Shown here in pieces: positions 1-64,000 of a stretch of 64,000 bases of DNA (the stretch's first letter is position 1; the number at the start of each line of letters is the position of its first letter). A model generated the notes under the pieces. The model saw only the letters and a program-made list of their open reading frames with translations. It made no database searches and was not told the DNA's origin. The stretch is from Arthrobacter sp. SLBN-122 (GTDB lineage: Bacteria; Actinomycetota; Actinomycetes; Actinomycetales; Micrococcaceae): NCBI RefSeq assembly GCF_006715165.1, contig NZ_VFMS01000001.1, positions 930,001-994,000 of the forward strand, in the 5' to 3' direction. The translations under genes were made by a program, and so were the position numbers.

Positions 1-1
1 C

Positions 2-850
2 CTGGTGGCCGAGGACGGCTTTGTCCTGGGCACGCTTTGTGCGGGCGCGCGGGAAACCGGGCAGCTGAGTGACCGGCAGCTCAAGGGCCTGGAAATCCTC
101 GCCGCCGAGATCGTCGAGGCCCTGCAGCTTGAGCACCGCGCCCGCCAGCTTGCCGATGCGCTGACCGAGGCCCAACGCAGCAACACGCTGCTGGCAGAGT
201 TCGCCGGCAGGATCAGCCATGACCTCCGCAACCCGCTCACCTCCGTCCTGGGCTACGTTGAACTGGCCCGGGACGACGCCGAAGCGCTGGAGGACCGCCA
301 AATCGCGGAGTACCTGGACGTGGTGGCCAATTCCGGCCAGCGCATGCTGTCCATGGTGAGCGACGTCCTGTCCTACGCCACCATCGGCGGGGACGTCCGG
401 CCAACCTGCCTTTCCCTGCAGGACCTGGTCCGGGACGTCGTGCAGGACCTGGCGGCCAGCATCGAAGAGTACGGCGCCTCGATTGAATGCGGCGACTTGG
501 CCTTCACTGCAGATCCCGTCCAGATGCGCGTGCTGCTGCAGAACCTGGTCCACAACGCCATCACCTACAGCCGGCCGGGCATTCCTCCCGTCATCCACGT
601 CACCGGCCACCGGGCCGATGACGGAACAACGCTCCGGGTGATCGACAACGGCAAAGGCATCAGCGAAGGGGACCGGAAACGCGTCCTGGATCCCCTGGTC
701 CGCCTGCACCGGGAGGACGACCCGCCGGGCACCGGGCTGGGCCTGGCCACCGCTGCCCGGATCGCCGCCGCCAGCGGAGGACGGCTTGAAATCGGACCCG
801 TCCCCGGGGACGGCACCATGGTCACCATCCGCCTGGGCGCCAACAGCTGA
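2..850 (+). CDS. Sensor histidine kinase, C-terminal part (5' end outside window)
   Basis: The frame is open to the left edge, so the true start lies upstream; an internal GTG at 5 would give 281 residues. The visible N-terminus (about residues 1-40) looks like the end of a GAF-type sensory domain. A short helical linker follows, then a HisKA domain with the H-box FAGRISHDLRNPLTS (phospho-acceptor near residue 72). The HATPase_c domain has an N box (QNLVHNAITYS), G1 (DNGKGIS) and G2 (GTGLGLAT). No transmembrane segment is visible, so it is probably a soluble kinase, although the missing part could carry one. It should autophosphorylate and pass phosphate to a response regulator. No partner regulator is visible; the next gene is convergent and ends 9 bp away. 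Confidence 0.88.
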   Translation: MVAEDGFVLGTLCAGARETGQLSDRQLKGLEILAAEIVEALQLEHRARQLADALTEAQRSNTLLAEFAGRISHDLRNPLTSVLGYVELARDDAEALEDRQIAEYLDVVANSGQRMLSMVSDVLSYATIGGDVRPTCLSLQDLVRDVVQDLAASIEEYGASIECGDLAFTADPVQMRVLLQNLVHNAITYSRPGIPPVIHVTGHRADDGTTLRVIDNGKGISEGDRKRVLDPLVRLHREDDPPGTGLGLATAARIAAASGGRLEIGPVPGDGTMVTIRLGANS

Positions 851-859
851 CGCGATGCC

Positions 860-2221
860 TCAGGGCTGGTCCCTCAGGGCGCGGACCATCGGCGCTTTTC
901 CAAGGGCCGTCCGTTCAAGCTGTGCCACCACCTTCACGTCCACGGGGGTATGCAGCGCACCGGCGGTGAGGAGGGCGTCGGCTACCGCCGCCCGGATTCC
1001 TTCCACGGATTGCCCGGGCGTGAGTCCGGCCAGCAGCACCCGCAGCCCGGAGGGTTCCTGGACCACCTGCCAGCCTGCGACGGCGGCCTGGTCCAGGACA
1101 CGGTGGAAAACGTTCGGGTGCACGTGGGCAACTCCTGTCCTGCCGGGCAGCCGCAGGACGTCCTCGATGCGCCCCTCGATCCCCTCCAGGATGGTGAAGC
1201 TTCGCCCACATGGGCAGCCCCTGCGGCCCAGCCTTACGGTGTCGGACATCTCGTACCTGATCAACGGCAGGGTGCGCGAGAACAGGACGGTGGCCAGGAG
1301 CCTGGCCCCGGTTGTCCCGGCGGGGACCGGGCTGCCCGCCTGGTCCACGGGCTCGATAATCACGAGGTCCTCGTAAACGTGCCGGTTCCGGTAGGTGCAG
1401 GGGGAAGCGATACCGGCCGTTTCGGTGGCGGCGTAGACGTCGAACGGGGCACGTCCCCACGCGGCTTCCAGTTCCGATGCGGCGCGGGGGCTGAGCACTT
1501 CGGAGGCTGACATGACCGCCTGCGGCGCAATGTGCAGCCGCCCGGCCTGCTGCTCTGCCGCGAGGGGTTTAAGCGCTGAGGCGTAGCCGACGAGGATCCT
1601 GGGCTGGAAGCGGTTCAGCGCGTCGACGTTCTGGTCCATGGGGGCGGTCACGTCCAGGCGGAGGGTGGGGATGATCCTGGAGCGCACAGAGGCGCCGACG
1701 ACGGCTGACTGGTGGGTGGGCACGCGCGAGCTGACCAGGGCCACCTTCAGCGGCCGGGTCAGGCCGGCGGAGATCCCGGCCCAGTCATTCGCTCGGGCGT
1801 ACGAGGCCAGGACCGAAGCCCATTCCGGGCGGTTCCAGACGAAGATTCCGTGGCGGCCGGTGGTCCCGGCCGTCGCCGCCGCCCACCACCGGCCCCGCCA
1901 CGGCCGGCCGGGGTTCCCGCCGCTCCCGGCCAGGGACCGCAGATGCTCCTCCAAGTCCGCCAGCGTCAGATCCGGGGTGGTGATGGCCTCGTCGAAATGC
2001 TCCATCAGGTCGGCTTTGGTCACCGGCGGCAGCTGATCCAGCGGAGCGTCATGCAGGCCAGCGTGGTGCCGACGGTAGAACTCCGAGCCTGCGTAGGCGG
2101 CCCTGCGCAGCTCCTTCAGGGCATGGTCCTGATGGGCTGCGATCCGGACAGCATCCCAGCGGTCCCGCCTCCGCAACGCGGCCCGCAGGAACAGCACGTG
2201 GGAGACGAGGCGGAGGTCCAC
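860..2221 (-). CDS. Phenylacetate-CoA ligase-like adenylate-forming enzyme (PaaK/CapK family)
   Basis: This 453-residue protein has the layout of the PaaK/coenzyme F390 synthetase family: an N-terminal helical segment ending in a LPPVTKADLMEHFD stretch, a Gly/Thr nucleotide loop (AAATAGTTGRHGIFV, about residues 112-126), an YAATETAGIASPC motif, and an RYEMSDTVRLG motif before the C-terminal lobe. The family activates carboxylates as acyl-AMP and usually transfers them to CoA or another thiol. The substrate cannot be read from sequence and no phenylacetate pathway genes are nearby. The GTG start at 2221 follows an AGGCGG ribosome site. It begins 27 bp after the YceI gene on the same strand, so the two are probably co-transcribed. 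Confidence 0.8.
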   Translation of the reverse strand: MDLRLVSHVLFLRAALRRRDRWDAVRIAAHQDHALKELRRAAYAGSEFYRRHHAGLHDAPLDQLPPVTKADLMEHFDEAITTPDLTLADLEEHLRSLAGSGGNPGRPWRGRWWAAATAGTTGRHGIFVWNRPEWASVLASYARANDWAGISAGLTRPLKVALVSSRVPTHQSAVVGASVRSRIIPTLRLDVTAPMDQNVDALNRFQPRILVGYASALKPLAAEQQAGRLHIAPQAVMSASEVLSPRAASELEAAWGRAPFDVYAATETAGIASPCTYRNRHVYEDLVIIEPVDQAGSPVPAGTTGARLLATVLFSRTLPLIRYEMSDTVRLGRRGCPCGRSFTILEGIEGRIEDVLRLPGRTGVAHVHPNVFHRVLDQAAVAGWQVVQEPSGLRVLLAGLTPGQSVEGIRAAVADALLTAGALHTPVDVKVVAQLERTALGKAPMVRALRDQP

Positions 2222-2248
2222 GGGTGCACCGCCTGACGGAAACGCCTG

Positions 2249-2800
2249 TCAGCCCTGCTTGACCAGCGCTGCCTCCAGGGTGATCTTCACCTTGTCGCTG
2301 ACCAGCACACCGCCGGCTTCCAGGGCCGCGTTCCAGGTCAGGCCGAATTCCTTGCGGCTGATTTCGGCTTCTGCGGAAAAGCCGGCCCGGGTGGCGCCAA
2401 AGGGATCTACCGCAACGCCGGTGAACTCCACTTCAAGCTCCACGGGACGGGTGACGCCCTTGATGGTCAGGTCCCCCGTCAGGGTGTAATCCTCCCCGTC
2501 CCCTTCAATGTGGGTGCCGCGGAACGTCATCTCCGGATACCGCTCGACGTCGAAGAAATCCGCACCCTTCACGTGCGCGTCCCGGTTGGCGTCACCGGAG
2601 TCGAAGCTGGCCGTGGACACCGTGGCGTGGACCGAGGAGTCTTCCAGGGAATGCCCAACCCGGGCCTCGGCGCTGGCCTCCGTGAAGCGGCCGCGAACCT
2701 TGCTGATTCCGGCATGGCGGACGCTGAAGCCGATCTCGCTGTGTGACATGTCCAGGGTCCATGTTCCGGGCGTGAGTTCCTTGGGAAGGGTCATGGTCAT
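2249..2800 (-). CDS. YceI family protein
   Basis: This 183-residue protein has the YceI lipocalin-like pattern: GTWTLDMSHSEIGFSVRHAG at the N-terminus, then RGRFTEASAEA, a central VERYPEMTFRGTHIEG strand pair, and LTGDLTIKGVTRPVELEVEF near residues 105-125. YceI proteins bind isoprenoid or amphiphilic ligands in a beta-barrel. No signal peptide is present, so this copy is probably cytoplasmic, as is common in actinobacteria. The ATG at 2800 has GTAAGGAGA just upstream; a second Met lies two codons later. It heads a two-gene unit with the ligase downstream. Confidence 0.9.
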   Translation of the reverse strand: MTMTLPKELTPGTWTLDMSHSEIGFSVRHAGISKVRGRFTEASAEARVGHSLEDSSVHATVSTASFDSGDANRDAHVKGADFFDVERYPEMTFRGTHIEGDGEDYTLTGDLTIKGVTRPVELEVEFTGVAVDPFGATRAGFSAEAEISRKEFGLTWNAALEAGGVLVSDKVKITLEAALVKQG

Positions 2801-2903
2801 TCTCCTTACTCGTAGGGCCGCAGGCTTCGCCGCCCGCTACAGGCGCAAGATTACGGATGCCCCTAAATATTCCCCATAAAACCCGCAGATATAAGGGGGC
2901 CGG
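2801..2903. promoter_or_regulatory. Divergent promoter region of the YceI operon and the 2904 membrane-protein gene
   Basis: This 103-bp divergent spacer contains the most A/T-rich stretch of the neighbourhood (CCTAAATATTCCCCATAAAA and AGATATAAGG). These can supply -10 hexamers in both directions. I did not find a convincing named operator. Confidence 0.45.
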
Positions 2904-3368
2904 GTGAACCGGGAGGGAACTTCCGGCGTATACATAAGCGTGGCACTACGACTACTGACCGCACTGGCACTCTTCATCGATGCCGGCGTCCATCTCTTCC
3001 TGGCCCCGGGTCACCAGGACGCGCAGCCGGGCACCGTCAGCCAGGGCACCCTGTTCCTCCTCGAAGCGGCCGCCGCCGTGATAGCCGGGGTCTGGGTGCT
3101 GGTACGCGGAAGCCGCGCGGCTTATGCGCTGGCGTTCACTGTGGCACTCAGCGCGTTCGCCGCCGTCGTGCTCTACAGGTATGTGGACATTCCGGCGATC
3201 GGACCGATCCCGGCGATGTATGACCCCGTCTGGTTCTTCTCCAAGACCCTGAGCGCTGTCGCGGAGGGAGCCGGGGCGCTGCTGGCGCTGGTGGGCCTGG
3301 TCCGCACCGGCCGCAGGGGAAGGCCCGACGCCGGCACCAGGATCCCGGCCGGACGACGCCGGCCGTGA
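2904..3368 (+). CDS. Small four-helix membrane protein, function unknown
   Basis: This 154-residue protein has about four hydrophobic segments: residues 10-32, 48-66, 73-91 and 107-126. A short loop between the last two holds YVDIPAIGPIPAMYDPVWF, and the tail is Arg/Pro-rich and basic. The layout resembles the DoxX-like/DUF4383-type small membrane proteins of actinobacteria, but I cannot assign a family firmly. The GTG start has a GGGGG run upstream. It lies 42 bp before a CDP-alcohol phosphatidyltransferase on the same strand, so the two may form an operon. Confidence 0.65.
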   Translation: MNREGTSGVYISVALRLLTALALFIDAGVHLFLAPGHQDAQPGTVSQGTLFLLEAAAAVIAGVWVLVRGSRAAYALAFTVALSAFAAVVLYRYVDIPAIGPIPAMYDPVWFFSKTLSAVAEGAGALLALVGLVRTGRRGRPDAGTRIPAGRRRP

Positions 3369-3410
3369 TGATCACCGCAGCCGTTGGTACCATGCGGGTG
3401 GAGGTGGCTG

Positions 3411-4154
3411 ATGAGCGCAGCTGAGCGGGCGATGCCCGACGCCGTAGCCACCCTGGCCGCCTACCTCCTGGCGGCCCTGTGGCTGTCATCCCTGTCCGCC
3501 TCCGGACCGGTCCCCCAACTGGCAGGCCTGTGCGCCGGCGCCCTGGTGACCGCGGCCGCCGTCGGCTCTGTCCTGCGGCGCATCCCGCGCTTCTGCACTC
3601 CAGCAGACCGCGTCACCCTGCTGCGGGCCGTCCTGGTGGCACTCTGCGCCGTGGTGGCCGTTCCGCAACTGGTTACCGGGCGCGGCCCAGACCTCCTGCT
3701 GCCGGTCCTGGGCGGCATTGCCTTCCTGCTGGACGGGGTGGACGGAGCGGTGGCGAGGCGCACGGAAACAGCTTCCCCGGCGGGGGCACGCTTCGATGCC
3801 GCCACCGACGCCGCACTGGTGCTCGTGTTGTCGGTCGCAGCCGCCGCGGTGGCGGGACCCTGGACCGTGGCAATCGGGGGCATGTACTACGTGTTCGTGG
3901 CAGCCGGTTTCTTCCGGCCCCACCTTCGCGCTGCGCTCCCGCCCAGCTTTTCCCGCAAGGCCATCGGGGCCTTCCAGCCGCTGGCGCTGCTGGTGTCACT
4001 TCTCCCCGGCATGCCGCTGGCTGCCGCCTTCCCGGCCCTGGCGCTTGCCCTGCTCACGTTTTCCTTCACACGGGATGTGGTCCTCTTGGAGGCCCGGCAT
4101 CGTACGCGGCTGCTGGACGCCGGCCTGGCCCGGACCGGACTTACCGCCCGTTAG
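3411..4154 (+). CDS. CDP-alcohol phosphatidyltransferase family membrane enzyme
   Basis: This 247-residue polytopic membrane protein carries the full CDP-OH-P signature (D-x2-DG-x2-AR-x8-G-x3-D-x3-D): it starts at DGVDGAVARR near residue 110 and ends at GARFDAATD near residue 133. These residues bind the metal ions and the CDP moiety. The family swaps CMP of a CDP-alcohol such as CDP-diacylglycerol for another alcohol in phospholipid synthesis; the acceptor is not evident. I chose the ATG at 3411 because GGTGGAGG lies just upstream, whereas the in-frame TTG at 3384 has no ribosome site. The last 14 bp overlap the convergent hydrolase gene. Confidence 0.85.
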   Translation: MSAAERAMPDAVATLAAYLLAALWLSSLSASGPVPQLAGLCAGALVTAAAVGSVLRRIPRFCTPADRVTLLRAVLVALCAVVAVPQLVTGRGPDLLLPVLGGIAFLLDGVDGAVARRTETASPAGARFDAATDAALVLVLSVAAAAVAGPWTVAIGGMYYVFVAAGFFRPHLRAALPPSFSRKAIGAFQPLALLVSLLPGMPLAAAFPALALALLTFSFTRDVVLLEARHRTRLLDAGLARTGLTAR

Positions 4155-4968
4155 CCAGGTGGTCCAGCATGGCATCGGCCACGGCGTCCGGTGAATCCTC
4201 GGTGGGGATGTGCCTGCCGTCCACCTCCACCAGGTCCGCGTTGGGGACCTCTTTCACGTAGCGGCGGGCGAACTCAATCTTCTGGAAATCATCGTCCCGG
4301 CCCCAGACCAGGCGCGTGGGAATGGCAGCTTCCTTGAGGGCCGGCACCAGGTCCAGCGTGAAGCGGGCATCCGCGGCCGCTGCCATGGCCATCCAGGACC
4401 GCGCCCGCGCCGGAGACTGCCAGGGGGACAAGTAATCCTCCAGTTCGTCCTCAGTGAAGGTCCGCAGCGCGCAGGCCTGGGTGGATTTGCGGCGCGCGGC
4501 AAGGAGATCCTCCTCCGTGGTGTTCCGGCGGACCTCCGGGTCCCGGAAACGTTCGACGGCGGGCACCGGCCAGGAGTCGAACATGACGGCGTTCATCAGC
4601 ACCATCTTCCGGATTCTTCCGCTGGTGGCGGCGAGCTGCTGGGCAACGCCGCCGCCGATGTCATGCGCGGCAACGTCGAACTGCGCGATCCCCAGGGCGT
4701 CCGCAGCCTGGAGCACTGTCTGCGCGAGGGCCGGGACGGTGGCCTGCTCAACGTCCAGTTCTCCCCCGCTGCGGCCGAACCCCGGAAAGTCGAGGGCATA
4801 GCAGCGGCTCTGTGCGGCCAGTGCCGGCAGGACGGGCTGCCACACCCGGCTCCAGAAGGTGCCGTGCAGCAGGATCAGGGGCGGGGCTGATTCGTCCCCG
4901 GCGGTGAGGTAGGACAGCGGAACGCCGTCCACGTCAACGGTGCGTCGCTCGACGGCGGGTGCTGCCAT
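4141..4968 (-). CDS. Alpha/beta hydrolase with Asp nucleophile (dehalogenase/epoxide-hydrolase type)
   Basis: This 275-residue alpha/beta-hydrolase fold has the oxyanion HG at 35-36 (LLHGTFW), the strand motif LDFPGFGRSG at 59-68, and a nucleophile elbow AAHDIGGG with Asp103 in place of Ser. WGRDDDF probably holds the acid, and the late GRHIPTEDSP holds the catalytic His. An Asp nucleophile is typical of haloalkane/fluoroacetate dehalogenases and epoxide hydrolases rather than esterases. The gene lies 45 bp downstream of a 2-haloacid dehalogenase on the same strand, which favours a dehalogenation or related detoxification role. The substrate is an inference only. Confidence 0.82.
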   Translation of the reverse strand: MAAPAVERRTVDVDGVPLSYLTAGDESAPPLILLHGTFWSRVWQPVLPALAAQSRCYALDFPGFGRSGGELDVEQATVPALAQTVLQAADALGIAQFDVAAHDIGGGVAQQLAATSGRIRKMVLMNAVMFDSWPVPAVERFRDPEVRRNTTEEDLLAARRKSTQACALRTFTEDELEDYLSPWQSPARARSWMAMAAAADARFTLDLVPALKEAAIPTRLVWGRDDDFQKIEFARRYVKEVPNADLVEVDGRHIPTEDSPDAVADAMLDHLANGR

Positions 4969-5013
4969 GGGTGGTCTCCGTTTCCGATGGGCTGTGCGCT
5001 GTCAGTGGTGTGC

Positions 5014-5688
5014 CTACGCGGCGAGCACCGCGGGAAGGTCCGTCAGCGCGCTGATAGTGATGTCCGGGGCCTGGAAGTACGACGGGTAGCGGGCGGCGGT
5101 CCGGTTCAGCCAGGCCGTCCGGAGCCCGGACCTGGCTGCCCCGTGGATGTCCCAAGGGTGCACGGCGACCAGCAGCATCCTTGAAGGCTCCGATTCGGCC
5201 GATGCTGCCGCGTACTCATAGGCCGCCCGGGCCGGCTTCCAGGCCGGGGCGTCCTCCACGGACAGGAGCAACTCAAAGCGGTCCCTGATGCCGCCGGCAA
5301 CAAACAATTTGTTGGCGTTGGCCGCCGCCCCGTTGGTCAGGGTGATCAGCCGGTGCCCGGCTGCGGCCAGGGCACGCACGCCGTCCGGGACGTCCGGGTG
5401 CAGTGAAAGGTTCTGCATGGCCGTCATGATCCGTTCGACGGCGGCGTCCAGGTCCCCGGAGATCCCTTCGGCTGCCAGCAGGGTGCGGAGGGCTTCGGCG
5501 CCGATGGCCGCGAACGCTTTGTTGTCACCGCTGGCCGTAAGGGCGAATCCGTCCCGCAGCAGGGATGCGAACCAGAGCTTTGCCAGCTCCCGCGGCGCCC
5601 CGGTCTGCGCGAATGCTTCGGCGAGCGGGGCCATGTCCGACAGGGTCTCGTTGACGTCGAAAACAATGACCAGCGGTTGGGTGGGCAT
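5014..5688 (-). CDS. Haloacid dehalogenase, type II (HAD superfamily)
   Basis: This 224-residue protein is close to the usual length for L-2-haloacid dehalogenases. It has HAD motif I as VIVFDVNETLSD (nucleophile Asp11), motif II as ITLTNG near residue 118, a Lys in APAWKPARAAYEY, and a motif III/IV region VAVHPWDIHGAARSGLRTAW. The family hydrolyses 2-haloalkanoic acids through an Asp-ester intermediate. However, many HAD relatives with this layout are phosphatases, so the substrate is uncertain. It is the middle gene of a three-gene minus-strand unit (flavodoxin-like, HAD, alpha/beta hydrolase; gaps of 36 and 45 bp). Confidence 0.85.
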   Translation of the reverse strand: MPTQPLVIVFDVNETLSDMAPLAEAFAQTGAPRELAKLWFASLLRDGFALTASGDNKAFAAIGAEALRTLLAAEGISGDLDAAVERIMTAMQNLSLHPDVPDGVRALAAAGHRLITLTNGAAANANKLFVAGGIRDRFELLLSVEDAPAWKPARAAYEYAAASAESEPSRMLLVAVHPWDIHGAARSGLRTAWLNRTAARYPSYFQAPDITISALTDLPAVLAA

Positions 5689-5724
5689 GGGCTTCCTTCC
5701 TGTTCCGGAGGCGGACTTGGTGCG

Positions 5725-6333
5725 CTACTTCGCTGGGTATTGGCTGGAGCGCAGAAGCCGGGCCAGGTGCACGGCGTTGCGGGCCAGCCCTGCATTGGTG
5801 GAGGCCACCGGATCCGGCACCTGGTCAAGGTCCTTGAAGTCCACGGTCTGCATGGCCTCGCCCACCCAGTAGGTGCCGCCCTGCGCCGGAAGGCTGAAAC
5901 CGATGTCGTTCAGGCCCTGCATCATGTCAGCGATCGTCTTGTGCGCGCCGTCCTCGTTGCCCACGACGGCCACCGTGGCCACTTTTCCGTACATGACGGG
6001 CCGGCCGTCGTCGTCCGTTTCGGACAAATCGGCGTCCAGGCGCTCCATGACCTGCTGGGCAACGCTGCAGGGGTGGCCCATCCAGATGGGGGTGGACAGG
6101 ATCAGGATGTCCGCCGCCAGGATCCGCTCGCGTATGGTTGGCCACTGGTCGCCGTTGCCCATGTCCACCTGCACGCCGCGCTTCACGTCATAGTCCACGA
6201 TCCGCAGGGAATCCGTGGTGACACCCTGGCCTTCCAGCTCGTCCAGGATGTGCTGGGCCATCAGCTCGCTGCTGGAGGGCTCCGGGGAGGGGGTCAGGGT
6301 GCAAACGAGGGCAAGAGCGGACAGTTCGGACAT
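5725..6333 (-). CDS. Flavodoxin-family / NADPH-dependent FMN reductase-like protein
   Basis: This 202-residue flavodoxin-like fold begins ALALVCTLTPSPEPSSSELM, the phosphate-binding loop position for FMN. It continues with ADILILSTPIWMGHPCSVAQ around residues 75-94 and VATVAVVGNEDGAHKT around 117-132, both typical of the FMN reductase/NAD(P)H oxidoreductase family. It probably moves electrons from NAD(P)H through FMN to quinones or similar acceptors. The ATG at 6333 has a GGGAG ribosome site. It is the first gene of the operon that continues into the HAD and hydrolase genes, downstream of a 16-bp palindrome. Confidence 0.83.
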   Translation of the reverse strand: MSELSALALVCTLTPSPEPSSSELMAQHILDELEGQGVTTDSLRIVDYDVKRGVQVDMGNGDQWPTIRERILAADILILSTPIWMGHPCSVAQQVMERLDADLSETDDDGRPVMYGKVATVAVVGNEDGAHKTIADMMQGLNDIGFSLPAQGGTYWVGEAMQTVDFKDLDQVPDPVASTNAGLARNAVHLARLLRSSQYPAK

Positions 6334-6373
6334 CGGCGGAAGCTCCCTTGATTTTCTCAGCGAAAATAGTCAG

Positions 6374-6389
6374 TCTACTTAGTAGTAGA
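6374..6389. promoter_or_regulatory. Operator-like palindrome upstream of the flavodoxin/dehalogenase operon
   Basis: TCTACT-TAGT-AGTAGA is a perfect 6-bp inverted repeat with a 4-bp centre, about 40 bp before the operon start codon. A possible -10 (GACTAT, minus strand) lies just downstream of it. The size and position fit a MarR/HxlR-type dimer site, but no regulator gene is adjacent. Confidence 0.5.
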
Positions 6390-6495
6390 TCACAGAGGGT
6401 GCTGGCTGCACTACGGAAACTGCGGTGGCGGGAATGCGCGCTCGAGGAAGGAGACGGCGACGAGGCCTGGGACGATTGATGGAAATGTCGTTCGC

Positions 6496-6867
6496 GTGCC
6501 TGCAGCACCGCCGGCCGTTTTGACCTGGTTTCTCCTGGCCGTCCTGCTGGTGGCGGCAGCCTCCTACTCGCAGGGCAGCAGGTACACCCTGGTGGCAGGG
6601 CAGGACTCGGTCCAGGCCGCGGCCCACTCCTCAGCCCAGACCGCAGCAGCCGCCCACCCACAGGATGATTCGCAGCAGCACCATGCCTGCTGCCAGCGCT
6701 ACCCGGCGTCGCGCAGCGAACCGGCGCCGCTGAAGACGGCAGTGCCGGACCCGCCGGCTGTGGCGCTCCCCGCGGGTACGCATCCCCTCCTTGCCAGCGG
6801 GCCTCCGGACACCCAACCCAGGCGCCAAGCCCTCAGACTGGACCAACTCTCCATCAGCCGGACGTAA
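6496..6867 (+). CDS. Small exported protein ending LSISRT (DUF6153-like), putative metal-associated
   Basis: This 123-residue protein starts with a hydrophobic segment (residues 7-23, LTWFLLAVLLVAAASY) that could be a signal peptide or anchor. An Ala/Gln/His-rich region with a QQHHACC cluster follows, then a Pro-rich stretch. The last residues are LDQLSISRT. A second protein in this window (50369-50818) has the same overall plan and ends CDLSISRT; the two gene ends share 19 identical bases. Both precede DUF305 genes and copper proteins. The start is uncertain because the GTG at 6496 has a weak ribosome site. It is followed 52 bp later by the copper-storage protein gene. Function is unknown; metal binding is an inference from the His/Cys cluster and the context. 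Confidence 0.6.
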   Translation: MPAAPPAVLTWFLLAVLLVAAASYSQGSRYTLVAGQDSVQAAAHSSAQTAAAAHPQDDSQQHHACCQRYPASRSEPAPLKTAVPDPPAVALPAGTHPLLASGPPDTQPRRQALRLDQLSISRT

Positions 6868-6919
6868 AGGGACCGTTTTCCCAAGCAATGACCATTACGA
6901 CCGGAATTGAGAGACCACA

Positions 6920-7327
6920 ATGACCCACATCCAGTCCATGCTGGACACCTATCCCAAGGACCTTGGAAACCTGGACAAGGGCAAGCTCGCCGAGTGCATC
7001 AAGGCCTGCTTCGAATGTGCCCAGACCTGCACAGCCTGCGCTGACGCCTGTCTCAGTGAGGACATGGTGGCGGAACTGACGAAGTGCATCCGCACAAACC
7101 TGGACTGTGCTGACATCTGCGCAGCCACCGGCAACGTCCTCTCCCGCCACACGGGGTACGACGCCAATATCACCAGGGCCATGCTCGACGCCTGCCGGGC
7201 CGCGTGCAAGGCCTGCGGTGACGAATGCAGTGAGCACTCTTCCATGCATGAACACTGCCGCGTCTGCGCCGAGTCCTGCCGCCGATGTGAGCAGGCCTGC
7301 TCCAACCTCCTCGCCTCCCTGGGCTGA
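6920..7327 (+). CDS. csp3: Four-helix bundle copper-storage protein (Csp3-like)
   Basis: The 135-residue protein contains 18 Cys, mostly as CxxC or CxxxC on four predicted helices (for example KLAECIKACFECAQTCTACA, then LDCADICAA, then ACRAACKACGDEC, then ESCRRCEQAC). This is the pattern of Csp3, a cytosolic four-helix bundle that fills its core with Cu(I). No signal peptide is present, which fits the cytosolic Csp3 type rather than the exported Csp1. Context supports copper: a His/Cys exported protein lies upstream and a DUF305 membrane protein downstream. A 13-bp hairpin follows the stop codon. Confidence 0.93.
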   Translation: MTHIQSMLDTYPKDLGNLDKGKLAECIKACFECAQTCTACADACLSEDMVAELTKCIRTNLDCADICAATGNVLSRHTGYDANITRAMLDACRAACKACGDECSEHSSMHEHCRVCAESCRRCEQACSNLLASLG

Positions 7328-7363
7328 GGCGCTCCGGCAGCGACCCCGCAACGCTGGAACCAG

Positions 7364-7404
7364 CCCAGCGCGGAGCCCGCTGACAGCGCGGCTCCGCGCT
7401 GGGG
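7364..7404 (+). terminator. Hairpin after the copper-storage gene
   Basis: The arms at 7364-7376 and 7391-7403 are a perfect 13-bp inverted repeat (CCCAGCGCGGAGC and its complement) with a 14-nt loop, followed by GTTT. It is probably a transcription terminator or a 3'-end stabilising hairpin, although the T-tract is short. Confidence 0.6.
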
Positions 7405-7493
7405 TTTCCGCGCGTGCTGGAAAAGCGCGCTGATGGAACGGTTCTGCCAATCATTCAGTAAGGACCGTTCCTAAGTCTTGAAAGGAAGTTCAC

Positions 7494-8045
7494 GTGGGTT
7501 CAGAAAATTATCCAAACCGGAAGAATCACACGCATCAACACCAGCATGAAACCCAGGACGGAACCGGCCATCAGCGGGACGGGGCCAGCGGCGGCCACGG
7601 GTCATCCCGGATGTACTGGAAATTTGCCATCATCCTACTGGTGAGCCTCGCCCTGATGTGGGTGCTGTCCATGTCGATGGTCCGCTCGATCGAGCACTTC
7701 TATTTCAACCTGAGCAACTTCTGGATGGCATTGCTGATGGTGTCGGCCATGGCCGTGGTCATGCTGGTGGGCATGTGGTCGATGTTCAAGAACCGGAAGG
7801 CGAACATCGCCATGCTTGCCGGCTTTGCGGTGCTGTTAGTGGCGGTGTTCGCCCTGGGAAGGACGGAGACGTTTGTGGGAAATGAGCAGTTCCTGAAATC
7901 CATGATCCCGCATCACTCACGTGCGCTCCTTGTCTGCCAGGAGTCGGATATTACCGACCCGGAGATCGTCAAGCTATGCGATTCGATCGTGAAGTCCCAA
8001 CAGGAGGAGATTACCCAGATGAAGGCCATTCTCGACCGCTACTAG
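7494..8045 (+). CDS. DUF305-type membrane protein with His-rich N-terminus
   Basis: The first 40 residues of this 183-residue protein are polar and His-rich (HTHQHQHETQ). Three hydrophobic segments follow at about 43-62, 75-96 and 104-121. The C-terminal domain (about 125-183) resembles half of a DUF305 domain with one MIPHHSRALLVC motif and the closing QQEEITQMKAILDRY. Classical DUF305 proteins carry two HH motifs on a soluble exported domain, as the lipoprotein at 50873-51523 does. The GTG start has AAAGGAAG 5 bp upstream. The His-rich tail and HH motif suggest a metal-binding membrane partner of the upstream copper proteins. Its 3' end overlaps the convergent TetR gene by 35 bp. Confidence 0.82.
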   Translation: MGSENYPNRKNHTHQHQHETQDGTGHQRDGASGGHGSSRMYWKFAIILLVSLALMWVLSMSMVRSIEHFYFNLSNFWMALLMVSAMAVVMLVGMWSMFKNRKANIAMLAGFAVLLVAVFALGRTETFVGNEQFLKSMIPHHSRALLVCQESDITDPEIVKLCDSIVKSQQEEITQMKAILDRY

Positions 8046-8625
8046 CCGGCTGGCGGCACGCTTGAGCTGCTGAGCGCGCCAATCGGCGGCCGACGTCAAT
8101 TGGTGAATGGGGGTAGCCGCGCAGGAAAGCAGTCAGGGTTCCGCTGTAGGCCAGGAGTACCTCGTCGGCCAGCTCTTGAGCCCGCGGGCCGGCGAGGGGG
8201 CGCGAGAAATGCAGGAGGCGGGTGGCGAGCAGGGCGGTATCCGCGGCGAGGACGGCGCTGATCTCTTCTGCGGCTGCGGGAAGCTCGGTGGCGGCAGCAA
8301 GAAAGGCGCACCAGCGTGAAGGGTGGTTCTGGTCGCGCCGGTAGGAGGCAAGGGCGTCAAACACTGCCAATAATCGCGCCATATCGTTATCGGCCGCAAC
8401 GATGTGCTGGTCCCAGACTCCCTGCCAGTCCGCCAGCCTGACCCTTAGGGCTTCAGCGACCAGTGCGTCCTTGCTGCCGAAATGCGCGTATAGCGTGGCG
8501 GCGGATACCTCCGCCTGCTGCAGCAGCGCATCGACGGGAGTGGCCCGGATGCCCTGGTCGAACAGAACTTGATCGGCTGCCTTGAGCAGGCGTGCGCGTG
8601 CTGGAAGTCTCTGGCCGATGGTCAC
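8011..8625 (-). CDS. TetR-family transcriptional repressor
   Basis: This is a 204-residue protein with an N-terminal TetR helix-turn-helix: RARLLKAADQVLFDQGIRAT, then VDALLQQAEVSAATLYAHFG, then SKDALVAEAL. The C-terminal ligand domain is all-helical. The frame stays open far upstream, but homology begins at GTG 8625, which leaves a clean divergent spacer to the MFS gene. That spacer carries two copies of an operator-like motif, so the protein most likely represses itself and the exporter until a ligand binds. The C-terminus reads into the 3' end of the DUF305 gene, an unusual 35-bp convergent overlap. Confidence 0.88.
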   Translation of the reverse strand: MTIGQRLPARARLLKAADQVLFDQGIRATPVDALLQQAEVSAATLYAHFGSKDALVAEALRVRLADWQGVWDQHIVAADNDMARLLAVFDALASYRRDQNHPSRWCAFLAAATELPAAAEEISAVLAADTALLATRLLHFSRPLAGPRAQELADEVLLAYSGTLTAFLRGYPHSPIDVGRRLARSAAQACRQPASSGREWPSSG

Positions 8626-8651
8626 AACCCCACTGTAACTGCCCCTATTGC

Positions 8652-8687
8652 AGAACGATAGTTCTACTGTACTGTAACGATCGTTCT
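8652..8687. promoter_or_regulatory. Duplicated TetR operator between the regulator and MFS genes
   Basis: Two near-identical 12-mers, AACGATAGTTCT (8654-8665) and AACGATCGTTCT (8676-8687), lie 22 bp apart, about two helical turns. The outer AGAACGAT and ATCGTTCT also form an inverted repeat. This is the arrangement expected for cooperative binding of two TetR dimers. The motif ends 25 bp before the MFS start and should cover its promoter. Confidence 0.75.
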
Positions 8688-8712
8688 GGTCTTGGTCTTT
8701 GAGGAGGATCCC

Positions 8713-9870
8713 GTGCGCGCTATGGTGGCCAGCGGAATGGCATTGATAGCGGCGACCTATGGGCTGGCGCGCTTCGGTTACGGGCTTTTCCTGCCCCGGT
8801 TCAGCGAGACCTTCCAGATGGGATCGGCCACTGCAGGATTCATCCAGGCCGGGAGCTTCCTCTCTTTCTGCTTGGCGGCAGTTCTCGCTTTGCGCCTTGC
8901 TGCCCGTCCAAGGCTCGTCGTCATATGTGCGGGGATTACAGCTGCCCTGGGATCGACGGGTGTGGCGGTGGCGCCTAATGTCGACGTCCTCGGAATGAGT
9001 GTCGTCCTGGCCGGCGCCGGCGCAGGATTCGCAACCCCGGGCCTGGTCACGTTCATCGAGCGCAACATCGCCCCGGCATGCCAGGAAAGCGCGCAGACGA
9101 TTGTTAATGCCGGCACCGGGGCGGGCATCGTCGTCGCGGGCATCCTCATGCTCCTCACAACTGACCAATGGCGCCTGGGCTGGGTGGCAATCGCTGCCCT
9201 CGTCGCCATGGCAGCCATTGCCACCCTCCGTGCTGACCGGGCTGCCCGCCGGGACCGCGCGGCTGGCCTGCCATCCCAGGTGCGGGCCCGCGACCTGGCG
9301 CCACTGGCCTGGCCCATCGCCGCGGCAGTCCTGGCCGGCGCATCCAGTGCCGCGATCTGGACTTTCGGCCGCACCGTCATGGCCGCTTCCCGCCCGGGTG
9401 AGGAGACATACTCAATCCTTGCGTGGATGGTCCTGGGCGCCTTTGGGGTACTCGGTGCAACAGCCGGAAAAATCGTTAAAGCCTGGAGTCTGCGGACGGC
9501 ATGGAACCTGACCTCATTAGCCATGGCAGGGGCAACCGTCGTGCTGGGCGTGGCACCAGGCAGCCCCTTCACCGCGTATACCTCCGTGGCGCTGTTCGCC
9601 GCCAGCTACACCGCCCTGTGCGGGGTTCTGATCATCTGGGCAGTCCGATTGGTTCCCGACCGTGCCGCCGAAGGCACTGCCGCACTGTTCATCGCCCTCG
9701 CCATTGGTCAGGCGCTCGGCTCGGCAACACTTGGAGTCCTATTTGCCTACGTCTCACCGGTCCTGGCCTTCACCGTGGCCGGGATCCTCGGAATCCTCGC
9801 AGTACTGCCGGCAGCGAAATGCCGGCCTGACACATCCTCCCGCCCGGCACTACGGCAGCGGACACCATGA
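8713..9870 (+). CDS. MFS transporter, YbfB/YjiJ family
   Basis: This 385-residue protein has about 12 hydrophobic segments. The first helix contains MALIAATYGLARFGYGLFLP, the hallmark of YbfB/YjiJ-type major facilitator proteins. I chose GTG 8713 because GAGGAGG lies 5 bp upstream; the in-frame TTG at 8692 has no such site. The divergent TetR gene and shared operators suggest an inducible efflux pump, but the exported compound is unknown. The gene is convergent with the DUF302 gene, 29 bp apart. Confidence 0.87.
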   Translation: MRAMVASGMALIAATYGLARFGYGLFLPRFSETFQMGSATAGFIQAGSFLSFCLAAVLALRLAARPRLVVICAGITAALGSTGVAVAPNVDVLGMSVVLAGAGAGFATPGLVTFIERNIAPACQESAQTIVNAGTGAGIVVAGILMLLTTDQWRLGWVAIAALVAMAAIATLRADRAARRDRAAGLPSQVRARDLAPLAWPIAAAVLAGASSAAIWTFGRTVMAASRPGEETYSILAWMVLGAFGVLGATAGKIVKAWSLRTAWNLTSLAMAGATVVLGVAPGSPFTAYTSVALFAASYTALCGVLIIWAVRLVPDRAAEGTAALFIALAIGQALGSATLGVLFAYVSPVLAFTVAGILGILAVLPAAKCRPDTSSRPALRQRTP

Positions 9871-9899
9871 GATTCAAGGGGTCTTGTACGCGAACGGCT

Positions 9900-10319
9900 C
9901 TATAGCCTGGTAGTTCCACCCAGATCGGCCAGGGCCTTGCGAAGGCGGGTACCGGCGTCGTCCGCCACTTCCTTAACGGAAGGGGCGCTGCTGAGCTGCA
10001 CCATAGTCTGCGGGTCGATGGCTTCCACCGTAGTAACGTCCGCCGACTGGTTACGGCGCACCACCACATTGCAGGGCAGCAACGCGCCCATTTCCGGTTC
10101 AGCGGCGAGGGCCCGGCTGGCAAGGGCCGGGTTACAGGCACCGAGGATGATGTAATCCCCGACGGCGTCCGCGGCTTCGGCGCCGAGCTTGGCTTCGAAG
10201 GTGGAACGGACGTTGATTTCCGTCAGGATCCCGAAGCCCTGCGCGGCAAGGGCCGCGCGCGTGCGGTTCACGGCCTCCGCCCAGGGCACGGAGACAGTGG
10301 TGGCCAATGTGTACGTCAT
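9900..10319 (-). CDS. DUF302 domain-containing protein
   Basis: This 139-residue protein has the DUF302 pattern: a Thr-rich first strand (YTLATTVSVPWAEAVNRTRA), EQGFGIL-type AAQGFGILTEINVRSTF, ILGACNPALASRALAAEP around residues 60-77, and MGALLPCNVVVRR. The biochemical role of DUF302 is not established; the domain often occurs next to sulfur-oxidation or redox genes. The ATG at 10319 has a GAGGAG site. It sits 40 bp downstream of the CstR-like regulator on the same strand, so it belongs to the regulator's own transcript, back to back with the rhodanese operon. Confidence 0.88.
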   Translation of the reverse strand: MTYTLATTVSVPWAEAVNRTRAALAAQGFGILTEINVRSTFEAKLGAEAADAVGDYIILGACNPALASRALAAEPEMGALLPCNVVVRRNQSADVTTVEAIDPQTMVQLSSAPSVKEVADDAGTRLRKALADLGGTTRL

Positions 10320-10359
10320 GTTGCTCCTCAAAGTTGCGTCGGGTCCGGCGGTTCGGCGG

Positions 10360-10650
<291 letters not shown>

Positions 10651-10658
10651 TCAACTAT

Positions 10659-10716
10659 ATACCCCGATGGGTGTTTTGACTACCCCCGGGGGTATCTGCA
10701 ATACTCGGTGGGGTAT
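10659..10716 (+). promoter_or_regulatory. CstR-type operator array and promoter of the rhodanese operon
   Basis: Three CsoR/CstR-type palindromes lie here. ATACCCCGATGGGTGT spans 10659-10674. TACCCCCGGGGGTA, which is perfect, spans 10681-10694. ATACTCGGTGGGGTAT spans 10701-10716. A -35 (TTGACT, 10676-10681) and a -10 (AATACT, 10700-10705) with 18-bp spacing bracket the perfect palindrome, so bound repressor would block the promoter. The leftmost site faces the regulator gene and could provide autoregulation. Confidence 0.82.
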
Positions 10717-10744
10717 CCACCCGACCCCTTCCGAGAGGCCACCA

Positions 10745-11362
10745 ATGACTCCCCCTTCCAAAGCACCCGCCGTCACCGCACTCGCCCCTGAAGCCCTCCA
10801 GTCCTGGATCAAGGAGCACCAGGACCTTGTGGTCATCGATGTGCGTTCCGCCGCTGAATTCGAATCCATGCACATCCGCGGCTCCTACAACGTGCCACTG
10901 CCGCTGCTGTCCGAGCACACAGACGAGCTCGCCGCCCGGCTGGGTTCGCGTGTGGTCCTGGTCTGCCAGTCCGGCGTGCGTGCCGAGCAGGCCCGCCAGC
11001 GCATGGCCACCGTTGGCCTGGACACCGCTTACGTCCTCACCGGCGGCGTTCCCGGCTTCGCCGCCGCCGGCGGCGACGTGGTCAAGGGCAAGGACCGCTG
11101 GGACCTGGAACGCCAGGTCCGCCTGGCCGCAGGCTCCCTGGTGATGCTGGGCCTGGCCGGGGGCAAGTTCGTCTCGCCCAAGGTCCGCATGCTGGCCGGC
11201 GCCATCGGCACCGGGCTGACGTTCTCGGCCGCGACCAACACCTGCGCCATGGGCAAGGCCCTGTCTGCCATGCCGTGGAACAAGGCCGCCAAGGAGCCCA
11301 CCCGCGAAACCGCCATCCTGCAGCTTCCCGTGCAGCCGGCTGAAGAGGGCGCCGCCGCATGA
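10745..11362 (+). CDS. Rhodanese fused to DUF2892 membrane domain (YgaP/CstA-like)
   Basis: This is a 205-residue protein. Residues 15-105 form a rhodanese domain ([19 protein letters not shown], active-site loop CQSGVR with Cys74). Residues about 120-185 form a DUF2892-type membrane hairpin ([15 protein letters not shown] and [19 protein letters not shown]). The same domain order occurs in YgaP, a membrane sulfurtransferase. Cys74 should carry a persulfide; the membrane part may take it from, or pass it to, a membrane partner. ATG 10745 is the first start after the operator array and has GAGAGG upstream. Its stop overlaps the TauE start by 4 bp (ATGA). Confidence 0.9.
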
Positions 11363-12117
11363 TTCCGGCCCTGGGTCTGGGGCTCGTCGTCGGCGTCGTA
11401 CTGGGCGTAGTGGGCGGCGGCGGGTCCATCATCGCTGTCCCGGCCCTGGTGTACGGCGTGGGCATGAGCCCCGCCCAGGCCATTCCCACCTCCCTGCTGG
11501 TGGTGGGGATATCCTCCCTGGCAGCCCTGCTGCCCCGGATCCGGGAAGGCCTGAACTGGCCCGTGATCGCCCTGGTGGGGGGCGCCGGCATCCCGGCAGC
11601 CTGGGCCGGCGCGGCCGTGGGCAAGCTGCTGGACCCGACCATCCTGATGCTGGCTTTCGCCGTGATCATGGTGGCCGCGGGCATCCGGATGCTCAGCAAG
11701 CCCCGCGAAAGCGAAGGGTCCTGCAGCACCGGGCCGAACCGGGCATTCCGGTCCTGCGCCCCAAAGGCCGTGGGAGTGGGCCTGCTGGTCGGGTTCCTCA
11801 CCGGATTGCTGGGCGTGGGCGGCGGCTTCCTCATCACCCCCGCGCTGACCATCTTCCTGGGCCTGCGCATGAAACAGGCCGTCGGCACATCCCTGGCCAT
11901 CATCGTGGTCAACTCGGCCGCCGGGTTCAGCGCCCACGCCGCCGGCTACACCATCGACTGGGCCACCACCCTGGCGTTCGCCATCCCGGCGATCGTGGGA
12001 TCGGTGGTTGCCGCCCGGTTTGCGCGGCGGCTGAAGGACAAACACATCCGCATCTCATTCGCCGTACTCATCTTTGCCGTCGCGGCGTGGGTCACCGCCG
12101 GCACGGTCACCGCCTGA
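11359..12117 (+). CDS. Sulfite exporter TauE/SafE family permease
   Basis: This 252-residue protein has about eight hydrophobic segments and the duplicated TauE/SafE motif: [20 protein letters not shown] near the N-terminus and again [20 protein letters not shown] near residue 145. The family exports sulfite, sulfonates or similar sulfur anions. In cst-type operons it is thought to remove the sulfite or thiosulfate made during persulfide oxidation, which fits this setting. Translational coupling to the upstream rhodanese is indicated by the ATGA overlap. Confidence 0.92.
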
Positions 12118-12139
12118 CCCATCCATAGAGGAGAGCACT

Positions 12140-12481
12140 ATGGGACTGATCGATTCCCTCAAGAAGGCCTTCAGCAAGCCCTACAAGACGATTTCCGTGG
12201 CACAGGCCAAGGAACTCCTGGGTTCGGGGGCCACACTCATCGACGTCAGGTCGGCCCAGGAGTGGCGGACCGGACGGGCGCCGCAAGCCAAGCATGTCCC
12301 CCTGGACCGTCTGCAGGCCAGCACCGCCGGCATCCAGAAGACCCATCCGGTCATCGCAGTCTGCGCCTCGGGAGTTCGCTCGGCCTTGGCAGCCCGGCTC
12401 CTGGCCGCCAAGGGCTACGACGCCTATTCAGTGCGCGGCGGAATGGCCGCCTGGCGCCAGGCCGGCGAACCCGTCCGCTAG
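12140..12481 (+). CDS. Single-domain rhodanese-like sulfurtransferase
   Basis: This 113-residue protein has a short amphipathic N-terminus (GLIDSLKKAFSKPYKTIS) and one rhodanese domain: TLIDVRSAQEWRTGRAPQAK and the active-site loop CASGVRS with Cys75. The closing SVRGGMAAWRQAG is typical. It should accept sulfane sulfur on Cys75 and pass it to a thiol. An AGAGGAGAG site precedes ATG 12140, 22 bp after the TauE stop. It is the second of three separate rhodaneses in this operon. Confidence 0.92.
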   Translation: MGLIDSLKKAFSKPYKTISVAQAKELLGSGATLIDVRSAQEWRTGRAPQAKHVPLDRLQASTAGIQKTHPVIAVCASGVRSALAARLLAAKGYDAYSVRGGMAAWRQAGEPVR

Positions 12482-12530
12482 CAACACCACCACCAGCTCC
12501 AGCCACAAACCACTTCAAAGGAGAACCACC

Positions 12531-12827
12531 ATGGCTGAAATCACCATCACCGAAGCCGAACAGCGCCGCTCCACCGCCCGGATCCTCGACGTCCGCGAGG
12601 ACTTCGAGGTCGCCGAAGGCATGATCCCCGGCGCCCTGCACATCCCCATGGGCCAACTCCAGGCCCGCCTGGGCGAGCTCGATCCCGCTGTGCCCGTGAT
12701 CGCCGTCTGCCGCAGCGGCAACCGCAGCGCCGCCGTCGCGGACGCGCTGAACGGCGTCGGCTACAAAGCGGACACCATGGCAGGCGGCATGACCGCCTGG
12801 ACCCGCGCCGGACTCCCCACCACCTAG
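12531..12827 (+). CDS. Single-domain rhodanese-like sulfurtransferase (short form)
   Basis: This 98-residue GlpE-sized rhodanese has ARILDVREDFEVAEGMIPGA, the active loop CRSGNRS (Cys60), and TMAGGMTAWTRAG at the end. The loop differs from the CASGVRS and CQSGVR loops of its neighbours, suggesting a different sulfur donor or acceptor rather than simple redundancy. AAAGGAG precedes ATG 12531. It lies 49 bp after the previous rhodanese and 56 bp before thioredoxin. Confidence 0.92.
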   Translation: MAEITITEAEQRRSTARILDVREDFEVAEGMIPGALHIPMGQLQARLGELDPAVPVIAVCRSGNRSAAVADALNGVGYKADTMAGGMTAWTRAGLPTT

Positions 12828-12883
12828 GCCCTGCCGCAGCCGCCCCAAACCCCACCCCGCCCCGAAAGGACACGACAGAGATC

Positions 12884-13246
12884 ATGGCAACCATCGACAT
12901 CACCCAGCAATCCTTCGCCCAGACCCTGGAGGACAACAGCATCGTCTTCGTCGACTTCTGGGCAGCCTGGTGCGGCCCCTGCCGCATGTTCGCCCCCACG
13001 TACGGCGCCGCCGCTGAACGCCACCCGGACATCACCTTCGCCAAGGTGGACACCGAGGCCGAACAGGCGCTCGCGGCAGCAGCAGACATCACCTCCATCC
13101 CCACCCTGATGGCCTTCAAGGACAAGACCCTGGTCTTCTCCCAGCCGGGCGCGCTGAACGCCACTGGACTGGAGGAAGTCATCCAAGCCGTGAAGAACCT
13201 GGACATGGACAAGCTCCGCGCCGAGGCCGCACACCAGCACGCCTGA
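12884..13246 (+). CDS. Thioredoxin
   Basis: This 120-residue thioredoxin fold carries the classical active site WAAWCGPCRM (Cys30 and Cys33), cis-Pro in ITSIPTLMAF, and a normal length plus a short charged tail. It should reduce disulfides and persulfides. In this operon it is well placed to release sulfur from the rhodaneses or to reset the sensor, which is an inference from context. It is the last gene before a new promoter with its own CstR-type palindrome. Confidence 0.93.
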   Translation: MATIDITQQSFAQTLEDNSIVFVDFWAAWCGPCRMFAPTYGAAAERHPDITFAKVDTEAEQALAAAADITSIPTLMAFKDKTLVFSQPGALNATGLEEVIQAVKNLDMDKLRAEAAHQHA

Positions 13247-13284
13247 CCCCTCCCCCCGCGTTCCAGGCACTCCCACATCGCTCG

Positions 13285-13314
13285 TTGCGTTATACCCCCC
13301 GGGGTATCTATACT
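13285..13314 (+). promoter_or_regulatory. Promoter with CstR-type operator, upstream of the persulfide dioxygenase
   Basis: A -35 (TTGCGT, 13285-13290) and a -10 (TATACT, 13309-13314) are 18 bp apart. The spacer holds ATACCCCCCGGGGTAT (13292-13307), 7-bp perfect arms around a 2-bp centre. This places a second, independent sensor-controlled start inside the cluster. Confidence 0.82.
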
Positions 13315-13361
13315 GGATCCAGAACACTTCCCAAACCCCTTTCACTGAAGGAGAGCACCAG

Positions 13362-14762
13362 ATGCTTATCGAGCGCATTTACGACGAAGACCTCGCGCAG
13401 GCCAGCTACCTGATCGGCTGCCAGGCCAAGGGCGAAGCCCTTGTGGTGGACGGCCGCCGCGACATCGCCGTCTACCAGGACATTGCCGCCAAGAACGGCA
13501 TGAAGATCACCGCCGTCACCGAAACCCACATCCACGCCGACTACCTCTCCGGCACCCGCGAGCTGGCCGCCGCCACCGGCGCCAAGATCTACGTCTCCGG
13601 CGAGGGCGGACCGGACTGGCAGTACGAATTCGACGGCGAGCGGCTGTACGACGGCGACACCATCAGTCTGGGCAACATCAGCATCAAGGCGGTCCACACC
13701 CCAGGGCACACGCCCGAGCACCTGTCCTTCCTGGTGACCGACGGCGCCTTCAGTGACCAGCCCGGCTACCTGCTCTCCGGAGACTTCGTCTTCTCCGGCG
13801 ACCTGGGCCGGCCCGACCTGCTGGACGAAGCAGCCGGCGGCATCGACACCCGCTTCCTGGGCGCAAAGCAGCTCTTCGCCAGCCTCCGCGACAAGTTCCT
13901 CACCCTGCCGGACTACGTCCAGGTCCACCCCGCCCACGGCGCAGGCAGCGCCTGCGGCAAGGCACTGGGTGCCATCCCTTCCTCCACGGTGGGTTACGAA
14001 CGCCTCTACGCCTGGTGGGGCCCCTACCTCGCGGCCAACGACGAGCAGGGCTTCATCGACGAACTCCTCGAGGGCCAGCCCGACGCCCACGCCTACTTCG
14101 GCCGGATGAAGCGCGAAAACCGGGTAGGCCCGGGCATCATGGGCGAACGTGCCCCGCTGCAGGAACTGGACACCGCCGGCGTCGCCAAGGCCCTGGCGGA
14201 GGACACCCTGACCTTCATCGACACCCGCCCCAACGACGAAGTCCACCAGGGCACCGTGGTCCGGTCCCTGAACGTTCCGGCCGGCAAGTCCGTGGCCAGT
14301 TACGGCGCCTGGGTGGTCAACCCGGAGACGGACAAGAACCCGCTGGTGCTGCTGGCCAAGGACCAGGAGCAGGCCCAGGACATGTGGGACCACCTGGTCC
14401 GCGTGGGCATCGACAACGTGGCCGGGTACATCACAGGCATCGAGGGGCTGCCCACCTTCACGCCGAAGCTGATCCGGCCCGAGGACCTCGACAAGTTCGA
14501 CGCCGCCATGGTCCTGGACGTCCGTAACAAGACCGAGCACAAGGCAGGGCACGTGCCGGGCTCGTACCAGCTCAGCGGCGGCCGCCTCATGTGGCACCTG
14601 GATGAGCTGCCTGCGGAAGGCAGCATCGTGTCCTACTGCCAGTCCGGCGTCCGGAACTCCGTCGCCGCCAGCGCCCTCCGCCGTGCGGGGTACGACGTCG
14701 TCGAACTCGATGGCAGCTACGCCGCCTGGAACGCCTGGCAGAACAGCGTCCCCGCCGCCTAA
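13362..14762 (+). CDS. cstB: Persulfide dioxygenase-rhodanese fusion (CstB-like)
   Basis: This is a 466-residue, three-part protein. Residues 1-240 form a metallo-beta-lactamase fold with THIHADYLSG (His56, His58, Asp60), a later GHTPEH, and VHPAHGAGSACG, matching ETHE1/CstB-type persulfide dioxygenases. A first rhodanese-like domain (about 265-350) has no active Cys (LVLLAKDQEQAQD in its place). The second (about 370-466) has an intact CQSGVR loop with Cys426. CstB of Staphylococcus aureus has the same order and converts persulfides to thiosulfate through bound sulfite. A good ribosome site (AAGGAGAG) precedes ATG 13362. Two strong hairpins follow the stop. Confidence 0.93.
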   Translation: MLIERIYDEDLAQASYLIGCQAKGEALVVDGRRDIAVYQDIAAKNGMKITAVTETHIHADYLSGTRELAAATGAKIYVSGEGGPDWQYEFDGERLYDGDTISLGNISIKAVHTPGHTPEHLSFLVTDGAFSDQPGYLLSGDFVFSGDLGRPDLLDEAAGGIDTRFLGAKQLFASLRDKFLTLPDYVQVHPAHGAGSACGKALGAIPSSTVGYERLYAWWGPYLAANDEQGFIDELLEGQPDAHAYFGRMKRENRVGPGIMGERAPLQELDTAGVAKALAEDTLTFIDTRPNDEVHQGTVVRSLNVPAGKSVASYGAWVVNPETDKNPLVLLAKDQEQAQDMWDHLVRVGIDNVAGYITGIEGLPTFTPKLIRPEDLDKFDAAMVLDVRNKTEHKAGHVPGSYQLSGGRLMWHLDELPAEGSIVSYCQSGVRNSVAASALRRAGYDVVELDGSYAAWNAWQNSVPAA

Positions 14763-14782
14763 CCAGGGCCACCCCAAAGACC

Positions 14783-14812
14783 GCCCGGGCAGGACCCCCC
14801 TCCTGCCCGGGC
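14783..14812 (+). terminator. First of two tandem 12-bp hairpins after the dioxygenase gene
   Basis: GCCCGGGCAGGA (14783-14794) pairs perfectly with 14801-14812 across a CCCCCC loop. There is no T-tract. It begins 20 bp after the stop codon. Confidence 0.6.
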
Positions 14813-14816
14813 TCCC

Positions 14817-14851
14817 GGCCCGGGCGCGCCCCCACGCGCCCGGGCCGCTTT
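14817..14851 (+). terminator. Second tandem hairpin, intrinsic terminator-like
   Basis: GGCCCGGGCGCG (14817-14828) pairs perfectly with 14835-14846 across a CCCCCA loop and is followed by GCTTTT. This has the form of a rho-independent terminator. It ends only 27 bp before the MFS start, so that gene is either expressed by read-through or has a hidden promoter. Confidence 0.72.
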
Positions 14852-14877
14852 TGACTCCAACGGAATGGAAACCCTTG

Positions 14878-16155
14878 ATGCCCGGCAAAGCTACCCCCCG
14901 TTACGATGCCGGTTCGCCCGGCGCTGTACTGGGCCTGCGGCAGAACCTGGCGCAGTTCATGCTGCTGGTGGCCGTTAACGCCCTGGTGGGCGGCACCCTG
15001 GGCCAGGAACGCACGGTCCTCCCCCTGCTCGCATCCCAGGCATTCCACCTGGACCTGTACACCCGTGCGCTGACGTACATCCTGGCCTTCGGCCTGTCCA
15101 AGGCCGCCATGAACTACTTCGCCGGCACGCTCTCGGACCGCTACGGCCGTAAACCCGTCCTCGTGGCGGGCTGGCTGGCCGCGGTACCCGTCCCCCTCAT
15201 GCTCATCTTCGGGCCGTCCTGGGGATGGATCGTTGCGGCCAACGTGCTGCTCGGCATCAGCCAGGGCCTCACCTGGTCCACGGCCGTGATCATGAAGATG
15301 GACCTCGTGGGCTCCCGGCAGCGCGGACTGGCCATGGGCTTCAACGAGGCCGCGGGCTACCTGGGAGTGGCCGTCACCGCACTCGCCACCGGCTATCTGG
15401 CCACCGCATACGGGCTCCGACCTGCCCCGTTCCTGCTCGGCGCCGCGTACATCGCCCTGGGCCTGGGCCTGACAGTCCTGGCCGTCCGGGAGACCCACCA
15501 CCATGCCAGGACCGAGGCCTCGCAACATGCCGGCGCCCACGGCAGCGCCCACGCCGGCCTCACTACCGGCCAGGTTTTCACCCTCACCAGCTTCAAGGAC
15601 CGTTCCCTGTCCGCAGCCAGCCAGGCGGGCCTGGTCAACAACCTCAATGACGGCCTGGCCTGGGGCCTCTTCCCCGTCCTGTTCGCCGGTGCGGGGTTGA
15701 GCCTTGGCGAGATCGGCATCCTGGCCGCCGCCTACCCTGCCGCCTGGGGCGCCGCCCAACTGGTCACCGGCGCCGCGTCAGACCTGTGGGGCCGCAAATG
15801 GTTTATCACGGCCGGCATGTTGGTCCAGGCCGTCGCCCTGGGCATCACCGCCTCAGCGCACGGCTTCGGGGCCTGGCTCGCCGCCGCCGTCGTCCTGGGC
15901 CTAGGAACCGCCATGGTCTACCCCACCCTGCTCGCCGCCGTCGGCGACGTCACCCATCCGGCCTGGCGGGCCCGCTCGGTGGGTGTCTACCGGCTGTGGC
16001 GCGACGGCGGATTCGCCGTCGGTGCCCTCCTGTCCGGCGTCCTCGCCGACCTGTACGGCATCCCTGCCGCCATCGCCGCCGTCGCGGTGCTCACCGCAGC
16101 CTCCGGCGTGGTGGTTGCCGTCCGGATGCGCGGGAACGACCACGCCGCGGGCTGA
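14878..16155 (+). CDS. MFS transporter, substrate unknown (sulfur-cluster associated)
   Basis: This is a 425-residue, 12-helix major facilitator protein. The loop 2-3 motif is GTLSDRYGRKPVLVAGW and its repeat-half counterpart is GAASDLWGRKWFITAGM. A His-rich central cytoplasmic loop (RETHHHARTEASQHAGAHGS) sits between the halves. The frame extends upstream through the hairpins, but ATG 14878 is the first start after them. Position at the end of the persulfide cluster suggests export of a sulfur product, but this is inference only. It converges on the ACP gene with a 9-bp gap. Confidence 0.85.
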   Translation: MPGKATPRYDAGSPGAVLGLRQNLAQFMLLVAVNALVGGTLGQERTVLPLLASQAFHLDLYTRALTYILAFGLSKAAMNYFAGTLSDRYGRKPVLVAGWLAAVPVPLMLIFGPSWGWIVAANVLLGISQGLTWSTAVIMKMDLVGSRQRGLAMGFNEAAGYLGVAVTALATGYLATAYGLRPAPFLLGAAYIALGLGLTVLAVRETHHHARTEASQHAGAHGSAHAGLTTGQVFTLTSFKDRSLSAASQAGLVNNLNDGLAWGLFPVLFAGAGLSLGEIGILAAAYPAAWGAAQLVTGAASDLWGRKWFITAGMLVQAVALGITASAHGFGAWLAAAVVLGLGTAMVYPTLLAAVGDVTHPAWRARSVGVYRLWRDGGFAVGALLSGVLADLYGIPAAIAAVAVLTAASGVVVAVRMRGNDHAAG

Positions 16156-16164
16156 CGCAACGCT

Positions 16165-16407
16165 TTACCCGTGCCCGGCGACGTACGTGACCAGCCCGTC
16201 CACCGTTGCCACCGCAGGGTAGTCGGCCTCCGGAATGTCCACGCCCGTGGAGCCCGCAATGACCTCCACCAGGTGGAGGAAATCCAGCGAGTCCAGTTCC
16301 AGGTCCTGGCGCAGCCTTGCGCTGCCTTCCAGGTCTTCGGGTTCGACGTCAGGGGCTACTTTCCCGATCGCCGCCTCCACCGCCTGGCGTGCGTCCTGTT
16401 GGTTCAC
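16165..16407 (-). CDS. Acyl carrier protein (stand-alone)
   Basis: This 80-residue acidic protein has the ACP core RLRQDLELDSLDFLHLVEVI, with Ser40 as the expected 4'-phosphopantetheine site (DSL). Helix IV ends in VDGLVTYVAGHG. It is the last gene of the E1/E2 operon, 13 bp after the E2 gene. No ketosynthase, malonyl transferase or other fatty-acid synthesis gene is nearby. A free ACP next to a 2-oxoacid dehydrogenase and an acyl-CoA synthetase suggests that an acyl group is loaded on it, but the route is unknown. Confidence 0.92.
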   Translation of the reverse strand: MNQQDARQAVEAAIGKVAPDVEPEDLEGSARLRQDLELDSLDFLHLVEVIAGSTGVDIPEADYPAVATVDGLVTYVAGHG

Positions 16408-16420
16408 GGCTCCTCCTCGC

Positions 16421-17914
16421 TCACAGTTCCTCCGGTTTCTGCAGCAGTTCGTCGATGCGGGCCAGGAAACGGCCGCCGCGCAGCCCGTCGCTCACCCGGT
16501 GGTCCGCGGACAGGGTGGCGATGGCGGCGTGCCGGGTGCCGAGCATTCCGTTGTGCGCCCACGGCTGCTCCAGCACCTTGCCGAAGCCCACCATGGCTAC
16601 CTGCGGCGGGTAGATCACCCCGTACACGCTTTCGACGCCGAGATCGCCCAGGTTGGTCACGGTGATGGTGGGGTCGGCCATCTCGGCGCGCTGCAGCCGG
16701 CCGGCCCTGGCGCGGCTGACCAGGTCACGCAGCTGGTCCATGAGCTGGTCCAGGCTGAGCGTGTGGGCGTCGTGCAGGGCCGGCGCCACCAGCCCGCCGT
16801 GCCGCAGGGCCACCGCCACGCCCAGGTGCACGCTGTTGCTGGGCTGGAACGCACCTTTGGTGAAGAAGCCGTTCATGTCCGGCACCTCCTTCGCCGCAAT
16901 CGCGGTCGCCTTCAGCAGCAGGGCGGACGGAACCAGGCGCGATGACACGGGCCGCTGCTGGTTTGCTACCTGCATCCACGCCATCGCGGCCGCCAGGTCC
17001 AGCGTGGTGGAGAGGTAATAGTGCGGGATCTCCCGCTTGGACCGGGACATCAGCGCGCCGATCGCCTGCCGCAGGCTCTCCGCCTTGCCGCCGGCCGCCG
17101 TCGGCTGCTTCCGCCCGGACGCCTCCGCCATGGGTTTGGGCCGGGCTTCCGGCCGTGGGGTTTCCGACGGCGGTGCTTCCGCCGGCTTTTCCGCGCCCTG
17201 TACGTTGGGTGACTGTTCCTTGGGTGCCCGTCCCCGGGGCGGCACCGCGGAGAGCACGTCATCTTCCGTCACCGCGCCTCCCGGGCCTGTCCCCGTGACC
17301 GCGTGGAGGTCGACGCCGAGTTCTGCGGCCAGCCGCCGGGCCAGCGGGGACGACCGCACGCGGTGGGTTTCAGCCGCCGGCGCAGCGGGCGCTTCGGCAG
17401 CCACTGGTGGAGCAGCCGGGGCTTTGGTGACGGACGCTGCCGCGGCGCGTTCGACGTCGGCCCTCACCACTTCACCGCCGGGCCCGCTGCCGCTGATGCG
17501 TCCGACGTCGACCCCCAGCGTGTGCGCAAGGTGCCGCACCGGCGGCGGGACCTTTGCGTCGTGTTCCGCCGGCCCGGACCCGGCGCTGCGGTGAGCGGGC
17601 GTTGGCTCTTCAGCTGTCAAAGGTGAGCGGGCGTCGGGGGAATTGGCGCCAGAGGTGAGCGGGGGTGGCAGTTCGGCGGGGGTGGCGGTGATCCGGGCGA
17701 TGGGGGTGCCCACGTCCACGGTGTCGCCGATGTCCACCAGGAACTCGGCCACCACGCCTTCCTGGAACGACTCGATGTCCATGACGGTCTTATCCGTGTC
17801 CACGGCCGCCACCAGGTCGCCCTTGTGGATGTAGTCCCCGGGCTTGACCAGCCACTCCACCACCTTGCCGTGCTCCATGTCCGCGCCGAGGGACGGCATC
17901 CGGAGTTCAGGCAT
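16421..17914 (-). CDS. 2-oxoacid dehydrogenase E2, lipoamide acyltransferase
   Basis: This 497-residue protein has one lipoyl domain (residues 1-78; lipoylated Lys42 in [11 protein letters not shown]). Two peripheral subunit-binding domains follow: [20 protein letters not shown] at about 130-160 and [20 protein letters not shown] at about 190-225. Pro/Ala/Glu linkers lead to a catalytic acyltransferase core ending in DHRVSDG (His472, Asp476). Two binding domains with distinct sequences are unusual; one normally suffices for E1 and E3. The start overlaps the E1-beta stop by 8 bp. The acyl group handled (acetyl or branched-chain) cannot be decided from sequence alone. Confidence 0.92.
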
Positions 17915-18908
17915 TGGCCCCCACGGCCCTTCGCGCCGCGGCCACCACCCGTTTCACGGACGGCAGCGCTGCCTCCTCCAGGTGCTTGGCGTAGGGGACG
18001 GGCACCTCAAGGCTGCAGACGCGTTCCACGGGGGCGTCGAGGTCGAAGAAGGCCTGCTCACAGATCCTGGCCGAGATCTCGGCGGAGATGCTGCCGCTGC
18101 GCCAGCCCTCGTCCACCACCACCGCGCGGTGCGTCCTGGCCACACTGTCTACGACGGTGTGCGCATCCAGCGGGCGGAGGGTGCGAAGGTCGATGACGTC
18201 GGCGTCAATGCCCTCCCCGGCCAGCTGCTCGGCGGCGTCCAGCACCATGGGCAGGGTGCCGCCGTACGTGATGAGCGTCAGGGTGTCCCCGCTGTCCCCC
18301 TGGCCGTCCGCCCGGCGCAGGACCGCTGCCTTGTCGATGTCCACCGCCCCGGCGTCGTCGTCAAGTTCCCCTGCCATGTTGTACAGCGAGCCGTGTTCGA
18401 AAATCAGCACCGGGTCGGGGTCCTGGAGGGCGGTCCACAGCATGCCGCGGGCATCAGCCAGCGTGGCCGGCGCCAGGATCCGCAGCCCGGGAATGTGCGC
18501 GTACCAGCCCTCCAGGCTGTGCGAGTGCTGGGCGCCGAGCTGCCGTCCGGCGCCGGTGGTCATCCGGATGACGATGGGCACGTTGAACTGGCCGCCGGAC
18601 ATGTGCAGCAGGGTGGCGGCGTTGTTGATGATCTGGTCCAGCGCCAGCAGGCTGAAGTTGACGGTCATGATTTCGACGACGGGACGCATCCCGCCCAGCG
18701 CAGCCCCGATCCCGGCGCCCACGAACCCGGACTCCGACAGCGGGGTGTCACGGATCCGCTCCGGCCCGAACTCCTCCAGCAGTCCCAGGCTGACCGCAAA
18801 GCTTCCGCCGTACCGGCCCACGTCCTCGCCCATGAGGAACACCCGTTCGTCGCGCTGCATGGCGTCGCGGAGGCCCGCGCGCATGGCTTCCCGGTAGGTG
18901 GTTTTCAT
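17907..18908 (-). CDS. 2-oxoacid dehydrogenase E1 component, beta subunit
   Basis: This 333-residue protein of normal length has the transketolase pyrimidine-domain features: [18 protein letters not shown], the conserved glutamate region [20 protein letters not shown], and [20 protein letters not shown], typical of PdhB/AcoB/BkdB. The C-terminal half has [20 protein letters not shown] and [20 protein letters not shown]. It pairs with the alpha subunit, whose stop overlaps this start by 4 bp, to form the thiamine-diphosphate E1 enzyme. Confidence 0.93.
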
Positions 18909-19956
18909 CGTGCCGCCCCGCCTTTCCCTGCCTGGCCGCCGCCGGTGGCCGCGGTACCTGTACTGCCGTCATCGGTCCGGTCGCTGTAGACGAACCGGGT
19001 GAGTTCGGACACCGGTTCCGGCGTCCCGTTCTCGGCGAATCCGACCGCCGTGCTGATCTCCGCGTCCACGTCCGCCGTGAGCGCAGCCCATGTCTCCTCC
19101 GGCAGCTGCCCCGCCGCCTGCATGGTCCCCCGCAGCAGGCTGAGGGGGTCCCGTTCCATCCACCGGGACACCTCGGATTTCTCCCGGTACAGCTCCGGAT
19201 CGAACATGGAATGGGCTCGGAACCGGTAGGTGCGCAGCTCCAGGAAGTGCGGTCCGCCGCCGGACCGGACGGCGTCCACCGCGCGCCGGGCAGCTTCCTC
19301 GACAGCGAGCACGTCCATGCCGTCCACGGCCCAGGCGGAAATCTCATACCCGGCGGCCTTTAGGGCGATGTCCGTCTGGGATTCGGAGCGGCCCAGCGCG
19401 GTTCCCATGGCGTAGAGGTTGTTTTCGCAGCAGAACAGCACCGGCAGCTGCCACAGTGCTGCCAGGTTCATGCTTTCGTGGAACTCGCCTTCGGCCACGG
19501 CCCCTTCGCCGAAGAAGCAGACGGTCACCCGCTGGCGTCCGGCCATCCGGTCCGCGAGCGCCAGCCCAACGGCGAGCGGCAGGCCGCCTGCCACGATGGC
19601 GTTTCCGCCGTAGAAGCGGGTGGCGGCGTCGAAGAGATGCATGGAGCCGCCGCGGCCGCGGCAGCATCCCTCGGCGTGCCCGTACATTTCGGCGAGGATG
19701 GCCCCTGCCGAGACGCCGCGCAGGAGGGCATGGCCGTGTTCACGGTACGTGGCCACCACCGCGTCCTCCGGCGAAAGGGTTTCCATGACCCCGGCGGCCA
19801 CGGCTTCCTCGCCGATGTAGACGTGCAGGAAGCCGCGGATCTTGGCGGCGCTGTACAGCTCGATGCATTTTTCCTCGAGCCGGCGCACCCGCAGCATCTG
19901 CCGCAGGAGGTGCAGGGCGTGTTCCGGATCCGGGACGGTCTGGCCCCTCAGGGTGC

Positions 19957-19960
<4 letters not shown>
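18905..19960 (-). CDS. 2-oxoacid dehydrogenase E1 component, alpha subunit
   Basis: This 351-residue thiamine-diphosphate enzyme has [34 protein letters not shown] and [16 protein letters not shown], which are typical of pyruvate and acetoin dehydrogenase E1-alpha. The diphosphate motif runs from [15 protein letters not shown] to ENN, with Glu where most relatives have GDG. The loop YRFRAHSM is the usual phosphorylation-loop region. The tail is Gly/Thr-rich. It overlaps the synthetase gene upstream and E1-beta downstream by 4 bp each. Confidence 0.92.
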
Positions 19961-21803
<1,843 letters not shown>

Positions 21804-21807
<4 letters not shown>

Positions 21808-23144
21808 CCCCTGGCCTCCGGCCTGGACCGTCCCACTGGGGACGGCAGGAGGTACTGCCGGAACCAGTCCGCAGCCAGACTCGCTGCCATGGCCAGGGTG
21901 CCTGGTTCCTCGAAGAGGTGGGTGGCCCCGGGGATGATCTCCAGCCGGGTGGGGGCCTGCATGGCCGCCATAGCCTGGCGGTTCAGGGCCAGCACCTGGT
22001 CGTCGGCGCCGCCGACAATCAAGAGGGTGGGGGCTTTCACGGCCGCGAGCCGCGGCCCGGCCAGGTCCGGGCGGCCACCGCGGGAGACGACGGCGGCCAC
22101 CTCGGCGCCGGGCTCGGCTGCGGCCCACAGCGCGGCGCCGGCTCCGGTGCTGGCACCGAAGTAGCCGATCCGGCCGGCGGAACCGTCATGCCGCGCTTCG
22201 AGCCAGTGGGTTGCGGAGGAAAGCCGCTGGGCCAACAGGCCGATGTCGAACACGTTGGCCCGGCTGACCTCTTCTTCTGGCGTGAGCAGGTCGAGGAGCA
22301 GCGTGCCCAGGCCCGCAGCGTGCAGGACGGAGGCCACGAAGCGGTTGCGGGGGCTGTGGCGGCTGCTGCCGCTGCCGTGCGCGAAAAGGACGGTGCCGTC
22401 ACACCTGGCCGGCAGGTAGAGGCTGCCGCGCAGGACAACACCGCCCGCCGGGATGTCGACGTCGTCCGCCAGACTGCCGTGCACGCGTTCCCCGCCGCTG
22501 TGGTGCGGAGCCGGTGCAGCCGCATCAAGCAGCTGCACCACCTCGCCATCGTCCGTGGGCGAGAAGTCGTGGTAGTAGTAGCCCACGGCTTTGAAGTCCT
22601 GGGGCGAGAGCAGGCACACGACGTCGTCCGGTTCCTTGAGTTCAACGATGGCACGTGCGGGGGCTACAGGAACGGCAAGGACCACCTTCGCCGCACCGAG
22701 CTGCCGGGCCACCTGGCAGGCAACCTTTGCGGTGGAGCCGGTGGCGATGCCGTCGTCCACGATCACCACGGTGCGCCCGGTGAGGTCAAGGCGGCGGCGT
22801 CCCTGGCGGAACCGTTCCACCCTGCTTTCCAGCAGTGCCCGCTCCTGCTGTTCCACCTGTTCCAGGTCCTCCTGGGAAACCCGGGCCATGGAGATGGTGC
22901 GCGGATCCAGGACCCGGACGCCGCCCTCCCCGATGGCTCCCATGGCCACCTCGGGCTGGAACGGAACGCCTAGTTTCCGTACCACGATCACGTCAAGCGG
23001 CGCCTCGAGGGCCTTTGCCACCTCGAATGCCACGGGGACGCCGCCGCGGGGCAGGCCCAGCACCACCACGTCCCGGCCACGCAGGCCGGCGAGCCGCTTG
23101 CCCAGCCGCCGCCCGGCGTCGGACCTGTCATGAAAGGCAGCCAT
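21804..23144 (-). CDS. Phosphoribosyltransferase - dienelactone-hydrolase-like fusion
   Basis: This is a 446-residue two-domain protein. Residues 1-210 form a type I phosphoribosyltransferase fold with [17 protein letters not shown] as the PRPP-binding loop and [19 protein letters not shown] at the start. Residues about 225-440 form an alpha/beta hydrolase with [14 protein letters not shown], a nucleophile elbow [10 protein letters not shown], and the late [11 protein letters not shown]is. The same fusion occurs in mycobacteria (Rv0571c, in the DosR dormancy regulon). The substrate of neither domain is known. It starts within the stop of the small ORF upstream (TAATG) and ends overlapping the synthetase. 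Confidence 0.9.
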
Positions 23145-23281
23145 TACCGGCGCCCGCCGGCGGTGGACCCGCCAGGCGGGAGTTCCGCCATGGCTTCCAG
23201 CGCTGCACGTGAGCCCGGACGGACGGCAGCTTCAACAAGCACGGTTCCATACCCTGCTTCACGGCGCAACACCTCGGTCAT
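23144..23281 (-). CDS. 45-residue ORF translationally coupled in the operon
   Basis: This small ORF encodes a 45-residue protein, MTEVLRREAGYGTVLVEAAV then RPGSRAALEAMAELPPGGS and a short basic end. GCGGAGG lies 8 bp before the ATG. The stop overlaps the next start by one base (TAATG), and the previous stop is 14 bp upstream, which is the same spacing style as the rest of the operon. I do not recognise the family. It may be a real small protein or mainly a coupling leader; conservation in relatives would decide. Confidence 0.6.
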   Translation of the reverse strand: MTEVLRREAGYGTVLVEAAVRPGSRAALEAMAELPPGGSTAGGRR

Positions 23282-23295
23282 GGCGGATACCTCCG

Positions 23296-23652
23296 CTAGT
23301 GCGACATGCGGAAATTGTGATGGGCATCCGTGCTGGGCTTAATGGCCGCGGCCGTGACCACCAGCGCAACAGCGCCCGCAATCCAGGATGTCCACGCAGC
23401 GCCCATGGCGCCGGTGTAGGTGCCCATCCACGGCGAGAGGATCAGCAACGCGGCAAGCGCAGCCTGGGCGTATTCCATGACCGGTGTTCCGGGCATGGCC
23501 AGGTTGATGACGCCGCTGATGATCAGGAGTCCGCCGAAGAGGAGCATGAAGGTGGTGGACATATTCTGCTGCCGTGTCCACAGGACCGCGATGGCGGTGA
23601 AGAGACCGGCGGCAACCGTTACGTAGTCCTGCCACCGATACCACTTTTTCAC
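23296..23652 (-). CDS. SPW-repeat membrane protein
   Basis: This 118-residue protein starts MKKWYRWQDYVTVAAGLF and has four hydrophobic segments. The pattern WQDYVTVAAG followed by ILSPWMGTYTGAMGAAWTSW is the SPW repeat, seen in small membrane proteins of actinobacteria and proteobacteria; the role is unknown. I chose GTG 23652 because GAAAGGAA lies upstream; the longer open frame has no start signal. The 3' end is 14 bp from the next small ORF, so this is probably the first gene of the E1/E2/ACP operon. Confidence 0.8.
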   Translation of the reverse strand: MKKWYRWQDYVTVAAGLFTAIAVLWTRQQNMSTTFMLLFGGLLIISGVINLAMPGTPVMEYAQAALAALLILSPWMGTYTGAMGAAWTSWIAGAVALVVTAAAIKPSTDAHHNFRMSH

Positions 23653-23958
23653 TGGGTTTTCCTTTCTGATCCGGGCGGGCGGCCTTGCGCTGTCCATCCC
23701 GGGAGGGCGTTCGCCGCCCGCAATTCCAGTCAACGCTTCCCGCACACCACCTTCTAGGGCAGAAAGACCTAGGGCTCAGGACCGCGGCCCGGCGGACGGA
23801 TCCGTCCCCTTAATTCACGGCCAATTCACAGCGATTGCCCCTGCACAACGCGGCCCCGGTATGCAAGAGTGGCGGCAGTGCTGGGGCGCCACTCCTGCCC
23901 GGCCCGGGCTGTTGTAAAGGCCGGGCAGGGCAACAGCTGCGACCAAAAGAGGCCGGAC
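23653..23958. other. Divergent intergenic region (306 bp)
   Basis: This lies between the SPW operon and the phosphoesterase genes and should hold both promoters. It contains a perfect 11-bp hairpin (23894-23904 with 23919-23929; CCTGCCCGGCC arms, 14-nt loop) in the leader of the plus-strand gene. That could be an attenuator or simply a structured 5' UTR. I saw no named operator. Confidence 0.45.
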
Positions 23959-25101
23959 ATGGAACTCCGTTCAGCTCCCCGGGCGAAGGCCCGCCGATGG
24001 CCGGTTCCCGCCCTGCTCCTGGTGGCGCCCCTGTTGGTATCTCTTCTGGCCGGCTGCCAACCGGCCACCCCCGCGCCTGCTCCTTCGCCGTCCCGCAGCA
24101 TCCAACAGAAGCCGGCAACCCGGTCGGGCACCCCCGGACACGTGTTCGTCATCAACCTCGAAAACAAGGGCTATGACTCGGTGTGGGGTAGCAGCTCCCC
24201 TGCCCCGTATCTGTCCGAATCCCTCCGGGACCAGGGCGTACTGCTGGAGAACTACTACGGCATCGGCCACAACTCGCTGCCCAACTACCTGGCCCAGATT
24301 TCCGGCCAGCCGCCCAACAACAGCACCCGGCAGGACTGCCCCACCTACACCGCGTTCAAGGCCACCGGTACCGGTCCGGCCGGCACGCTCAAGGGCAACG
24401 GCTGCGTCTACCCAAAGGACACCCAGACCGTGGCCGGGCAGCTGACCGCCCAGGGCAAAACGTGGAAGGGCTACATGGAGGACATGCAGCAGCCCTGTGA
24501 GCACCCGGCCCTCGGGGAACCCGACAACCACATCCGGGCCACCCCGGACGAGGAATACTCCACGCACCACAATCCCTTTGTCTACTTCCGCTCCGTCATC
24601 TCGTCCGGGGACTGTGCCAGGAACGTGGTCAACCTGTCTGACCTTGCGGACGACCTGAAATCCGTGGCCACCACTCCGGACCTGGCCTACATCACGCCCA
24701 ACCTGTGCCACGACGGACACGATGCCAGCTGCGCCGACGGCAGCCGGGGAGGCCTGGCGGCAGCGGACGCGTGGCTCAAGGACCAAGTGCCCGCCATCCT
24801 GTCGTCCCCCGCGTACAAGCAGGACGGCATGCTGGTGATCACCTTCGACGAGACTGACGGGGGCACCGCCGGCCCTTCGGCGGGAGATGCGGGAAGTCCT
24901 GCCGGGGGTGCCGCCGGAGGCAAGGTGGGCGCCCTGGTCCTCTCCCCGTTCAGTGCAGCGGGCGCATCGTCGGACCAGCCCTACAACCACTACAGCCTGC
25001 TGGCCACCATCGAGGATCTCTTCCACCTCCCGCGGCTGGGAATGGCGGCAGACCCCGGCGTGAAGGCCTTCGGCGGCGACGTCTTCGAGCGGGCGTCCTA
25101 A
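23959..25101 (+). CDS. Exported phosphoesterase-family lipoprotein
   Basis: This 380-residue protein has a lipoprotein signal ([15 protein letters not shown], lipobox Cys near residue 34) and a Pro/Ser-rich spacer. A PF04185-like phosphoesterase domain follows: [36 protein letters not shown], and [15 protein letters not shown] before a Gly/Ala-rich loop. The domain is shared by phospholipase C and acid phosphatases and uses a metal-assisted nucleophile. The product is probably surface-anchored. ATG 23959 follows AAAAGAGG. The next gene, also a phosphoesterase, starts 1 bp after the stop. Confidence 0.86.
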
Positions 25102-25102
25102 G

Positions 25103-26746
25103 GTGGGCTTTTTTCCAGGCACGGGACGACGGCGGACTATCCTGGCCGCTGCCGTGATGGTGGCGGTTTTGGTGATTCTCGCCGTCGTACTTTCCACCAC
25201 GCTGCGTCCAGGCCCACCCGCCGCAAATGGAACCGAGACGGGAATTGCCAAGATCAAGCACGTGGTGATCATTACGCAGGAGAACAGGTCCTTCGACAGC
25301 TACTTCGGCACCTACCCCGGCGCCGACGGGATCCCGGCGAAGGACGGCAAACCCGCCGTCTGCCTTCCGGACCCGGCACGGGGCGGCTGCGTGGCGCCCT
25401 TCTACGATTCGTCGGACAGCAACGACGGCGGCCCGCACAGTCCTGCGGATGCGGCGGCGGACATCAACAACGGGGCCATGGACGGCTTCGTGGCCCAGGC
25501 GGAAAAGGGCATTGCCCACTGTGAACCGGAGGCCACCGACTGCGCGTACAAGACCAGGAAAACCGATGTGATGGGCTACCACGACCGGAAACAGCTGCCC
25601 ACCTACTGGACCTACGCGGACAACTTCGTGCTGCAGGACCACATGTTCACCTCCGCCGCAGCGGGCAGCCTCCAGGCCCATCTGTACATGGTCTCGGAAT
25701 GGTCAGCCAAGTGCGCCAAGCCGGGGGACCCGTCGTCGTGCGCCGGTGCACTGGAAGGGCTGGACAATCCACCGGAGAAGGAAAACTTCGATGACAGCCT
25801 GATCGGCAAATGCCAGGAAAGCCAGGACGTGCAGCCCTGCCGTGAAGCCCTTGAGGCAGCCGGCGCCGACCCCGGCCTGGTGGTGCAAACCCAGCAGGTG
25901 GCCACCGCCAGCTGTAAACGCACCGATTCCTATCCCACCTGCAAGGCCGCGGTGGAGGCCGCCAACCTTCCGGCTGCCCTGAAGGAGAAGCTGGCAGGAG
26001 CAGCCAAGAACCTGAAACAGCCGAACTATGCCTGGACCGACCTGACCTACCTGCTGCACAAACATGCAGTGTCCTGGGCGTACTACGTCTTCAGCGGCAC
26101 CGAGCCGGACTGCCGCAACGATGCCGCCACCTGTGACCCCATTGAACAGGACGCCGAGACGCCGGGCCGCTGGAACCCGCTCCCCTACTTCGACACTGTC
26201 AAGGAGAACGGCGAGCAGGGCAACATCAAATCGTTGAGTGGTTTCTACGACGACGCCCGGCAGGGCAGGCTTCCCGCGGTCAGCTGGGTGGCACCCAGCG
26301 ATGAGGTCAGCGAACACCCTCCGGCCAAAGTCAGCACCGGACAGCAGTATGTTGCCGGGCTGGTCAACGCCGTCATGAGCGGCCCGGACTGGGACAGCAC
26401 CGCCATCTTCCTGAACTGGGACGACTGGGGCGGGTTCTACGACCATGTCCAGCCGCCTGCGGTGGACAACGCCGGGTTTGGCCTTCGCGTGCCGGCCCTG
26501 GTGATCAGCCCCTACGCCAAAAAGGGCTACATTGACCACCAGGTCCTCAGCCAGGACGCCTACTTCAAGTTCATCGAGGATGATTTCCTGGGCGGCGAAC
26601 GCCTCGACCCCGCCACCGACGGCCGGCCGGACAACCGCCCCGGGGTCCGCGAAAACAACCCGCAGCTGGGCGATCTCACCAAGTCCTTTGACTTCAACCA
26701 GGCTCCGCTGCCGCCGTTGATCCTGCCCGACGCAACCACGTACTGA
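25103..26746 (+). CDS. Membrane-anchored phosphoesterase (phospholipase C / acid phosphatase family)
   Basis: This 547-residue protein has one N-terminal membrane segment (residues 11-33), then a PF04185 phosphoesterase domain. [20 protein letters not shown] carries the catalytic region, [15 protein letters not shown] and [15 protein letters not shown] follow, and [20 protein letters not shown] is the closing part. About 150 residues in the middle are rich in paired Cys, suggesting disulfides outside the cell. It may release phosphate or head groups from lipids. The GTG start at 25103 is tight against the previous stop, so translational coupling is likely. Confidence 0.87.
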
Positions 26747-26780
26747 TGCCGGCCGCGCCCGGCTTTAGAACGGCTTGGCT

Positions 26781-27920
26781 CTAGGACACGGTGCAGTCGG
26801 CGGCGTCCTGGACGACCCGTTCCAGGTCCCCGGTGCGGTGCAGCACCTCGATCTGCCGTACCGCCCCGGTGCCGCCGGCGAGCACCCTGTCCACCAGGTC
26901 CTCCACCCGGTGCAGGTCATCCATGTCCTCCAGCGCCCCACGGACATGGTTCAGCAGGGAATTTACGACGGCGAGCGCGGGCGCAGGGCGGTGCGTTTGG
27001 GGATCGAGCAACTCGCCCCGGAGGCCCCAGCGGCTGGCTTTCCAGGCGGCCAGCCGCAGCAGCGCGGACGGCACCGCCACCGGTTGCGTCCCCTCCCGCC
27101 ATTCGCGGGCCGCGGTTTCCACCAGGCCCCTGGCGATGCCCGCCAGCAGCACGGTGTTCTCCGGCCGCAGGCACACGTCGGCCACGCGGATCTCCACAGT
27201 GGGGTAGTGCCGGGAGAGGCGGGCGTCAAAGTAGATCATGCCCTCGTCCAGGGCGACGCCGGTGCTCACCATGTCGTGCACCAGCTGGTGGTAGGCGTCC
27301 GGAGTGCCCAGGATGTCCAGCGGCCCGGCGGAGGGCCAGCGGTTCCACACCTGGGAGCGGTAGCTCGCGTAACCGCTGTCCCTGCCGTGCCAGAACGGCG
27401 AGTTGGCGCTGAGCGCGATGAGCACCGGCAGCCAGATGCGGATCCGGTCCAGCACGGCCACGGCTTCCTCCGGCGACTCCACGGAGACGTGGATGTGGCA
27501 GCCGCAGGTGAGCTGTTCCCTTGCGGTCAGCCCGTACTCCTCTGTCATTGCCTTGAACCTGCGGAGCTGTACGGGGTGGGGATCTGCGGGGAGCGGTGAG
27601 GTGCCCAGAGCGGCCACCCGGACGCCGACGTCCTCTGCCGCCTGGTGGGCGATGGCCCGTCCTGCCACGATGTCCTGCTCAAGCGATGCCAGAGTGGCGT
27701 GCGGCGGGGTGACCACCTCGATCATTTCCTGCTGGAACTCGGCGGTGAGGACGGGCCCGGCCCCGGCTTCCAGGGGGCGGACGTAGAGGTTGAGGAGGTC
27801 TCCTGCCATGGGCACGGCTTCCCCGTTCGCGGGGTCCACCAGGAGCAGCTCCTCCTCAATGCCGAAGGTCCGCTTGCCCGCGCCGGCGCCGCCGGTGCCC
27901 TCATTGCCGTAGGTGTCCAT
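26781..27920 (-). CDS. Carboxylate-amine ligase, glutamate-cysteine ligase family 2 (YbdK-type)
   Basis: This is a 379-residue GCS2-family protein: FGIEEELLLVDP at the start, QQEMIEVVTPPHATLASLEQ, then GCHIHVSVESPEEAV and PTVEIRVADVCLRPE. The family makes gamma-glutamyl-type amide bonds with ATP. E. coli YbdK has weak glutamate-cysteine ligase activity, and actinobacterial members often have unknown substrates. ATG 27920 has GAGAAGGG upstream; a TTG further up at 27953 is less likely. The first 20 bp overlap the upstream peptidase gene, indicating an operon. Confidence 0.88.
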   Translation of the reverse strand: MDTYGNEGTGGAGAGKRTFGIEEELLLVDPANGEAVPMAGDLLNLYVRPLEAGAGPVLTAEFQQEMIEVVTPPHATLASLEQDIVAGRAIAHQAAEDVGVRVAALGTSPLPADPHPVQLRRFKAMTEEYGLTAREQLTCGCHIHVSVESPEEAVAVLDRIRIWLPVLIALSANSPFWHGRDSGYASYRSQVWNRWPSAGPLDILGTPDAYHQLVHDMVSTGVALDEGMIYFDARLSRHYPTVEIRVADVCLRPENTVLLAGIARGLVETAAREWREGTQPVAVPSALLRLAAWKASRWGLRGELLDPQTHRPAPALAVVNSLLNHVRGALEDMDDLHRVEDLVDRVLAGGTGAVRQIEVLHRTGDLERVVQDAADCTVS

Positions 27921-29334
27921 CGTCGTCGCCCTTCTCCCGTTGCATGGTTGCAAGTTCGTCCCAGAAGCAGGCCAGCGTCAGGGCCCCGTCCATCAGGACG
28001 TCAAGGCTGGCGCTCTCGTCGCTGTCATGCCAGTGGTCCTCCACCAGCCCGGTGCCAAAGAAGAGTACGGGCGCCGCGAGGCTGCGTCCCAGGAGCTCCG
28101 CGGGTCCGCCGCCGGCGTTGCCCATCCGCCCCGCCCGTTCGGCGTTGAAGCCACGCGCCATGGCCTTTTCCAAGGCGGCGACGGCTGGATGGTCCGGCGT
28201 CACGTAGGGTTCCTGTGCCGTTTCCAGGTCCGGGACCAGGCTGAACCCGTACGCGTCGCCGACGGTGGCTGCCACCCACTCCTGCAGCTGCTCCGCGATC
28301 TTTTCCAGGCGCTGGCCGGGAACGGTCCGGAAGCTGAGGTCCGCCGAGGCAACAGCGGGAACGGCGGCGCGGGACACGCCCAGCGGGTCGCCGGCAAGGA
28401 TGGAGGTGACCTCGACGGCGGGGCGCAGCCACAGCCGTTCCAGCACCGTGTATCCCTTCTCGCCGGTGATTGCGCCGGTTTCGGAGCGTTCCAGCCAGTC
28501 CTCCTCGCTGAAGGGCAGGTCCGCCAGCGCGTCCCGGAGATTGGCCGGGAGGGGGTCCACGTCGTCGTAAAAACCGGGAACCGCCACCCGGCCTTCCTGG
28601 TCATGCAGGAGCCCCAGCAGCCGGCCAAGCTCGAAGGCGGGGTTGGGCGCGTTGCCCGACACGGCGCCGCTGTGCACGTCCCGCCCGGGCCCATACACCT
28701 CCAGGTGCACGCTGAGCATTCCGCGCAGGCTCACACAGACGGCCGGGTGCCGGGCGTGCCAGAGGAGGGTGTCGGAGAAGAGGACCAGGTCCGCGGCGAA
28801 CCGTTCCGTGTTGTCCTCCAGCAGTTTGGCCAGGTGCGGTGAGCCGCCTTCTTCCTCGCCCTCGATGAGGAACTTCAGGTTGATCTTCGGCGTGCCCGTC
28901 TCCTGCAGGTGGGCCCGGAGTCCCTCAAGGTGCGCCAGGATCTGGCCCTTGGCATCGGAGCTTCCCCGGCCGTACAGCCGGCCTTCGCGGAGTACCGGTT
29001 CAAAGGGCGTGGTCATTGCCCAGTTCTCCGGCTTCACCTCGCGGACGTCATGGTGGCTGTAGACCAGGACCGTGGGCGCTCCGGCGGCATTGCACCACTC
29101 CGCGTACACGGCGTGGGACTCCCCCGTGGGCAGCACCTCCACCACGGGGAAGCCCACTTCGCGGAATTCGGCGGCGAGCCAGTTGGCCGAGCGGAGCAGG
29201 TCCTGGGAGTGTTCGGGAACTCCCAGGACGCCCGGGACGCGCACCCACTCCGCCAGCCGCCGCTCCAGCTCCGGCTGACGCGACCGGACGCAGGCACGCA
29301 GCCGCCCCACGTCGTCGTGCTCTTCCCCCGCCAT
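27901..29334 (-). CDS. M20/M25/M40-family metallopeptidase (dipeptidase)
   Basis: This 477-residue protein has the two-zinc M20 pattern: VLVYSHHDVREVKP (metal His), GRGSSDAKGQILAH (bridging Asp), LIEGEEEGGSPHL (catalytic Glu pair) and a late DSDESASLD region. The lid domain contains RGMLSVHLEVYGPGRDVHSG. Such enzymes cleave dipeptides or N-acyl amino acids. It sits upstream of, and overlaps, the carboxylate-amine ligase. A pair that joins and splits gamma- or peptide bonds is plausible but unproven. Confidence 0.9.
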   Translation of the reverse strand: MAGEEHDDVGRLRACVRSRQPELERRLAEWVRVPGVLGVPEHSQDLLRSANWLAAEFREVGFPVVEVLPTGESHAVYAEWCNAAGAPTVLVYSHHDVREVKPENWAMTTPFEPVLREGRLYGRGSSDAKGQILAHLEGLRAHLQETGTPKINLKFLIEGEEEGGSPHLAKLLEDNTERFAADLVLFSDTLLWHARHPAVCVSLRGMLSVHLEVYGPGRDVHSGAVSGNAPNPAFELGRLLGLLHDQEGRVAVPGFYDDVDPLPANLRDALADLPFSEEDWLERSETGAITGEKGYTVLERLWLRPAVEVTSILAGDPLGVSRAAVPAVASADLSFRTVPGQRLEKIAEQLQEWVAATVGDAYGFSLVPDLETAQEPYVTPDHPAVAALEKAMARGFNAERAGRMGNAGGGPAELLGRSLAAPVLFFGTGLVEDHWHDSDESASLDVLMDGALTLACFWDELATMQREKGDDDGHLRQ

Positions 29335-29360
29335 CTCCGCGCCCCCGTTCTACGGTCCGG

Positions 29361-29714
29361 TTAACGCGGCTGCGCAGGGTTGGTCGGTACGCCCTGGGAC
29401 GGTGGGTTGACGGGCGGGCCCGGCACGCTGGCAGGCTGCTGCGAACCCTGGCCGCCGGACACCTCGGGCGTGGGCGGAGTCTGGGTGCCGCTTGGCTCCG
29501 CCCCGTTCTGCAGGGCCTGAAGGCGGTGCTCCAGGACCTGCAGGACGGGCAGGCGGTTCCCGTGCGCCTTCTCGTAGCTGATGAGCTGGTGCACGTCCGC
29601 TTCCGTCAGGCCCGTGATCCGCGTGGGCAGCGTTCCTACCGGCAGATGGTCGTAATCCGGAAGGGGCAGGTCGCTGTGGCGGGGAGCGCTGTTGTCCTGG
29701 GATGGGTTGTTCAT
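29361..29714 (-). CDS. Small conserved protein with Pro/Gly-rich tail, function unknown
   Basis: This 117-residue protein has a conserved-looking core at about 15-70 (LPLPDYDHLPVGTLPTRITG and LTEADVHQLISYEKAHGN, then RLPVLQVLEHRLQALQNG) and a disordered Pro/Gln/Gly tail. No signal or membrane segment is visible. I have seen similar helical cores in actinobacterial stress-type proteins but cannot name a function. Its promoter carries a GTAAGCGTACTTAC palindrome over the -10, shared with two other genes in this window (45062 and 63269). Confidence 0.7.
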   Translation of the reverse strand: MNNPSQDNSAPRHSDLPLPDYDHLPVGTLPTRITGLTEADVHQLISYEKAHGNRLPVLQVLEHRLQALQNGAEPSGTQTPPTPEVSGGQGSQQPASVPGPPVNPPSQGVPTNPAQPR

Positions 29715-29750
29715 GGTTCCTCCCTTGCTGTTGTGGGTCCTTCTTGGAAC

Positions 29751-29768
29751 TTAGTAAGTACGCTTACT
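29751..29768 (-). promoter_or_regulatory. Palindrome over -10 (GTAAGCRTRCTTAC class), site A
   Basis: On the minus strand the sequence is AGTAAGCGTACTTACTAA. Perfect 6-bp arms AGTAAG/CTTACT flank a 4-bp centre, and the TACTAA -10-like hexamer (29751-29756) overlaps the second arm. The start codon is 36 nt downstream of the hexamer, as at 45062. No good -35 is visible. Confidence 0.65.
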
Positions 29769-29966
29769 TGTTTCACGGTACCCAAAGGTTTGGCGTTGGT
29801 ACAGAGCTGCGCCTGCCCGGCTGTACATCCCCCGACTGCTCAGGTAAATTCGAACTTGTGACGGGAATCATGCCCCGTCCTCCCCCGGCCCCCTGCACAG
29901 GCCGGCGTGGAGTAGCTGCTGTAGTGCAACGGCGGCGCAGGATGCAGAAGCGAAAGAGCCTTTGAC

Positions 29967-30224
29967 ATGGCATTATCGCAATTCCAGCAGTTCCTTGACG
30001 AAGCCACGCACCCGGACCCCTTCGACGAATTTCCCCTGGGTCCCGACTGCCTCTACGGCCTTTACGTGAGCTGGGCAGCCCTGCACGGCCGGGCGCCAAA
30101 ATCCGACCAGGCCTTCCGGGCAGGCATGCTGCGCTGCGGCGTGGACGTCCGGAACAGCCACCTGCGGATGACCGGCCCCGCCGCCGCCGACTACATCGTC
30201 TGCAGCTACCCGGCGGTGGCCTGA
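29967..30224 (+). CDS. Small conserved hypothetical protein, first gene of the ANTAR unit
   Basis: This 85-residue soluble protein reads ALSQFQQFLDEATHPDPFDE, then LGPDCLYGLYVSWAALHGRA and PKSDQAFRAGMLRCGVDVRN. It looks like a small winged-helix or primase-associated fold used as an adaptor, but I do not recognise it firmly. GAAAGAG precedes the ATG. The stop overlaps the next start by one base (TGATG). The 252-bp region upstream holds the minus-strand promoter at 29751 and no other gene. Confidence 0.65.
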   Translation: MALSQFQQFLDEATHPDPFDEFPLGPDCLYGLYVSWAALHGRAPKSDQAFRAGMLRCGVDVRNSHLRMTGPAAADYIVCSYPAVA

Positions 30225-30442
30225 TGTCCACCCAGTTCGACGTGCTGTATCTCAACGGGCACTATATGCACTGCGGAGAACCGATGGGCGCTGCCGGCGC
30301 GGAGATGCGCACCATCCACGGCAGCTACGTGAGCGAGCGGCTGCCCGAGGCCTTGGGCGTATACCTGGCCACCAGGGTGTTGCGCTGCGCCTGCGGGTTC
30401 CAGATGGAGATCCCGGACCAGGATGACGCGGTGCCGGGATGA
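30224..30442 (+). CDS. Small Cys-containing hypothetical protein
   Basis: This 72-residue protein has YMHCGEPMG near residue 17 and VLRCACGFQMEI near residue 55. The Cys/His pattern (HC...CxC) could bind zinc in a ribbon-like fold. No family is recognised. It is coupled upstream (one-base overlap) and downstream (4-bp ATGA overlap with the GAF-ANTAR gene), so it is probably functionally tied to that regulator. Confidence 0.65.
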   Translation: MSTQFDVLYLNGHYMHCGEPMGAAGAEMRTIHGSYVSERLPEALGVYLATRVLRCACGFQMEIPDQDDAVPG

Positions 30443-31155
30443 CACAGCTGCCGCTGGACGATCTGACCGCTGCCGTGGCCCGCATCCGCGGGCTCCTGCT
30501 GACGGAGGAGAAGGTGGACCGCGCGGTCTCACTCCTGGCCAAGGCCATTAAGGAGTCGCTGCCGGGCAGTCCCGGTGCCGGCGTGTCCTTGCTGGATGCC
30601 GAGGGCAAGCGCACGAGCAGCGCGGCCACCGACTCCCTGGTGGAGAAGCTGGACGCTGCCCAGTACGAGCTGGGTGAGGGCCCCTGCCTTACGTCCTGGG
30701 CGGCCGGAAAAGTGGTCATCATCGAGGACCTCCAAACCGATACCCGGTGGCCGCGGTGGCAAACCGCAGTGGCGTCACTCCCGGTCCGGTCGGTGGTGAG
30801 CGCGCCGCTGGTGGCCGGCAAGGAAGCGCTGGGCGCCTTCAAGATCTATTCAGCCCTGCCAGGCCAATACGACGAATCAACGGGGCGCGCCCTGGCCCTC
30901 TTTGCCGAAACTGCAGCCACCCTGCTGGCCCACATCCAGGGAACCGAAGCCCCGCTCCGGATGGCAGAAAGCCTTAAGGCGAGCTTGGCCAGCCGGGACA
31001 CCATCAATCGTGCCTGCGGCATGCTGATGGAGCGGCAGGGCATCAGCCATGAACGGGCCTTACAGCAATTAATCCAAAACGCGCGGGTGTCAGGTGCCAC
31101 CCTGGTTGAGGCCAGCGAGCAGCTGGCCACCAGGGTGCCGCCTGCAGGCTTGTAG
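30439..31155 (+). CDS. GAF-ANTAR transcription antitermination regulator
   Basis: This is a 238-residue protein. Residues 25-165 form a GAF domain (SLPGSPGAGVSLLDAEGKRT, ELGEGPCLTSWAAGKVVIIE, SVVSAPLVAGKEALGAFKIY). Residues about 178-235 form an ANTAR RNA-binding domain (TINRACGMLMERQGISHERA, then LVEASEQLA). ANTAR proteins bind tandem hairpins in leader RNA and prevent termination. The GAF domain probably senses a small molecule or redox state. It is the third gene of a four-gene coupled unit. Its RNA targets are not evident here. Confidence 0.9.
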   Translation: MTQLPLDDLTAAVARIRGLLLTEEKVDRAVSLLAKAIKESLPGSPGAGVSLLDAEGKRTSSAATDSLVEKLDAAQYELGEGPCLTSWAAGKVVIIEDLQTDTRWPRWQTAVASLPVRSVVSAPLVAGKEALGAFKIYSALPGQYDESTGRALALFAETAATLLAHIQGTEAPLRMAESLKASLASRDTINRACGMLMERQGISHERALQQLIQNARVSGATLVEASEQLATRVPPAGL

Positions 31156-31164
31156 GGGGCAGCG

Positions 31165-31455
31165 GTGGGGTTTGATCCGCATGAACCGGAGCAGCGCAGC
31201 CAGCTTAAGGATGCGTTGACTGCGGCTGACATCACAGTAGGTGAATTATGGCTGCGCTACTTCAGCATGACCGGTTCCGCAGGTGAGTACGAGGTTCAGG
31301 CCTACCTGCAGGGCCTCATCTCCCTGCCCGTCATCCAGCGTGACCTGCTGGCCCTGGCCTGCAACGAAATGATCGCCGAGAAGCCGCCGCTGCATGCCCC
31401 GTACGCGGACCAGATGAAGGGCACGGGACCCAGCGGCCCGTCGTCCGGCCGGTAA
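31165..31455 (+). CDS. Small conserved hypothetical protein after the ANTAR gene
   Basis: This 96-residue protein reads LKDALTAADITVGELWLRYF, then EVQAYLQGLISLPVIQRDLL and ALACNEMIAEKPPLHAPYAD. It is helical and soluble, with no named domain recognised. The GTG start follows TAGGGGGC, 9 bp after the ANTAR stop, so it is part of the unit. Confidence 0.65.
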   Translation: MGFDPHEPEQRSQLKDALTAADITVGELWLRYFSMTGSAGEYEVQAYLQGLISLPVIQRDLLALACNEMIAEKPPLHAPYADQMKGTGPSGPSSGR

Positions 31456-31560
31456 AGCCTGGGGCGGCCGGTGCACGCCCCGGGTGCACGGCAGGGCCGC
31501 GTCTAGCTGTGCTTGGGAAGGGTACGTCACGGTTATCCTCCCGAGAGCAAAGCAGGCACC

Positions 31561-32886
31561 ATGAGTCCGCTACCCCAGGCCGGCATCCGCGACACAGCGT
31601 TGTTTATGCTGGACGTTTTCCTTCCGACGGCGGCCAAAGGTCCCCTGATCCGGCGGCCCCGGGCGGAGGCCGTTGCGGACCGCCTGGACCTTGACCGGCG
31701 GGCGGTGGCCCGGATGCAGAAGCTGGACAGCAAGTATCCGGCTGGACCGCTGCTGCTCCGGCTCCCCTTCCGGAAGCAGGCGCTGATCCTGCGGCCGGAC
31801 CAGCTCCACCGGGTCCTGGCCGAAACACCGGAACCTTTCTCCTCTGCGAGCAGCGAAAAACGGGGCGCAATGGCGCACTTCGAGCCCCGCAACGTCCTGG
31901 TTTCCACCGGGGCCGACAGGAGTGCCCGCCGTGCCCTGCAGGAGCAGGCGCTGGATACTTCAAGCCCGGTCCACCGGATGGCGGACTCCTTCCTGCCGGT
32001 CATCGAGGAGGAAGCCGATGCGCTGCTCGCCGCGGCAGGTGCCGACACCGGCATCCTTGACTGGCCGTTGTTCACTGCCGCCTGGCACCGTGCCGTCCGG
32101 CGGGTGGTGTTCGGCGATGCGGCCAGGGACGACGTCGAGCTGACCGACATGCTGGCCCGGCTGCGGAAGGACGCCAACTGGTCCGGCCTGAAGCCACGCA
32201 GGGACAATGTCCGTGCAGAGTTCCGCCGGCGGGTGCGCGCAGGGATCGACGCCGCCGCCCCGGGCAGCCTTGCCTCAGTGCTGCGCGGCAAACCTGACGC
32301 GGACCCTTCAGCACCAAGCGACCAGGTCCCGCAATGGCTGTTCGCCTTCGACGCGGCCGGAATAGCAGCCTTCCGGGCCCTGGCGCTGCTGGCCGCCCAT
32401 CCTGACCAGGCGGCGAAGGCCAGGCAGGAGATGGCCGGCGATACGTCCGGTGGCCGGAACCTGCCGTTCCTGCGCGCCTGCGTGCTGGAGTCCGTACGCC
32501 TGTGGCCAACGACGCCCATGGTGCTGCGCCAGACCTCGCGCCCGGTCGAGTGGGACAACGGGACCATGCCGGCCCGTTGCGGGGTGCTGGTCTATGTCCC
32601 CTACTTCCACCGTGACGGCCGGCAGGCCGATTCCTTCGATCCAGGACTGTGGCTGCAGCAGGATGCGATGTCCGGGGACCCCGAAAGCTGGGGCGTGGTC
32701 CCCTTCAGCGACGGCCCCGCGCGGTGCCCCGGCCGCCAACTGGTGCTGCTGATGACCAGCGCCCTGCTCGCCCGCCTGCTCCGGGAAGACACCTTCGCCC
32801 TGGAATCCGCCCGGCTGTCCCCGGACCGGCCGCTGCCCGGCACGCTGAACCACTTTGCGCTGCGGTTCCGGGTGTCCCCGGCGTGA
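31561..32886 (+). CDS. Cytochrome P450 with atypical I-helix
   Basis: This 441-residue protein has the ExxR motif at Glu310-Arg313 (ESVRLWP) and a heme-binding loop PFSDGPARCPGR with Cys389. The I-helix reads FAFDAAGIAAFRAL (261-274). Where most P450s have A-G-x-D/E-T, this one has A-G-I-A-A, so both the acid and the alcohol of the oxygen-activation pair are missing. The same loss is seen in peroxide-using P450s such as CYP152, although there an Arg-Pro pair replaces it. No ferredoxin or reductase gene is adjacent. ATG 31561 is chosen because sequence before it is non-conserved; its ribosome site is weak. Confidence 0.88.
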   Translation: MSPLPQAGIRDTALFMLDVFLPTAAKGPLIRRPRAEAVADRLDLDRRAVARMQKLDSKYPAGPLLLRLPFRKQALILRPDQLHRVLAETPEPFSSASSEKRGAMAHFEPRNVLVSTGADRSARRALQEQALDTSSPVHRMADSFLPVIEEEADALLAAAGADTGILDWPLFTAAWHRAVRRVVFGDAARDDVELTDMLARLRKDANWSGLKPRRDNVRAEFRRRVRAGIDAAAPGSLASVLRGKPDADPSAPSDQVPQWLFAFDAAGIAAFRALALLAAHPDQAAKARQEMAGDTSGGRNLPFLRACVLESVRLWPTTPMVLRQTSRPVEWDNGTMPARCGVLVYVPYFHRDGRQADSFDPGLWLQQDAMSGDPESWGVVPFSDGPARCPGRQLVLLMTSALLARLLREDTFALESARLSPDRPLPGTLNHFALRFRVSPA

Positions 32887-32992
32887 GGTGGGCGGCCACT
32901 TGTTGCCGTTGTCAGCGGGTGCAGTCACGGGATGCGGTTAGGGGATGCAAACCTTCGTGGCACCGGGATCCGCGCAGTGCTTTACTGCCAGC

Positions 32993-33715
32993 ATGTCTGA
33001 AACCCTCAAGCTGAGCCACAACGAACCGCACGACAGCAGCGTGGCAGCCCGCCTGAACTGGCTGCGCGCCGGCGTCCTCGGCGCGAACGACGGCATCGTC
33101 TCCGTGGCGGCCACGGTGGTGGGCGTGGCCGGCGTGACCAATGACCTGGCACCCATCCTGGTGGCGGGCACCGCCGCCGTGGTGGGCGGAGCGGTGTCCA
33201 TGGCCCTGGGCGAATATGTTTCCGTCAGCAGCCAGAGTGACAGCCAGCGGGCCCTGATCGAGAAGGAACGCCAGGAACTCCGGGACGATCCCGACGGCGA
33301 ACTGGCAGAACTCGCGCACATTTACCAGGCCAAGGGACTCAGTGAAGCCACGGCCCGGACGGTGGCCGAGGAACTGACGGCAAAGGACGCCCTGAAGGCC
33401 CACCTCTCCGCCGAACTGAACATTGACGAAGAGGAAGTGGTCAGCCCCTGGCACGCAGCCTTCGCCTCCGCCATCGCGTTCACCGTCGGGGCCGTGCTGC
33501 CCATGCTGGCCATCATCTTCCCGCCTGAAGAGGCGCGCATCCCGGTCACGTTTGTTGCCGTCATCCTGGCGCTCGCACTGACCGGCACCATCAGCGCCAA
33601 AATCGGCGGGAGCTCCAAACGCAAGGCCACCATCCGGCTGGTGGTGGGCGGGGCGCTGGCCATGGCCTTCACGTTCGCGGTGGGAAGCCTGCTGGGCACC
33701 ACCGGCATCGCATAG
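32993..33715 (+). CDS. VIT1/CCC1-family membrane transporter (Fe/Mn type)
   Basis: This 240-residue protein starts with HNEPHDSSVAARLNWLRAGV, then GANDGIVSVAATVVGVAGV, the signature of VIT1/CCC1 iron/manganese transporters. GGAVSMALGEYVSVSSQSDS follows in helix 2. A cytoplasmic charged insert with Glu clusters (NIDEEEVVSPWHAA) fits the metal-binding domain. Three helices follow. The likely role is moving Fe(II) or Mn(II) out of the cytosol. I used ATG 32993, where family similarity starts; ATG 32945 is in frame but adds 16 unlike residues. No Shine-Dalgarno site precedes 32993. Confidence 0.88.
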   Translation: MSETLKLSHNEPHDSSVAARLNWLRAGVLGANDGIVSVAATVVGVAGVTNDLAPILVAGTAAVVGGAVSMALGEYVSVSSQSDSQRALIEKERQELRDDPDGELAELAHIYQAKGLSEATARTVAEELTAKDALKAHLSAELNIDEEEVVSPWHAAFASAIAFTVGAVLPMLAIIFPPEEARIPVTFVAVILALALTGTISAKIGGSSKRKATIRLVVGGALAMAFTFAVGSLLGTTGIA

Positions 33716-33751
33716 TCTTTTCCACACACCCGCTACCGATCAGGAGTTCCC

Positions 33752-34240
33752 GTGCTGGAGATCGCAGGCCTTCCGGCCCATATTCTGCTGATTCACGGCG
33801 TGGTGGTCCTGGCCCCACTGGCCGGGCTTGCGGCAGTGGTGTTCGCGTTGCTGCGGCGGAGCAGGCGGTATCTGGCCTGGCCGCTGGGGGTCCTGGCACT
33901 GCTGCTGGTTCCGTTGTCCATCGTCACGGCCGAGGCGGGGGAACAGCTGGAGAAGGCCAAGGGGCTGTCGCAACTGGTTGAGGAGCACGCTGACCAGGGA
34001 AGCTTCCTCCGCTACGTTACCGTGCTGTTCCTGGTGGCTGTGGCTGCCCAGATCGCCGCGGCCTTCCCGTCGGTCCTGACGCGCCGGCCCGCCTTCCGGA
34101 GCCTTCGCGGGCTCCTGGAATCCCGCTGGCTGCTCCCTGCCACGTCGGCGCTGGGCATCCTGGCGGGACTGTTCCTGGTGTACCAAAGCATCGTGACCGG
34201 ACACTCCGGGGCTGTGTCCGTCTGGGCCGGGACGCGCTAG
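33752..34240 (+). CDS. DUF2231-like membrane protein
   Basis: This 162-residue protein starts GLPAHILLIHGVVVLAPLAG, close to the DUF2231 pattern (GxPxHPxxxHxPxxxxP). It has four hydrophobic segments at about 10-32, 42-60, 87-105 and 128-147. DUF2231 proteins are inner-membrane proteins of unknown role, sometimes linked to heme or redox chemistry because of the conserved His residues. GTG 33752 follows an AGGAG site. It lies 36 bp downstream of the VIT1-type gene. Confidence 0.75.
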   Translation: MLEIAGLPAHILLIHGVVVLAPLAGLAAVVFALLRRSRRYLAWPLGVLALLLVPLSIVTAEAGEQLEKAKGLSQLVEEHADQGSFLRYVTVLFLVAVAAQIAAAFPSVLTRRPAFRSLRGLLESRWLLPATSALGILAGLFLVYQSIVTGHSGAVSVWAGTR

Positions 34241-34256
34241 CCGCGCGACCCGGGGC

Positions 34257-35096
34257 TCAGCGGCGCGGCCTCGAGCGTGAAGCAGGCTCCGGAAGAGGTA
34301 CGACGGCGTATCGGCGGTTCGCGAGTACCGGCACGCGCCTACGCACCTGCTCCAGCCGGTCCCGGCTGAGGCGGGCCAGGATCAGGCCGGGCTCCTCACC
34401 CGCGTTGGCCACCACCACCCCGGCCGGATCCACTGCCATGGAGAAGCCGGTGGCAAGGGGGCCGCACTGGTTGGCCGCCAGGACGTAGGCCGTGTTCTCG
34501 ATGGCCCGCGCCTTGGCCAGCGTGGACCAGTGGTCCTCCTTGCCCGGTCCGCGGATCCACATGGAGGGCACCAGCAGGACGTCCGCTCCCGCGTCGACGG
34601 CTGCCCGCGCACTCTCCGGAAACCGCAGGTCATAGCAGGTGAACGCGCCAAACCGGAAGCCGCCAAGGCTGAACACCAACGGTTCCTCCGCGCTGCCCGC
34701 CGAGATGCCATCGCTTTCCCGGTACCCGAACGCATCATAGAGGTGGGTCTTCCGGTAGCAGCCCCGGATGTTCCCCTGGCTGTCCAAAGCCACCAGGGTG
34801 TTGTACGGAAGACCGCTTTCCACCCGTTCATAGGTCCCCACCACCACCGCTATCGACTGCTCCTTCGCGAACGCAGCGATGCTCCGGATGAAGGGACCGT
34901 CCAGGTCCTCCGCGACTGCCGCGATGGTGGTGGCCGCCTCGCTGGTGCCGTACAGGCTGGACTCGGGGAGGACCACCAGGTCCGCCCCCGCAGCCGCGGC
35001 CTCCGCAATCAGCCGCCCGGCCGCCGTCGTATTTTTTGCCTTATCCGTGCCGGCACTGAACTGCCCTGCCGCGATGGTCATGCTCTCTGAATCCAT
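34257..35096 (-). CDS. Carbon-nitrogen hydrolase (nitrilase superfamily)
   Basis: This 279-residue protein carries the nitrilase Glu-Lys-Cys triad: Glu45 in VVLPESSLY, Lys116 in CYRKTHLYD and Cys154 in FTCYDLRFPE. SMWIRGPGKEDHWSTLAKAR follows. The family hydrolyses amides such as omega-amides or N-carbamoyl compounds; the substrate is unknown. ATG 35096 has GGAAGGA upstream; the open frame continues further but without homology. It faces the cytochrome oxidase operon across a 168-bp divergent spacer. Confidence 0.9.
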   Translation of the reverse strand: MDSESMTIAAGQFSAGTDKAKNTTAAGRLIAEAAAAGADLVVLPESSLYGTSEAATTIAAVAEDLDGPFIRSIAAFAKEQSIAVVVGTYERVESGLPYNTLVALDSQGNIRGCYRKTHLYDAFGYRESDGISAGSAEEPLVFSLGGFRFGAFTCYDLRFPESARAAVDAGADVLLVPSMWIRGPGKEDHWSTLAKARAIENTAYVLAANQCGPLATGFSMAVDPAGVVVANAGEEPGLILARLSRDRLEQVRRRVPVLANRRYAVVPLPEPASRSRPRR

Positions 35097-35264
35097 GGCT
35101 GTCCTTCCACCCGGAGGGGTGCCCGGCGGCAATTTGCCGGCCGCTGCACAACCCCTTCCCATCAGCATCCTCCGCGCGTAGGGTAAGGCACACAACCCGC
35201 TGGTCCCCGGGCCAGTGGCGGGCTCATGCAGTTGGGCTTCTGGAGCGTGCCGGAGGGACCATAC

Positions 35265-36152
35265 GTGGGTAATAAGCCATCCAAAAAGCACAGCATGCGG
35301 CGCCTGGCAGGGCTGGGTGCAGGCCTCATGGTGCTGCCGGCACTGACTTCCTGCTCGGATCTGGTTTCCCGCGGCTTCCTGCCCGGAGCCCGCGACACCA
35401 CCAACAACACCGCGCTGATCACCGACCTCTGGGTCAACTCCTGGATCGCCGCGCTGGTGGTGGGCATCATCACCTGGGGGTTGATGATCTGGGTCATCGT
35501 GGCGTACCGGCGCCGGAAGAACACCGTAGGGTTCCCCGCGCAACTGAGCTACAACCTTCCGCTCGAAGTGTTCTACCTGGCGATTCCGCTGATCGTCATC
35601 GGCGTCCTGTTCGTCTTTACGGACCGGGAACAGCGGGCCATCGATGCACGCTATCCCAACCCGGACGTCGTGATCGACGTCTTCGGCAAGCAGTGGTCCT
35701 GGGATTTCAACTACGTCAAGGAGCAGGTGCACGAGGACGCCGGACAGCAGGCGCACCTGACCGGCGACTATGGCGCCCCGGACCGGCTGCCCACCCTCTA
35801 CCTTCCGGTGGGAAAGAAAGTGGAGCTGCACCTGCAGTCACGCGACGTGCAGCATTCCTTCTGGGTGGTGGATTTCCTCCAGAAACGCGACCTGTACCCG
35901 GGCCACGAACAGTACAACCCCTACATCAACATCACCCCCAACCGCATCGGCGAATACATGGGCAAGTGTGCCGAACTCTGCGGCGAATACCACTCCGAAA
36001 TGCTCTTCAAGGTCCGGGTGGTAAGCCAGCAGGATTATGACAGCCACATCGCCGACCTGAAGGCCAAGGGCAACACCGGCAGCCTGGGCGAAGAGTATGT
36101 CAGGCAGCCGCTCTCAGCCCCGTCACCGCAGGCCGCGGAAGCAGCAGAGTAA
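35265..36152 (+). CDS. ctaC: Cytochrome c oxidase subunit II
   Basis: This 295-residue lipoprotein-like precursor ([10 protein letters not shown] lipobox) has two membrane helices, about 50-75 and 90-112, and an extracellular cupredoxin domain. The CuA ligands are in [17 protein letters not shown] (Cys235, Cys239, His243, Met246), with the upstream His in [22 protein letters not shown] is the Trp-rich electron-entry region. GTG 35265 has a GGAGG site 8 bp upstream, which I prefer over ATG 35226. Transcribed 14 bp before ctaD. Confidence 0.92.
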
Positions 36153-36166
36153 AGGAGGGCACCGAC

Positions 36167-37921
36167 ATGACCACCACAGGCCAGAGAATGGGCGGAACCG
36201 CGGCCACAGCGGCACCGGCAGTGGTCCGGCGCTCCAAAGGCACCATCGTCGTCAACTGGATCACCTCAACCGACCACAAGACCATCGGGTACATGTACCT
36301 GATCTCGTCCTTCGTGTTCTTCTGTGCCGGGGGCGTGATGGCCCTGCTGATCCGCGCCGAGCTGTTCGAACCCGGCATGCAGATCCTGCAGACCAAGGAA
36401 CAGTACAACCAGCTGTTCACCATGCACGGCACCATCATGCTGCTGATGTTCGCCACCCCGCTGTTCGCCGGGTTCGCCAACGTCATCATGCCGCTGCAGA
36501 TCGGCGCCCCTGACGTGGCGTTTCCCCGCCTGAACGCGCTGGCGTTCTGGTTCTTCCTGTTCGGTTCCACCATTGCGGTGTCCGGGTTCATCACCCCGCA
36601 GGGCGCTGCCTCGTTCGGCTGGTTCGCCTACGCACCGCTGTCCAACACCACCTTCACCCCCGGCATCGGCGGTGACCTGTGGGTCTTCGGCCTGGCGTTG
36701 TCCGGTTTCGGCACCATCCTGGGCTCCGTCAACTTCATCACCACCATCATCTGCATGCGCGCCCCGGGGCTCACCATGTGGCGGATGCCGATCTTCACGT
36801 GGAACACGCTGGTCACCGGCATCCTGGTGCTGATGGCGTTCCCGCCGCTGGCCGCCGCCCTGTTCGCGCTCGGCGCGGACCGCAAGTTCGGTGCCCACAT
36901 CTTCGATCCGGACAATGGCGGCGCCATCCTCTGGCAGCACCTGTTCTGGTTCTTCGGCCACCCGGAGGTGTACATCATTGCGCTGCCGTTCTTCGGCATC
37001 GTGTCGGAGATCTTCCCGGTCTTCAGCCGCAAACCCCTGTTCGGCTACAAGGGCATCGTGTACGCCACCATTGCCATTGCAGCCCTCTCGGTGACGGTAT
37101 GGGCGCACCACATGTACGTCACGGGTGCGGTGTTCCTCCCGTTCTTCGCCTTCATGACCATGCTCATCGCGGTGCCCACCGGCGTGAAGTTCTTCAACTG
37201 GATCGGCACCATGTGGGGCGGTTCGCTGACCTTCGAGACACCCATGCTGTGGAGCATGGGGTTCCTGGCCACGTTCCTCTTCGGCGGCCTCACCGGCATC
37301 ATCCTGGCCTCCCCGCCCATGGACTTCCACGTCTCGGACACCTACTTCGTGGTGGCCCACTTCCACTACGTGGTGTTCGGCACCGTGGTGTTCGCCATGT
37401 TCGCCGGGTTCTACTTCTGGTGGCCCAAGTTCACCGGCACCATGCTCAATGAGCGCCTGGGCAAGATCCACTTCTGGATGCTCTTCCTGGGCTTCCACGC
37501 CACGTTCCTGATCCAGCACTGGCTGGGTGTCCTGGGCATGCCCCGCCGGTACGCGGACTATATGCCGGAGGACAACTTCACCTTCATGAACCAGTTCTCC
37601 ACCGTGGGCTCCTATCTCCTGGGAGCATCCCTGATCCCGTTCTTCTGGAACGTCTACATCACCTGGCGGGCCGGCAAGAAGGTCACCGTAGACGATCCCT
37701 GGGGCTTCGGCGCGTCGCTGGAATGGGCCACGTCCTGCCCGCCGCCCCGGCACAATTTCACCTCGCTGCCCCGGATCCGTTCGGAGCGCCCTGCCCTGGA
37801 CCTGCACCACCCGGAGCTGAGTGTCCGGCTGCACCCGCCGGCGCACGGCCCGGCGGCTGATGTCCTGGGTGCCGCGGACATCGGTGAAGACGACGTCCGC
37901 GACCCCAACCCGAACAAGTAA
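36167..37921 (+). CDS. ctaD: Cytochrome c oxidase subunit I
   Basis: This 584-residue protein has 12 helices. The low-spin heme His lies in [20 protein letters not shown]. CuB ligands are in [20 protein letters not shown] (the His-Tyr pair) with the later WAHHMY, and heme a3/a ligands in [17 protein letters not shown] long hydrophilic C-terminal tail follows. It is the catalytic subunit of an aa3-type oxidase that reduces oxygen and pumps protons. Subunits III and IV and assembly genes are not in this window, so they must be elsewhere. A strong bidirectional hairpin terminator follows. Confidence 0.95.
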
Positions 37922-37946
37922 CGGGCCCGCGGCTTCGACCAACAAG

Positions 37947-37988
37947 AAAATGCCGGCGCTGCCCGAATCCGGGCAGGGCCGGCATTTT
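37947..37988. terminator. Bidirectional intrinsic terminator after ctaD
   Basis: AAAATGCCGGC (37947-37957) and GCCGGCATTTT (37978-37988) pair perfectly. A second stem inside (GCTGCCCG/CGGGCAG) extends it. A-tract and T-tract at the two ends allow termination on both strands. Confidence 0.88.
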
Positions 37989-38017
37989 GCGCGGTAACGG
38001 CATATTAATGCCGGGCC

Positions 38018-38140
38018 CTACTCCTTGTGGAGCTTGTCCTGGATGGTTCCGGCGGCCTTTTCCAGCAGCTGCGCGATCATGGCGGCCAGCATTTCCACGT
38101 GGCCGAACTCCTCCCCCCGATGGTTTTTCCAGCGATTGGG
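38018..38140 (-). pseudogene. Remnant of a ferritin-like (Mn-catalase-type) gene
   Basis: A 40-codon open stretch ending in a stop encodes NRWKNHRGEEFGHVEMLAAM, then IAQLLEKAAGTIQDKLHKE. The EEFGHVEML motif (ExxH helix) is typical of manganese catalases and related ferritin-like proteins. An in-frame TAG sits directly upstream and there is no start codon ahead of the motif. The neighbouring DUF2243 gene ends 5 bp away, so the rest of the gene appears to be deleted. A short genuine peptide is possible but less likely. Confidence 0.5.
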
Positions 38141-38144
38141 CTAC

Positions 38145-38663
38145 CTAATTGGCGGCCGGCTGTCTGCGGGCAGCACGCCGGTACAGCAGCCAGCCCGCAG
38201 CGGCCAGCACAGCACTCAGGGCCAGGAACCCGAGGTCCCAGGCCAGCGGCCCACCCAGGTCGTCCCGGACGTGGTGGATGCCCAGGAGTTGGTGGTTCAC
38301 CAGGCCTTCGAGCACGTTGAAGACGCCCCATCCCAGCAGCACCAGGCCGGTATGGAAGGCCCATTCCGGGGACAAAGTGCCGCTCCGGCCGGCGCGGAGG
38401 GTGAGGATTGCCGAGGCAGCCACCAGCACCCACATGGCCCCATGGAACATCCCGTCGGCCAGCGTGTTCAACTCAAGGCCGGGGACCGTCTTTGCCCCGC
38501 CGGCCTCCGTGTGGGTGAGCATGTGGTGCCACTGGAGGAGCTGGTGCAGCACGATTCCGTCCACGAACCCGCCCAGCCCCATCCCCAGAAGGAACGCGGG
38601 CGCGACGGCGGCACGTGCCCTGGCAGTGCCCGTGCCGGCCGCCCCGGTACTCTCGCTGGACAT
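38145..38663 (-). CDS. DUF2243 membrane protein
   Basis: This is a 172-residue protein with four hydrophobic segments. The DUF2243 hallmark is GMGLGGFVDGIVLHQLLQWH near residues 27-46, followed by HHMLTH, GMFHGAMWVLV, and NVLEGLVNHQLLGIHHVRDD. The repeated His residues in membrane-near positions suggest heme or metal binding. DUF2243 genes often neighbour cytochrome oxidase assembly genes, which fits the position next to ctaCD, although it is on the opposite strand. Confidence 0.88.
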   Translation of the reverse strand: MSSESTGAAGTGTARARAAVAPAFLLGMGLGGFVDGIVLHQLLQWHHMLTHTEAGGAKTVPGLELNTLADGMFHGAMWVLVAASAILTLRAGRSGTLSPEWAFHTGLVLLGWGVFNVLEGLVNHQLLGIHHVRDDLGGPLAWDLGFLALSAVLAAAGWLLYRRAARRQPAAN

Positions 38664-38859
38664 CCCGATCCCCCTTCACCCGGTACGCCTTTCCCTTAAG
38701 CCCTTACCCGCCGTCGTCCGCCCCAAGCGGAGGAGGCACCCTTGACCTCATCGGCTCCGGATGGAAGCCTGTGAGGATCGCGGTGGGGCCTCAAGCAACG
38801 GGGTTCGGTTCCCGCCAGGGGACGCTCCCACTGCCCGCCAACCCACAGAGGCGGCACGA

Positions 38860-40008
38860 ATGCGAGCAATGGTGTACCGCGGCCCGTACAAAATCCGGGT
38901 CGAAGAAAAAGACATTCCCAAAATTGAGCATCCCAATGACGCCATCATCAGGGTGACCACCGGCGCGATCTGCGGCTCGGACCTGCACCTTTACCACGGC
39001 ATGATGCCGGACACTCGGGTGGGCACGACGTTTGGCCACGAGTTCGCGGGGGTGGTGCACCAGGTGGGCTCCTCGGTGCAGAACCTGATCCCCGGCGACC
39101 GCGTGATGGTTCCCTTCAACGTCTACTGCGGATCCTGCTGGTTCTGCGCCCGTGGCCTCTACTCCAACTGCCACAACGTCAACCCGAACGCGACGGCGGT
39201 GGGCGGCATCTACGGCTACTCCCACACCTGCGGAGGGTACGACGGCGGCCAGGCCGAGTTCGTGCGGGTCCCGTTCGCCGACGTGGGGCCCAGCAGGATC
39301 CCGGACTGGATGGACGAAGAGGACGCGGTGCTGCTCACCGATGCCCTGCCCACCGGCTATTTCGGTGCCCAGCTGGGCGACATCGTGGAAGGCGACACGG
39401 TGGTGGTGTTCGGCGCCGGCCCCGTGGGCCTGTTCGCGGCCAAGTCAGCCTGGCTGATGGGCGCGGGCCGGGTCATCGTGGTGGACCACCTGGACTACCG
39501 GCTGGAGAAGGCCCGCAGCTTCGCGCACGCCGAAACGTTCAACTTTGCCGAGTACGACGACATCGTGGTGCACCTGAAGAAGCAGACCGACTACCTGGGT
39601 GCCGACGTCGTCATTGACGCGGTGGGGGCCGAGGCGGACGGGAACTTCCTGCAGCATGTGACCGCCACCAAGTTCAAGCTGCAGGGCGGCTCTCCGGTGG
39701 CGCTTAACTGGGCCATCGACTCGGTCCGCAAGGGCGGAACGGTGTCCGTGGTGGGTGCATACGGGCCCATCTTCAGTGCCGTGAAGTTCGGCGACGCGCT
39801 GAACAAGGGCCTGACGCTGCGCATGAACCAGTGCCCGGTGAAACGGCAGTGGCCGCGTCTGTTCGAGCACATCCGGAACGGCTACCTCAAACCCAACGAG
39901 CTGGTCACGCACCGGATCCCGCTGGAGCACATCGCCGAGGGCTACCACATGTTCTCGGCCAAGCTGGACAACATCATCAAGCCCCTGATCATCTCCGCCA
40001 CGGCCTGA
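38860..40008 (+). CDS. Zinc-dependent alcohol dehydrogenase family protein
   Basis: This is a 382-residue medium-chain dehydrogenase. The catalytic zinc site lies in TTGAICGSDLHLYHG and GHEFAGVV. The structural zinc lobe in NVYCGSCWFCARGLYSNCHN has four Cys. The Rossmann loop is VVVFGAGPVGLFAAKSAWLM, followed by VVDHLDYRL (Asp, so NAD+ preferred). The layout matches glutathione-independent formaldehyde-dehydrogenase-like and threonine-dehydrogenase-like proteins; the substrate is not determined. ATG 38860 follows AGAGGCGG. A 14-bp gap to the next gene indicates an operon. Confidence 0.9.
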   Translation: MRAMVYRGPYKIRVEEKDIPKIEHPNDAIIRVTTGAICGSDLHLYHGMMPDTRVGTTFGHEFAGVVHQVGSSVQNLIPGDRVMVPFNVYCGSCWFCARGLYSNCHNVNPNATAVGGIYGYSHTCGGYDGGQAEFVRVPFADVGPSRIPDWMDEEDAVLLTDALPTGYFGAQLGDIVEGDTVVVFGAGPVGLFAAKSAWLMGAGRVIVVDHLDYRLEKARSFAHAETFNFAEYDDIVVHLKKQTDYLGADVVIDAVGAEADGNFLQHVTATKFKLQGGSPVALNWAIDSVRKGGTVSVVGAYGPIFSAVKFGDALNKGLTLRMNQCPVKRQWPRLFEHIRNGYLKPNELVTHRIPLEHIAEGYHMFSAKLDNIIKPLIISATA

Positions 40009-40021
40009 AAGGGAGTGCACC

Positions 40022-40600
40022 ATGACTGAACCGGCAACGCCTTACCGGGCACGCAAGAACACCCCGCCGGAAAGCCGGGATGCCCTGCGCGCCCGCATTC
40101 CCGGTTGGGGCGTGGACCTGGACCCGAAGGACCGGCCGTCGTTCCCGCGCGAGCAGCCCGGCATAGAAACCGGTGCCCACTGGGACTTCCCTGACCGGCA
40201 GCCCGAAGCGCAGCCCCGGGAGCGGTCCATCGAGCACGCCATGCTGCCGCCCGTCTTCGGCACCTCGGCCCCGCTCAAGGGCGCCTCCGGTGCCATCCGC
40301 AGGTACGCCTACCGCCGGTACAGCGAAGGGCGGGCGGCGCACTGGCTGCTGTTGATCGGCGCGGACCGGGTGGATGCGTGGGAAAGCCACCTGAAGTCCC
40401 TGGCCACGCTGCGGCCGGACAATCCGGTCACCGAAACCGGCATCGGCAGCGAATTCTCCGGCAACGGATTCAAATCCAGGGCCGGGAAGCGGGTGGACGT
40501 GAACCACTCCTGGATGGATCCGGCCATTGTTGCGGGCCCGTGGGTACTGGCTGGACTCGGCGCTGTGGCCGTGGTGCGGGCCCTGCGCGGAAGCCGTTGA
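40022..40600 (+). CDS. Conserved hypothetical protein co-transcribed with the alcohol dehydrogenase
   Basis: This 192-residue protein has a polar N-terminal half (Pro, Arg and Asp-rich), a central segment GAIRRYAYRRYSEGRAAHWL and LLLIGADRVDAWESHLKSLA, and one hydrophobic C-terminal segment (about 168-187, IVAGPWVLAGLGAVAVVRAL) that could anchor it in the membrane. No named domain is recognised. The GGGAGTG-type site and the 13-nt spacing to the dehydrogenase stop support co-expression. Confidence 0.7.
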   Translation: MTEPATPYRARKNTPPESRDALRARIPGWGVDLDPKDRPSFPREQPGIETGAHWDFPDRQPEAQPRERSIEHAMLPPVFGTSAPLKGASGAIRRYAYRRYSEGRAAHWLLLIGADRVDAWESHLKSLATLRPDNPVTETGIGSEFSGNGFKSRAGKRVDVNHSWMDPAIVAGPWVLAGLGAVAVVRALRGSR

Positions 40601-40673
40601 GGAGCGGGAGTAATTAGGTCACGCCATGTTTTCGTAATTGATGTGAACCTCGTCACTTAAAGCGCTTTCCGGC

Positions 40674-40702
40674 TTGGAGCTTAGGTTTGCCTACCCTACA
40701 GT
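40674..40702 (+). promoter_or_regulatory. Promoter with DtxR/IdeR iron box, iron ABC operon
   Basis: TTAGGTTTGCCTACCCTAC (40681-40699) matches the 19-bp DtxR/IdeR consensus at 15 positions. It lies in the spacer of a possible promoter: TTGGAG (40674-40679), 17 bp, TACAGT (40697-40702). Iron-loaded repressor would shut off the uptake genes that follow. A half-site TTAGGTT recurs at 40740. Confidence 0.85.
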
Positions 40703-40781
40703 TTCCTGACATAGGCACTGTTTTCCGGTGCCCCAGGACTTAGGTTCAAGCAGACTTTTTTCCCCACCGAAAGCAGCCTCA

Positions 40782-41840
40782 ATGAAGATCCGTAACAGCG
40801 CGCTGGCCGGCATCGCACTCGCCGCCACCGCAGCTCTTGGCCTGACCGCCTGCGGCGGCGGCACCCCTGCCGGCGACAGCTCCTCCTCCGCCGCCTCCAA
40901 CGGCGGCGGCTCGGACGGGATCACGGTCTACAACGCCCAGCACGAGAGCCTCACCAAGGAATGGGTGGATGCCTTCACGGCGGAAACCGGCATCAAGGTG
41001 ACCATGCGCCAGGGCTCGGACACCGAGCTGTCCAACCAGATCATCCAGGAAGGCCAGGCATCCCCCGCGGACGTCTTCCTCACCGAGAACTCCCCCGCCA
41101 TGACCCAGGTGGAGAACGCCGGCCTGTTCGCCGACGTCGACAAGGACACCCTGGCCCAGGTTCCGGCCGAGTTCGCGCCGTCCACCGGCAAGTGGACGGG
41201 AATCGCCGCCCGTTCCACCGTCCTGGTGTACAACAAGACCAAGCTCACCGAGGACCAGCTCCCCAAGTCCATGCTTGACCTGGCCAACCCCGAATGGAAG
41301 GGCAAGTGGGCTGCGTCCCCCACCGGCGCAGACTTCCAGGCCATCGTCTCCGCGCTGCTGGAACTGAAGGGCGAGGCCGCCACCGGGGAGTGGCTGAAGG
41401 GCATGAAGGAGAACTCCAAGGCCTACAAGGGCAACAGCACGGCCATGAAGGCCGTCAACGCCGGTGAAGTGGATGCGGCACTGATCTACCACTACTACTA
41501 CTACGGCGACCAGGCCAAGACCGGCGAGAACTCCAGCAACGTCACCCCGTACTACTTCAAGAACCAGGACCCGGGCGCCTTCCTGTCCGTCTCCGGCGCC
41601 GGCGTGCTGAAGTCCTCCAAGAACGCGGCCGCAGCACAGCAGTTCCTGAAGTTCATCACGGGCAAGAAGGGCCAGGAAGTCCTCAAGAACGGAACGTCCT
41701 TCGAGTACGCCATCGGCTCCGAGGTTCCCGCCAATGACAAACTGGTTCCCATCAAGGACCTGCAGGCTCCCAAGGTTGACGCCGCCAAGCTCAACTCCGA
41801 AAAGGTCACCGATCTGATGACCCAGGCCGGACTCCTCTAA
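40782..41840 (+). CDS. Iron(III) ABC transporter substrate-binding lipoprotein
   Basis: This 352-residue lipoprotein ([13 protein letters not shown] lipobox, Cys near residue 23) has a Ser/Gly linker. A class II binding-protein fold follows, with the FbpA pattern: [40 protein letters not shown], and a YHYYYYGDQ stretch with the paired Tyr residues that bind ferric ion. [20 protein letters not shown] closes the fold. It captures Fe(III) outside the membrane for the permease and ATPase genes that follow. ATG 40782 is used although the ribosome site is weak. Confidence 0.92.
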
Positions 41841-41844
41841 TTCC

Positions 41845-43434
41845 GTGACCACCGATCTATCGGCTCCCGCCAGGCGGAGTACGACGACGGCGGGCAGGGG
41901 CAACAGCCCCCGCCCGCCTTTCGGCGTTTCCGCGGTGTCCGTCCTGGCGGTGCTGATCGCCCTCTTTTCCCTTGTCCCGCTGGGGTACGTGGCCTACATG
42001 ACGGTGGCAACCGGGTGGGACACCGCCGTCGGCCTCATCCTGCGGCCCCGCGTGGGCGAACTGCTGCTGAACACCCTGCTCCTGATGGCCGCCACCATCC
42101 CGCTGTGCCTGCTGCTTGGCGTGGCGGGGGCGTGGCTGGTGGAACGGACCAAAGTCCGCGGCCACCGGGTCTGGGCCGTGCTGCTGGCCGCTCCGCTGGC
42201 CGTCCCGGCTTTCGTGAACAGCTACGCCTGGGTTACCGCCATCCCGTCACTTGGCGGCCTGGGCTCGGGCATCCTGATCTCCACCCTGTCCTATTTCCCG
42301 CTGGTGTACATCCCGGCGGCCGCCACCCTGAGCCGGCTGGACCCGGCCATTGAGCAGTCCGCGGCTGCCCTGGGGCTCGGCGCCTGGCGGACGTTCTTCC
42401 GCGTAGTCCTCCCCCAGCTCCGGATCGCCATGACCGGCGGGGCGCTGCTGGTGGGCCTGCACCTGTTGGCCGAATACGGTGCGTTCGCCATGATCCGGTT
42501 CGATACCTTCACCACCGCGATCATGACCCAGTACCAATCCACGTTCAACGGCGCAGCCGGAAACATGCTGGCCAGCGTCCTGGTGCTCTTCTGCCTGCTC
42601 CTGCTGCTGGCAGAGGTCCGTAGCCGCGGCACCGCCCGCTACGCCCGCATCGGCTCCGGGGTGCAGGGCAAGGCCCTGCGGCTCCCGCTCCACGCCTACC
42701 AGTGGCCCGCGCAGCTTTTCCTGCTGGCGCTGACCGCCCTGGCGTTCGGCCTCCCGCTGGTCTACGTCATCCGTTGGATCCTGGCGGGCGGGGCGGACAT
42801 CTGGACTGCGTCCGAGTTCCTGCCGGCCCTCCTCACCACCTTCAGCTACGGGCTTGCCGGCGCCGCAGCCACCACGGTAGTGGCCTTCCCGATGGCCTAC
42901 CTCGCCGTCCGGCACCCCGGCTGGTTCAGCAAGTCCCTGGAGCTGTCCAACTATGTCACCAGCTCCATGCCGGGCATCGTGGTGGCCCTGGCGTTCGTCA
43001 CCGTCAGCATCCGCCTGGTACCCGGGGTGTACCAGACCGCGGGGCTGTTGGTGGCGGCGTATGTGCTCCTGTTCATCCCGCGGGCCCTGGTCAACCTCCG
43101 GGCGGGACTGGCACAGGCCCCCAAGGAACTCGACGAGGCCGCCCAGGCACTGGGCAAGCCGCCGCTGCTGGCCTTCATCCGCGTTACCCTGCGGCTCACA
43201 GCGCCGGCCGCCGCGGGCGGGGCAGCCCTGGTGTTCCTTGCCATCGCCAACGAACTCACCGCCACGTTGCTGCTGTCCCCCAACGGCACCAGGACCCTGG
43301 CCACCGAGTTTTGGAGCAAGAGCAGCGAAATCGACTATGCGGGTGCCGCGCCCTACGCCCTGCTGATGATCCTGCTCTCGGCCCCCATGACCTACCTCCT
43401 CTTCCAACAGTCCAAGAAAGTAGCCGGACAGTGA
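41845..43434 (+). CDS. Iron(III) ABC transporter permease (fused two-domain)
   Basis: This 529-residue protein has two permease halves, each with an EAA loop: [20 protein letters not shown] and, in the second half, [20 protein letters not shown]. There are about 12 helices. The FbpB-type duplication provides both membrane domains in one chain. GTG 41845 begins 4 bp after the binding-protein stop, and its own stop overlaps the ATPase start (GTGA). It imports iron with the neighbouring components. Confidence 0.92.
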
Positions 43435-44588
43435 CAGCACCATCAACCCGCAGGCTGCCCGAGCCGCGGGTGGCACCCTCCGTGGCCGCAACCACCAACA
43501 GCCACCTGCAGATCACGGACGTCACCAAGAACTTCGGGCCGCAGGCGGTCCTGAAGGGCGTCAACCTGTCCGTGGCCAAGGGCGGAACCACCGCCATCGT
43601 AGGCCCGTCCGGCTCCGGCAAGACCACCCTCCTGCGGCTGATCGCCGGGTTTGAACATCCGGACACCGGGAGCATCTCCCTGAACGGAACGCTCGTGGCC
43701 GGTGAGGGTGCGTGGCTTCCGGCACACAAACGGCAGATCGGCTACGTGGCCCAGGACGGTGCCCTGTTTCCGCACCTCACGGTGGGCCAGAACGTTGCCT
43801 TCGGGCTGGATGCCGCCAAGCTTGAGGGCGGGCGCCGCGCCGTGGCCGCCCGTGTGGCCGAGCTCCTGGAGATGGTGTCCTTGGACGCGTCCATGGCCAA
43901 GCGCCGTCCCCACCAGCTCTCCGGCGGCCAGCAGCAGCGGGTGGCCTTGGCCCGGGCGTTGGCACGCGAACCGGAGCTGATGCTCCTGGACGAGCCCTTC
44001 TCCGCACTGGACGCCGGACTCCGCGTTGCCACCCGCCGTGCAGTGGCCAAGGTCCTGGCCGAGGCCGGCGTCACCACCATCCTGGTCACGCACGACCAGG
44101 CCGAGGCCCTCTCCTTCGCCGATCAGGTGGCGGTCATGCGCGGCGGCAAGCTGGCCCAGATCGGCAACCCCTTCGTGGTGTACACCCGCCCCGCGGACCG
44201 GGCCACCGCCGAGTTCCTTGGCGACGCCGTCATCCTGGACGCCTGGCTGGAAGGGTCCCTGGCCACCTGCTCCCTGGGCGGAATCCCCGTGCGGAGGCCG
44301 CCGGCGCAGGGACGCGTGCAGTTGATGCTGCGGCCCGAACAGATCCGCATCGCCGAGGACGGCCCCATCCGCGGCGTAGTGGTGGACACCGACTACTTCG
44401 GTCCTGAAACCACAGTGCGGCTGAAGCTGAACGTCCCCCAGGAAGTGGCGGAACACACCGACCACCGGTACCCCGGCGGTGGCGAAGTGATCACCATCCG
44501 GCACTGGAACGCCTCGATCGCCCGGCCCGGCATGGAATTGTGCCTGCGGGTTGTGGGCGAAGCCGTCGCGTTCCCCATGGAGGACTGA
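43431..44588 (+). CDS. Iron(III) ABC transporter ATP-binding protein
   Basis: This 385-residue ATPase has Walker [17 protein letters not shown], the ABC signature [15 protein letters not shown], Walker [15 protein letters not shown] and the H-loop His in [10 protein letters not shown]. The C-terminal regulatory domain (about 255-385) has an OB-fold-like TOBE region ([20 protein letters not shown]). It powers the permease. GTG 43431 overlaps the permease stop by 4 bp. It is the last gene of the iron operon. Confidence 0.92.
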
Positions 44589-44703
44589 GCTCCGGCCCTG
44601 CCCGCCACTGCCGACACAGAAAAAACACCGGGCGGAAACACTCCGGCAACCTCTTCACGGCAAGCTGTGCTTACGGGGATACAACAGCAGGAGGCAGCCC
44701 ATT

Positions 44704-44934
44704 ATGGAGGCACAAGGAGTACGCACCGCCCAACTCCGCATCGGCGATCAGATCGAGGCGTGGCACAGGGGAAGGCTCTTCCACCGGGGCCGGGTGACCG
44801 ACGTCGTCCCCCACCTCGAACTCTTCTGGATCCTGGACGCCCGGACCGGCACGCGCAAGCTGCTGGACCCCGAGGCCCTGGAGATCCGCCACGTGGAACC
44901 GGCAACCGGGGTCAGCCCGGCCGCCATGGCCTGA
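44704..44934 (+). CDS. Small conserved hypothetical protein
   Basis: This 76-residue soluble protein reads GVRTAQLRIGDQIEAWHRGR, then LFHRGRVTDVVPHLELFWIL and LDPEALEIRHVEP. The pattern of short strands with a WHRGR motif suggests a small SH3-like or KOW-like barrel. AGGAGG precedes the ATG. It stands alone, 115 bp after the iron ATPase and 127 bp before the GlsB gene. Function unknown. Confidence 0.7.
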   Translation: MEAQGVRTAQLRIGDQIEAWHRGRLFHRGRVTDVVPHLELFWILDARTGTRKLLDPEALEIRHVEPATGVSPAAMA

Positions 44935-45008
44935 GCACCATCGCCCGGCGGGGTGTGCGCAGGCCTGGTTCTGCGGCACGGGCTGGGACGGCCGGTGGCC
45001 CACCAGTA

Positions 45009-45025
45009 GTAAGCATGCTTACAAT
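45009..45025 (+). promoter_or_regulatory. Palindrome over -10 (GTAAGCRTRCTTAC class), site B
   Basis: GTAAGCATGCTTAC (45009-45022) is a perfect 14-bp palindrome that overlaps a TACAAT -10 (45020-45025). The GlsB start codon is 36 nt after the hexamer. There is no recognisable -35, so the palindrome may recruit an activator or mask a weak promoter. Confidence 0.7.
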
Positions 45026-45061
45026 AGTGCGACTTCCAGCCACCACTTAGGAGCACAGACC

Positions 45062-45322
45062 ATGATTGGATTCATCATTGCGGGCCTCGTTATCGGCGCG
45101 CTGGCCCGCCTCATCAAGCCGGGCAGGCAGAACCTGGGCCTGCTGGCCACGCTGCTGCTGGGCCTTGTTGGCTCCGTTATCGGCGGCGTGGTTGCCTCGC
45201 TGCTGGGAACGGGCAATATCTTCGAACTGAATTTCCTGGGCTTCATCGTGGCCGTCATCGCCTCGGTGCTCCTGGTCGGAACCGCGGAGGCGGTTGCCGG
45301 CCGCAGGTCCGTTCGCCGCTAG
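45062..45322 (+). CDS. GlsB/YeaQ/YmgE-family stress-response membrane protein
   Basis: This 86-residue protein has three short hydrophobic segments: MIGFIIAGLVIGALARLIKP, LGLLATLLLGLVGSVIGGVV and NFLGFIVAVIASVLLVGTAE. The Gly-rich GLVGSVIGG centre is the GlsB/YeaQ signature. It is induced under general stress in other bacteria, but its molecular role is unknown. A TTAGGAG site precedes the ATG. Confidence 0.92.
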   Translation: MIGFIIAGLVIGALARLIKPGRQNLGLLATLLLGLVGSVIGGVVASLLGTGNIFELNFLGFIVAVIASVLLVGTAEAVAGRRSVRR

Positions 45323-45328
45323 TTCGGC

Positions 45329-46696
45329 TCAGGCGCGTTCCTGGTAGACGTCCGGAACGCCGTCGTGGTCCGAGTCCACGTGCTCCAGCTCTTCGGCGGC
45401 CCGGTACTGCCGGTTCCGCGTCCGGAGCACGGCCGTGGCCAGCAGCGCGGCGATCAGTGAGGCGGCCAGGATGCCCACCTTCGCGTGGTCGTCATGCAGG
45501 CTGCCGTGGCCGAAGCTGAGCTCTGCCACCAGCAGGGAGACGGTAAACCCGATCCCTGCCAGCAGGGCAACGCCGAACACATCGATCCATTTGAAGGAGC
45601 TGTCCAGGCTGGCCCTGGTGGCTTTGGTCAGGATCCACGTGGTGCCCAAGATGCCGATCGGCTTGCCCAGGACCAGGCCCAGGATGATGCCCAGCGCCAC
45701 CGGGTCCGACAGGGCCGAGCCCAGGCCTTCCCATCCGCCAACGGCCACGCCCGCGGAGAAGAACGCGAAGATGGGAACGGCCACGCCGGCGGAAATGGGG
45801 CGGAACCGGTGCTCGAAGATCTCGGCCAGCCCGGGACCGGCTTCGGGTCCGCCGGAGGCCTGCGACCGGATCACGGGAATGGCGAAGCCCAGGAGCACCC
45901 CGGCCACGGTGGCGTGGATGCCGGAGGCGTGCACCATTGCCCAGGTCACTGCGCCCAGGGGCAGCAGGATCAGCCAGGCGGCGGCTGCATGGCGGCCGAA
46001 GAAGCGCCGGTATTTCTGCGCCAGGAAAGTGTAGATGGCCAGCGGGATGAGTGCCAGGAGCAGCGGTGCGGCCTGGATGTCAGTGGAGTAGAAGAACGCG
46101 ATGATGGTGATGGCAATCAGGTCATCCACCACGGCCAGCGTCAACAGGAAGATCCGCAGGGCGCTGGGCAGGTGGGAGCCGATGATGGCGAGCACCGCCA
46201 CGGCAAAGGCAATGTCGGTTGCGGTGGGAATGGCCCAGCCGCGCAGCGTTTCCGGGCTGGCGAGATTGACGACGGCGTAGATCACCGCCGGGACCACCAC
46301 GCCGCCCACGGCGGCGGCTACGGGCACGATGGACTTGCTGATCTGCCGCAGGTCACCAGCCACGAATTCGCGTTTGAGTTCCAGGCCCACCAGGAAGAAG
46401 AAGATGGCCAGCAGGCCGTCCGCGGCCCAGGCCCCCAGGCTCAGTTCCAGATGCCACGGCTCATAGCCCACCTTGAAATCACGGAGGGCAAAGTAGCTGT
46501 CCGACGCCGGGGAATTGGCCCAGATGAGGGCGATCACGGCAGCCGCCACCAGGAGGGCACCACCCACGGTCTCCTTGCGGAGGATCTCCGTAATGCGCAG
46601 TGCCTCGGCGTAGCTGCCGCGTGAAAAAACGGTGGAGCCGAAAAACTTGTTCCGGCTGGGCTTGGGCGGTGTTGGCGAAGGCGTGGTGGAGTTCAT
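45329..46696 (-). CDS. nhaA: Na+/H+ antiporter NhaA
   Basis: This 455-residue protein is longer than the usual 390 because of a Pro-rich N-terminus and a 30-residue charged C-terminal tail. The NhaA core has [20 protein letters not shown] and [20 protein letters not shown]; the Asp pair in VVDDL binds Na+ and H+. [20 protein letters not shown] is typical of helix 2-3. It exports Na+ under alkaline or salt stress. The start has an AAGGACG site. It converges on GlsB with a 6-bp gap. Confidence 0.94.
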
Positions 46697-46790
46697 GGGG
46701 CGTCCTTAAATCCGGGTTCGGCAAATCCATGCCGACCAGACTTCCCGGCGCACCTGCGCTTATCTTACCGGGAACCAGCCTCACCCCGCC

Positions 46791-47471
46791 TTACCCGGCG
46801 CGCCGACCTCCGGTGCGGTCCGCCCGCCCGGTCAGCTGGATGGCCCGCACGGCCCGGTCCAGGTAAATCCGCGCCTCCGGGGAATTGGCCAGCTGCACCA
46901 GCTCCGCCGCCACCACCACCAGCTTGACGTTGCGGTGGCTGCTGGTGCTCACCAGCATCTGGAAGGCGTCGTCAGAGCCGAGCTTCAGCTGGCCCATCAG
47001 GATGCCCCTGGCCTGGTCGATCACAGTGCGGGTTGCGGTGGCGCCCTCCACTGCTTCCCGCGCCGTCTGCTCCGTTTCGCGCTGCAGCGTCCGGCTGAGG
47101 TCCACGGTGACGCCTTCGAACGCCGCCACCGATGCGTCCGGGCCAAGGATCGCCTCGCCGGACGTCAGCACGCGCCGGGTCCTGCCGCGGGCATCAACAA
47201 TCCGGTGGTACATGCAGAAGAACCCGCCGGTGGTCGAAACCTGCGCCAGGATCTCTTCGCACCGCTCCCTGTCATCGGGATGCTTGTGGGCGAAGATCAG
47301 TTCCATGCTGGGGACAACCTCGCCGCGCTGGTAGCCATGCAGGCGGAACATTCCGTCCGACCAATGGAACGTGGGGCCTGCAGCCGCCATCTCCACCCTG
47401 AAGATGCCGGCATCGCTTTCGCTGTCCCCGAGTGCACTCGAATAGGTATAAAGGTCGCTGAGCTCCGTCAC
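46791..47471 (-). CDS. PAS-ANTAR transcription antitermination regulator
   Basis: This is a 226-residue protein. Residues 20-125 form a PAS domain (GPTFHWSDGMFRLHGYQRGE, FAHKHPDDRERCEEILAQV, MYHRIVDARGRTRRV). Residues about 140-205 form an ANTAR RNA-binding domain (TRTVIDQARGILMGQLKLGS, then DDAFQMLVSTSSHRNVKL). It is a separate regulator from the GAF-ANTAR protein at 30439 and would sense a different signal. It lies upstream of nhaA on the same strand (94-bp gap) and diverges from the copper operon. Confidence 0.9.
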   Translation of the reverse strand: MTELSDLYTYSSALGDSESDAGIFRVEMAAAGPTFHWSDGMFRLHGYQRGEVVPSMELIFAHKHPDDRERCEEILAQVSTTGGFFCMYHRIVDARGRTRRVLTSGEAILGPDASVAAFEGVTVDLSRTLQRETEQTAREAVEGATATRTVIDQARGILMGQLKLGSDDAFQMLVSTSSHRNVKLVVVAAELVQLANSPEARIYLDRAVRAIQLTGRADRTGGRRAG

Positions 47472-47605
47472 AGGTTAACCTCCCGCGCAACGGCCAGCCC
47501 CCAGCGGGCGGGCTCTCCTCACTAATCCAAGTATGGTCTTCCCGGGCAACGGAAGGTAGTGCGGTAGGTCCTATGGCAGTCTGGGGCGAAGTACGCTAGC
47601 ACCCC

Positions 47606-47634
47606 TTGACTGGCATACCCCTAGGGGGTATATT
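47606..47634 (+). promoter_or_regulatory. Copper-operon promoter with CsoR-type operator
   Basis: A -35 TTGACT (47606-47611) and a -10 TATATT (47629-47634) are 17 bp apart. The spacer holds ATACCCCTAGGGGGTAT (47615-47631), 7-bp perfect arms around TAG. This is a textbook CsoR operator, and a bound repressor would block the promoter. No CsoR gene with a copper fingerprint is in the window. Confidence 0.88.
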
Positions 47635-47664
47635 GGCGGTGTTGTCAGTGACGTGGTATGTCCC

Positions 47665-47684
47665 GGCCGGTGCCTGCACCGGCC
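47665..47684 (+). other. Leader hairpin of the copper operon
   Basis: GGCCGGTGC-CT-GCACCGGCC is a 9-bp perfect hairpin in the leader RNA, about 25 nt after the promoter and 55 nt before the first start codon. There is no T-tract. It may stabilise the RNA or act as an element for post-initiation control. Confidence 0.5.
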
Positions 47685-47739
47685 TTCACAGCCGTTCAAC
47701 CCCAGCGCCCCTTGATTTCCTCAACGGATTGGAACTGAC

Positions 47740-48096
47740 ATGTTCAACGGAAACCGCCCCCAGCTCCCCCTCGCTTCCTCCGGCTGCAGCTGCTGCACCC
47801 CTGCCGGCGCCGCGGAGCAAGCCGGCACCCAGCCTGCGGGTGCTGCACATCAGCCCTCTTCCGCCGTCGGACGTTCCGACGCCGGCGCCTCCTTCCAGCG
47901 TGACTTCGCGGTGGAGGGCATGACCTGCGGGCACTGCGTCCGGTCAGTGGAAACGGCTGTGTCCGCGGTTGCCGGCGTGACCTCGGCGTCCGTTGACCTG
48001 GTCCCTGGCGGCCGGTCGCGGCTGACCGTGAAGGGTTCGGCATCCGATGCCGACGTCCGCGAGGCTGTGGCCGCCGCAGGCTACGTCCTGGCATAA
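47740..48096 (+). CDS. Heavy-metal-associated (CopZ-like) metallochaperone with Cys-rich leader
   Basis: This is a 118-residue protein. The last 68 residues are an HMA fold: FAVEGMTCGHCVRSVETAVS with the MTCGHC metal site, then TVKGSASDADVREAVAAAGY. The N-terminal 50 residues are disordered and carry a second cluster, GCSCCTP. The HMA fold transfers Cu(I) to the P-type ATPase encoded next. The extra CSCC cluster is not usual for CopZ and may add a copper site. It is the first gene of the copper operon. Confidence 0.9.
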   Translation: MFNGNRPQLPLASSGCSCCTPAGAAEQAGTQPAGAAHQPSSAVGRSDAGASFQRDFAVEGMTCGHCVRSVETAVSAVAGVTSASVDLVPGGRSRLTVKGSASDADVREAVAAAGYVLA

Positions 48097-48176
48097 GGCA
48101 GCCGCGCCCCGGCGCGGCTCCACAATTTCCGCCGGCCCGGGTATCACCGGGCAGCGATTGCCTCCAAGGAGGAACA

Positions 48177-50336
48177 ATGCAAGACCATCACGACATGCAT
48201 TACCAGGGCGGCCCGCACGACCATGACCAGCCACCCAGCGGGACCCTGACCGAGCCCCCTGCGCACGGGGCGGCACAAGCACCTGGCGCCGGACACATGG
48301 AGCACGCCGGACACGGCCAGCACGACGACGACCATACGGTCCACACCCACGGCCAGCACGCAGGACACAGCACGGCCATGTTCAAGAACCGGTTCTGGCT
48401 GACGCTGGTCCTCGCCATCCCAGTGGTCTACTTCAGCCCCATGATGGCCGATCTCCTGGGTTACATGCCGCCGGAATTCCCCGGCTCCGCCTGGATTCCG
48501 CCGGTCCTGGGCACCGTGATCTTCTTCTACGGCGGCCAGCCTTTCCTCAAGGGCGGCCTGCAGGAGCTGAAGGACCGCACCCCGGGCATGATGCTGCTGA
48601 TCGGCATGGCCATTTCGGTGGCATTCGCCGCATCCTGGGTCACCAGCCTGGGAATCGGCGGCTTCGACCTGGATTTCTGGTGGGAGCTGGCGCTGCTGGT
48701 GGCCATCATGCTGCTGGGCCACTGGATCGAAATGCGCGCCCTCGGTTCGGCGCAGGGTGCGCTTGACGCCCTCGCCGCGCTGCTGCCGGACGAAGCCGAA
48801 CTCATTACGGACAGCGGCACCGAAACGGTGCCCGTGTCCCACCTCAACCCCGGCGACCTGGTCCTGGTCCGTCCCGGCGCCCGCATGCCGGCGGACGGAA
48901 CCGTGGTGGACGGCCAGGCCGAGTTCGACGAGTCCATGATTACCGGGGAATCCAAGACCGTGGCACGCGGGACAGGCGATCCCGTCGTGGCCGGAACGGT
49001 GGCCACGGACAGCAGTGTCCGGGTACGCGTCACGGCCGTGGGCGACCAGACCGCCCTGGCCGGAATCCAGCGGCTGGTGGAAGAGGCGCAGGCGTCGTCC
49101 TCACGCGCCCAGGCCCTGGCGGACCGCGCCGCCGCTTTCCTGTTCTACTTTGCCGCCGGCGCCGGTGTCCTGACCTTCATCGCCTGGACGCTGCTGGGAA
49201 GTGTTCCCGATGCCGTTACCCGCACGGTGACCGTACTGGTCATCGCCTGCCCGCACGCCCTGGGGCTGGCCATCCCCCTGGTCATCGCCATTTCCACGGA
49301 GCAGGCGGCCCGGGCCGGGGTGCTGATCAAGAACCGGATGGCGCTGGAGCGGATGCGCACCATCGATGTGGTCCTGTTCGACAAGACCGGCACCCTGACC
49401 ACCGGCGAGCCGGAGCTGAAGGACGTTGCCGTGGCTGAGGGCGCCGAGCCTGACGCCGTGCTGGCCCTTGCCGCCGCCGTCGAGTCGGACAGCGAACACC
49501 CCGTGGCGCGGGCCATCGTCCGCGCCGCGAAGGCCCGGAACCTGACCCTGCCCTCAGCCACCGGCTTCACCTCCCTGACGGGCCGCGGCGTCCGCGCCAG
49601 CGTGGACGGCCGTACGGTGCACGTGGGCGGACCCGCGCTCCTGCGCGAGCTCGGCGTCGTCGAACCCGGCACGCTGGCCGCGAGCACCCGGGCCTGGATG
49701 GACCGCGGAGCCGCCGTGCTCCACGTTGTGGACGACGGCAAGGTCCTGGGGGCCGTGAGCATGGAGGACGCGGTGCGGCCTGAGTCGCGGCAGGCGGTGT
49801 CAGCGCTGCAGCGGCGCGGCGTCAAGGTGGCCATGGTCACCGGCGACGCCCACCAGGTGGCGCAGGCCGTGGCCGCGGACCTGGACATCGACGAGGTGTT
49901 CGCCGAGGTCCTCCCCGCGGACAAGGACAAGAAAGTGGCCGAGCTGCAGGCCCGCGGCCTGAAGGTGGCCATGGTGGGCGACGGCGTCAACGATTCTCCC
50001 GCGCTGGCCCGCGCCGAGGTGGGCATCGCGATTGGCGCCGGAACCGACGTAGCGGTGGAATCCGCCGGCGTGGTGCTGGCCGGGAACGATCCGCGGGCGG
50101 TGCTGTCCATGGTGGACCTGTCGCGGGCCAGCTACCGGAAGATGTGGCAGAACCTGGTGTGGGCCACCGGCTACAACATCCTGTCCGTGCCGCTGGCCGC
50201 AGGCGTCCTGGCCTTCGCCGGGGTGGTGCTGTCGCCCGCGGCCGGAGCGGTACTGATGTCCGTATCCACTATCGTGGTGGCCCTGAACGCCCAGCTGCTG
50301 CGGCGCCTGAAACTGAACCCCTCCGAGGTACGTTGA
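48177..50336 (+). CDS. copB: Copper-exporting P1B-type ATPase, CPH type (CopB-like)
   Basis: This is a 719-residue P-type ATPase. Residues 1-65 are His/Asp-rich (GHMEHAGHGQHDDDHTVHTH), a metal-binding tail in place of an HMA domain. The ion site in helix 6 is IACPHALGLAIP (Cys358-Pro-His), the CPH signature of P1B-3 ATPases such as CopB. VLFDKTGTLTTGE holds the phosphorylated Asp402, and MVGDGVNDSPALARAEVGIA is the hinge. It exports copper (or silver). AAGGAGG precedes the ATG. The DUF6153-like gene follows 32 bp later. Confidence 0.94.
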   Translation: MQDHHDMHYQGGPHDHDQPPSGTLTEPPAHGAAQAPGAGHMEHAGHGQHDDDHTVHTHGQHAGHSTAMFKNRFWLTLVLAIPVVYFSPMMADLLGYMPPEFPGSAWIPPVLGTVIFFYGGQPFLKGGLQELKDRTPGMMLLIGMAISVAFAASWVTSLGIGGFDLDFWWELALLVAIMLLGHWIEMRALGSAQGALDALAALLPDEAELITDSGTETVPVSHLNPGDLVLVRPGARMPADGTVVDGQAEFDESMITGESKTVARGTGDPVVAGTVATDSSVRVRVTAVGDQTALAGIQRLVEEAQASSSRAQALADRAAAFLFYFAAGAGVLTFIAWTLLGSVPDAVTRTVTVLVIACPHALGLAIPLVIAISTEQAARAGVLIKNRMALERMRTIDVVLFDKTGTLTTGEPELKDVAVAEGAEPDAVLALAAAVESDSEHPVARAIVRAAKARNLTLPSATGFTSLTGRGVRASVDGRTVHVGGPALLRELGVVEPGTLAASTRAWMDRGAAVLHVVDDGKVLGAVSMEDAVRPESRQAVSALQRRGVKVAMVTGDAHQVAQAVAADLDIDEVFAEVLPADKDKKVAELQARGLKVAMVGDGVNDSPALARAEVGIAIGAGTDVAVESAGVVLAGNDPRAVLSMVDLSRASYRKMWQNLVWATGYNILSVPLAAGVLAFAGVVLSPAAGAVLMSVSTIVVALNAQLLRRLKLNPSEVR

Positions 50337-50368
50337 AGACTGCAGACCGACTGGAAGGAGGCGACGTC

Positions 50369-50818
50369 ATGACCACCCGCACCATGGCGTCCCTCCTGCG
50401 CCGGGCGTGGCTGCTGGCGGCCACCCTGGCCGTCATCACCGGACTGTTGGGCATGCATGTGCTCACCGCCGGCCACGCCTCGCACGGCGCTGCCTCCCAC
50501 GCGGCACCGGCCGGAACCACCGCCGTCGTCCATTCCACTGTTGGCGCCCATCCCTCCCATGCCGGCCACCCTGCCACCGCCGCTTCCACCGACGCGCCCG
50601 CCCTTGTACCGGCCACCTGCGGCGACTCCTGCCCGGGGGCCAGGGAGTCCGCGGCGCCCTGCGTCCCAACGGCCCCGGGCAGCCCCGTGACCGTTGTGCC
50701 GCCGCAGGCAACCCTTGCCGTCCTGCCGCTGCTGCCCGCGGCCGGCAACCCGGGCCCTGCCTACGCTTACCTGCCGCCCAGCCTTACACCCTGCGACCTG
50801 TCCATCAGCCGGACGTAA
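50369..50818 (+). CDS. Small exported His-rich protein ending LSISRT (DUF6153-like)
   Basis: This 149-residue protein has an N-terminal signal/anchor helix (RRAWLLAATLAVITGLLGMH). A His/Ala-rich part follows (HVLTAGHASHGAASHAAPAG), then a CGDSCPGARESAAPC cluster and a Pro-rich hydrophobic part. The C-terminus is TPCDLSISRT. A protein of the same plan is at 6496-6867 and shares the LSISRT end and 19 nucleotides across the stop codon. GGAAGGAGG lies 7 bp before ATG 50369. It sits in the copper operon between the ATPase and a DUF305 gene. Function is not established; periplasmic copper binding is an inference. Confidence 0.8.
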   Translation: MTTRTMASLLRRAWLLAATLAVITGLLGMHVLTAGHASHGAASHAAPAGTTAVVHSTVGAHPSHAGHPATAASTDAPALVPATCGDSCPGARESAAPCVPTAPGSPVTVVPPQATLAVLPLLPAAGNPGPAYAYLPPSLTPCDLSISRT

Positions 50819-50872
50819 ACCGGACTGCGCCAAACAACCCGGCCCAGTTCCATTACCTCCTGAAGGACAACC

Positions 50873-51523
50873 ATGAACACCACTATCAAGACCCTGTCCA
50901 TTGCCGCTGCCCTGGCCGTCTCCCTGGGCCTCGCCGGATGCGCCGCAGATTCCGGCTCCGGCAACAGCATGCCCATGGACCACGGCAGCTCCAACCCAAT
51001 GGGCAGCTCCAACCCAATGGCCAGCACCATGCCAAGCGCCGGGATGATGCCCAGTGCCAGTGCCGACCATAACCAGGCGGACATCATGTTTGCGCAGATG
51101 ATGATCCCGCACCACGCCCAGGCGGTGGAGATGAGCGGCATCATCCTGGCCAAACCCGGCATGCCCTCAGAGGTGACCGAACTGGCCACCAGGATCAAGG
51201 CGGCCCAGGCACAGGAGATCGAGCAGATGACCGGCTGGCTCAAGGGCTGGAACGTGCCCACCATGATGAGTGACCACTCCGGACACGGCATGACCGGCAT
51301 GGTGGACGACGCCGGCATCGACAAGCTGAAGTCCGCCACCGGCACCGAGGCCGCCCGGCTGTTCCTCGAGCAGATGATCGGCCACCATGAGGGCGCCGTC
51401 GACATGGCACAGCAGGAAATCAGCGCCGGCAAATTCCCCGACGCCGTGAAGCTGGGCCACGACATCGTGGACGCGCAGCAGGCGGAAATCACGCAGATGA
51501 AGCAGCTGCTGACCACGCTCTAA
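50873..51523 (+). CDS. DUF305 lipoprotein
   Basis: This 216-residue lipoprotein (LAVSLGLAGCAADSGS, lipobox Cys near residue 23) has a Met/Ser-rich linker with repeated GSSNPM units. A complete DUF305 domain follows with both HH motifs: MMIPHHAQAVEMSG and QMIGHHEGAVDMAQQEI. Met-rich and His-rich segments are common in extracytoplasmic copper-binding proteins, and DUF305 is often found with copper ATPases. It is the last gene of the copper operon; a 13-bp hairpin follows. Confidence 0.92.
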   Translation: MNTTIKTLSIAAALAVSLGLAGCAADSGSGNSMPMDHGSSNPMGSSNPMASTMPSAGMMPSASADHNQADIMFAQMMIPHHAQAVEMSGIILAKPGMPSEVTELATRIKAAQAQEIEQMTGWLKGWNVPTMMSDHSGHGMTGMVDDAGIDKLKSATGTEAARLFLEQMIGHHEGAVDMAQQEISAGKFPDAVKLGHDIVDAQQAEITQMKQLLTTL

Positions 51524-51552
51524 CCGGCACGCCCGCCGGCCGGAGCATCCAC

Positions 51553-51598
51553 ACGGCGCGGCGGCAGCACCCAACTCTGGAAGCCGCCGCCGCGCCGT
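51553..51598 (+). terminator. Hairpin at end of the copper operon
   Basis: ACGGCGCGGCGGC (51553-51565) pairs perfectly with 51586-51598 across a 20-nt loop. There is no clear T-tract. It is likely a transcript end or a 3'-stabilising hairpin. Confidence 0.6.
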
Positions 51599-51617
51599 CG
51601 CGTGTTAAGTTGAAAGG

Positions 51618-51639
51618 CACGGGTCCGAACGGATCCGTG
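51618..51639 (+). promoter_or_regulatory. Palindrome upstream of the low-Mr phosphatase gene
   Basis: CACGGGTCCG and CGGATCCGTG are 10-bp arms with one mismatch around an AA centre. The site lies 25 bp before the TTG start. It could be an operator or a leader hairpin; no regulator gene is next to it. Confidence 0.5.
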
Positions 51640-51664
51640 ACCAGCTGGGAAAAGAGAAATCTCC

Positions 51665-52360
51665 TTGGACACTTCCGCACCAGTACGAATCCTCACCGTC
51701 TGCACCGGCAACATCTGCCGCTCCCCCGTGGCCGAACGGCTGCTGCAGGCAGGACTCGACCAGGCGGTGCCGGGCGGTTTCCACGTGTCCAGTGCGGGCA
51801 CCCGGGCACTGGTGGGCGAACCAATGCAGCCCATTTCCGCGGACATCGTGCGGACCTTCGGCGGCGACCCCGAAGGGTTCGCCGCCCGGCAGCTCACGTC
51901 CAGGATCCTGCGCGGGGTGGATCTGGTGCTCACCATGACATCCGGGCACCGCGGCGAGGTCCTGCAGCTGGACGCCTCCCTGCTCAAGCGGACGTTCACC
52001 ATCCGGGAATTTGCCCGGATGCTGGATGTCCTGGCCCAGCGGACCGCCGCTGCCGACGGCGGCCAGCCCGCCGCCGTCGTACCTTCCCCGGCCGCCCTGC
52101 CCGCCAGCAACGGGTCCGACGACGACACCCGGCTGGCTGCCAACGCCGCCCTGTGGCGCGCCCTGCCGGCCCGGGCCGCAGGGGTGCGGCACCTTTCGCT
52201 CCCCGCCGACTCCGCGGACAACGACATCGTGGACCCTTACCGCCGCGCTCCCGAGGTGTACCGCGAGATGGAGGACCAGCTGGCCCCCGCGATCGTGTCC
52301 ATCCTGCGCCACGCCCGCCTCAACGCCCCGGTTCCCGGAACCGTGCCACAGTCCCGGTAG
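51665..52360 (+). CDS. Low-molecular-weight protein-tyrosine-phosphatase-like protein
   Basis: This 231-residue protein has the P-loop VCTGNICRSPVAERLL near residues 11-26 (Cys12, Arg18) and the general acid Asp in DIVDPYRRAPEVYREM. It is longer than typical LMW phosphatases because of an Ala/Pro-rich insert near 120-155. Such proteins dephosphorylate tyrosine kinases that control polysaccharide export. The TTG start at 51665 has AAAAGAG upstream. It is followed 132 bp later by an LCP gene, which also handles wall polymers. Confidence 0.88.
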   Translation: MDTSAPVRILTVCTGNICRSPVAERLLQAGLDQAVPGGFHVSSAGTRALVGEPMQPISADIVRTFGGDPEGFAARQLTSRILRGVDLVLTMTSGHRGEVLQLDASLLKRTFTIREFARMLDVLAQRTAAADGGQPAAVVPSPAALPASNGSDDDTRLAANAALWRALPARAAGVRHLSLPADSADNDIVDPYRRAPEVYREMEDQLAPAIVSILRHARLNAPVPGTVPQSR

Positions 52361-52492
52361 CGGAACGGCGTTACCGCAGCCCGGCGTAGCCTCCGGGACG
52401 CCTTCCCAGGTGACAGTTTGGATAACCCTGTAGCCAACCAGGGCCTGCCCGACGCACACTGATCCCACCAAACACAATGAGGTGGAGGCGTC

Positions 52493-53617
52493 ATGAGCAT
52501 CCCAGGCGGTTCTGATCCATCCGGGCCCGGCAGCTCCGGGAACCCCGGTTCTCACCGACCCGCTTGGCTTGCGGCGTTGGGCCGCCGCCGCTGGATCGCC
52601 GCGCTGGTGGTGCTGGCACTCGTGGTGGCCGCCGGAGTGGCGGTCTTCAGCCTGAGCCGCGGAAGCAAGGAGGCGCAGCCCGCAGCCACCCAAACCCAGT
52701 CGCCCAGCGAAACCCCCACGCCCACGCCGACTCCCTCTGAAACACCCCCGCCGGCTCCCGCTCCCCCACCGCCGCCTGCCCCGATCCCTGATCTGCCTGC
52801 CGCTCCAATGAACATCCTGGTCATCGGCAGCGACATCCGGGACACTCCGGCACGCGACGCCGCCGCCCATACGGCCGCCACCGGCGAACCCCAGGACCAG
52901 CGCGCGGACACCCTGATGGTGGTCCACGTCCCGGCCGACCGCCGGAACCTTTACCTCATCTCCATCAACCGCGACACCTGGGTGGACATCCCCGGTTTCG
53001 GCGGCGCCAAGATCAACTCTGCCCTGCAGAACGGCGGGATCGACCTGCAGACCGCCACGGTGCAGCAGTTGCTGGGAATCACCATCGACCACACCCTGAT
53101 GCTCGACTTCGGCGGGTTCAAGATCCTGGTGGATGGCCTGGGCGGCATCGACGTCAACGTGCCGATACCCTTCCAGGCCAGCATCGAGACCCAGCACGTC
53201 TTCCCCCAGGGCATGAACCACCTGGACGGACAAGCCGCCCTGGAATTTTCCCGCGAGCGCTATGCGTTCTCCGACGGCGACTTCCAGCGGGTCCGCGACC
53301 AGCAGATCATGCTCCGCGCCATCCTTGCCCGCCTCACAGCCGGCGGCGCCCTGAACGACGTCAACGCGGTGCGGTCGCTGGTCGACTTCGCCTCCTGCTG
53401 CCTCACGGTGGACAGGGGATTTGATCCCGTCCAGGCAGCGATCCTGGCCTACAGCCTGCGCAACCTGGATGTGAACGCGATTGGCGGCATGACGCTTCCG
53501 ACGGCGGGCTCCGGCTTCATCGCCGGGCAGTCCGTGCTGTTTCCCGATTACGGCGGCATTGCGGCTGTGGGCGCGGCACTCCGGGAAGGCCGGATCGGCG
53601 ATTTCGCGGCGCCGTAA
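52493..53617 (+). CDS. LytR-CpsA-Psr (LCP) family cell-wall glycopolymer ligase
   Basis: This is a 374-residue protein with a single N-terminal membrane helix (about 36-57), then a Pro/Thr-rich linker, then the LCP domain. DTLMVVHVPADRRNLYLISI, NRDTWVDIPGFGGAKINSAL and LDGQAALEFSRERYAFSDGD hold the conserved Asp and Arg residues that bind polyprenyl pyrophosphate. LCP enzymes attach teichoic acid or arabinogalactan-type polymers to peptidoglycan. GGTGGAGG precedes ATG 52493. Together with the phosphatase gene it suggests an envelope-related locus. Confidence 0.92.
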   Translation: MSIPGGSDPSGPGSSGNPGSHRPAWLAALGRRRWIAALVVLALVVAAGVAVFSLSRGSKEAQPAATQTQSPSETPTPTPTPSETPPPAPAPPPPPAPIPDLPAAPMNILVIGSDIRDTPARDAAAHTAATGEPQDQRADTLMVVHVPADRRNLYLISINRDTWVDIPGFGGAKINSALQNGGIDLQTATVQQLLGITIDHTLMLDFGGFKILVDGLGGIDVNVPIPFQASIETQHVFPQGMNHLDGQAALEFSRERYAFSDGDFQRVRDQQIMLRAILARLTAGGALNDVNAVRSLVDFASCCLTVDRGFDPVQAAILAYSLRNLDVNAIGGMTLPTAGSGFIAGQSVLFPDYGGIAAVGAALREGRIGDFAAP

Positions 53618-53861
53618 ACGCGGCGACCATGCCGGGGCCGGTTTCAATGGCGACGCGCAAATGCGCTTTCGCCGCGCACATTCCTTTGCGCGGCCCGTAT
53701 TTCGAGAGCGGCAGGGAAGGTGCGCGTCACAGACAAATGTGCGCGTCGAAGGGGCCCACGCACCTCTGCGCCGCCGCTGTTGTCCGTTATTTACCGCTGA
53801 CCTTGGGTACGCCGCTGGTAGTGTTCCTGCATTCGGCAGAGCGAGCGGACGGGGTGATTTT
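53618..53861. other. Intergenic region (244 bp), no gene seen
   Basis: The sequence has several short GC-rich repeats: GCGCAAATGCGC, a 5-bp inverted repeat around AA, and two copies of GTGCGCGTC at 53720 and 53739. Its composition is unlike the coding flanks. No ORF with a ribosome site is present. It may hold the promoter of the histidine phosphatase gene or a small RNA; I saw no terminator. Confidence 0.35.
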
Positions 53862-54653
53862 TTGACCGGCGATTCTTCGAACGACGACGGGCTGACGGAG
53901 GCCGTCCAGGCGGCGGGGGCGGTGGAGCTGCTGCTGATCCGGCATGGTGAGAGCGAAGGCAACGTTGCGGCCACCGAGGCGCGGGAGGCCGGCGTGGAGG
54001 TCATCGAGGTTCCCGCCCGCGACGCGGACGTGGACCTGTCCGGAACAGGCAGGGACCAGGCCCAGGCGCTGGGTACTGCATTGGGCCGAACCGCCAGGCA
54101 GTTCCGTCCGGATGCGGTGGTCTCCTCCCCCTACGCGCGGGCCCGCCAGACGGCCGAGATTGCTGTTGAAACAGCTGGCTGGCCGCTGCAGGTACGGACG
54201 GATGAGCGGCTGCGGGACCGCGAACTTGGCATCCTGGACCGGCTCACGCGGCTGGGTGTGGAGAACCGCTACCCCGAGGAATCCGAGCGCCGGAACTGGC
54301 TGGGCAAGTTGTACTACCGGCCGCCGGGCGGCGAATCCTGGGCGGACGTGGCGCTGCGGCTGCGGTCGGTCCTGGCCGAGTTGAACAACCTGGACACGGG
54401 CCACCGGGTGATGCTGGTGTGCCACGATGCCGTGATCATGCTGTTCCGTTATGTGCTGGAGGGACTCAGCGAGCAGGAACTGCTGGACCTCGCAGCCACT
54501 GAGGCCATCCTCAATGCCTCAATAACCCGGTACGTCCGCCCCTCCGGCGTAGGGCCCTGGACCTTGGAGAGCTTCAACGTGGCGAACCACCTGGCGGAGC
54601 AGGGCGTCGCGGTCACCGAGCACGCGGGAGACACCAGTGTCCGGCCGCGGTGA
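53862..54653 (+). CDS. Histidine phosphatase superfamily protein
   Basis: This 263-residue protein has the phosphohistidine loop LLLIRHGESEGNVAATEA near residues 20-37 and the second catalytic His in VMLVCHDAVIMLFRYVLE. The intermediate PYARARQTAEIA (Arg) and ELGILDRL (Glu) fit the phosphoglycerate mutase-like fold. The TTG start at 53862 is the best of the weak options, with GGGGTG upstream. The frame extends upstream into the LCP gene, but that part does not look coding. It overlaps the next gene by 17 bp. Confidence 0.85.
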   Translation: MTGDSSNDDGLTEAVQAAGAVELLLIRHGESEGNVAATEAREAGVEVIEVPARDADVDLSGTGRDQAQALGTALGRTARQFRPDAVVSSPYARARQTAEIAVETAGWPLQVRTDERLRDRELGILDRLTRLGVENRYPEESERRNWLGKLYYRPPGGESWADVALRLRSVLAELNNLDTGHRVMLVCHDAVIMLFRYVLEGLSEQELLDLAATEAILNASITRYVRPSGVGPWTLESFNVANHLAEQGVAVTEHAGDTSVRPR

Positions 54654-55569
54654 GCCGTCCAGCGCCGCACTGGTGACGCCGTCACTCCTGCGCGGCTGGC
54701 CGCTGCCGGCGCCGGGCGAAGACAAATATTCGCGCGGCTCCGTGCTGGTGGTCGGCGGAGCCCGGGCCACGCCGGGGGCGGCCCTCCTGGCGGGTACTTC
54801 CGCCCTGCGTGCCGGGGCGGGAAAACTCACGCTCGCTGTTGCTGAGTCGGTGGCCGCGCAGCTGGGGGTGGCCCTGCCTGAATGCGGTTCCATCGGGCTC
54901 CCGGAAACTGCCGGCGGCTCGGTCAAGGCGGAGCTGGACCGTATCTCCCCGTACCTGGACCGGACGGACACCCTCCTGGTGGGACCCGGCCTCGATGACC
55001 CCGACCTTGCCGGCGAACTGTTGCAGGCATTGCTGGCGCGCGAGTCGGGCGGTGCTGATGCGAAAGGTGACGCTGACGGTAAAGGAGGCGCCGCCGTCGT
55101 ACTCGATGCCTATGCGCTGGGCGCGCTGGTGCCGCTGGAGGACCAACTGGACCCCTGGCGCGGCCGGCTCATCCTCACCCCGAACCCCAAGGAAGCGGGG
55201 ATCCTGCTGGGGCGGGACGTGGAGCACCTTGAGAAAGACCTTGCCGAAATCTCCGCCAGGTTCGGCGCCGTGGTCAGCTGCCAGGGACTGATAACCCAGC
55301 CGCCCGGGTTGAATCCGGGTGAGCCGGAACTGTGGAAAATCACCACGGGGTACGGCGGGCTGGGCACCTCCGGCAGCGGGGACGTGCTGGCTGGAGCCAT
55401 CGCCGGGCTCCGGGCCCGGGGCACCAGCAGCGCCCAGGCCGCCTGCTGGGGTACCCACCTGCATGCAGCGGCGGCGGACCGGCTGGCCAGCCGGCTGGGG
55501 CCGCTGGGATTCCTGGCCCGCGAACTTGCCGACGAACTGCCGGCCCTGATGCTGGAACTCGGCACCTGA
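54637..55569 (+). CDS. nnrD: ADP-dependent NAD(P)H-hydrate dehydratase
   Basis: This is a 310-residue ribokinase-like repair enzyme: DKYSRGSVLVVGGARATPGA, LVGPGLDDPDL, a substrate loop at LILTPNPKEAGILLG, and the catalytic anion-hole GTSGSGDVLAGAIAGLRARG. NnrD converts damaged NAD(P)H hydrates back to NAD(P)H using ADP. The epimerase (NnrE) is not fused here and not adjacent. GTG 54637 lies inside the end of the phosphatase gene, so the two are coupled. A hairpin follows the stop. Confidence 0.92.
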   Translation: MSGRGEPSSAALVTPSLLRGWPLPAPGEDKYSRGSVLVVGGARATPGAALLAGTSALRAGAGKLTLAVAESVAAQLGVALPECGSIGLPETAGGSVKAELDRISPYLDRTDTLLVGPGLDDPDLAGELLQALLARESGGADAKGDADGKGGAAVVLDAYALGALVPLEDQLDPWRGRLILTPNPKEAGILLGRDVEHLEKDLAEISARFGAVVSCQGLITQPPGLNPGEPELWKITTGYGGLGTSGSGDVLAGAIAGLRARGTSSAQAACWGTHLHAAAADRLASRLGPLGFLARELADELPALMLELGT

Positions 55570-55583
55570 CCGCAGACATGTGG

Positions 55584-55611
55584 ATGGCCCCCGGCTGAAA
55601 CCGGGGGCCAT
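55584..55611 (+). terminator. Hairpin after nnrD
   Basis: ATGGCCCCCGG (55584-55594) pairs perfectly with 55601-55611 across a CTGAAA loop. The T-tract is missing (CGTGTC follows). Probable terminator or 3'-end hairpin. Confidence 0.65.
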
Positions 55612-55733
55612 CGTGTCGGGAAGGTGAAGCCCAAGCTGCCGGTGCGCTGTCTGGCGCTGTGGCGTGCACAGAATGGCGAATCGCCCCAAAAAGGCAGTCA
55701 ACGGATACGGCCGCCTCCCGATCCTGGAAAGGT

Positions 55734-56156
55734 CTATGCAGCGATTTCCTGCTTTGCCCCCTTCGTCTCAATCTCAATCTTGCGCGGCTTGGCCTTCTCC
55801 GCCACCGGGATCCGCAGCGTCAGGACACCGGCATCGTAGCTGGCCTTCACATGCTCGGTATCCAGGGTGTCGCCAAGGATCAGCTGGCGGCTGAACACCC
55901 CGCGCGGCCGCTCAGCCGCAATCAGCTCGGTGTCCTTGCCCGCCGGTTCCGGGCGCTCGGCCCGCACCGTCAGGACATTCCGTTCCACATCCAGGTCCAC
56001 CGAGTCCGCCGTGACACCCGGCAAATCGAAGGCCACCACGAATTCCTGGTCCTCGCGCCATGCATCCATTGGCATCGCCGCCGGTCGTGCAGCCGTACCG
56101 AGGACCTGCTGGGCCAGCCTGTCCAGCTCGCGGAACGGATCGGTACGCATCAACAT
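55734..56156 (-). CDS. hsp20: Small heat-shock protein Hsp20 (alpha-crystallin family)
   Basis: This 140-residue protein has an N-terminal helix ([18 protein letters not shown]), an alpha-crystallin core with [34 protein letters not shown], and [20 protein letters not shown], and a C-terminal tail with the RKIEIETKG strand. It is an ATP-independent chaperone. I chose ATG 56156 because GAGGAGGG lies 5 bp upstream. A HAIR-like element upstream suggests HspR-type heat regulation. Confidence 0.93.
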
Positions 56157-56200
56157 GGCTTCCCTCCTCGTAAGAGATATTGCAACAGTCACATCAGCCG

Positions 56201-56222
56201 ATCTGTATTGGCTGATACAGAT
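56201..56222. promoter_or_regulatory. Inverted repeat upstream of hsp20
   Basis: ATCTGTAT-TGGCTG-ATACAGAT is an 8-bp perfect inverted repeat with a 6-bp centre. An overlapping ATCAGCC...GGCTGAT (56194-56200/56210-56216) repeats the symmetry. Nested palindromes ahead of a chaperone gene suggest an operator. A T-tract follows on the plus strand, so it could also act as a terminator for nothing obvious. Confidence 0.55.
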
Positions 56223-56231
56223 TTTTTAGCA

Positions 56232-56252
56232 CTTGAGCGAAAGGTCTTCAAG
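56232..56252. promoter_or_regulatory. HAIR-like element (HspR type)
   Basis: CTTGAGC-GAAAGGT-CTTCAAG has two 7-bp arms and a 7-bp spacer, close to the HspR consensus CTTGAGT-N7-ACTCAAG (6/7 and 5/7 matches). It is 76 bp upstream of the hsp20 start. No hspR gene is in the window. Confidence 0.55.
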
Positions 56253-56351
56253 GGGTTCACCCGTGGATTTTTGGAGGTTTTTTTGCGCCTGCAACTGTGA
56301 TTGTCAGCGATGAGTGACAGCGTTCTCGTGGCGCCTAAGTAGGATCGAGCC

Positions 56352-57050
56352 ATGAATCGCACCGACCGGCTCTACGCAATCGTCGAGGACCTCCGCGCCG
56401 CAGCGCCCCGGCCCAGAAGCGCCCGGCAGCTCGCCGGACGGTTCGAGGTCAGCTCCCGCACGATCGAGCGGGACCTCTCGGCCTTGCAGCAGGCCGGCGT
56501 CCCGATCTGGGCCGAACCCGGCCGGACCGGCGGGTATGTCATCGACCCGTCACACACGCTGGCACCACTTGGCTTCACGGTGGACGAAGCCTTCGCCGCG
56601 ACGATCGCGCTGGGCATGCTTGCCTCGAGCCCGTTCGGTGGGCCAGCCGCTAGCGCCTTGCGCAAGGTCGCCGCCGTCATGGACCGAGGCCGCCTCAACC
56701 AGACGATCGAACTCGCAACCCGCGTGCATCTTCTCGAGGACGCGGCCACCGCCGCCGTTCCGCACGGATTCGCCGAAGCGCTCCGCTCGGGGACCGTGCT
56801 CCACATGCGGTACGGCGACCGCAATGGCGCCCAGACAGTCCGCGAGATCGAGCCGCTCGGATACGTCGAACGCAACGGGAACTGGTACCTCATCGCCTGG
56901 TGCCGAACCCGTGAAGGTGTCCGCGCCTTCCGAAGCGACCGGATCGTCACCATTGTGCCGACGGGCGAACGTCCGCCGCCCCGCGAGTATCACGCCAAGG
57001 ACCTAAACATCCCCTATGGCGATCTCAGGCCCGCGTACGACGCAGACTAA
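56352..57050 (+). CDS. YafY-type HTH-WYL transcriptional regulator
   Basis: This is a 232-residue protein. Residues 1-60 form a winged helix-turn-helix (RTDRLYAIVEDLRAAAPRPR, then FEVSSRTIERDLSALQQAGV). The rest is a WYL domain, ending with EPLGYVERNGNWYLIAWCRT and RAFRSDRIVTIVPTGE. WYL proteins respond to nucleotides or small ligands and can activate or repress. It diverges from hsp20 across a 195-bp spacer, so it might bind the inverted repeats there. The next gene, a VOC protein, is downstream by 88 bp. Confidence 0.9.
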   Translation: MNRTDRLYAIVEDLRAAAPRPRSARQLAGRFEVSSRTIERDLSALQQAGVPIWAEPGRTGGYVIDPSHTLAPLGFTVDEAFAATIALGMLASSPFGGPAASALRKVAAVMDRGRLNQTIELATRVHLLEDAATAAVPHGFAEALRSGTVLHMRYGDRNGAQTVREIEPLGYVERNGNWYLIAWCRTREGVRAFRSDRIVTIVPTGERPPPREYHAKDLNIPYGDLRPAYDAD

Positions 57051-57138
57051 ATCTGCCGCAAAACACCGACAGGACGCTGTCGCCCGTGCACCGCACCATG
57101 GTCTGGTCGGGTCGAGCGATCCGACGGAAAGGACACCC

Positions 57139-57513
57139 ATGAACTTCGCCTCGATCCGCATCATCACCGAGGACGTCGACCGGCTCGTACGCTTCTACGA
57201 ACTCGTGACCGGAACGACCGCGACGCGGCCGGCTCCCGTTTTCGCCGAGTTCCGCACCGCTTCCAGCGTGCTCGCGATCGGCAGCCCGGCAACCGTTGCC
57301 ATGCTGGGTCAGCAGGCCCCGCAGCCGGCGGCCAACAGGTCAGTCATCATCGAGTTCCTCGTGGACAACGTTGACCAGGAGTTCGCACGACTCCGTGACC
57401 GGCTCGAGGACATTGTGCTCGAGCCCACGACCATGCCCTGGGGAAACAGGTCCGTACTGTTCCATGATCCGGACGGAAACCTCGTCAACCTGTTCGCGCC
57501 ACCGGGCAGTTGA
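57139..57513 (+). CDS. VOC (glyoxalase/bleomycin-resistance) family protein
   Basis: This 124-residue single-domain protein has the VOC fold: FASIRIITEDVDRLVRFYEL at the start and SVIIEFLVDNVDQEFARLRD at the repeat. The VLFHDPDGNLVNLFAP end is characteristic, with metal-ligand positions His/Glu only partly obvious. The substrate is unknown; this type often lies next to YafY regulators that control it. GGAAAGGA precedes ATG 57139. Confidence 0.9.
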   Translation: MNFASIRIITEDVDRLVRFYELVTGTTATRPAPVFAEFRTASSVLAIGSPATVAMLGQQAPQPAANRSVIIEFLVDNVDQEFARLRDRLEDIVLEPTTMPWGNRSVLFHDPDGNLVNLFAPPGS

Positions 57514-57569
57514 GCGCGCCGATGCCTGTCAGTCCGGTGAGTCGCACCGCGGCCGGGACATACGGAAGA

Positions 57570-57603
57570 GGCCTCCCGCGCAGCTACGCGGAAGGCCCCT
57601 TTT
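57570..57603 (+). terminator. Intrinsic terminator after the VOC gene
   Basis: GGCCTCCCGCG (57570-57580) pairs with 57587-57597 with one mismatch across a CAGCTA loop, then CCTTTT follows. Standard rho-independent form. Confidence 0.8.
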
Positions 57604-57621
57604 GAAGTCCTGCCTATTCCG

Positions 57622-57819
57622 TCAGTCCCTGGTGGGGTCCGGACGCAAGGGTGCCGGGCCCGGATCCGGAACGGGCAGCGGCCCCGGCGGCTGCGGGGTG
57701 GGAAACGGATTCGGAGACGGGGGTCCCGGAGGTTGCGGCTGGGTGGGATCCGGCCGGGTGGGCTCGGGACCGGGTTCGGGCGGAAACGGCTCGGGTTCGT
57801 GCACTGGCGGGATGGTCAT
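57622..57819 (-). CDS. Short proline-rich protein
   Basis: This 65-residue protein is about half Pro, with Gly, Glu and Asp (PEPFPPEPGPEPTRPDPTQP and similar). It has no hydrophobic segment or signal. GAGGGG lies 6 bp before the ATG, and the frame has no alternative start. Low complexity means that codon bias is the only support. I do not recognise a function. Confidence 0.5.
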   Translation of the reverse strand: MTIPPVHEPEPFPPEPGPEPTRPDPTQPQPPGPPSPNPFPTPQPPGPLPVPDPGPAPLRPDPTRD

Positions 57820-57907
57820 AAAATTCCCCTCTCACGCTGGGCGGATGTGCCTTGAACTGAACAGACTACGCCTGGAGCCCTCCGGCAACTACCCTCCCCG
57901 TCCCCGT

Positions 57908-57964
57908 TGCTCCATCACTTATGGTCCCTAAACTGCCCGCTTGGGAGCCATAAGTGATGGAGCA
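57908..57964. repeat. 17-bp perfect inverted repeat with structured loop
   Basis: TGCTCCATCACTTATGG (57908-57924) is the exact reverse complement of 57948-57964. The 23-nt loop holds a further TCCC/GGGA pair, so the whole can fold into a long hairpin. It lies between the Pro-rich ORF and the FAD monooxygenase stop. It could be a transcription terminator for either gene, a REP-type mobile repeat, or a structured RNA; no T-tract is present. Confidence 0.8.
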
Positions 57965-57985
57965 TCGCGACGGCGGGACGGCCGT

Positions 57986-59626
57986 TCAGTTCCCCACTGC
58001 GCCCACCAGCCGGAGCCAACCACGCAGCTGGGCCGGGTCCGGCTCCCCGCACCGGAAGCCGACGTACCCGTCAGGGCGGACCGCGACAACGCCGCGGCCG
58101 GGGTGGCTGTCGAGGCGGTGGAGGTGCAGCAGGGAACCCCTTCCGGCAACCACGCGCAGGGTGGCGTCGTCATCCAAGGCGCCCGGGCCGGCGTCGCGCT
58201 CCAGCAACAGATGGATGCCGGGCACCGCGGTCAGTTCGTGAAGCCGGACGGCCCGCCCGTGGACCGTAACGGCCGCATCCGGCAGCCGGTCACCGGGGCT
58301 CGGCCACCCGTCCGCGCGGGGCGTTCCGTCCCGGGAAATGGCACTGGTCCGGTAGCGCACGAAGGGCTGGGCCAACAGCCGGATTCCCTGGGAGGTGAGC
58401 CACTGCCGGCGGAGCAGCAGCGGCAGGACCGGAGCGAACGCGGGCAGGAGGCTGCGGGCCAGCCGGGCCACCGGATGCGGCGAGGCTTCGCCGAAGAAGA
58501 TGACATGCGTCAGCGCCAGCACCTGCCGGGCGGCAAGCCGCCGCTCCTGCCCGTAGGTTTCCAGCAGCTCCGGCAGCGGCCTTCCCGCCGTCGAGGCGAA
58601 GCCGAGCTTCCAGCCCAGATTGAGGCCGTCCAGGATGCCGTTGTTCATGCCCTGCCCGCCCGCCGGGGAATGGGCATGGGCGGCGTCGCCGGCAAGGAAG
58701 AGGGGATTGCTTTCGAACGTACTGGCCAGGCGGTGTTGCAGCGGGACCTGGGCCGACCAGCGCACGTCCCGCACGGCAGCGCCCAGCCCCGACTCCCGGA
58801 GCAGACGGGCCACTTCCTCCGGTGGAACGGGCGGACCCAGCTGGCCGTAGCGCGCTATGGGTTGCGGCAGCGCTGGCCGGGTGGCGAGCATGCGCCAGGT
58901 GGCCCCCTCACCCAGCGCAAAGAGGAAAGCCAGCCCCGCGCTTCCCACGGCCACGTGCAGCAGCCCGGGATCCAGGCGGCCGTCCAGTTCCACATCCGCC
59001 AGGACCGCTTCCACCCGGTACGGGCCGCCGCGCCACTGCGCTCCCGTGAAACTGCGGACCGTGCTGGACTGCCCGTCACAGCCGGCCAGGAACCGGGAGC
59101 TGTGGTGCCCGGAATGGTCGCGTGCATCATTGCCGCCAGCCCCGTGCAACTGCGCATGGACCATTCCAGCACCGGACGGCAAGCCTTCCGCCAGGCTGCG
59201 CTCACGTCCCAGGCCGCGGAACTCCACGCCCCAGTCCACCGGGACGCCCCGGGCTTGCAGCGCCTGCCAGAGCACGTCCTCGACGTCGGCCTGCCGGACC
59301 AGCGTCAGGTGCGGAAAGGCGGTGTCCGGGAGGTCCGCATGGCCCATCCGGGCTTCAATGACGCGGCGGCCCAGGTGGATGCGTGCTTCGGGCGTGGTGT
59401 CGGCACGGTTCAGCAACTCATCGGTCACGCCCAGCGGGCGGAGCCCCTCCAGTGCCCGGGCATGCAGCATCATGGCCCGGGAAGGCCGGGCCGGGTGTTC
59501 GCGCCGGTCCACCACCCTGACCGTGGCCCCATGTGCGTGGGCCTGGAGTGCTGTGGTGAGCCCGGCAGGACCGGCGCCCACCACTAAAACATCAGTGTCC
59601 GCCGTCGTGCCTTGCCTGCCAGGCAT
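57986..59626 (-). CDS. FAD-dependent aromatic-hydroxylase-type monooxygenase
   Basis: This 546-residue protein begins with DVLVVGAGPAGLTTALQAHA (FAD Rossmann) and then has RVVDRREHPARPSRAMMLHA. FLAGDAAHAHSPAGGQGMNN (GD motif) and LDGLNLGWKLGFASTAGRPL follow in the FAD-binding part. The C-terminal 140 residues form a thioredoxin-like domain typical of the PheA/TfdB phenol-hydroxylase and polyketide-oxygenase types. The substrate is unknown. It starts 12 bp after the frameshifted gene upstream. Confidence 0.9.
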   Translation of the reverse strand: MPGRQGTTADTDVLVVGAGPAGLTTALQAHAHGATVRVVDRREHPARPSRAMMLHARALEGLRPLGVTDELLNRADTTPEARIHLGRRVIEARMGHADLPDTAFPHLTLVRQADVEDVLWQALQARGVPVDWGVEFRGLGRERSLAEGLPSGAGMVHAQLHGAGGNDARDHSGHHSSRFLAGCDGQSSTVRSFTGAQWRGGPYRVEAVLADVELDGRLDPGLLHVAVGSAGLAFLFALGEGATWRMLATRPALPQPIARYGQLGPPVPPEEVARLLRESGLGAAVRDVRWSAQVPLQHRLASTFESNPLFLAGDAAHAHSPAGGQGMNNGILDGLNLGWKLGFASTAGRPLPELLETYGQERRLAARQVLALTHVIFFGEASPHPVARLARSLLPAFAPVLPLLLRRQWLTSQGIRLLAQPFVRYRTSAISRDGTPRADGWPSPGDRLPDAAVTVHGRAVRLHELTAVPGIHLLLERDAGPGALDDDATLRVVAGRGSLLHLHRLDSHPGRGVVAVRPDGYVGFRCGEPDPAQLRGWLRLVGAVGN

Positions 59627-59638
59627 TCCCGCCCGGCC

Positions 59639-60203
59639 TCATCCCTGGCCCAGCAGCCGCCACCAAGCGTGATCGGGGTGGGCGGGCGACTCGATCAGGG
59701 CGGGGTTGGCGAGCAACTCATCGCGGCGCAGCCCGGGCAGGACCTTGTAGCTGATGGACCCGGGAACGCTGACCAGTTCCAGGACCCGCCAGAGTGCCGC
59801 GGCGTATTTGCGGGCGGGCGCGGCGCCGTCCCACTCGTACAGGCCGCGGTAGGCGCCGAAGGTGTCGTGGGCGCACCAGAGCTTGGAGACAAACCCCGGG
59901 AACCCGACGAAGAGCGGGGTGTTCAGCAGGCTTTCCGCCTCGAAAAAGCGGTGCGCCCGGCCACGGACCAGGCGGAGCGTGAAGGCCACCACCAGGACGC
60001 AGGGCTCCCCGGGTTGGCTGTCGACGGTGGTCTCCCGGTAGACCCCGCGAGGTGCTTCCGTCGGCAAAACGCAGCACCCGGCCCACGTTGCCCTTCGGGA
60101 GATGCACCTGCCTGCGGGCCAGCATGAGGCAGGACGTTCCCACGCTGCGGGCCACGGCCGGCCAGGCTTTGGCCCGGGGCGCCGGTCCGGTTTCGAGGTC
60201 CAT
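59639..60203 (-). pseudogene. Frameshifted conserved gene (function unknown)
   Basis: Translation from ATG 60203, after an AGGAG site, gives MDLETGPAPRAKAWPAVARS, then QVHLPKGNVGRVLRFADG. The frame is then lost. A second frame continues with TEAPRGVYRETTVDSQPGEP, VVAFTLRLVRGRAHRFFEAE and KLWCAHDTFGAYRGLYEWDG down to the stop at 59639. Joined by a one-base change at the AAAA run (60066-60069), they form one protein of about 188 residues. This may be a real inactivating frameshift or a homopolymer sequencing error. The product is not recognised. Confidence 0.7.
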
Positions 60204-60338
60204 GGCTTCTCCTATTCCTTGCACCGCCCTCCCAGCGTGGCGGGAACCGCGGGCAGGGTCCCAGAGTCTTTCGCCCCTTTCCGGCCGCCCCTTCTCCCCC
60301 GGTAGCGAACGGCCTGCCGACTTGTCCGGGGTGGTCTA

Positions 60339-60350
60339 TATATTGAATCC
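60339..60350 (+). promoter_or_regulatory. Possible leaderless promoter of the oligopeptidase gene
   Basis: TATATT at 60339-60344 is a good -10 and ends 6 bp before ATG 60351, with no Shine-Dalgarno sequence between. Transcription would then start at the A of the ATG, giving a leaderless message. The -35 region (CTGCCG) is weak. Confidence 0.55.
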
Positions 60351-62582
60351 ATGACCTCCACCTCCCTACAGGATTCCACCGGCACTGCTATCCCGGCGCC
60401 CCCGGTTGCCAAGAAGATTCCCACCGAGCGCACCCATCACGGGGAGACGTTCGTGGACAATTACGAGTGGCTGCGGGACAAGGAGTCGGCCGAGGTCGTG
60501 GAGCACCTGCAGGCCGAAAACGCGTACCAGGAAGCCGTTACCGCGCACCAGGAGCCGCTCCGCGAGGCCATCTTCCAGGAGATCAAGGGCCGCACCCAGG
60601 AAACCGACCTTTCCGTTCCGCACCGCAAGGACGGCTGGTGGTACTTCAGCCGGTCCGCGGAGGGCAAGGAGTACGGCATCCACTGCCGGGTCAGGGCGCA
60701 GGACACCGGGGATGCCGTGGCCGACTGGACCCCGCCGGCCGTGGAAGCCGGGGTGGGGATCCCCGGTGAGGAAGTCCTGCTGGACGGCAACGTAGAAGCT
60801 GAAGGCAAACCGTTCTTCTCCGTGGGCGGCACAGCCGTCACGGTTGACGGCACCCTCTACGCCTACGCCGTGGACAACTCCGGCGACGAACGCTTCACGC
60901 TTCGCATCAAGGACCTCCGCACCGGCGAACTCCTGCCTGACGTCATCGAGAACATCTTCTACGGCGTGGCGTTCTCCCCGGACGGCACGCGCCTCTTCTA
61001 CACGGTGGTGGACGAGGCCTGGCGCCCGTACCAGGTGAAGGCGCACGTCCTGGGCACTCCCGTGGCCGACGACGTGGTGGTGTACCAGGAGGATGACGCC
61101 GCCATGTGGTTGGGCTTCGAGCTCTCCGCGGACCGGCGTTACCTGGTGCTGGGCATCGGGTGCTCGGAATACAGCGAAACCAGGGTGCTGCGCTTCGACG
61201 ACCCCGAACAGGCCGTCATCACGGTGATCTCCCGGAACGAACGCATCCTGTATGAGGCCGAGCCTTTCCTCCTGGAAGGCCCCAACGGCGAAAAGGCCGA
61301 GAAGATCCTGCTCACGCACAACCACGGCGCCATCAACTCCATGGTCTCCTTGGCGGACCCGGCCGAGCTGGACAAGCCGCTGGCGGAACAGGCCTGGCAG
61401 ACCGTCGTCGAACATTCCGGCGACGTCCGGGTCAACGGCGCCGGCGTCACCGCCACGCACCTCATCGTCTCCATCCGCAAGGACACCATCGAGCGCGTCC
61501 AGGTGATGGGGCTGGCCGGGCTGGGCACGCCCGCACAGCAGGCGCCCGTTGAGCCGGCGTTTGACGAGGAGCTCTACACCGCGGGTGTGGGCGGTTCCGA
61601 CTATGAAGCCCCCGTAATCCGGCTTGGCTATACGTCCTACTTCACGCCGTCGCGCATCTACGACTTTGTGCTCCCCACCCTTGACCAGCCCAGCGGCGAG
61701 CTGCTGCTCCGCAAGGAAAGCCCTGTGCTGGGCGGGTATGACGGCAGCGACTACGTGGCCACGCGGGAATGGGCCACGGCAGGTGACGGCACGCGCATCC
61801 CGCTGTCGGTCCTGCGGCATAAGACCGTGAAACAGGATTCGACGGCGGCCGGCCTGGTCTACGGATACGGCTCCTACGAGATGAGCATGGACCCCGGCTT
61901 TGGCATCGCACGCCTGTCCCTGCTGGACCGCGGTGTGGTGTTCGTGATCGCCCACATCCGGGGCGGCGGCGAGCTGGGCCGGCACTGGTATGAGGACGGC
62001 AAGAAGCTCACCAAGAAAAACACCTTCACCGACTTCGTTGACGCCACCGATTGGCTGGCGAACTCGGGTTGGGTGGATCCCTCCCGTATCGCCGCGCTGG
62101 GCGGTTCGGCCGGCGGGCTCCTGATGGGCGCCGTGGCGAACATGGCACCGGAGAAGTACGCGGCCATCGTGGCGCAGGTGCCGTTCGTGGACCCGCTCAC
62201 CAGCATCCTGGACCCGGACCTGCCGTTGTCCGCCCTGGAGTGGGAGGAGTGGGGCAACCCCATCACGGACCCCCAGGCCTACGCCTACATGAAGTCCTAC
62301 TCCCCCTATGAGAACGTGCGCGAGGTGGCCTACCCCAAGATTGCCGCCGTGACGTCCTTCAACGACACTCGGGTCCTCTACGTTGAGCCGGCCAAGTGGG
62401 TGCAGGAACTGCGGAACAAGACCACCGGCACCGCGCCGATCGTGATGAAGATCGAGATGGACGGCGGCCACGGCGGCGCGTCCGGCCGGTACGTCCAGTG
62501 GCGGGAACGGGCCTGGGACTACGCCTTCATCGCCGACGCCCTGGGCGCCACCGAACTACTGCCGGGCGCCGGCCTGAAGTAG
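60351..62582 (+). CDS. ptrB: Oligopeptidase B-type S9 family peptidase
   Basis: This is a 743-residue prolyl-oligopeptidase-fold enzyme. The N-terminal beta-propeller (about 80-430) has repeated VxFSPDGTRLFYT-like blades. The catalytic domain holds GGSAGGLLMGAVANMAPEKY (nucleophile Ser), FNDTRVLYVEPAKWV (Asp) and MDGGHGGASGRYVQW (His). HHGETFVDNYEWLRDKESAE at the start is typical of oligopeptidase B, which cuts small peptides after Lys or Arg. The ATG at 60351 is preceded by a leaderless-type promoter. A hairpin terminator follows. Confidence 0.93.
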   Translation: MTSTSLQDSTGTAIPAPPVAKKIPTERTHHGETFVDNYEWLRDKESAEVVEHLQAENAYQEAVTAHQEPLREAIFQEIKGRTQETDLSVPHRKDGWWYFSRSAEGKEYGIHCRVRAQDTGDAVADWTPPAVEAGVGIPGEEVLLDGNVEAEGKPFFSVGGTAVTVDGTLYAYAVDNSGDERFTLRIKDLRTGELLPDVIENIFYGVAFSPDGTRLFYTVVDEAWRPYQVKAHVLGTPVADDVVVYQEDDAAMWLGFELSADRRYLVLGIGCSEYSETRVLRFDDPEQAVITVISRNERILYEAEPFLLEGPNGEKAEKILLTHNHGAINSMVSLADPAELDKPLAEQAWQTVVEHSGDVRVNGAGVTATHLIVSIRKDTIERVQVMGLAGLGTPAQQAPVEPAFDEELYTAGVGGSDYEAPVIRLGYTSYFTPSRIYDFVLPTLDQPSGELLLRKESPVLGGYDGSDYVATREWATAGDGTRIPLSVLRHKTVKQDSTAAGLVYGYGSYEMSMDPGFGIARLSLLDRGVVFVIAHIRGGGELGRHWYEDGKKLTKKNTFTDFVDATDWLANSGWVDPSRIAALGGSAGGLLMGAVANMAPEKYAAIVAQVPFVDPLTSILDPDLPLSALEWEEWGNPITDPQAYAYMKSYSPYENVREVAYPKIAAVTSFNDTRVLYVEPAKWVQELRNKTTGTAPIVMKIEMDGGHGGASGRYVQWRERAWDYAFIADALGATELLPGAGLK

Positions 62583-62593
62583 GACTGAAGCGT

Positions 62594-62620
62594 ACGACGG
62601 CGGGCGGGTCCCGCCGTCGT
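62594..62620 (+). terminator. Terminator after the oligopeptidase gene
   Basis: ACGACGGCGGG (62594-62604) pairs perfectly with 62610-62620 across CGGGT, followed by GGGCTTTCC. Intrinsic terminator-like. Confidence 0.72.
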
Positions 62621-62656
62621 GGGCTTTCCTTTGCCCGCGCCCCAGCAGGCAGGGCT

Positions 62657-63109
62657 TCAGGTCTGCGGGTGCTCCACCAGCCATTCAGCGAGTGTTTCAA
62701 GGTTGGCGCGGACGGTGCGTCCCTGGGCGCGCTCCACCAGCGGATCGGCGACCTTGCCAAAGATGCCGCCCAGGCCGGAATCTGCGTCAATCCGCTGGGT
62801 GACGCGGGTGCCGCCATCGGCCGGTTCAAGGGTGAATGACACCGTGAAGTTCAGCTTTCCTTCAACGGAGCGGGACACCATTCGCCGTGGCGGCTCGAAC
62901 TCCACCACCTCGACAGTCCAGTCGAAGCGCCGGCCCATGATCTTGCTTGTTCCCCGTCCCCGGCTTCCCCTCCCCACGGGGCCACCCCCCACCTGCTCAG
63001 AGGCGGTGACCGAGGAGTCATAGACGGCGATGTTTTCGAACTTCGACAGGAAATCGAAGACTTCCTGCGGCGGCCGGGCGATGACAACGGATTCTTCTAC
63101 TACTGGCAT
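62657..63109 (-). CDS. SRPBCC (START/polyketide-cyclase-type) family protein
   Basis: This is a 150-residue protein of the SRPBCC helix-grip fold: VVEESVVIARPPQEVFDFLS at the start, RRFDWTVEVVEFEPPRRMVS in the middle strands, and GRTVRANLETLAEWLVEHPQ in the C-terminal helix. The fold binds hydrophobic ligands. No function is known for this branch. ATG 63109 follows CAGGAGAA; the longer frame upstream lacks similarity. Convergent with the oligopeptidase gene. Confidence 0.9.
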   Translation of the reverse strand: MPVVEESVVIARPPQEVFDFLSKFENIAVYDSSVTASEQVGGGPVGRGSRGRGTSKIMGRRFDWTVEVVEFEPPRRMVSRSVEGKLNFTVSFTLEPADGGTRVTQRIDADSGLGGIFGKVADPLVERAQGRTVRANLETLAEWLVEHPQT

Positions 63110-63210
63110 CGGATTCTCCTGAACAGCACCTGCTGCCGACGCGGCTCGTCCGGCAGGTAGGCACAGCGCCAGCTTGGACCGCTGCCGTGTCACTGTCAAT
63201 GCGCCAATAA

Positions 63211-63228
63211 GCTAACCATGCTTACTAT
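63211..63228 (+). promoter_or_regulatory. Palindrome over -10 (GTAAGCRTRCTTAC class), site C
   Basis: GCTAACCATGCTTACTAT (63211-63228) matches the class: one arm CTTAC is perfect, the other (GCTAAC) is degenerate, with the TACTAT hexamer at 63223-63228. The start codon at 63269 is 40 nt downstream. There is no good -35. Confidence 0.6.
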
Positions 63229-63268
63229 TGTGGGGCACTTGTTTTCCGCAGGGACCAGAGGAGCGGGC

Positions 63269-63475
63269 ATGTCATTAAGCAAGGGAACGCACGTGGAGTG
63301 GAACACTTCGCAGGGCAAGACGCACGGCAAAATCGTGGAAAAGAAGACCAGCGACTTCGACCTGGACGGCAATACGCACCGCGCCACTGAGGATGAGCCG
63401 CAGTACGTGGTGGAGTCGGAGAAGACCGGTGCCCGTGCGGCCCACAAGGCATCCGCGCTGACTGAGAAGAAGTAG
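63269..63475 (+). CDS. Small HVA1/TUDOR-type stress protein
   Basis: This 68-residue protein reads SLSKGTHVEWNTSQGKTHGK, then IVEKKTSDFDLDGNTHRATE and ARAAHKASALTEKK. It matches the hypervirulence-associated TUDOR-domain family, a small SH3-like barrel common near oxidative and redox genes. The molecular role is not established. AGAGGAG precedes ATG 63269. It lies 4 bp before the SQR gene on the same strand, so the two are probably co-transcribed under the palindrome at 63211. Confidence 0.85.
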   Translation: MSLSKGTHVEWNTSQGKTHGKIVEKKTSDFDLDGNTHRATEDEPQYVVESEKTGARAAHKASALTEKK

Positions 63476-63479
63476 CGCC

Positions 63480-64000
63480 GTGCCTGTCCAGCATGAGGTG
63501 GTCATCATCGGCGGCGGCAATGCCGGCATTTCGCTGGCCGCCAGGTTGCAGCGCTACGGCGTCAAGGACGTGGCGGTGATCGAACCACGGGACCACCACC
63601 TGTACCAGCCGCTGTTTTCGCACATCGCAGGCGGCCGGGCCCAGGCCAAGGAAGCCGTCCGGCCCCAGCAATCGGTTGTCCCCCAGGGCGTCACCTGGAT
63701 CCGGGACGCGGCGGCGGGCGTGGACGCCGATGCCAACACCGTCGCCTTGGAGTCCGGGGCCTCTGTGGCTTACGGCCAGCTGGTGGTGTGCCCCGGGCTG
63801 CAGTATGACTGGGATTCGGTTCCGGGGCTGGCCGAGGCCGTGCACTCGCCGCATGGCGCCTCCCATTATGAGTTCGATCTTGCCCCCAAGGCCTGGACGC
63901 TGCTCAGCGGAATGACCTCCGGCACCGCCGTTTTCACGATGCCAGGGGGACCCATCAAGTGCGGCGGCGCGGCCCAGAAACCCATGTACCTTGCCTGCGA
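63480..64000 (+). CDS. sqr: Sulfide:quinone oxidoreductase (3' end outside window)
   Basis: The first 173 codons are visible. The GTG start is followed by VVIIGGGNAGISLAARLQRY (FAD Rossmann), AVIEPRDHHLYQPLFSHIAG, and LVVCPGLQYDWDSVPGLAEA. TMPGGPIKCGGAAQKPMYLA is a type II SQR feature, with Cys in the position of a redox-active thiol. SQR oxidises sulfide to persulfide and reduces quinone, so its product could feed the persulfide dioxygenase cluster at 10-16 kb. The gene runs off the end of the window. Confidence 0.88.
   Translation, partial: MPVQHEVVIIGGGNAGISLAARLQRYGVKDVAVIEPRDHHLYQPLFSHIAGGRAQAKEAVRPQQSVVPQGVTWIRDAAAGVDADANTVALESGASVAYGQLVVCPGLQYDWDSVPGLAEAVHSPHGASHYEFDLAPKAWTLLSGMTSGTAVFTMPGGPIKCGGAAQKPMYLAC

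Follow-up and report, generated by a model that had tools for sequence, protein, structure and literature searches.

A pyruvate dehydrogenase-type gene cassette with its own acyl carrier protein in Arthrobacter and distant bacteria: a possible dormancy-linked module

Gene content of the Arthrobacter locus

The window, a stretch of 64,000 nucleotides from Arthrobacter sp. SLBN-122, carries on its minus strand a run of genes for, in order, an SPW-repeat membrane protein (SPW), a 45-aa ORF, a phosphoribosyltransferase (PRTase)-hydrolase fusion, an AMP-forming acetate-CoA ligase (ACS), E1alpha, E1beta, E2, and a free acyl carrier protein (ACP), with spacing that ranges from an 8-bp overlap between E1beta and E2 to a 14-bp gap between SPW and the 45-aa ORF (Table 1). 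Coordinates and Pfam matches bear out the preliminary description of a tight, operon-like run that is devoid of fatty-acid-synthesis genes and encodes an E2 with two subunit-binding domains (two E3_binding stretches by Pfam). Its grouping of all eight genes stands in part: all are adjacent here, but SPW, the 45-aa ORF, and the PRTase-hydrolase lie outside a smaller conserved unit, ACS-E1alpha-E1beta-E2-ACP, which we refer to as the cassette.

Table 1. Features of the run and its upstream region, in window coordinates
Feature	Position	Strand	Basis or remark
DevR/DosR/OsdR-type box AGGTCTTTCTGCCCT	23756..23770	-	118 bp upstream of SPW start
SPW-repeat membrane protein, first gene of run	23296..23652	-	PF03779, 44.3 bits
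45-aa ORF, decayed remnant of a Trypco1-domain gene	23144..23281	-	longer relatives PF19493
Phosphoribosyltransferase-dienelactone hydrolase fusion	21804..23144	-	PF00156 and PF01738
AMP-forming acetate-CoA ligase (ACS), cassette gene 1	19957..21807	-	PRK04319, 907 bits; AMP-binding
E1alpha, pyruvate dehydrogenase type, cassette gene 2	18905..19960	-	TIGR03182; PF00676 (E1_dh)
E1beta, cassette gene 3	17907..18908	-	NF006667, 396.5 against cut-off 321; Transket_pyr/C
E2, cassette gene 4	16421..17914	-	lipoyl, two peripheral subunit-binding domains, 2-oxoacid_dh, DHRVSDG
E2 lipoyl domain	17690..17908	-	PF00364, residues 3-75; lipoyl lysine at residue 42 in DTDK
Free ACP, cassette gene 5	16165..16407	-	PF00550, 27.5 bits, above cut-off
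ACP serine 40 in LDSLDFL	16288-16290	-	phosphopantetheine site

A five-gene cassette conserved across distant bacteria

All five genes occur in the order ACS-E1alpha-E1beta-E2-ACP in 91 of the 106 loci fetched; 14 of the 15 incomplete loci are cut by contig ends, and the other (L033) has the cassette but no detectable ACP. Where a locus extends 350 bases or more past E2, ACP follows E2 in 89 of 90 cases, a linkage that is near-obligate, and ACP-bearing loci fall into nine phylum-level groups (grouped by record title). The preliminary description had made its reading depend on the gene order being conserved outside this strain; the cassette retains one order across very distant bacteria, and because it recurs there the arrangement is not a matter of chance.

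Canonical E1/E2 relatives are organized differently: i) ACP is found in none of 6 canonical loci (one of which, L044, extends only 300 bases after E2), even though their E2s bear lipoyl domains; ii) E3 is encoded within the locus in 4 of these 6, as opposed to 1 of 106 cassette loci; and iii) in a tree the canonical rows fall on one side of a branch with support 98/99, where we disregard rows OUT4kb_L012, L019, and L020, which are wrong-strand translations on very long branches (the tree still contains them; the genes of the OUT4kb_L012 and L019 genomes are correctly represented by L041 and L045). E3 is nonetheless available to the cassette hosts: the absence of E3 remarked on in the preliminary description is true of the locus but not of the genome, which encodes an E3 elsewhere (above the TIGR01350 cut-off), and an E3 gene was found in all 16 of the other cassette genomes examined.

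A single locus, L063, has an in-frame E2-ACP ORF, but the neighboring ACS is broken into two ORFs, so that assembly error or decay is possible and we treat the fused frame as a hint only. No ACP domain was found in the best 120 of 7996 scored E2-profile homologues, nor in the best 120 of 8000 scored ACS-profile homologues. Among the matches listed in a search of CC-licensed PMC literature, judged by title and abstract opening, none described the module or a transfer from E2 to ACP; a pyruvate dehydrogenase module with its own ACP may thus be undescribed, which a search confined to CC-licensed PMC does not prove.

Enzymes and carriers of the cassette

E1 is of the ThDP-dependent, pyruvate type by model: E1alpha passes the NCBIfam pyruvate dehydrogenase model TIGR03182 (440.8 against a cut-off of 393.85 bits) and NF006667 is likewise above its cut-off. 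Among solved chains, the best matches to E1alpha carry the title mitochondrial pyruvate dehydrogenase E1 alpha, and those to E2 the title acetyltransferase component of pyruvate dehydrogenase complex. The motifs of E2 are intact, the lipoyl lysine K42 being invariant among 18 aligned E2s and the His/Asp motif canonical; and since DHRxxDG is present in 93 of 99 cassette E2s and the phosphopantetheine serine in 91 of 91 cassette ACPs, both arms look usable.

In the window E2, as in 84 of 93 E2s of the cassette, the chain stops 27 residues past the Asp of DHRxxDG, compared with 28 to 32 residues in 10 canonical E2s (7 of the 93 end at 28 to 29, inside the canonical range), and Tyr replaces the canonical Asn of IIN in 82 of 99. 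A shortened C-terminus is typical of the cassette clade, and the window E2, judged by its sequence length, lacks the C-terminal knob of a 24- or 60-mer core. According to PMC10415282, canonical E2 cores place a C-terminal 3-10 helix at the trimer-trimer contact, and actinobacterial AceF departs at this knob too, by an insertion; a short C-terminus alone therefore does not bar membership in a pyruvate dehydrogenase complex.

ACS exceeds the acetate-CoA ligase cut-off (PRK04319, 907 against 729, scored on an over-long frame); its start is set at the ATG overlapping the PRTase-hydrolase stop, the 723-aa version from a GTG being too long. The motif WWxTETG, whose tryptophan we take to be that of the acetate pocket, occurs in 102 of 103 cassette ACSs.

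Two loci, one for each gene, link the cassette to modification of its carriers: in L121 a second AcpS (holo-ACP synthase) overlaps ACS, and that genome has two PF01648 matches, one of them in the cassette (the Arthrobacter genome has one in all), while in L123 a lipoate ligase (LplA) gene follows ACP. A candidate AcpS near the L110 cassette proved to be a weak fragment only.

Upstream genes and regulation

Of the loci scanned, L047-L050 alone had a match to SPW. The 45-aa ORF has no Pfam domain; longer relatives occur in 8 loci, the two submitted to Pfam (L048 and L079) both match PF19493, and relative to L048-L050 the window copy has lost two internal segments; it is the remnant of a Trypco1 gene of about 115 aa. 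The PRTase-hydrolase is the only full-length match in its own genome, and 15 of 81 long loci have a PRTase or PRTase-hydrolase match nearby, making it a neighbor rather than part of the module; like SPW, it is a local addition to the cassette. A review counts Rv0571c, a putative phosphoribosyltransferase, among the dormancy genes of mycobacteria.

Upstream of SPW lies a DevR-type sequence, AGGTCTTTCTGCCCT, that agrees with a DevR-type consensus at 11 of 14 positions (shuffle p=0.023), and the identical 15 bases precede SPW in L047-L050. By this consensus, which was picked post hoc after the upstream sequences had been read, 29 of 44 Micrococcales-type loci have an upstream site at p≤0.05, whereas the reversed consensus yields one in 4 of 44, the related loci not being independent of each other. 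Under a matrix built from published OsdR sites the signal is weak overall: the window box is not significant (p=0.64), and p≤0.05 is reached by only 11 of 43 loci in one set and 7 of 32 in another. The canonical DosR 20-mer was also tried, and has few matches upstream of cassettes. Across the whole genome, a looser form of the box has fewer matches than the reversed pattern used as control (87 against 254), so we claim no genome-wide enrichment. The Arthrobacter genome also has a DevRS-like island, in which a LuxR-type regulator has a GAF histidine kinase, USPs, and PPDK as neighbors; a box scan of this island had no control. The hint of hypoxia or dormancy in the preliminary description thus finds backing in the DevR-type site (by the post hoc consensus) and the island, but not in the published OsdR sites, and in soil actinobacteria the cassette may be part of a low-oxygen dormancy response.

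A possible acetyl pathway and its alternatives

We propose that the cassette is a dormancy-linked variant of pyruvate dehydrogenase in which the acetyl group of lipoyl-E2 passes to a dedicated ACP, ACS links acetate and ATP, and control is DevR/DosR/OsdR-like; we put the probability of this reading at roughly 0.45. Specifically, i) E1 would decarboxylate pyruvate and load the acetyl group onto the lipoyl arm of E2; ii) the acetyl group would move to the phosphopantetheine arm of the ACP, instead of or besides CoA; iii) the lipoyl arm would be re-oxidized by an E3 encoded elsewhere and docked through a retained subunit-binding domain; iv) ACS would, under energy limitation, convert acetyl, AMP, and PPi to acetate and ATP, and otherwise salvage acetate; and v) in actinobacteria the module would be induced under a DevR/DosR/OsdR-like regulator for low-oxygen survival. 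For the reverse direction of an AMP-forming ACS there is precedent in Acs1 of Syntrophus aciditrophicus, reported in PMC4992975 to make ATP from acetyl-CoA, AMP, and PPi. Two acetyl routes meeting on ACP, as the preliminary description had it, would fit this anatomy, and both ACS and E2 may still use CoA.

CoA is the acceptor of the textbook 2-oxoacid dehydrogenase complexes. E2 and ACS might use CoA as usual, in low-energy scavenging or overflow of acetate and pyruvate, with ACP as an accessory (which might, for example, buffer acetyl groups, aid assembly, or act as a regulator that senses acyl status). ACS and E1alpha both pass the models for ordinary enzymes of CoA pathways and most cassette E2s retain DHRxxDG, yet an accessory ACP is expected neither at one fixed place in nearly every locus nor with an AcpS of its own, as in the one locus L121; we consider this explanation unlikely, if the best of the alternatives.

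Two others are much less probable, to a similar degree. ACP could be the octanoyl carrier for lipoylation of E2 (octanoyl-ACP, LipB, LipA), E2 being a lipoyl protein and octanoyl-ACP the usual lipoate precursor; but the canonical relatives manage lipoyl E2s with no linked ACP, L123 keeps its ACP despite having in LplA an ACP-independent route, and neither LipA nor LipB appeared among 20 recurrent-neighbor representatives in a general Pfam scan not aimed at them. Or acetyl-ACP could prime the synthesis, elsewhere in the cell, of a lipid or polyketide, a free ACP being the usual carrier of such chains and loading from E2 to ACP reportedly occurring in some NRPS pathways; the scanned neighbors, however, belong mainly to stress, carbon stores, and transport (USP, HSP20, PPDK, GH65, cation ATPase); dehydrogenases of the short-chain and acyl-CoA types occur among them, but a synthase does not. 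Least probable of all is an operon of the acetoin dehydrogenase type, with acetyl-CoA synthetase re-activating acetate: the E1alpha-E1beta-E2 and ACS set presumably resembles the Ralstonia aco genes, but E1alpha passes the pyruvate dehydrogenase model, the score for the acetoin E2 model NF011457 falls short of its cut-off (83.9 against 307), and to our knowledge ACP is not a component of aco operons.

If the dormancy-linked pyruvate dehydrogenase variant is correct, a second kind of pyruvate oxidation, widespread and with ACP and ACS fixed beside E1/E2 and E3 outside the locus, would have been overlooked, and the DevR/OsdR dormancy response of actinobacteria would gain a concrete module of energy metabolism. 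A bolder form, to which we lend little credence, is a CoA-independent relay from pyruvate through acetyl-lipoyl-E2 and acetyl-ACP to acetate and ATP, in which a trimeric, uncaged E2 would let a protein carrier reach its acceptor entrance, and which in many phyla would provide ATP under low oxygen or energy starvation while sparing the CoA pool.

Comparison with known systems

The DevR/DosR and OsdR regulons (PMC5069765, PMC5309233) resemble what is seen here in the type of the candidate box, in USP and PPDK genes, in the pairing of a LuxR-type regulator with a GAF kinase, found in the Arthrobacter genome, and in the dormancy listing of Rv0571c. They differ in that the E1/E2/ACP module is not in Table 1 of PMC5069765, whose main text contains neither “acyl carrier” nor “synthetase”. 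Acs1 of Syntrophus is likewise an AMP-forming acetyl-CoA synthetase, a likeness drawn from function; the main text of PMC4992975 has no occurrence of “pyruvate dehydrogenase” or “acyl carrier”.

The pyruvate dehydrogenase complex with alpha2beta2-E1 shares E1alpha/E1beta and an E2 built of lipoyl, subunit-binding, and acyltransferase domains. The cassette departs from it in that its operon keeps a fixed place for a dedicated ACP and for an AMP-forming ACS, its E3 is encoded away from the locus, and its E2 has a short C-terminus where canonical cores carry the helix between trimers. In the biosynthesis of naphthyridinomycin and quinocarcin, PDH-like E1/E2 proteins (NapB/NapD-NapC and QncN/QncL-QncM) reportedly load a two-carbon unit onto a free ACP; the unit is said to be a ketose-derived hydroxyethyl group and the setting an NRPS cluster, and we liken these systems to ours by description. 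In contrast to this Nap/Qnc loading, the cassette has a pyruvate-type E1, an acetate-CoA ligase, and stress genes as neighbors.

Conservation of the five-gene order

The order ACS (AMP-forming acetate-CoA ligase), E1alpha, E1beta, E2 and ACP (free acyl carrier protein) seen in the window forms a genuine module that is both widespread and conserved, a variant of pyruvate dehydrogenase. Our 106 loci comprise the best 80 of 577 confirmed in an E1alpha search of genome contigs; 7 drawn from 198 sampled genomes of the strain's own phylum (E1alpha identity 61-70%, next match at most 46%); and 19 from two further phylum samples centred on the genomes of L122 and L123, where the cassette occurs in 6/297 and 14/398 genomes, centre genomes counted (L122 and L123 were already in the set; L123's genome added a second locus, L168). 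Specifically, i) 91/106 loci carry all five genes on the same strand in the order given in the preliminary description, and the genes detected in the remaining 15 keep that order, contig ends cutting 14 of them and L033 alone having no detectable ACP; ii) ACP is present in 89 of the 90 loci with at least 350 bases after E2, a count leaving out 16 loci with a cut E2 or too little sequence after it, of which L106 and L109 also carry ACP; iii) the four junctions are spaced -60 to 150 bases in 92/99, 95/100, 94/100 and 90/91 cases, starts being extrapolated; and iv) ACP-bearing loci, many from MAGs, fall by record title, at least one apparently mis-binned, into nine groups (Actinomycetota, Myxococcota, Thermodesulfobacteriota, Pseudomonadota, Deinococcota, Binatota, Chloroflexota, Gemmatimonadota and Acidobacteriota). 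Within Micrococcaceae the cassette is patchy (11/149 genomes, own genome counted). L123, titled Alphaproteobacteria and clustering with the Desulfuromonadales record L125, may be the mis-binned one.

The window occupies positions 930001-994000 of one contig of 4,466,944 bases, and Arthrobacter and Pseudarthrobacter are the nearest named relatives among the matches listed. All eight tightly spaced minus-strand ORFs described earlier were found, seven (all except the 45-aa ORF) with a Pfam family, and Pfam sees the two subunit-binding domains in E2. ACS begins at the ATG at 21807, the GTG start of a 723-aa frame being wrong; the own genome has two PP-binding matches (E<=0.001), the cassette ACP and one at 30822. 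Of this eight-gene run, the conserved unit is the five-gene part, to which PRTase-hydrolase, SPW and a Trypco1 remnant have been added; among the loci scanned, only L047-L050 repeat the full arrangement of the window. This remnant is the 45-aa ORF, left over from the decay of a Trypco1 gene; eight loci (L047-L051, L076, L079 and L081) have longer relatives, and both of those given to Pfam (2/8 loci) contain PF19493.

Features located in the window, in other cassette loci and elsewhere in the own genome
Feature	Location	Strand	Remark
Region with TauE/SafE exporter (PF01925)	window 11359-14762		near a metallo-hydrolase/rhodanese-like protein identified by visual inspection alone; the two may form a sulfur-detoxification pair
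ACP	window 16165-16407	-	
E1alpha	window 18905-19960	-	
ACS	window 19957-21807	-	
45-aa ORF	window 23144-23281	-	
Divergent gene near operon	window 25103-26746	+	phospholipase C and acid phosphatase models matched below cut-offs
E2-ACP ORF	L063 11627-13735		single in-frame ORF
AcpS (PF01648, 52 bits)	L121 7843-8205		overlaps ACS start
Lipoate-protein ligase A	L123 4694-5716		starts about 93 bases past ACP
L134-L136 region	own genome 4.248-4.280 Mb		two USPs, PPDK, cation ATPases

Canonical relatives and E3

Six canonical loci (L040-L045; E1alpha 42-46% identical) have E1alpha, E1beta and E2, with no ACS or ACP match, L044 extending only 300 bases after E2. An E3-like ORF is present in 4/6 of them versus 1/106 cassette loci (L172), locus lengths differing; ACP and ACS therefore occupy the usual place of E3. 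The absence of E3 noted previously thus applies to the locus and not to the cell, as E3 scores above the model cut-off in the own genome; it does so in 16/16 other cassette genomes examined. In the E1alpha tree, read with three wrong-strand rows left out and a bootstrap short of full convergence, all canonical rows (14 in total, three pairs of them identical, only six long loci being informative on ACP) fall on the same side of a branch with 98/99 support.

Domains and neighbors

Active-site motifs are conserved: the [DN]S[LMFIY][DN] serine in 91/91 cassette ACPs, DHRxxDG in 93/99 E2s, WWxTETG in 102/103 ACSs, and the lipoyl lysine in 18/18 aligned E2s. The E1alpha ThDP/Mg motif reads GEG instead of GDG in 79/106 cassette loci; among five readable outgroup loci it is GDG in four and GEG in one. 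In 84/93 cassette E2s the distance from the D of DHRxxDG to the C-terminus is exactly 27 residues (28-29 in seven others and 24 in one, the last being fused), versus 28-32 in ten canonical E2s, and the IIN-motif Asn, kept in 9/10 canonical E2s, is Tyr in 82/99 cassette E2s. A smaller assembly of cassette E2 is plausible, because the canonical C-terminal 3-10 helix forms the trimer-trimer contact, according to PMC10415282.

The E2-ACP fusion of L063 may be an assembly error, because ACS there is divided between two ORFs. AcpS of L121 (Actinotalea lenta, whose genome has another AcpS outside the cassette) and the ligase of L123 would together supply both swinging arms, at one locus each. Neighbors in the 81 cassette loci that span 15 kb or more versus five outgroup loci, several queries being drawn from the surveyed loci themselves, were PRTase(-hydrolase) (15 versus 0), USP (13, 0), HSP20 (10, 1), PPDK (8, 0), cation ATPase (7, 1), GH65 (6, 0) and NiFe hydrogenase (3, 0).

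Regulation and proposed mechanism

An OsdR matrix from published sites (PMC5069765 Table 1) gave a weak signal, with p<=0.05 in 11/43 loci (L047-L090 plus window) and 7/32 others, and p=0.64 upstream in the window. A DevR-type consensus, picked after the upstream sequences had been seen, matched at p<=0.05 in 29/44 Micrococcales-type loci (exactly at -34 in 23/44), 4/13 other actinobacteria (one titled Acidobacteria) and 0/18 others, versus 4/44, 0/13 and 1/18 for the reversed control, near relatives among the rows not being independent. A looser box pattern showed no enrichment across the own genome. The L134-L136 region, where a LuxR-type response regulator adjoins a GAF histidine kinase and a scan without control placed DevR-type boxes near this regulator and the USPs, is a DevRS-like dormancy island.

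Judged by family identity, pyruvate would yield acetyl-lipoyl-E2, and the acetyl group would then pass from E2 to ACP, a transfer we infer because linkage to ACP is near-obligate and canonical kin lack it; ACS could run in either direction, the ATP-forming one having a precedent in the AMP-forming Acs1 of Syntrophus aciditrophicus (PMC4992975). The putative step with ACP as acceptor is the most interesting claim here. Loading of ACP by E2 has a precedent in NRPS pathways, which the proposed transfer would fit by analogy.
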